22,714 bases of DNA from a virus. Where the stretch lies: IMG/VR virus record IMGVR_UViG_3300000405_000063, positions 1-22,714 of that record, one strand, 5' to 3'. Position 1 is the first letter of the stretch. Each line of letters begins with the position of its first letter. Made by a program: the position numbers and the translations under genes. The notes below the pieces were generated by a model. It was given only the letters and a program-made list of their open reading frames with translations, did no database searches and was not told the DNA's origin. Positions 1 through 22,714 of this stretch are shown here, piece after piece.

Positions 1-1
1 G

Positions 2-580
2 ATCCTGTTCTTCCGCCGCGCCATGTCCGGGGCGGATCATATCCAGATCAGGGCGCTGACCTCCACGGACGGGGCCGCGTGGACTGATGTGGGGGTGGTG
101 CTTGAGGTGCCTCTCACTGGTGGACGGCTCTCCCCCGCCGTTGTCCGCGAAGGCGTCGGGTCGTGGTCGATGTGGGTTTGGGGCGACAACGAGACCGGCA
201 GTCGCTACACCGCCACCAACCCACTCGGCCCCTGGACCGGGCCAACCTCCCTGACCCTTAACGGTGGTGTGCTCGCAGGGTGGCACGGCGACACCATCAA
301 GCACGACGGGCGCTACCTCATGGCCTACTCGACGCCCGGAAAAGAAGCCTTCCACGCGGCAGTCTCCACGGACGGGATCGCCTTCACCCGGCCCGCCAAT
401 CACGTCCTGATGAGTGCCCGCGCTGGCGACTGGGATACCGCCCTGTACCGGATCTCACTGTCTATCCCTTCCGATGCTGCTGGCGTGGTGGACGTCTGGT
501 ATTCGGCCATTACCCCCGCCACCGAGCACCCGAGATACACGGGCAGTTACACCCGCATCCCGCTATCCGCCTGGACCTAA
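2..580 (+). CDS. Beta-propeller, glycosidase/tail-fibre-like protein, 5' end missing
   Basis: The reading frame is open to the left edge (the codons before the first ATG at 23 are all sense), so this is the C-terminal part of a longer protein, at least 192 residues here. It holds repeated blade-like units: 'STDGAAWTDVG', 'WSMWVWGDNETGSRY', 'KHDGRYLMAYS', 'STDGIAFTR', 'GVVDVWYSA' and a final 'YTRIPLSAW'. These resemble the GH43/GH32-type five-bladed propellers used by bacterial glycosidases and by some phage receptor-binding proteins. No catalytic residue can be assigned from the fragment. A bound or cleaved host polysaccharide is inference. It is strongly GC-rich (43 of 60 bases G or C at 181-240), unlike the next gene. 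It could be a phage tail protein or a bacterial enzyme gene beside an insertion; the fragment does not settle it. Confidence 0.6.
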   Translation: MLFFRRAMSGADHIQIRALTSTDGAAWTDVGVVLEVPLTGGRLSPAVVREGVGSWSMWVWGDNETGSRYTATNPLGPWTGPTSLTLNGGVLAGWHGDTIKHDGRYLMAYSTPGKEAFHAAVSTDGIAFTRPANHVLMSARAGDWDTALYRISLSIPSDAAGVVDVWYSAITPATEHPRYTGSYTRIPLSAWT

Positions 581-623
581 CCCAACGACCGGGCAAGCGC
601 ACATATTGAGGAGTAGTCGGTAC

Positions 624-1535
624 ATGATAAAGAATGCACTGGATCTTACAGGCGCTCCTCAGGGACTCGATAAGGACCATATTCTTATGTATATGTTCCT
701 TACAAGATTCGAAGGAAGCACTAGACAGTCTTATAGCATATATATAAAAAGTTTTTACGAGTGGTCTTGCGCTTATGGAATTTCTATAACAGAAGCAAAA
801 AGAGTGCATCTTCAGTTTTTTGTAGAACAATTAAGAAAAGAGAAAAGCTCTTATACTGTCCACAAGACGGTAGGCGTTTTAAGAAGTTTTTACTCTTTAC
901 TTGAGGCTGACGATATAGTTATAAAAAATCCAGTAGCTCATCTTTCTCTTCCAAAGTTAGATAAAGAAAATATAAAGAGACCTCATCTAAACAGGACTCA
1001 ATTTTGCGATCTACTAGAGTATGCAAAATCAAGAAGCGTTAGAGATGAGCTTATAGTTTTACTTCTTGGAATAATGGGACTCAGGGTAACAGAAATGTGC
1101 AATCTTAATGTTTCAGATACGGAATGCTACATTGATGGATATAGATTGCTTGAGTTTACAGGAAAAGGCGAAAAAAAGGCGAGCCTGCCTATACCGGTGA
1201 TGGTAGGAAGGGTGCTGGAAAAGCATCTTGAAGAAAGTCTAGAAGATGGACCTTTGATACTGAACAAGTTTGGCAATCGCTTTAACAGGTCTGGAGTAAG
1301 TCAATTAGTAAAAAGAATGACACTTGAGGCTGGAGTTCCCTCAGTCACCTCTCACGCCTTAAGAAGATCTATGGTAACAAACTCTCTTAACGCAGGCGCA
1401 GATATTAGAGAAGTTCAAAAAGCCGCAAGGCATTCTGATATAAGAACAACATCAAGAATTTACGATCAGGGAACCACTTCCCATGACAGCAGTTCACTCA
1501 ACGTTCTCGCAGGGTTCATATCAGGAGCGATATGA
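624..1535 (+). CDS. Tyrosine recombinase/integrase (XerC/D size)
   Basis: A 303-residue site-specific recombinase. I chose the ATG at 624 because GAGGAG (608-613) precedes it by 10 bases; the frame is open further upstream but overlaps the previous gene. The N-terminal half (about 20-110) looks like the SAM-like core-binding domain. The C-terminal half has the full catalytic set: R154 in GLRVTEM, K181 in FTGKGEK, H244 and R247 in SHALR, H270 in ARHSD, and the nucleophile Y280 in RIYDQ. There is no extra arm-binding domain like lambda Int. Family role: strand exchange through a 3'-phosphotyrosine, for integration/excision or multimer resolution. It is AT-rich (20 of 60 bases G or C at 721-780) with many AGA and ATA codons. 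Its position directly before head genes is unusual. It overlaps the next gene by ATGA. Whether it integrates the phage or resolves dimers cannot be read here. Confidence 0.9.
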   Translation: MIKNALDLTGAPQGLDKDHILMYMFLTRFEGSTRQSYSIYIKSFYEWSCAYGISITEAKRVHLQFFVEQLRKEKSSYTVHKTVGVLRSFYSLLEADDIVIKNPVAHLSLPKLDKENIKRPHLNRTQFCDLLEYAKSRSVRDELIVLLLGIMGLRVTEMCNLNVSDTECYIDGYRLLEFTGKGEKKASLPIPVMVGRVLEKHLEESLEDGPLILNKFGNRFNRSGVSQLVKRMTLEAGVPSVTSHALRRSMVTNSLNAGADIREVQKAARHSDIRTTSRIYDQGTTSHDSSSLNVLAGFISGAI

Positions 1536-1822
1536 GTAGAAGGCGAGAAAAGGAGCTTCGATGCTTCTGTAAGCAGATCCCTCTCCTGGCTACCTACGGA
1601 GTAGACGGCAAGGGAAAGCTCTTTGTTCACGTAAAAGTATACAAGGGCAAGAGAATTTATCACGAGTCTGTTCTCATGAATGGCATAGTTAAGATCAGAT
1701 GTCGAAACTGTTTAAGATGGCACAGGGTCAACATTGTTGGAACTAAAGCTGAGCTTCTTGCAACAAGAGTTCCAGAGACGCTACCTCGTGATAGCCCCGA
1801 CGTGGTGCTGGACGCGCCGTAG
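1532..1822 (+). CDS. Small Com-like zinc-ribbon protein
   Basis: A 96-residue basic protein whose ATG overlaps the recombinase stop (ATGA), with GGAG at 1523-1526 as ribosome site, so it is translationally coupled. It has two cysteine pairs, C11-x-C13 near the N-terminus and C57-x2-C60 in 'KIRCRNCLRWHRV', a pattern expected to bind one zinc. Between them is a basic beta-rich stretch (VHVKVYKGKRIYHE). The layout recalls Mu Com, a zinc finger that activates translation of the following gene (mom) by opening an mRNA hairpin, but with a longer loop between the pairs. Nucleic-acid binding is likely; the target is unknown. The gene just downstream lacks a visible ribosome site, which would suit a translational activator, but that link is speculation. 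Confidence 0.65.
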   Translation: MSRRREKELRCFCKQIPLLATYGVDGKGKLFVHVKVYKGKRIYHESVLMNGIVKIRCRNCLRWHRVNIVGTKAELLATRVPETLPRDSPDVVLDAP

Positions 1823-1845
1823 TTTGTGTATGTAAAGTCCTCTTT

Positions 1846-3165
1846 ATGACGCGACTCGAACTCTTGACCTTCTCGATGAGAGAGGATGCACCCAAGGCTG
1901 GTGACGATTGGTTTAAGATCGTTAACAAGAAGGGCGAGCCAGCCAAGGTCTACATCTACGACGAGATTGGATACTGGGGAACGAGCGCAAAAGAATTCGC
2001 GGCCCAGTTTGACGATATCGAAGGTAAAGAGATTCACCTTCACATCAACTCGCCTGGTGGGTCGGTTTTCGACGGACTTGCTATCTCGGCAGCGATCAAG
2101 GATCATAAGGCAACCGTTACTGGCAAGGTTGATGGCATGGCAGCTTCTGCTGCATCCTTCATCCTTCAGGCCTGCAATAGCCGAGAGATCGGTCGTAACG
2201 CACAGGTAATGATTCACGACGCTACCGCTTACGCAGGTGGCAACGCCCTGCAGATGCGCAAGGCGGCAGACTTGCTAGACCGCGTTAGCGATAACATCGC
2301 TGATATATACGCGGTACGATCCGGCCAGCTCGACAAGGCTGGATGGCGCAAGATCATGGTGAAAGGTGACACCTGGTACGATGGTAACGAGGCACTTGCA
2401 GTTGGTCTCGTTGACACCGTTATCGACAATCCCGAAGAGGAAGATGAAGAGGTGCCCGACAACTCGTGGACCAAAGAGGAAATCGACGCATTTCTCATCA
2501 TGCCTGCTGCCCAACTGGCCAAGGACGCGCAGCGTTCGGTCATTACCAACCGAGTCGAGGAGGCTCCTAATATGGGTGACATGCCCAGCACAAAGACCCC
2601 GCCCGCCGTTCCGCAGCCCCCGGCTCAGCCAGAGGCAGTTGCACCGGTCGCGCCAGTCAAGCCCGAAGTAGCAACTTCACCAGAGGCTGTTCTTGCACCC
2701 AGTACTCCACTCACGCTGGTTATGAACGGAGCGACTGTCACTGACATCTCTGCTATTCAGAACCACATCAACGGCCTCGAGACCTTTAAGAAAGAGACTA
2801 TCGAGGGAGGGCGCAAGTCCTTCGTCAACAGCCTCGCAGAAGGTCCCAGCCCCAAGATCGCAGCCACGCAGATCACGGACATGGAAGAGTTCGCGCTCTC
2901 CCTCTCTAACGAGCAGTTCGCAAAGTGGAAGGCTTCGATGGAAGCCGCCCCCTCCGCGACTCTCCTCGGAAAGCATGGCGCAACCCCAGGCGACAAGTCC
3001 GCTCCCGAGAACGGCGTCGAGTCTGAAATCGGCGCCGAGATCGCAACCTTGGAGGGGATCGTTCAGTCGCACCGCGACTCCGGTTCCAGCCAGGAGCAGA
3101 TCGAAGCCAAGGAATCCTGGAAGAAGCTCCAGGCCCTGATCGCCCAGCAGTCCAGCGCCAGCTGA
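1846..3165 (+). CDS. ClpP-like (S14) prohead protease with C-terminal scaffold-like region
   Basis: Head maturation protease of 439 residues (429 if ATG 1876 is the start). Neither start has a Shine-Dalgarno sequence; homologues commonly begin near 'WFKIVNKKG', so 1876 is plausible. Residues 20-195 form a ClpP-type fold: oxyanion segment 'NSPGGSVFDG' (68-77), nucleophile S101 in GMAASAASF, H124 in VMIHDA, and D175 in KGDTWYDGNEA, followed by the typical 'GLVDTVID'. A very acidic stretch (about 196-215) follows, then a Pro/Ala linker (about 249-293), then a charged helical C-terminal region (about 300-439) with a scaffold-like composition. In this family the protease cuts scaffold and itself inside the procapsid before DNA packaging. 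An internal start at 2572 (listed separately) would give the scaffold alone. The gene lies directly before the decoration and capsid genes, as lambda C and Nu3 do. Confidence 0.92.
   Translation: MTRLELLTFSMREDAPKAGDDWFKIVNKKGEPAKVYIYDEIGYWGTSAKEFAAQFDDIEGKEIHLHINSPGGSVFDGLAISAAIKDHKATVTGKVDGMAASAASFILQACNSREIGRNAQVMIHDATAYAGGNALQMRKAADLLDRVSDNIADIYAVRSGQLDKAGWRKIMVKGDTWYDGNEALAVGLVDTVIDNPEEEDEEVPDNSWTKEEIDAFLIMPAAQLAKDAQRSVITNRVEEAPNMGDMPSTKTPPAVPQPPAQPEAVAPVAPVKPEVATSPEAVLAPSTPLTLVMNGATVTDISAIQNHINGLETFKKETIEGGRKSFVNSLAEGPSPKIAATQITDMEEFALSLSNEQFAKWKASMEAAPSATLLGKHGATPGDKSAPENGVESEIGAEIATLEGIVQSHRDSGSSQEQIEAKESWKKLQALIAQQSSAS
2557..2563 (+). promoter_or_regulatory. Internal Shine-Dalgarno site for nested scaffold
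   Basis: GAGGAGG, 8 bases before ATG 2572, lies inside the protease reading frame. The long form has no comparable site at either of its possible starts, so scaffold could be made in large excess over protease, as assembly requires. Confidence 0.55.
2572..3165 (+). CDS. Nested in-frame capsid scaffold (Nu3-like)
   Basis: Inside the protease gene, in the same frame, ATG 2572 (Met243 of the long form) follows GAGGAGG at 2557-2563 with an 8-base gap, the strongest ribosome site in the whole protease gene. It would yield a 197-residue protein made only of the Pro/Ala linker and the helical C-terminal region. In lambda, Nu3 scaffold is made in just this way from within gene C, and the protease later removes both. 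The start falls at the boundary between the protease domain and the scaffold-like part, which supports function. The product is inferred; only the ribosome site and frame are seen. Confidence 0.55.
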   Translation: MGDMPSTKTPPAVPQPPAQPEAVAPVAPVKPEVATSPEAVLAPSTPLTLVMNGATVTDISAIQNHINGLETFKKETIEGGRKSFVNSLAEGPSPKIAATQITDMEEFALSLSNEQFAKWKASMEAAPSATLLGKHGATPGDKSAPENGVESEIGAEIATLEGIVQSHRDSGSSQEQIEAKESWKKLQALIAQQSSAS

Positions 3166-3208
3166 TTCTGTTCAACAAACCTAAGACTGAAGAAGGGACG
3201 AGGACACC

Positions 3209-3676
3209 ATGACTGGTGCTTCTTTCAATAAGGGTGGGGGACAGCGCGCTCCGTTCGGTACCAACGAGTACCTGCGGAGCACTGACCCAAAGCCCGTCAA
3301 GGAGAGCTACACGTTCTCTGCGGCGAGTCTGCCCGAAGAGACCATCGACGGAGTGGCCCAGAAGATGCTTCTTCCGGGCACTGCTCTGGCAAGTATTATT
3401 TCAGGACCCGAGGCGGGTAAGGTTGGAGTTTACTCCACCGACACCGTTGGTGTCACTGACGGTCGATCTGCCGCAGAGAACATCGTCGGCATCAATGACA
3501 CCTGGCTGCCCTGGCAGCTGATGGAGCATGACTCCAACGTTGCCGCTACGACTGACGCGAAGTGCGTTCAGTCATGGTGCTTCGAATACAATGCAGCCGG
3601 CGACCGAGTCGTTCTGTCCAACACTACTGCGGACGCGATGCGTGGGACAAAGTCCCTCGACATCAAGTTCTCGTAA
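3209..3676 (+). CDS. Head decoration protein
   Basis: A 155-residue protein between the scaffold and major capsid genes, the place of lambda D. The ATG at 3209 has GAGGA at 3200-3204. The N-terminus is Gly-rich and flexible ('GASFNKGGGQRAPFG'); the rest is beta-rich with motifs usual in decoration proteins: 'LPGTALASIISGPEAGKVGVY', 'NIVGINDTWLPWQL' and 'VVLSNTTADAMRG'. Members bind at the capsid's local three-fold axes after expansion and stabilise the shell against DNA pressure. Codons are GC-ending, as in the capsid gene, which fits high expression. No direct sequence identity to lambda D is claimed; the call rests on position, size and composition. Confidence 0.75.
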   Translation: MTGASFNKGGGQRAPFGTNEYLRSTDPKPVKESYTFSAASLPEETIDGVAQKMLLPGTALASIISGPEAGKVGVYSTDTVGVTDGRSAAENIVGINDTWLPWQLMEHDSNVAATTDAKCVQSWCFEYNAAGDRVVLSNTTADAMRGTKSLDIKFS

Positions 3677-3689
3677 GGAGATTAATAAT

Positions 3690-4946
3690 ATGTCGCAGAG
3701 TGCCCTCGAAGCCGCTCTCGGAACGCTCCAGGCAGCTGGTGTTGACCTGAGTTCGCTCATGAACGCCTCGCCTATCGGCCAGGACAGGCTCGTCCGCAAG
3801 GAGGTGTCCCTTGGTTCGATTCGCGAGATCGACCCGCCCCAGGAGCACATCGCTGACTCCATCTCTCCGTGGAAGGATGTCGGCGCTGATGATGTCATCT
3901 TCGACTACCTGACGGTTCAGACCGACGGTCTGGCACCGGCTCGCGCCGAGGATGCTGAGGCCGAACTGGCCCAGAAGGACGACACCATCGCCGGTCAGGG
4001 TCGCGCCAGCGTGATCGACTGGTCCCTCAAGGACCACTACGACGCGTCGGACGTGAAGAACTACAAGGACTTGCAGCGCATTGCTGAAGCCCTTCGTGGT
4101 GGATCGCTGCCGCTTCTTACTTCGAATCTCTTGCAGGACTGGAACAGCAAGGTCGCTCGTGACCGTGTTCTCCGTCGCCGCAAGCTGGATAACCGACGTG
4201 AGCAGCTTGTTATCGACTCGATGTCTGAGGGCGAGGTGTCCTACAATGACGGAAAGATCAAGTTCAACGTTCCGTGGGGTCGCCCTGCCAATCAGTCTGC
4301 TGGCAACGCCGCGAACAACCTTCCCAAGGCTGGCGTGACCGCTGGCGTCTGGGATATGTCGAACACTGACGTTATGGACCCAATTCGTTTCTTCAACGAG
4401 ATCAACGACTGGTTCTTCGACACCTACGGGATTCGTCTCAAGCGAGCCACAGGTTCCAAGTCGGTTTTCAACGCATTCTGGCTGGCACAGAAGTTCAGCC
4501 AGCGCGCTGGCCTCGGTGCAACCTACGATGGCGCTGGCGTAGCGGGTGCCCCCGACCTGCTGTACGCAACTGCAGGATGGTCACCGAACGCGGCTCGCGC
4601 CGTTGTCGAGCAGAGTACTGGCATCGAGCTGCGTGAGTACGACTCGGTTTACCGGACTCGTCCGCAGGGAAGTAACACGGTCACTTCGACCCGATTCCTG
4701 CCCAAGACGCGTCTGTTCTTCGAGCCTGACCCGGCTACGATCTCGGACATCACGCTCACCGAGATCGGCTTCAGCAAGACGCTCAGCTCCCCTCACGTCG
4801 AGGGTAACTGGACGCCGGGTTATTATGAGTGGGAAAAGACCACTACTGACCCCTGGGGCCAGGACGTGGGTAACGGGGTCAAGATGTTCCCAGTATTCCC
4901 GCACATGGAGTACACCTACGCGGTTGACGTCATTCTTCCGGCCTGA
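3690..4946 (+). CDS. Major capsid protein (lambda E type, HK97 fold)
   Basis: 418 residues from ATG 3690, chosen because AAGGAG (3675-3680) sits 9 bases before it; the frame is open upstream but has no comparable site. Features of the lambda gpE family: an N-terminal helix with 'REIDPPQEHIADSISPWKDVGADDVIFDYL', a long charged helix 'ALRGGSLPLLTSNLLQDWNSKVARDRVLRRRKLDNRRE', a 'DPIRFFNEINDWFFDTYGIRLKRA' segment, and a C-terminal beta-domain ending 'PHMEYTYAVDVILPA'. It forms the hexamers and pentamers of the head. Strongly C/G-ending codon use sets it apart from the tail-tip genes. Length is slightly above lambda E (341 residues). Confidence 0.88.
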   Translation: MSQSALEAALGTLQAAGVDLSSLMNASPIGQDRLVRKEVSLGSIREIDPPQEHIADSISPWKDVGADDVIFDYLTVQTDGLAPARAEDAEAELAQKDDTIAGQGRASVIDWSLKDHYDASDVKNYKDLQRIAEALRGGSLPLLTSNLLQDWNSKVARDRVLRRRKLDNRREQLVIDSMSEGEVSYNDGKIKFNVPWGRPANQSAGNAANNLPKAGVTAGVWDMSNTDVMDPIRFFNEINDWFFDTYGIRLKRATGSKSVFNAFWLAQKFSQRAGLGATYDGAGVAGAPDLLYATAGWSPNAARAVVEQSTGIELREYDSVYRTRPQGSNTVTSTRFLPKTRLFFEPDPATISDITLTEIGFSKTLSSPHVEGNWTPGYYEWEKTTTDPWGQDVGNGVKMFPVFPHMEYTYAVDVILPA

Positions 4947-4981
4947 TCCAACACCATTAAAGAACCAGGAAAGGAGTAGCC

Positions 4982-5347
4982 ATGGGTAAGCCCAGCTACA
5001 GCAAGCCACCGACCCAGGCCTTTGCCGAGATGGTGGAGGCCGAGGATTACGTTCCTAGCACCGTTGTCGGTCAGGCTGACGATAAGGAACTTAGCGAGGA
5101 CGGTTACGTTAACGTCAGCGCTGAGTACCGCAATTACGCCAACGCGACCGACAAGCCGCGTAACGGCGACGAGGGCGCTGAGTCGGACATTGAGGATCGC
5201 CAGCTCGCTGACGACGTTGATCCCGACAAGGGAGCCACCCCTGAAGTGCCCGAAGATGCAGAAGAGGACGAGGAGAACGACGAGGACGAGGAGAACGACG
5301 AGGACGAGGAATCGGACTCTAACCCGTTCTCCACTCCGCTGCCCTGA
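4982..5347 (+). CDS. Small acidic protein between capsid and connector
   Basis: 121 residues, with AAGGAG shortly before ATG 4982. The first 60 residues are mixed ('MGKPSYSKPPTQAFAEMVEAEDY'); the rest is dominated by Asp and Glu with a six-residue repeat (EDEEND) coded by three 18-base units at 5264-5317. I do not recognise a family. Its place just after the capsid gene is that of lambda FI, an acidic packaging helper that promotes terminase-prohead docking; a similar role or a DNA-mimic role is possible, but this rests only on position and charge. Confidence 0.75.
   Translation: MGKPSYSKPPTQAFAEMVEAEDYVPSTVVGQADDKELSEDGYVNVSAEYRNYANATDKPRNGDEGAESDIEDRQLADDVDPDKGATPEVPEDAEEDEENDEDEENDEDEESDSNPFSTPLP
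5264..5317 (+). repeat. 18-base coding repeat, three units (EDEEND)
   Basis: Units at 5264-5281, 5282-5299 and 5300-5317; the first two are identical (GAGGACGAGGAGAACGAC), the third ends with altered bases (EDEESD). They encode the acidic tail of the small protein. Confidence 0.85.
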
Positions 5348-5363
5348 TTTACAGGAGTAAAAG

Positions 5364-5909
5364 ATGACTGTCCCCGTTCCTGAGCCTATTGTTGAAAGCG
5401 CGTACTGCGCTATTGGCGACCTCAGGACCGGGGACATTCGTCTGCCTGGTTATATTGATCCAGCGCAGCGCGTCGTGGGTGCTGCGGAAGAAATTGATAT
5501 AGCCATTGGTCACATATACAAGACCCCAGTAACTTTTCCAGACCCAGTCCCGCTAGAGTCGCGCCCTTCAGTTCTCATGCTAAAGAAAGTAAACTGGCTC
5601 ATTGCCAGCGGTCGCATAATCCTCGATATGGCGGCTGCTGGGGAGAATGTAAACCAGCACGCTTACGGTATGGGAATGCTCAAAGAGGGCCTTGCTATGC
5701 TCAAGGTCATCGCTTCAGGAGAAACTCAGCTTGTAAAAGCAATCAAGCTTGATCTGGAGCCTGGACAGTTAGACTACACTGGACCTGTTATTCACAATGA
5801 GGACCCATCAAGTCTTGTTGAGGCTTTTTATACAGGCTCACTCCCAATGCCTTACGGAGTGAGCCCAGGACGTACCAAGACCATTTATGGTGACGGACCC
5901 CCAGCGTGA
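5364..5909 (+). CDS. Head-tail connector protein (adaptor)
   Basis: 181 residues; AGGAG precedes ATG 5364. A mostly helical N-terminal two-thirds ('YCAIGDLRTGDIRLPGYIDPAQRVVGAAEEIDIAIGHIYKTP', 'MLKKVNWLIASGRIILDMA') is what one expects of an adaptor ring (HK97 gp6/SPP1 gp15 class) that docks under the portal: N-terminal 'I.P..A...L..AE.I.....' helices and a hydrophobic central helix. It follows the capsid gene and precedes neck and tail-terminator genes, the usual slot. From here on codons become more mixed (ATA, AGA appear). Adaptor is the best call; other neck proteins remain possible. Confidence 0.7.
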   Translation: MTVPVPEPIVESAYCAIGDLRTGDIRLPGYIDPAQRVVGAAEEIDIAIGHIYKTPVTFPDPVPLESRPSVLMLKKVNWLIASGRIILDMAAAGENVNQHAYGMGMLKEGLAMLKVIASGETQLVKAIKLDLEPGQLDYTGPVIHNEDPSSLVEAFYTGSLPMPYGVSPGRTKTIYGDGPPA

Positions 5910-5915
5910 TTCTGT

Positions 5916-6071
5916 ATGAGTGAGAACTATTATCCAGAAGGTTACGTTTACATTGACACAAAGAATAACGAGAAGTATGTAAGAAGTTGCGGCGAAGGTG
6001 GCAACCATTATCCACGTCCCCATGTTCGCCCGGTCGGTGACTTTGCGCCGGTCGTTCGCCGCCCTCATTAA
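5916..6071 (+). CDS. Small ORF, first half of a frame-conflicted connector-region gene
   Basis: A 51-residue frame beginning with ATG 5916, six bases after the connector stop and in the same frame as it, with no Shine-Dalgarno; translation could restart after the connector. It reads 'MSENYYPEGYVYIDTKNNEK' then a Pro/His-rich end. A second open frame, shifted by +1, overlaps from 5983 and carries on to 6177 with a convincing C-terminus. The two may be one head-closure gene broken by a base change, a programmed shift, or two small overlapping genes. No family recognised. Confidence 0.4.
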   Translation: MSENYYPEGYVYIDTKNNEKYVRSCGEGGNHYPRPHVRPVGDFAPVVRRPH

Positions 6072-6177
6072 CCACCAGCCGAAGTCGTTCCTGTTCCTCG
6101 AAGCTCGTCTACTACCTCGTGGCGAAGGTGGAGTCATCAACAACGTCTTCCGTTCAATCTTTATTTTTGACGACTAG
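5998..6177 (+). CDS. Small head-closure-position ORF, second half of the frame-conflicted gene
   Basis: Frame open from 5983 to the TAG at 6175-6177. The first possible start is GTG 5998 (59 residues), next ATG 6022 (51 residues); neither has a good ribosome site. The product reads 'ATIIHVPMFARSVTLRRSFA' and ends in 'NNVFRSIFIFDD', with codon choice like its neighbours, so this part looks truly coding. It lies where a head-closure or stopper gene is expected, between connector and neck, but is shorter than the usual 100 or so residues, which suggests its N-terminus is in the 5916 frame. Confidence 0.45.
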   Translation: MATIIHVPMFARSVTLRRSFAALINHQPKSFLFLEARLLPRGEGGVINNVFRSIFIFDD

Positions 6178-6189
6178 GAGGTTCGCACA

Positions 6190-6717
6190 ATGGCTGGACC
6201 AACGGGGTTCATAAACTTTGACATAGTTGGAAACAGGGCTGGCGTTCAAAAGATGCTTCTTCATCTTGACTCTTCTTTGTCTCCTGTAGGAATGTATGCC
6301 TTCATGCATGGAGCTGTGCAGCCGTGGCTCGTAGAGAGGGCCGAGCAGCGGTTCGCTGGGGAAGGTGACGACGCAGTTGGCAAGTGGGCTCCACTAATGC
6401 AGTCAACAATCATGTATCGCGAGAGTGCAGGATTCGGTGGGCCGCGTCCTATAAACAAACGAACCGGAGAGCTTGAGGCTTACATTACCGGAGGTGGGGC
6501 TGATGTCACTTCCTTGAATGGAGCATCTGTTCTTACGTTCCCAGACCCAAAGACGAAAATGTCTTACGGTCTAAACAAAAAGGTAGAGACTGCTCAGGTC
6601 GGAAGATCGAAAAATCCTAGTACAGTAAAGCGTCCCGTCCTTGGGCTTGGAGAAAAAGATCTAGCAGCCATTATGACAAGGCTTGCTTTTCACGTTCAGG
6701 GATGGAAGTCAAAATGA
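6190..6717 (+). CDS. Neck/tail completion protein (Mu gpG-like virion morphogenesis)
   Basis: 175 residues; AGGAG at 6176-6180 is 9 bases before ATG 6190. Motifs match the virion-morphogenesis/tail-completion family: 'AEQRFAGEGDDAVGKWAPL', then 'INKRTGELEAYITGG' (residues about 93-107), 'MSYGLNK' and the C-terminal 'KRPVLGLGEKDLAAIMTRL'. In Mu-like and many siphophages such proteins close the head-tail joint or finish the tail's head-proximal end. Its position between connector and tail terminator agrees. Overlaps the next gene's start by ATGA. Confidence 0.75.
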   Translation: MAGPTGFINFDIVGNRAGVQKMLLHLDSSLSPVGMYAFMHGAVQPWLVERAEQRFAGEGDDAVGKWAPLMQSTIMYRESAGFGGPRPINKRTGELEAYITGGGADVTSLNGASVLTFPDPKTKMSYGLNKKVETAQVGRSKNPSTVKRPVLGLGEKDLAAIMTRLAFHVQGWKSK

Positions 6718-7226
6718 TAGAAGTAACTTCTTCCGTATTTCCTACGAACGTCATTGAAGTAATAGAGATTCCACTCAAAGGAATTGATCCAGACATTCAA
6801 GTTTTCAAACGACCCTTGAGGAATACTGATCCTCAACAGTCAATTGGAATTTTTGCCCAGATGTGGGACCCGGACGAGGAAAGTTTCGAGATGATGGGCG
6901 TAGATAATGCTCATCCTCAGATGCCCACTCTTCAGCGTTATGTCTATGGAATTCAGGCATTTGTAAAAGATGGAGATGAAGAAAGAGGACTTGCTACACA
7001 CGCATATCTTGCGGGTAGTATACGGAGGGTGCTTTACACGTTCCCTCCCCTCAGGGTAGCGTTAGCGTCGCTCAAGGTTGAGTTCCAAGACGGTTCGGCC
7101 GAGAAGCTTACGAGGTGGGGAATTCGCACCGCCCGTTACTTCGCTGGCGAGATCGACGGAGTAAATCTCTACCTTGCTACATTGGAATTCTGGGTCGAAA
7201 CCGAAACAAGAGGAGCTCAAGCATGA
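6714..7226 (+). CDS. Tail terminator protein
   Basis: 170 residues from ATG 6714, which overlaps the previous stop (ATGA); ATG 6702 in the same frame would add four residues. 'QPLRNTDP'-like N-terminal strand ('IQVFKRPLRNTDPQQSIGIF'), a beta-rich core ('YVYGIQAFVKDGDEERGLATHAYLAGSIRRVLY') and a C-terminal 'YLATLEFWVETETR' fit the lambda gpU/tail-terminator fold, a hexameric ring that stops tube growth and binds the head. Start of the tail module by position. ATGA overlap with the next gene indicates coupling. Confidence 0.65.
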   Translation: MIEVTSSVFPTNVIEVIEIPLKGIDPDIQVFKRPLRNTDPQQSIGIFAQMWDPDEESFEMMGVDNAHPQMPTLQRYVYGIQAFVKDGDEERGLATHAYLAGSIRRVLYTFPPLRVALASLKVEFQDGSAEKLTRWGIRTARYFAGEIDGVNLYLATLEFWVETETRGAQA

Positions 7227-7636
7227 CAGACAAAAGCCTCGACCAAGAGGCAACCGAGGAAGATCTCCAGGGGTTGCAGGACAGCAACTCGGAACTTCGA
7301 AAGAAGATTGCGGAAGCCAACTCACGAACAGCTTCGGCAGCTCAGGTAACCGAGCGCAATCTTCAGGCTGCCCAGCTTGTAACAGAGCAGGTCAGGCTAG
7401 AGGCTGAGCTCGAAAAGGCAGAGTCAGTTGCTGACGCGATCGAGACTGGCGAAGGAAGCAAGGAACTGATGGATAGCATCAAGTCCCAGCTTGAATCGGC
7501 TACATTGGTGGCACAGCAGCCTTCTGGTCCCGTTGATACCAACGTCAAGTCCGACGATAAGTCTCTCGAAGACGAAGAGCCGGACGACGAAACCAATCCG
7601 CAGTCGGGCTACAACAGCCCCGGCTTCCTGAAGTAA
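7223..7636 (+). CDS. Coiled-coil protein before the tail tube gene
   Basis: 137 residues from ATG 7223, chosen because it overlaps the previous stop (ATGA) and has AGGAG at 7211-7215. Residues 1-90 are Glu/Gln/Ala/Lys-rich heptad-like helix ('LQDSNSELRKKIAEANSRTA', 'LEAELEKAESVADAIETGEG'); the C-terminal third is acidic and Pro/Ser-rich, ending 'GYNSPGFLK'. I do not recognise a family. Place between tail terminator and tail tube suggests a tail assembly accessory part; the function is unknown. Confidence 0.75.
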   Translation: MTDKSLDQEATEEDLQGLQDSNSELRKKIAEANSRTASAAQVTERNLQAAQLVTEQVRLEAELEKAESVADAIETGEGSKELMDSIKSQLESATLVAQQPSGPVDTNVKSDDKSLEDEEPDDETNPQSGYNSPGFLK

Positions 7637-7649
7637 GGAGAGAAACCTC

Positions 7650-8669
7650 ATGGGCTACAGCTCACAGAGTGGTCAGGTCTTGATGAGGACTCAGGATTCG
7701 GCGGGAATTTTCCCGGTTGACTTCGGAACCACCTCGATCGCAATGAAGATCAAAAGCGGATCACTTGGACCCAACCGAGACCTGCTTGTTCCTGACATGG
7801 AGATCGGTGGAGGCCGAGACGTTTCCGAAGCCTACCTCGGCGCAGCGTCCTGGTCCGGAGACTTCGAGTTCTATGCACGACTCGAAAGCATTTCAACCCT
7901 AATCCAGGCTTGCCTCGGAGTTCCGGCTGTTACGGCCCCAGAGGGCACAGCGGGAGCCTGGACCCACGACTTCTCTCCTAGCGACAATGCTACTCTTCCG
8001 TACATTGCAGTCGAAGAGCGTATTGGTTCTGGTCTAGAGGTTTACCAGTACACTGATGCTGTTGTCAACTCCTTTCACATGGAGGCAGAGGCAAACGGCT
8101 TCCTAATGGGAACCGCAGGCCTCATCGCAAAGAAGCAGATTGCTGGCGCAGCCGCTACTGCAACGCCTGATTTTGACGAGTCTCCTCTTCTCGTCGGAAC
8201 CAACACTCAGGTTACGCTGGGTGGAATCTCCCTCCCAGCGAAGTCTTTCGGATTTGACATCAACAACAACTTCGAAGATGACGACTTTCGACTGGGCTCT
8301 TTCTATCTAGGTGACCTTACCGCAAAGGGCCGCGAGGTTATGGGTAACGTTGCTATCCGCCCAGAGGATAGCGCACTTTGGCGTCGGGCTGTTTACGGAC
8401 AGTCCGGCCTCACCGAGGTTGGCGGATTGACCACCAAGTCTCCCTTGGTTGTTACCTCGACAACCTACGAGGATATCGACGGCTCGACTCCTATCGTCAA
8501 GAGTAGCATTAAGGTCACTTTCCCAAAGATCGTCCTGGAGCCTTTCGCTCTCGAGCCTTCTGGTGACGACATCATCGAGAACGATATCAGCTGGCGTGCG
8601 ATTCGTAACCAGGTCGGAACCCCGATCTGCACCGTTTTAATCACCAGTGGCATGGAGACTGTCGCCTGA
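7650..8669 (+). CDS. Major tail tube protein
   Basis: 339 residues; AAGGAG starts 15 bases before ATG 7650. It opens 'MGYSSQSGQVLMRTQDSAGI' and has the beta-sandwich pattern and 'GGGRDVSEAYLGAASWSGDFEFYARLESISTLIQACLG' segment common to siphovirus tail tube proteins of this type, where a ring subunit has two similar halves: here about 1-165 and 166-339 ('SLPAKSFGFDINNNFEDDDFRLGSFYLGDLTAKGREVMGNVAI'). It polymerises on the tape measure into the tube. Codons are GC-ending, as for other abundant virion proteins, and a strong hairpin follows directly. Confidence 0.88.
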   Translation: MGYSSQSGQVLMRTQDSAGIFPVDFGTTSIAMKIKSGSLGPNRDLLVPDMEIGGGRDVSEAYLGAASWSGDFEFYARLESISTLIQACLGVPAVTAPEGTAGAWTHDFSPSDNATLPYIAVEERIGSGLEVYQYTDAVVNSFHMEAEANGFLMGTAGLIAKKQIAGAAATATPDFDESPLLVGTNTQVTLGGISLPAKSFGFDINNNFEDDDFRLGSFYLGDLTAKGREVMGNVAIRPEDSALWRRAVYGQSGLTEVGGLTTKSPLVVTSTTYEDIDGSTPIVKSSIKVTFPKIVLEPFALEPSGDDIIENDISWRAIRNQVGTPICTVLITSGMETVA

Positions 8670-8692
8670 TTTTAGGTGACCATGCACTACTT

Positions 8693-8735
8693 CCCAATCC
8701 CCCGAATCTTGCTCTAATAGGTTCGGGGGATTGGG
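8693..8735 (+). terminator. Strong hairpin after the tail tube gene
   Basis: CCCAATCCCCCGAA at 8693-8706 pairs perfectly with TTCGGGGGATTGGG at 8722-8735; one T.G and one C-G pair extend the 14-bp stem inward, leaving an 11-base loop (8709-8719). There is no U-run after it, so it may be a partial terminator, a processing site or a 3' stabiliser that keeps tail tube mRNA high relative to the chaperones. Confidence 0.7.
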
Positions 8736-8796
8736 TCGCAGAAAGTGAAGCAAACCAACCAGCACATCACTAGTCCACCGAGAGGGACACATTACC

Positions 8797-9348
8797 ATGA
8801 CGCTTGGCACCGAAACAGCCCCCGAAGCTACCGAGATGGTCGAAGACCTGACTAGCCAGTTTGAAAACTACTGGGGAACCGAAGAAGAGTTTGTGTTCAC
8901 TTTGCCTGACGGCAAGCAGAACTTCACGATCAAGCCCCTGGACGAGGGCGGTAAGACTCTCTTCCAGAAGATGACAAACAAGGGCATCCGAGTGAACCAG
9001 AAGACTCAGGACGCTCACCTCGACATTGACCCCGCGTCCGAGCGTCACACGCTCATCAAGAACAGCGTTATCGACTATACGCTGATGGTTCCAACCTTCC
9101 ACGCCGGAACCCAAAAGATCAAAAGCTGGGACAAGCACCCCTTTTCCAAGAAGAGCCTGGAGCAGTGGCTCGAAAAGGCTAACCCCAAGACCGTCCAGGA
9201 GCTGGAGCTCTTTATTCGCACGAAGAATCCATGGATGCAGGACAACATGAGCACGAAGGAGATCGACACGGAGATTGACCGTCTCCTTGAGCTCAAGAAG
9301 CAGGCCTCGGAGCGTGAAGTGGGGGAAGCCGATTCCGCGAACAAGTAG
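8797..9348 (+). CDS. Tail assembly chaperone, short form (lambda gpG-like)
   Basis: 183 residues, ATG 8797 with a GAGAGGG site just upstream. Sits between tail tube and tape measure, the fixed place of the G/GT chaperones. Contains 'LPDGKQNFTIKPLDEGGKTLFQKMTNK' and a helical C-terminal half ('KTVQELELFIRTKNPWMQDN', 'EIDTEIDRLLELKKQASERE'). It binds the tape measure and helps recruit tube subunits; it is not in the finished virion. A GGGGGAA slip site near its end leads to a longer form in the -1 frame. The stop TAG at 9346-9348 lies within the stimulatory hairpin. Confidence 0.85.
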   Translation: MTLGTETAPEATEMVEDLTSQFENYWGTEEEFVFTLPDGKQNFTIKPLDEGGKTLFQKMTNKGIRVNQKTQDAHLDIDPASERHTLIKNSVIDYTLMVPTFHAGTQKIKSWDKHPFSKKSLEQWLEKANPKTVQELELFIRTKNPWMQDNMSTKEIDTEIDRLLELKKQASEREVGEADSANK

Positions 9349-9366
9349 AGATATTTGTTCGCGGGA
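9321..9366 (+). promoter_or_regulatory. -1 programmed frameshift signal: slippery site plus hairpin
   Basis: Slippery GGGGGAA (9321-9327), read in the zero frame as GTG GGG GAA, is followed after 5-7 bases by a stem: CCGCGAACAA (9335-9344) pairs perfectly with TTGTTCGCGG (9355-9364), and flanking pairs (including two wobbles) lengthen it to 9333-9346 with 9353-9366 around a six-base loop AGAGAT. Spacing and strength are what ribosomal -1 shift sites need. Confidence 0.8.
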
Positions 9367-9602
9367 ACGAGGTCCCTCCTCCTGTCCATCCTGTACTAAG
9401 GCTCTACAGTCTTTGTTCTGGAATGGAGTGGAACCATCTTCCTGAGCCAGGTGGTCTGTATCAGCAGAAACCTGAGTTCTTAGACAAGGCTTATTACATA
9501 ATGGCCGAGAAGTCTAAATGGGAAGAGCAGGACAGGAAAAAGAAAGACAGAGAGTCAAAGAGCCCTCGCGGTGGAATTAAGAATCCTAGCAGGGGCAGGT
9601 AG
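9327..9602 (+). CDS. Tail assembly chaperone, -1 frameshift extension (gpT-like)
   Basis: No start codon of its own: the frame opens at 9318 after a TGA and is reached by a -1 shift at GGGGGAA (9321-9327), giving a fusion of about 177 + 91 residues ending at TAG 9600-9602. The extension has the hallmarks of second chaperones: 'VRGNEVPPPVHPVLRLYSLC', then 'GMEWNHLPEPGGLYQQKPEF', 'AYYIMAEKSKWEEQDRKKKD' and a Gly/Arg-rich tail. In lambda GT the T part binds the tube protein while G binds the tape measure. The shift efficiency sets the ratio of the two forms. Confidence 0.85.
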   Translation, partial: SRFREQVEIFVRGNEVPPPVHPVLRLYSLCSGMEWNHLPEPGGLYQQKPEFLDKAYYIMAEKSKWEEQDRKKKDRESKSPRGGIKNPSRGR

Positions 9603-9608
9603 GAAAAC

Positions 9609-9647
9609 ACGAAGCCCAGGGTGCTTGTATAGGACCCTGGGCTTCGT
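9609..9647 (+). terminator. Strong hairpin between chaperones and tape measure
   Basis: ACGAAGCCCAGGGT (9609-9622) and ACCCTGGGCTTCGT (9634-9647) form a perfect 14-bp stem with an 11-base loop. There is no clear U-run (TCTACTCT follows). It ends 11 bases before the first possible tape measure start and could reduce transcription or translation of that gene. Confidence 0.65.
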
Positions 9648-9658
9648 CTACTCTGCAG

Positions 9659-12600
9659 GTGACTATAGGGCACGTCCCAGCGATTGAGGCCCAACGAGAC
9701 CGAGTGTTAGGTCAGGCCGCTATCAACGCCTATATGAATATAAATGTCAGAGTTTTGAGCGCTGCAGCTCAAACTCAGATAAAGGCTCTTCAAGCACAGG
9801 TAGCAATGCTGCAGAAGCAGCTTGTAGCAGGTGGCGCAGCCGCTACCGGACCTAAGTCAATTGGCGGTCCAGCTTCCCTGATGGCTCTCCGTAACTACGG
9901 ATCGAAGCTTCAGTGGACTGGTAGGCAGATTAGATATAACTTTACTCTGCCAATCCTATTGGCAGGCGCTGCTGCGACAAAGTTTGCTTTTGATAACGAG
10001 AAGGCGTTCACTCGCGTCAAGAAGCTTTACGGCGACGATGCTGACGCTTTGAAGTACATGAAAAAGAATCAAGACGCGTGGGGAAAGCGTGTAACTGCAA
10101 GCGGAGCAGTTACTAGGGTTTTCAAACGAGAGCTTGAATCACTTGAGAAAGTCTTTGGAGCACTTAGTTCTAGGTACGGCGAAAATCAGAAAGAAATAAT
10201 TGAAACAGCAGGAGCCTGGGCTGCAGCTGGCTCTTCTGGAGTCGCTCTAGCCAAGAGTACCGAGCTTAGCATAAAGGCTTCAATACTTGGAGACATGGAG
10301 CTTGAGAAAGCAACAGAGTCTCTTATTGCAATTCAATCTCAATATTCCCTCAGTACTGAGGGACTAACTACTACACTTAACGAGCTTAACGCAGTAGAGA
10401 ACCAGACCGGCATCGGGATGGAAGGCCTTATTAAAGGCTTCTCTCGAGCAGCTGGTTCTGCAAGAGAGTACGGAATTGACGTTCGTCACCTTGCGGCTAT
10501 GCTTGCGGCACTTGTTCCTGCAACAGGAACAGCGACTACGGCTGGTAACGCACTCAAGACAATTATGTCTCGAATCCTTTCTCCCACAAAGGAAGCTGCC
10601 GCAGTTATGGCAGAGTTCGGTGTCGTTACGAGCGACGCCACCTGGCAGTCAAGCAACGGTATGGAGCGTCTCCAGATCATTGCTGCAAAGATGGACAACG
10701 ATCTTAAAAAGACTGGCAAGGGAACAAAAGATCTTGCTGATGATATGTTCCAGTTGTCTGACAGCCAGAGGGCTGTTGTTGCAACAACACTCGGCTCTAG
10801 GTATCAGGTCAACCGCTTCCTCGTTCTAATGCGCGAGTTGAGCAGCGAAGAAGGATATTTTCAGAAGGCACTTAATGCAACACAGAACGACATAAAGGTA
10901 ACTGCGCAAGCAACCAAAGAGCTTAACACAGTTCTTGAGTCCAGCCCGAAGAGGCTTGAGATACTCGGGAACACAATAAAGAACACAATGGCTACAGCCA
11001 TTGCGCCACTTATTCCTTACATGATATATCTTGCCATGAAGGTTTCTGACCTCATGAAGGCGTTTGGAAACCTTTCGCCGGGAATGCAGAAGTTTATACT
11101 TCTTGCAGCAGGAGCCATGGCTTCAATAGGAATCTTTGTTCCACTTCTTGGATCTCTTGTAACTCTCGTTACACTTTTGATAGCTCCTGTCGCCATCGTA
11201 GCGAACGCGTTCTTTGCGATGGGAAGAGCTACTGCGGCAGCGGCGGCAGTTACGAAAGCTGCTGCCGTTTCATTCTTTGCCTCAAGTAAGATAATTGCTC
11301 TTGCTAGGAATATTGCTGTAGGAGCATGGGTTTCTGGTATGGCGGCAATGAAAGCTCTTGCTATAACCGGCTGGGCTGCAATTAGCGCGACGAACATTGC
11401 GGGATGGGCAGCCACAAACCTAGGTACTGTCCTCGGGTGGGTTGTAGGGCTTGGCTTGGAAGCGGCAGGTTGGGCAAAGAAGCAAGGTCTTGTAATCGCT
11501 GCATGGGCAAAGTATAACGCTATCAATATTGCCGGATGGACTGCTGATCTTGCAATAGCGAGAGCAGCTCAGGCAAAGAGTCTTGCTACCATTACTGCCG
11601 GGTGGCTTGCAACTCAGGCACTTAATGCAATTGCTTGGGTAAAGTACAACGCTGTAACGCTCGGCGGATGGACCGTTAATATAGCAGCCGCTCGTGTTGC
11701 AAACTCTACAAAGCTTCTTATAGAGAAGACTTCTGCAGCAGCAAGACTTGTCGTATTAATTGCTGCCTGGGGTGCCATTAGTGCAATAAATTCAGCCGGA
11801 TGGATAAAGCAGAATTTCATAACAGCAGCAGGAAGCGCTAAGAACCTCGCGTACTGGGGCTCTGCATGGCTAGCAATAAATGCAATAACGATTGCAGGAT
11901 GGGTCAAGCAGACTCTAATAAATGCTGCCGGTTGGATAAAAAATCAATCAGTACATTCTGCCGCATGGGTCTTGGTTCAAGCTATAACAGCTGCAGGATG
12001 GATAAAGACACATGTTATTAACATTCTCGGTTGGATTGCTTACAACGCAGCAACGTTCGCTGGCTGGGCTGCCAGTCATGCGATAACGTTTGCAGGCTGG
12101 ATTAAGACTCGGGCAATATCGGCAGCGGGCTGGGTTGCTTACAACTCTTCCATCGCGGCCGCTTGGGTAGTAAAAAACGGCATACATGCTGCAGGCTGGG
12201 CCTTGACTGCCGGAATTCATGCAGCAGGTTGGATTGCAGTAAATATTCTCAGCGGCAAGGGACTGCTTACTCTTCTGAGAACAGTTGGAACAGGCATGGC
12301 AGCAGTAGCAGCTGCAATGTCCTGGCCTGTAACACTTGCAATTGCCGCTGTTGTGTTGGCATTCCTTTTATTCAGAAATAAGGCTCAGCAGATATGGAAC
12401 AATATAGTTTCATATTTTTCTGATAGCAATAGCGCCATGGTCAAGACTGTGATTAGTGGGTGGAACCTTCTTCCCCAGGGTGTCGCTAACGCATTGACTG
12501 CAGTTGTTAGAATAGTTTCAAACGCAGCTAAGCAGATATATGAATGGTTCTCTTACATAAACCCATTCGCTCGACACTCTCCATCTCTGGTAGAGAACGT

Positions 12601-15600
12601 TACGAATGGCATGGGGGTAGTTAGCAGGCAGTTTGGAAAAGCCTCTTCTGCTATTAGTGGTCACGTAAGGGGTGCTTACCGAGACATTAAATCGTTCGGA
12701 AAAGCCATCCGAGGACTTCTCAAGGGTGCCGCAACTTTCGAGCACGCTCAAGAGCGTTCGAAGATAAAGAAGTTTGCTCCGGGCGCACTTAAAGAGTTTG
12801 ATAAGCTTTCGAAGAGGCTTCGGATTCTCGGAAGAGGTCTAGATAGGCTCAAGAGTAAGATGAGCAGCCAGCAGGCTGTTGTAGACAAGTGGACAGACGC
12901 TCTTGATCGCGCAAACAAAAAGCTGTCAAAGCAAGAGAAGGTTCTTGAAAGACTCCAGAAGCGCCAACAGCGTTGGCAGGAAGATCTTTCTGCAGCTCAA
13001 GACAGCTTGAACTATTTTGCATCTGCACCCATCGAGGGTATGGGAGCTATGGGCGATGCCATCTTTGAAAACGAAATGGCTCAAAAGAGTCTTCGTTACG
13101 AGATGATGAAGCTCGAAGATGTTGTAGGAACACTTGACGAGATTAAGAGTAAGATAGAAGCCGTAAACGGAGCGCAAGAACTTCTGAGCGGACAAAAAGC
13201 AGGCCTCAGGTCTGGTGGCGCTGGTAGTGAGATTCTTTCGCAGTACGACGACCAGATATCGGCACTTGAGAAGACAAAGAATCAACAGAATGAAGCTGCT
13301 GACGCACTGCAGAATATGAGTGAAAAGATTTCAGATCTGCAGCGAAAGGGGGAAATGCTAGATCTGGAAGAAAGCCTCAAATTCGATCCTTTGACTCGAC
13401 AGATAGACAAGCTCGCAAACGCTATGGAAGAACTTCCATTCGATGTTATTATCGCTGGAGTAACTAAAGCAGCGGCAGACATAGAGATCTATGAGAAAAA
13501 GCTCAGGCAGGCGACGAGGGCTGTAGAGAAGCAGGGGAAGGTAGTTGACAGGCTTACTGACGCGAGAGACAGGATGCAGGATTCCCTGAACCTTGAGTCT
13601 GAAAAACTTGAAGAAATAAGAAGCAAGTACGAACTTGTTGCCGAGGCGATAGGTTCCGTGGAGCAGGCAATGAGTCAAGCTTCGCAGGCAGCTGGTTCTA
13701 TGGCTGACAAGATAGCCAAGGCCAAGGAAGCAAAAGCTAAGGCTAAGGCTGCAAAAAAGGCAAAGATTCCTAAGAAGGAAATACTTTCTCCTGCTGTTCA
13801 GAACTTCCGTGATGCAGCTGGTGGCAACTTTGCTAAAGTTTCCGGCAATGGCATTCCTTTCCGAACAGACTGGAGTTCCCAAGAAGACGGCCTGAATGAT
13901 ATGTTCCAGGATCTAACGGAATTGCAGGCCAAGCAGTTTGCCAAGTTTAACCCATTCGATCCTATTATTAAGAAGTGGGAACAGTTCAAGGGATGGTGGG
14001 GCGGAGCCTGGGGCAGGCTTGTTGACTCAACTAAGGATATGTTCTCAGAGATATTCTCCGGTGTAGGTGGCGGAGACGTAGACGGCAAGCTTGATAAGAT
14101 AAAAGAAAAGTTTAGAGCCTTTACGGACGAGATAAGAATAGTATGGGAGAAGACGAAAGAGTTCTTTACAAGTGTTGGCAAGGCCTTTAAAGCCTTCTGG
14201 AGGCTAATAGAGCCTATCCTGACGGAAATAAAAGAGACTGTACAGGAAGCTCTTGGCAAGGCCTGGGAGAAGATAGGACCTGAGGTTGAGGCTATATTCA
14301 AAGAGCTTGGTCCCCTCTTTACAAACTTCCTAGCAGCCGTCAAGCCAGTCCTTGCAGTCCTTGGTCTCCAGTTTGCTATCCTCTCATCGGTGATTCTAAA
14401 CGTTTTCAATAGGATTATAAAGCCTGCCATAGAGATGTTCGGCTCTGTTATAGCAAACGTATTTCAGGTTGTGCGAGGGATACTGCAGGTCTTTAGTGGT
14501 TTCTTCATGCTGTTCACTGGAGACTTCAAGGGTGCTTTCGAGAAGATGGGCTCAGGGATACTTAATATATTCTCTGGCATCTTCGGCACAATAGGAGCTT
14601 TGTTTAAGGGAGCATTCAAGATGCTGCTGGGCCTCGTCATGGGAGTGGTCGAGGGAATCTTTGGATTCTTTAAGTGGCTATGGAATGAACTTGTTGGTAA
14701 CTCTATCGTTCCAGACATTATTGATGGAGTATGGTTCTGGTTTGAAAAGCTTGGAGCCCTGGGTAAATGGGTTTGGGACAAGGTTCTAAAGCCAGTATTT
14801 GATTTCTTTGTTGATGCGTTCAGACTTGTTATCGGAGCTGTAAAACTTTGGTTCCAAGGAATTAAACTCGCTTGGAGTGTACTCGCTACGCTCGGTACAT
14901 GGTTCTGGGAGAACGTCCTCAAGCCTGTTGGGGAAGTTTTCGTATGGCTTTGGGACAAGGTAGTTAAGCCCAATCTGGAGTTCTGGTGGGATGCCATAAA
15001 GCTCGCATGGGGCGCACTCGCCAAGCTCGGGACCTGGTTCTGGGATAATGTTCTCAAGCCTGTCTATGACAAGGTTAAAGAGGTGTGGGACAAGTACATT
15101 CAGCCTGCACTCGCCTTCTGGTGGGAAGGAATGAAGATAGAGTGGAAGGCGCTCAAGGCTGCAGCGACCTGGTTCTGGGATAATGTTCTCAAGCCTGTCT
15201 ACGACAAGGTTAAAGAGGTTTGGGATAAATACGTTAAGCCAGCACTCGATCTCTGGTGGAGCGGAATTAAGACTGCTTGGGACAAGCTCAAAGGCTTGGC
15301 AGGTTGGGTCTGGGATAATGTTCTCAAGCCTGTCTTCAATCAGTACGAAAAGCTTTGGGATAAGGTTAAGCCAGCTCTCAATCTCTGGTGGAGCGGTATT
15401 AAGAAAGAGTGGGACATACTCAAAGGCTTGGCAGGCTGGGTCTGGACTTACGTCCTAAGGCCTGTCTTCAATCAGTACGAAAAGCTTTGGGATAAGGTTA
15501 AGCCAGCTCTCAATCTCTGGTGGAGCGGGATTAAGAAAGAGTGGGACATACTCAAAGGCTTGGCAGATTGGGTCTGGGATAATGTTCTCAAGCCTGTCTT

Positions 15601-17092
15601 CAATCAGTACGAAAAGGTTTGGGATAAATATGTTAAGCCAGAACTAGAGCTCTGGTGGAGCAGGATAAAGACTGCTTGGAATAAGCTCAAGGATCTCGGC
15701 GGTTGGATAAAAGATATCGTTATGGACCCAGTTTTCAATGCGTTCAAGAACGGCTGGGAGCGCATCAAGGAGTGGCTTGTCGACTCCAAAGACATGCTCG
15801 CATCTCCCGCTAAGGCTATAGTTTCAACTGTTGTTAAAGCTGTTAACCTTCTGATAATGGGACTGAATGCCATTCCTAAATCCCTTCCTGGATTCAACTG
15901 GAGCATTAAGCCAATCCAGCTCGCCTCGGGCGGAAAGATCCCTGATCACCTAATGGCCGAAGGTGGAAAAATACCGGGACGCAGGGCCAATGCAGGATTC
16001 AAGACAACCGGTGCTCGTGCTATCGTTGGTGAAGGAAAGGCCAACTATCCCGAGTTTGTTATTCCAACAGACCCGACTTATCGAAACAGGGCCAAGGGCC
16101 TTCTCGACATAGCTGCATCCAAGATAGGCCACAACACCCTTGCCTCATCTAATCTGAAGAACGTTTCTGGAAATGGAGCCATTCCTCAGTTCGGCATAGG
16201 TGGATGGCTTGGAGATAAGTACGAGGACGCAAAGGGTCTTGCTAAAGACATATCAAACATTCCACGCAAGATCTTTAGCAAGACAATGGACCCGCTCCTC
16301 AATGCCGGTGCTGCTACCGTTAACAAAGTGAAGTGGGAGCCAGTCAAGCCTCCACCGTTGTCAATGATAAAGGAAATGAAAGAGTGGGTCAAGGGCTCAG
16401 AGCAAGCTCTAGGCAAGTCTATTGACAAGTACACTGTCCCAACAGGCGGAAATGTAAGCCTTGACCCTGTTGCTAATGGAAACGGAACTTCCTCATGGAA
16501 GGGTGGAACGTTCACCAACCAGTTCATCTCGGCCATGCAGAAAGCGGAGCAACTTGCTGGATCGAGCATGTCTGTTATGCAGGGTGGATTCCGACCGACG
16601 ACAAGTTATTCTGGGACTTCCCACCAAGCGGACGCTGTTGACATCCGCCCGAACAATGCTTTAATCGGGGCAATGCGTAGGGTTGGAATTGCTGCAGGAG
16701 ACCGTACCGGCCTAGGTTCCTGGGCACCACACACACACGCGGTACCGGGTCCTGGGGCGGGTAGGGCTGGAGGATCGGCTATCTGGCAATTCCAGGATTA
16801 CATGGCACGCGGTGGGATGAATCAATCCTATAGTTCTCCGTGGGGACTAGAGGAGGGTGGTATAGTTTCTAGAACGCAAGGTGGAGTCAAGGCGCTGCTT
16901 GGAGAGGGTCGCAACGATGAAGCCGTTGTCCCCCTTCCTAGAAACTGGAAGAGCGCTGGGTCTGGCCCGTTCGGAGAATCGAGCGGTGGGGACGAGATAA
17001 ACTTCTACGGAGATCTTTCCTTCCCGAACATTACTAACCCAGATGATGCACACGACTTCATCGAGAACCTCAAAGCGCTAGCGAAGGACTGA
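9659..17092 (+). CDS. Tape measure protein, 2477 residues
   Basis: Sets tail length and is ejected with the DNA. The start is uncertain: GTG 9659, GTG 9704 or ATG 9734 ('MNINVRVLSAAAQTQIKALQ'), none with a good ribosome site. Order: N-terminal coil (to ~90); core tape measure domain (~110-350, 'AFDNEKAFTRVKKLYG', 'IETAGAWAAAGSSGVALAKS', 'ATTAGNALKTIMSRILSP'); hydrophobic stretch (~440-550); 11-residue Trp repeat (572-868); second hydrophobic segment (~860-905); 'NPFARHSPSLVENV' (~970); coiled coils (~1020-1380); more hydrophobic helices (~1510-1680); seven 44/45-residue repeats (1701-2012); 'GEGKANYPEFVIPTDPTYR' (~2125); a degenerate M15-like peptidase domain (~2275-2385, H2322, D2328, H2358/H2360); and C-terminal 'LGEGRNDEAVVPLP'. 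At 0.15 nm per helical residue the full chain would span up to about 370 nm, so a long tail is inferred. Confidence 0.95.
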   Translation: MTIGHVPAIEAQRDRVLGQAAINAYMNINVRVLSAAAQTQIKALQAQVAMLQKQLVAGGAAATGPKSIGGPASLMALRNYGSKLQWTGRQIRYNFTLPILLAGAAATKFAFDNEKAFTRVKKLYGDDADALKYMKKNQDAWGKRVTASGAVTRVFKRELESLEKVFGALSSRYGENQKEIIETAGAWAAAGSSGVALAKSTELSIKASILGDMELEKATESLIAIQSQYSLSTEGLTTTLNELNAVENQTGIGMEGLIKGFSRAAGSAREYGIDVRHLAAMLAALVPATGTATTAGNALKTIMSRILSPTKEAAAVMAEFGVVTSDATWQSSNGMERLQIIAAKMDNDLKKTGKGTKDLADDMFQLSDSQRAVVATTLGSRYQVNRFLVLMRELSSEEGYFQKALNATQNDIKVTAQATKELNTVLESSPKRLEILGNTIKNTMATAIAPLIPYMIYLAMKVSDLMKAFGNLSPGMQKFILLAAGAMASIGIFVPLLGSLVTLVTLLIAPVAIVANAFFAMGRATAAAAAVTKAAAVSFFASSKIIALARNIAVGAWVSGMAAMKALAITGWAAISATNIAGWAATNLGTVLGWVVGLGLEAAGWAKKQGLVIAAWAKYNAINIAGWTADLAIARAAQAKSLATITAGWLATQALNAIAWVKYNAVTLGGWTVNIAAARVANSTKLLIEKTSAAARLVVLIAAWGAISAINSAGWIKQNFITAAGSAKNLAYWGSAWLAINAITIAGWVKQTLINAAGWIKNQSVHSAAWVLVQAITAAGWIKTHVINILGWIAYNAATFAGWAASHAITFAGWIKTRAISAAGWVAYNSSIAAAWVVKNGIHAAGWALTAGIHAAGWIAVNILSGKGLLTLLRTVGTGMAAVAAAMSWPVTLAIAAVVLAFLLFRNKAQQIWNNIVSYFSDSNSAMVKTVISGWNLLPQGVANALTAVVRIVSNAAKQIYEWFSYINPFARHSPSLVENVTNGMGVVSRQFGKASSAISGHVRGAYRDIKSFGKAIRGLLKGAATFEHAQERSKIKKFAPGALKEFDKLSKRLRILGRGLDRLKSKMSSQQAVVDKWTDALDRANKKLSKQEKVLERLQKRQQRWQEDLSAAQDSLNYFASAPIEGMGAMGDAIFENEMAQKSLRYEMMKLEDVVGTLDEIKSKIEAVNGAQELLSGQKAGLRSGGAGSEILSQYDDQISALEKTKNQQNEAADALQNMSEKISDLQRKGEMLDLEESLKFDPLTRQIDKLANAMEELPFDVIIAGVTKAAADIEIYEKKLRQATRAVEKQGKVVDRLTDARDRMQDSLNLESEKLEEIRSKYELVAEAIGSVEQAMSQASQAAGSMADKIAKAKEAKAKAKAAKKAKIPKKEILSPAVQNFRDAAGGNFAKVSGNGIPFRTDWSSQEDGLNDMFQDLTELQAKQFAKFNPFDPIIKKWEQFKGWWGGAWGRLVDSTKDMFSEIFSGVGGGDVDGKLDKIKEKFRAFTDEIRIVWEKTKEFFTSVGKAFKAFWRLIEPILTEIKETVQEALGKAWEKIGPEVEAIFKELGPLFTNFLAAVKPVLAVLGLQFAILSSVILNVFNRIIKPAIEMFGSVIANVFQVVRGILQVFSGFFMLFTGDFKGAFEKMGSGILNIFSGIFGTIGALFKGAFKMLLGLVMGVVEGIFGFFKWLWNELVGNSIVPDIIDGVWFWFEKLGALGKWVWDKVLKPVFDFFVDAFRLVIGAVKLWFQGIKLAWSVLATLGTWFWENVLKPVGEVFVWLWDKVVKPNLEFWWDAIKLAWGALAKLGTWFWDNVLKPVYDKVKEVWDKYIQPALAFWWEGMKIEWKALKAAATWFWDNVLKPVYDKVKEVWDKYVKPALDLWWSGIKTAWDKLKGLAGWVWDNVLKPVFNQYEKLWDKVKPALNLWWSGIKKEWDILKGLAGWVWTYVLRPVFNQYEKLWDKVKPALNLWWSGIKKEWDILKGLADWVWDNVLKPVFNQYEKVWDKYVKPELELWWSRIKTAWNKLKDLGGWIKDIVMDPVFNAFKNGWERIKEWLVDSKDMLASPAKAIVSTVVKAVNLLIMGLNAIPKSLPGFNWSIKPIQLASGGKIPDHLMAEGGKIPGRRANAGFKTTGARAIVGEGKANYPEFVIPTDPTYRNRAKGLLDIAASKIGHNTLASSNLKNVSGNGAIPQFGIGGWLGDKYEDAKGLAKDISNIPRKIFSKTMDPLLNAGAATVNKVKWEPVKPPPLSMIKEMKEWVKGSEQALGKSIDKYTVPTGGNVSLDPVANGNGTSSWKGGTFTNQFISAMQKAEQLAGSSMSVMQGGFRPTTSYSGTSHQADAVDIRPNNALIGAMRRVGIAAGDRTGLGSWAPHTHAVPGPGAGRAGGSAIWQFQDYMARGGMNQSYSSPWGLEEGGIVSRTQGGVKALLGEGRNDEAVVPLPRNWKSAGSGPFGESSGGDEINFYGDLSFPNITNPDDAHDFIENLKALAKD
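11372..12262 (+). repeat. 11-residue tryptophan repeat in the tape measure
   Basis: From W572 to W858 the tryptophans fall on one 11-residue register: 23 of 27 register positions are Trp (missing at 638, 682, 693, 726). Typical units are AGWIKTHVINI, LGWIAYNAATF and AGWAASHAITF. DNA copies differ widely, so the period is kept at protein level. Confidence 0.9.
14759..15694 (+). repeat. Seven 44/45-residue repeats in the tape measure
   Basis: Units start at 14759, 14891, 15026, 15161, 15296, 15428 and 15560 with lengths of 44, 45, 45, 45, 44, 44 and 45 codons; a degenerate eighth begins at 15695. Consensus parts are 'W.WDNVLKPV', 'WDKYVKPAL.LWWSGIK..W'. Units at 15296 and 15428 are nearly identical DNA, showing recent duplication; they lack one residue (the Y of DKYVKP). 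Confidence 0.9.
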
Positions 17093-17094
17093 AC

Positions 17095-20000
17095 ATGGTA
17101 ACTAAGATCGCAGGTTCAAACGAACAAGGATTGGATCACAAGAAAGCTTCTGTGATTCTTCTTGACGGAAGCGTTGCGGTATCTGTTGCCGAACCTGACA
17201 ATATTGTCGTTTATCACAGTTTTGACAGAGTAGTCTGGACAAGGAAGGTCGAGGTCCAGATCACCGGCGTTCCGAATCGAGACTTCTCTACCGCAATGGA
17301 CGTTTATCCAGATGGTTCTATAGGGCTGTTTGTTCTGATGGACGAATATATTCGTTATGCAGAGATAATTACATCAGGACCGACTTGGACTGAAACTAAC
17401 AGTTCTTTTAACGTTGAAAGAGCAAATGGAGAAAAAATTTGGAGCAATTCTTTCGACGCTACTATATCTGAAACTGGAGCTGTTCATGTTGCTTTTATCG
17501 TAAGTAATATTAACAACGATTATTCTCACATTACAGAATCTTCCTACTCTTCGACAGTTTCAAGAAGAGGAGCTTGGCTCAGAGTCGCCAATAGGTCTGT
17601 CGCTGGAGTCTGGTCATTATCTTCTACTGATATACAATTAACTATTCCTTACTCAAGCTCTGGGTCAACTACAGAAGGTGCTATTACTTATGCACAAATG
17701 TTATCTATTGGACTGTCCCACCAGGGCGGACTTGGATCTTCTCAGAATTCCGCTAGGCCAATAGTAGTTGCGTTAGGTACTGGTAGAAATTATGGAGAAA
17801 ATGGAATAAAGGTTTACACAGCAAAAATAAGTGATAACTCTGCCGATCTTCAAGAATTCACCTACCGAAAGATAATAGGTGAATTAGACTTTACTACCGC
17901 TACTAGCCCTTACAGATATGTAAAGAGGTTCGGCAAGATTGTATGGGAGGGGGCTGATGAGTTTACTGTTGTTGTAGGAAGACAGTTGCCTACAGTGAAA
18001 GTCTGGGCAGCTCCAATATCATGGGACGGGACTACTTATTCAGAAAGAGTTTCCACTCAATCTTTTGACCACGACATCCAGCCTTACTCTGCGACCGGAC
18101 ACTACCAATGCTCCGTAGGCTTTGGGTACTCTTCTCTTGGAATATTTCACTTTATATGGCAAGAAAAATACTTGAATGATGCTAGAATGGAAACCTTCGA
18201 TTGCTTTAATATATCTTTTTCAAGTTCTTCCTTCATGTGGTCTCAGGTTAACAGATGGACAACAGAAGTTTTGAGAAGTGATAGCAGATACTTTGAGGTA
18301 TTCTCTCCGCTAGGGAGAACATCTCTTCTTTCTGACAATTACGATGTTTTTATTCCGTACAGAGGCGCCTACGCGACTATACATCCTGAAGGACTTTACT
18401 ATCAGGGAAAGGTTCCCCTCCCAGCTCCGGTAAATGCATCACCCTCCGCTGGAGGCTCTGTGCTGACTTCTGAACCTGCAATATACGCTGACCTTGATTT
18501 TGATACAAAATATTCACAAGTTAGTTCTAAGATAAGATTCAGGTTCGCTAAGGACATATCGTTTTCAACCGGAGTTAGAGATTACACCCAGGCCGACTCT
18601 CAACTCAAGTCTGTAAATGGAACTGACGTACCAGGATTCTTTGTAAGATTTAACGAAATCCTTCCTTTCTCTAAAGCTTTAACGCAGAATGACTGGTACG
18701 GAAGAGTCTCCGTGATTGACTCTCTTGGAAAGGAAAGTCCTTACTACGAGTTTGGGCCTTTCACTGTAACTCACCCCCCTACATCAACTGGCGTTACTCC
18801 AGGAGCTAATCAGACTTTTGTGTTCACCGGAGGCCCTGTCGGATTCGATTGGTCATTTTCTGACACATGGCCTAATGACTCCCAGTCCGCGTATCAGGTA
18901 ACTTGTTCTGTTGACTCTACATCTGAGCTTGTCTTTGACTCAGGAAAGGTATCTAGCAACAATACGATTCATTACTTTAGTATTCCCGCTTCAAGGAAAG
19001 ACGTAACTCTAAGGTGGAGAGTTCAGGTATGGGACCTAGACGATCGGACAGGAAGCTTTTCTTCTTACTTGTACTTTAGGCTAAGTGACGCACCACTGGT
19101 CAGTATTCAATACCCGACCGACGGCACTGCTGTAAACTCTAGTTCTCCGTACCTAGAGTTTACGCCAACTCTTGCTGCAGGAAAGTTTCTGACTTCCTAC
19201 AGGGTTGTTATAACCGAAGATGGATCTCCTTTCTACAACTCTGGCGCAGTTAGCACTTCTCCAGTTTACACTGGAGAAAAAGTCTCTTGGACAACAAATA
19301 CGAAGTCTCTAACTATTAACAGAAACTACTCTTCTGTAGTTTCTGTGACTGACGATCTTTCCCTAGAAGGCACTTCAGATCCTACATACTACAACACGAC
19401 GTGGGCGGAGCCTGCAGTTGGGGTCCTGACTGTTTCTACTGTAAACTACAATGTTGAAGGAAAGGGTTACATCAGTGTTCTCTGGGATGACAGTTCTAGA
19501 GATCCAAACTTTCTTTATTACATTCTAGAAAAATCAACTGACAGTGGTGAATGGATTGTTGTCAACTCTATCTATGAAAGAATATCGTTTTACGAGCACA
19601 GGGATTACGACCTAGCATCAGGAGCGGTCGGAACTTACAGGCTTACTCAGTATGTTGACACTCTCGGAGAAACTGTAAAATCTCAACCGAGTCCTAGCGT
19701 TTCGGGTTCAGCAGTAACTGACGGCTACTGGATACTAACTCCATTCGCTACTGAAGGAAGTCAACTTACTGCTTTTAAGCTTTCAATAGTAACCTCTGAT
19801 GCTTACACGGAAGAGTACGAAAAGGCGGAGTTTAACCTTATCGGAAGAGGAAGGCATGTGGATGAGGGGGATCGCTTTGGTTACCGAGGATCTCTTACTG
19901 CTCAGCTGAGAGACTCTGAATACGCAACCGCTAGAGAAAAGAAAGTTAAGATTGAAGAGAAGAAGGCCCTAGGAGGATTGACGTATATGCGAAATCCTTT

Positions 20001-20112
20001 TGGAGATGTCTTTGAAGTGTATATTGACGACATTCAGGTAAGCAGAATAGCAGGTGTTGGCGTTTCAGAATTCGTTGACGTTACGATTCCTTACATTGAG
20101 GTAGGAAGATGA
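17095..20112 (+). CDS. Minor tail protein: propeller-like N-terminus, Fn3/Ig-like domains, Dit-like C-terminus
   Basis: 1005 residues, starting two bases after the tape measure stop, with AAGGA at about 17083-17087. Residues 1-430 are beta-rich with repeated 'DGS.A..V', 'SFDRVVWTRKV', 'YPDGSIGLFVLMDEYIRYAE', 'GAVHVAFIV', 'LGIFHFIWQEKYL' units, like a sialidase-type propeller. Residues ~440-850 hold three or four Fn3/Ig-like domains ('PPTSTGVTPGANQTFVFTG', 'RWRVQVWDLDDRTG', 'YYILEKSTDSGEWIVVNSIY'). The last ~140 residues ('NLIGRGRHVDEGDRFGYRGS', 'GLTYMRNPFGDVFEVYIDDI') look like the beta-domain of tail-tip proteins in actinophages. Position after the tape measure is that of the distal tail protein. 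Likely tail-tip component with carbohydrate-binding parts. Codons become AT-rich (AGA, ATA common). It ends with an ATGA overlap. Confidence 0.8.
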   Translation: MVTKIAGSNEQGLDHKKASVILLDGSVAVSVAEPDNIVVYHSFDRVVWTRKVEVQITGVPNRDFSTAMDVYPDGSIGLFVLMDEYIRYAEIITSGPTWTETNSSFNVERANGEKIWSNSFDATISETGAVHVAFIVSNINNDYSHITESSYSSTVSRRGAWLRVANRSVAGVWSLSSTDIQLTIPYSSSGSTTEGAITYAQMLSIGLSHQGGLGSSQNSARPIVVALGTGRNYGENGIKVYTAKISDNSADLQEFTYRKIIGELDFTTATSPYRYVKRFGKIVWEGADEFTVVVGRQLPTVKVWAAPISWDGTTYSERVSTQSFDHDIQPYSATGHYQCSVGFGYSSLGIFHFIWQEKYLNDARMETFDCFNISFSSSSFMWSQVNRWTTEVLRSDSRYFEVFSPLGRTSLLSDNYDVFIPYRGAYATIHPEGLYYQGKVPLPAPVNASPSAGGSVLTSEPAIYADLDFDTKYSQVSSKIRFRFAKDISFSTGVRDYTQADSQLKSVNGTDVPGFFVRFNEILPFSKALTQNDWYGRVSVIDSLGKESPYYEFGPFTVTHPPTSTGVTPGANQTFVFTGGPVGFDWSFSDTWPNDSQSAYQVTCSVDSTSELVFDSGKVSSNNTIHYFSIPASRKDVTLRWRVQVWDLDDRTGSFSSYLYFRLSDAPLVSIQYPTDGTAVNSSSPYLEFTPTLAAGKFLTSYRVVITEDGSPFYNSGAVSTSPVYTGEKVSWTTNTKSLTINRNYSSVVSVTDDLSLEGTSDPTYYNTTWAEPAVGVLTVSTVNYNVEGKGYISVLWDDSSRDPNFLYYILEKSTDSGEWIVVNSIYERISFYEHRDYDLASGAVGTYRLTQYVDTLGETVKSQPSPSVSGSAVTDGYWILTPFATEGSQLTAFKLSIVTSDAYTEEYEKAEFNLIGRGRHVDEGDRFGYRGSLTAQLRDSEYATAREKKVKIEEKKALGGLTYMRNPFGDVFEVYIDDIQVSRIAGVGVSEFVDVTIPYIEVGR

Positions 20113-21818
20113 GCATACCTTCTGACGAAGTTGTCAGAGCTATAAATGCTGGCGTTACTCGCGTTACTCGAAGAGCAGAGATATTCGAGAGTGACGGAGT
20201 AACTCTTTGGGGCTCGGAGTCTCCAGGGATGATTGACGGATCAATTTCTATTGATTACTCAAGAGATGAACGAAGAGTCTTAGAATTGACTCTTAGTAAC
20301 ACGTCGGGATGGCTGAGGCCAGATCCTGCTGATGGCTTTTGGTACGACAAGATAATAAAGGTATGGAGAGGTGTTACTTATTTTAGAGACACAAGCCCTC
20401 CGACCATGGTTATCATAGAATCTGAATCAACACAAAGAGCTTACGACTTTCAAGCAATACTTAATCAACTTGGCTATACTAAAACTTCAGTTCTTCTCAC
20501 AGCGAGCACATACGCTGACATATCCGATTACGATTTTGTGATTTCAGATATGGGAAAAGGCAAGCCAGGTAAGCATCTTCTTTTAAAGGAAGCTTTTTCT
20601 TACGGAAAAAAGATTATAACAACAGGAAGTCAGAGCACTGGATCAGAAATCCCAATGATTGCTATATCTTCTTCCTACATAAGTAACTACAAAATAAACA
20701 AAGGACTTTTTCCAAACAGAACAACTAGTCCTGACTACAACTGGAGCAGTAGTGTAGTAACAGGATCTAGCGACACTGTTGGAATAGGCGTCGATACACT
20801 CAACTCTTACAGTGAAGCTGTAAGTTTTCAAGACGTAAGCGGAAGCAATCGTCCTTCATCTTTCATCGGGTGGAATAACGAAGGGGGGAGATGGTTTCAT
20901 TACCAGCCCTCTGTTTTTTCTGAACAGTCAAAAATTCTTCTTAACGCTGCGGTAGAGTGGGTCTGGAACTTCGTTCCGGTCGGAGTGTGGGAAACTCAAC
21001 TTGGAGAATTTTATATTGACAGAATAAGCGACTCCATATTTCCTAAAACCGTAAGGGTTACTGGAAGAGATGGAACAAAGAAAATGATAAACAGCAAGAT
21101 TTCGCAGAGCTTGACTTTCTCTACCGGAACTCTTGTTATCGACATAATATCTGCTCTTGCTAACAATTCTGGAATATTCAAGCATAGAATATTTCCTGGC
21201 AAAGAAGTTCTTACGAGCACATTTTCGGTAGAGAGAAACTCTTCGAGATGGCAGGTTGCAAAAGATCTTGCAAACTCTTTCAACTATGAATTATACTTTG
21301 ACAGCAACGGCTACCTAGTGATGGAGAAGTTCAAGGACCCGACACTAGGTGCGATAGATGCTACATTCGAAACTGGACCAAAGTCTAATCTTTCAAAGTT
21401 CGAGAGGTCTACAAACGATTCTAACCTATTTAACAAGGTTGTCGTTATAGGTGAGCGCAATAACGGACAGATGCCATTCTACGGAGAGGCTGTAAATACT
21501 GCCTTAGGATCTCCAACTTCTGTATCCAGGATAGGCGAGAGATTAAGAGACCCTATAGTTCTTGGAACATTTTCTTCCAACCAGCAGTGCAAAGACTTTG
21601 CTAAAAGCATACTCAAAGTTTCTTCTCTGGAAACATATGAGGCCAATGCTGAAGCTATATGCTATCCATGGATGGAAGTAGGTACTGTCGTTGAAATATT
21701 AGACCCTGCTAGACTTCCTAGTGACCCAACGCGCTACCTAAACGTGTCCGTAACGATACCCCTTTCCCTCGGTGTCATGTCCTTTAGTTGCAAGCGCATA
21801 ACCATAGTAGGAGGATAG
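20109..21818 (+). CDS. Tail hub/tail-associated minor protein with inserted alpha/beta domain
   Basis: 569 residues; ATG 20109 overlaps the previous stop (ATGA), with GGAAG directly before it. N-terminal ~93 residues ('VTRRAEIFESDGVTLWG', 'DGSISIDYSRDERRVLELTL', 'FWYDKIIKVWRGVTYF') and residues ~290-569 ('VGVWETQLGEFYIDRISDSI', 'RVTGRDGTKKMI', 'QVAKDLANSFNYELYFDSNG', 'EVGTVVEILDPARLPSDPTR') form the hub (gp27-like/prophage tail protein) found after Dit in siphophages. Between them, about 94-289, lies an unrelated-looking alpha/beta stretch: 'MVIIESESTQRAYDFQAILN', 'YDFVISDMGKGKPGKHLLLK', 'GKKIITTGSQSTG' and 'WFHYQPSVFSEQSKILLNAA'. Hub role inferred from position and flanks; the insert's function is unknown. 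Confidence 0.8.
   Translation: MSIPSDEVVRAINAGVTRVTRRAEIFESDGVTLWGSESPGMIDGSISIDYSRDERRVLELTLSNTSGWLRPDPADGFWYDKIIKVWRGVTYFRDTSPPTMVIIESESTQRAYDFQAILNQLGYTKTSVLLTASTYADISDYDFVISDMGKGKPGKHLLLKEAFSYGKKIITTGSQSTGSEIPMIAISSSYISNYKINKGLFPNRTTSPDYNWSSSVVTGSSDTVGIGVDTLNSYSEAVSFQDVSGSNRPSSFIGWNNEGGRWFHYQPSVFSEQSKILLNAAVEWVWNFVPVGVWETQLGEFYIDRISDSIFPKTVRVTGRDGTKKMINSKISQSLTFSTGTLVIDIISALANNSGIFKHRIFPGKEVLTSTFSVERNSSRWQVAKDLANSFNYELYFDSNGYLVMEKFKDPTLGAIDATFETGPKSNLSKFERSTNDSNLFNKVVVIGERNNGQMPFYGEAVNTALGSPTSVSRIGERLRDPIVLGTFSSNQQCKDFAKSILKVSSLETYEANAEAICYPWMEVGTVVEILDPARLPSDPTRYLNVSVTIPLSLGVMSFSCKRITIVGG
20388..20975 (+). other. Inserted Rossmann-like domain within tail hub gene
   Basis: Codes residues about 94-289 of the hub protein. 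It alternates hydrophobic strands and helices (TMVIIES, YDFVISD, KKIITTG, PMIAISS, helix ILLNAAVEWVW), like class-I glutamine-amidotransferase or flavodoxin-type folds. It separates 'KVWRGVTYF' from 'VGVWETQLGEF', which are adjacent in typical hub proteins. Boundaries are approximate. Confidence 0.5.
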
Positions 21819-21825
21819 AGGAACC

Positions 21826-22714
21826 ATGAAATTTGGTGATGTAAGCACCGCAGGGCAAATGAGAGATGTTATTTCTGGTATAGCAAAGTCAGCAGTCATG
21901 GGATTCGGCATAGTTCCAAGGACTGGAGAAGTAGTAAGTGTTGATTCTGTTCAACATTCTGCAGGCGTTAAACTCGTAGGTGAAACTTCCACAATAAACG
22001 TCTCCTATGGAAAGTTTGCAAATCCTCTAATAGGAGAAATTGTAAGAGTAGAGGGAAAGACAGGCTCCTATTACATAGCAAACTTTGTTACATATGCTGA
22101 ACTTACTGTTGACAGCACTTCAGGTGCAGTTTTGCAGGTCAACGGCAAGCCTGGACCTTACGTAGACCTGGTAGCTTCTGATGTTGGGGCGAGGGCTGCT
22201 GGAAACGTCCCATGGACGGAAGTTTCAAGCAAGCCTACAACGTTCCCGCCTTCTGTCCACGATCACAACACCCTCTATCCTCCACTGGCTCGACAGATCA
22301 TCTCGGGCACAGGAATGACAGGGGGGGGCGACTTTACTGCGAACCGAACACTTGCGGTGACCTACGGAACGACTGCAGGAACAGCGGCACAGGGAAACGA
22401 CTCTCGGATTACGACGGCTGTCCCGAACACTCGACAGATTAACTCGGGCACAGGAATGACAGGGGGAGGCGACCTTACTGCGAACCGAACACTTGCGGTG
22501 ACCTACGGAACAACTGCAGGAACAGCAGCACAGGGAAACGACTCTCGACTCTATGACGCTCGAACCCCTACAACTCACGGTCATAGCGAGTACGCTCTTG
22601 GTTCAAGACTGATCACTTCGGGCACAGGAATGACAGGGGGAGGCGACCTTACTGCGAACCGAACACTTGCGGTGACCTACGGAACAACTGCAGGAACAGC
22701 AGCACAGGGTAACG
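21826..22714 (+). CDS. Tail fibre/spike protein, 3' end cut by window
   Basis: At least 296 residues, open to the right edge. ATG 21826 has AGAGGA at 21817-21822. Residues 1-100 include an OB-fold-like barrel ('GEVVSVDSVQHSAGVKLVGE', 'NPLIGEIVRVEGKTGSYYIA'), as in baseplate hub and spike proteins. Then comes a linker 'VPWTEVSSKPTTFPPSVHDH' typical of tail fibre necks, and from about 155 three copies of a shaft repeat 'SGTGMTGGGDLTANRTLAV' plus 'TYGTTAGTAAQGNDSR', a motif widespread in trimeric phage fibres. It likely binds the host surface with a C-terminal domain outside the window. Confidence 0.8.
   Translation, partial: MKFGDVSTAGQMRDVISGIAKSAVMGFGIVPRTGEVVSVDSVQHSAGVKLVGETSTINVSYGKFANPLIGEIVRVEGKTGSYYIANFVTYAELTVDSTSGAVLQVNGKPGPYVDLVASDVGARAAGNVPWTEVSSKPTTFPPSVHDHNTLYPPLARQIISGTGMTGGGDFTANRTLAVTYGTTAGTAAQGNDSRITTAVPNTRQINSGTGMTGGGDLTANRTLAVTYGTTAGTAAQGNDSRLYDARTPTTHGHSEYALGSRLITSGTGMTGGGDLTANRTLAVTYGTTAGTAAQGN
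22303..22714 (+). repeat. Tail fibre shaft repeats, about 103 bases, three copies
   Basis: Near-identical copies start at 22303, 22444 and 22618 (the last cut by the edge), spaced 141 and 174 bases, in frame. The first has a run of eight G where the others read GGGGGA. High DNA identity shows recent duplication or gene conversion. Confidence 0.9.

Follow-up and report, generated by a model that had tools for sequence, protein, structure and literature searches.

A strictly phased tryptophan hendecad block in a viral tape measure protein, of known kind and with a variant orientation of the Trp stripe

Why would a viral tail length tape measure protein (TMP) keep its tryptophans at one exact 11-residue spacing over hundreds of residues, and is such a repeat new? 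The question is raised by the window analyzed here, an IMG/VR virus record of 22714 b, in which a sequence-only reading had pointed out a phased Trp block within the TMP. The block, its gene and the neighboring tail genes are located as follows:

7650-8669: tail tube protein (PF18906)
8797-9348, + strand: tail assembly chaperone (gpG-like), 183 aa (phrog_3096, 1.6e-43)
9321-9602, + strand: gpGT-like extension of the chaperone through a probable -1 frameshift at the slippery heptamer GGGGGAA, 9321 (open -1 frame)
9659-17092, + strand: TMP gene, 2477 aa, GTG start (ORF; Pfam PF10145; phrog_5448)
10169-10789, + strand: PhageMin_Tail domain (aa 171-377), which precedes the Trp block (Pfam)
11111-11203, + strand: strongly hydrophobic segment (aa 485-515), after the PhageMin_Tail domain and before the Trp block (Kyte-Doolittle)
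11372-12262, + strand: Trp hendecad block, aa 572-868, 27 units of 11 residues, Trp at position 0 in 23 of them (grid count)
12548-12610, + strand: conserved motif FSYINPFARHSPSLVENVTNG, aa 964-984, which follows the hendecad block in the clade (motif positions in relatives)
14675-15706, + strand: another Trp-rich stretch of the TMP (aa 1673-2016), built of tandem units of 44/45 residues and without a strict hendecad
17095-20112: minor tail protein

The TMP matches the Pfam family PF10145 (PhageMin_Tail; aa 171-377, 1.8e-20), the tape measure family phrog_5448 (aa 24-1882, 1069 bits) and many other TMP families in PHROG. Its place in the gene order is typical: tube protein and frameshifted chaperone precede it, and the tail tip proteins follow. 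The -1 frame is open from the heptamer GGGGGAA (9321) to a stop at 9600-9602, a two-piece chaperone layout is likewise annotated in related phages, and heptamer and open frame probably represent a programmed frameshift of the tail assembly chaperone. The limits of the hydrophobic segment (aa 485-515) are the centers of 19-aa windows with a Kyte-Doolittle mean above 1.6 (maximum, 2.53). Elsewhere in the window, a tyrosine integrase (PF00589, 5e-24; 414-1535, + strand) lies just upstream of the head maturation protease, within the structural gene block, at a position where the related phages inspected have the portal and small genes. A 141-bp tandem repeat with 94% matches (22289-22547, + strand) is found in a tail fibre-like ORF that the window end truncates, and an 18-bp repeat of the GAGGACGAG type (5264-5310, + strand) at the 3' end of a small ORF (4982-5347) that had no PHROG or Pfam match; the latter repeat would encode an acidic tail, if the frame of this ORF is used.

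From W572 to W858 (~287 residues), 23 of the 24 Trp residues fall on one 11-residue grid (572, 583, 594, 605, 616, 627, 649, 660, 671, 704, 715, 737, 748, 759, 770, 781, 792, 803, 814, 825, 836, 847, and 858), W733 being the sole one out of phase. The grid comprises 27 positions and 26 intervals, and the positions without Trp carry Q (638), N (682), A (693), and S (726). This recount of all Trp residues agrees with the earlier claim of an exact grid with one exception and four empty positions, and the codon positions agree with the extent of 11372-12262 proposed for it. In 5000 composition-preserving shuffles, the best single-phase count was 8, versus the 23 of 24 observed. The longest unbroken run holds 12 Trp (737-858), and the consensus of the block reads W-(A/V/I)-(A/K)-x-N-A-I-(T/N)-A-A-G.

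As to novelty, the sequence-only reading, which knew of no described family with so strict a Trp hendecad, has to be corrected, since such repeats were published in 2011 and are widespread in viral TMPs, with runs of up to 36 Trp among the matches listed in our census. Belcaid et al. (2011, PMC3271669) describe 11-residue Trp/Phe "markings" in ~5% of annotated TMPs, with seven [FW] residues at x(10) in 191 of 5608 annotated TMPs, and name among their examples phages and prophages of Staphylococcus, Clostridium, and Bacillus. These TMPs resemble the query in having Trp as the marker, an 11-residue period and a tape measure protein as the carrier, and the 12-Trp run at 737-858 fits their Pattern 1, which asks for seven consecutive [FW]-x(10). 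The query differs from them in its intervening residues, which are rich in Ala, Gly, and Ile and almost free of acidic residues, with a hydrophobic face opposite the Trp.

When we scanned IMG/VR for runs of eight Trp codons, each 33 nt from the next, at least 120 stretches were returned; after removal of ORFs of 150 aa or less and of duplicates, 95 ORFs remained among the matches listed. Five of these 95 belong to a different type, WxxIxDxQTPG, and the other 90 are those with Trp runs of up to 36. When ORFs were tested against TMP families, seven of nine matched, and one of the remaining two was of the QTPG type. Strict Trp hendecads are common in viral TMPs, and in the ordinary ones Trp lies at the edge of a hydrophobic face, together with positions 3, 7, and 10 after it; this 3/7/10 pattern is one that is common in the present census of Trp blocks and has no published definition. 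The WxxIxDxQTPG proteins are a separate family with strict W-x10-W runs (L016, L050, L071, L077, L114, L243, and others), mostly near the C-terminal end of viral ORFs, and the one member tested (L016) had no PHROG match.

A related-locus search with the TMP protein alone gave no match, nor did tblastn with the Trp region alone (1e-5, low-complexity filter on), and relatives were therefore reached through an alignment of the N-terminal domain (A1), the profile of which led to 46 environmental and named loci; a profile search of genome contigs with A1 gave no relatives. The nearest named TMPs are from Gordonia and Tsukamurella phages (~29-35% identity over half the protein), and more distant ones are from Rhodococcus and Streptomyces phages. 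Across 30 non-redundant loci, 36.2% of the Trp pairs within 88 residues are spaced at multiples of 11 (shuffles, 8.9%; maximum, 11.8%). The commonest lags are 22, 44, 66, 11, and 33, with lag 22 seen 100 times, versus at most 29 for any lag in shuffles. In TMPs of the clade, the block sits between the PhageMin_Tail domain and the FSYINPF motif (aa 964-984 in the query, with invariant columns in alignment A2), often with Trp at 11 or 22 residues. As an example, Gordonia phages GTE7, Woes, and SteveFrench and Tsukamurella phage TIN2, whose N-terminal domain is ~40% identical to that of the query, have a Trp grid of period 11 in the same place (GTE7, 12 on the grid with a run of 11), and the block is followed by FSYINPF..SPSLVENVTNGM in these phages and the query, the motif being conserved after the grid of the four as FSYINPF..HSPSLVENVTNGM. 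Their grids are, however, shorter and less filled (7-12 Trp on the grid), and their consensus, ~W-A-A-A-S-L-A-L-Q-A-A, is unlike that of the query. In six environmental TMPs of the same clade and with the block in the same place (L145, L146, L149, L150, L153, and L157), most Trp fall at a multiple of 11 and occupy every second hendecad (22 residues), alternating with Trp-free hendecads, so that the query can be seen as the fully filled version. The homologue comparison proposed earlier, with the absence of a fixed spacing as the refuting outcome, thus brought no refutation: the homologue set keeps the 11/22-residue register, although some clade members (Demosthenes, Jumbo, L137, L172, and L179) have no Trp at this spacing.

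The block is therefore real, strong and of a known kind; the way its Trp stripe is oriented makes it a variant. To measure orientation, each block was treated as an ideal helix (11/3 residues per turn) with its Trp set to 0 degrees, and the hydrophobic moment was calculated from the ten remaining positions; the angles below give the direction of this moment. The mean for 83 strict Trp blocks among the IMG/VR matches listed is -73 degrees (Eisenberg; resultant length, 0.89); ten clade relatives range from -47 to -97 degrees, with GTE7, TIN2, Woes, and SteveFrench, unlike the query, at -74 to -97. For the query, the moment points to +153 degrees (Eisenberg; bootstrap, 134-170), or to +146 with Kyte-Doolittle, +102 with octanol and +118 when only ILVMF are counted, and only 1 to 4 of the 83 strict blocks listed come within 60 degrees of it. 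This moment is modest because Ala makes up 26% of the block, a content reached by only 2 of the 83 listed; acidic residues amount to 1.0% versus 8.1%, a level equally low in 14 of the 83. The usual hydrophobic positions 3, 7, and 10 are lacking as a pattern. Positions 3, 4, and 7 are instead mostly polar and positions 1, 5, 6, 8, and 9 hydrophobic, which places Trp on the same side as N/T/K, opposite an Ala/Ile/Gly face. As predicted from the residue order, then, the unusual feature of the query is the face that carries the stripe, opposite the hydrophobic side in comparison with its relatives. Searches for this chemistry (Gly-Trp or Ala-Gly-Trp at 11-residue spacing) returned the WxxIxDxQTPG family, ORFs of low complexity and some tail-like ones of the ordinary kind; in this limited search, no second block with an A-A-G-W-I-K consensus was seen among the listed matches with at least four Trp in a row.

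We consider it likely that the Trp block serves a siphophage TMP as an alpha-helical ruler segment built on hendecads, with the stripe as a repeated contact surface. The register with its statistics, the homology, the place within the gene and, for a helix taken as ideal, the amphipathic geometry are what the data show; the packing of the helices, the partner and the function are what we infer. The helical ruler with a single stripe suggested earlier fits the exact 11-residue register, the spectral peak of Ala/Gly in the block at 3.65 residues (11/3) and an AlphaFold2 model of aa 396-988. The latter, built from 31 sequences, is helical nearly throughout at low confidence (mean pLDDT, 59; pTM, 0.22), and so it supports the helix only, with Trp side chains and arrangement not placeable. 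For a hendecad coiled coil, whose hydrophobic stripe would have a period of 11/3, the spectrum is mixed, as Ile/Leu/Val/Met/Phe/Trp peak at 5.5 and 2.75. Eleven residues would make three helical turns and set the Trp in one straight stripe, one per 16.5 Å, which probably offers a docking surface at regular intervals and so holds the TMP extended and in register while the tail is assembled. Candidate partners are the frameshifted chaperone encoded just upstream, neighboring TMP helices in a bundle and the inner tube wall. The 11-residue phase may be kept because adding or losing anything short of a full turn would rotate the stripe off its partner. Contact of aromatic TMP repeats with chaperone or tube is the mechanism proposed in PMC5099701 and in PMC3271669, the latter of which cites Siponen et al. 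2009 for aromatic residues as chaperone anchors.

Among the closest known systems is the TMP of lactococcal phage TP901-1, which was dissected by mutation (Mahony et al. 2016, PMC5099701). Like the query, it has 11-residue aromatic repeats, although it mixes repeats of 11 or 18 residues (29 in all) and Trp with Phe, whereas the query is purely of period 11 and Trp only. Plaques were obtained when a deletion extended 3, 7, or 10 residues inside the fourth repeat, and heads only when it extended 1, 2, 5, 6, or 8 residues (PMC5099701). Helical phase thus matters for tail assembly in TP901-1, and by analogy it may do so in the query. Other results from the same study count against the ruler reading. 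Putting 11 alanines in place of one 11-residue repeat had what the authors call "little impact" (efficiency of plaquing, 0.06), so that the phage can do without a single aromatic anchor, and when repeats 1-4 were deleted as a whole, particles were intact but formed no plaques (PMC5099701), so that phase does not explain everything. The clade TMPs without the Trp spacing, named above, count against it as well.

Could the periodicity be a mere relic of tandem duplication of a 33-bp unit, its spacing under no selection? Histories of 33-bp unit duplication in TMPs are indeed described by Belcaid et al. (PMC3271669), and the same gene offers a clear recent DNA repeat: aa 1673-2016 holds a 132/135-bp repeat with 80-86% matches (Tandem Repeats Finder rows at 14981-15661), whose 44/45-residue units tolerate a one-residue indel (KYVKP/KVKP) and, judged from their DNA, are a recent expansion. 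The Trp block contrasts with this. Tandem Repeats Finder reported no DNA repeat in it, the mean DNA identity among its 27 units is 43.5%, with adjacent units no closer than distant pairs, and synonymous choice is free (Ala codons GCT 20, GCA 35, GCG 8, and GCC 13). The earlier observation of a fixed register over varying DNA and intervening sequence is borne out by these counts, and the register is therefore kept at the protein level. A recent DNA duplication was rejected as its cause on the same grounds. As 23 of 24 Trp stay in phase despite freely varying codons, and the register recurs in highly diverged TMPs, the relic reading too is already disfavored and, in our estimate, very improbable.

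Some phage TMPs are thought to act at membranes, T5 pb2 among them, and the Ala/Gly/Ile-rich, Trp-lined helices might likewise leave the tail, insert in the host membrane and help form a DNA channel in which Trp would lie at the lipid interface or face the pore. The Trp region is hydrophobic overall (GRAVY, 0.70), with a net charge of +17, three acidic residues and no proline in 310 residues. Yet a Kyte-Doolittle mean above 1.6 is reached within the block at only four 19-aa window positions (701-702 and 706-707), the clearly hydrophobic segments are found on either side of it (485-515 and 888-900), and Trp recurs every 11 residues across 287 residues, far longer than a bilayer span. The TP901-1 authors, moreover, judged hydrophobic TMP parts likelier to recruit chaperones than to insert in membranes (PMC5099701). 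We regard a membrane-active segment as unlikely. A stripe packed inward as the core of a multi-helix TMP bundle, without a partner outside the TMP, would suit the ordinary hendecads, in which Trp joins positions 3, 7, and 10 at the edge of the hydrophobic face. In the query, by contrast, the moment of the other ten positions lies ~150 degrees from Trp, so that a Trp core would expose the Ala/Ile face, and this arrangement seems quite improbable to us.

For the preferred reading, a ruler segment with a repeated contact surface, Trp on the polar side and an Ala/Ile/Gly face away from it suggest helices that would be tightly packed through these small residues, with Trp pointing outward. Whether the query stands for a distinct, inverted class of Trp hendecads, in which the stripe would lie opposite the hydrophobic face and point outward to tube wall, chaperone or DNA, unlike an ordinary contribution to a bundle core, is a tentative and rather doubtful proposal.

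The question on which the block bears is what reads the aromatic marks of the tape, be it chaperone, tube rings or partner helices. Its near-perfect phase, combined with an amphipathic order reversed relative to its relatives, separates Trp as a core residue from Trp as a surface mark and makes it a clean test segment for these two roles. At the level of the family, the census shows that Trp spaced at 11 residues or at twice that distance is a common register of viral TMPs, those of an actinobacterial phage clade among them.
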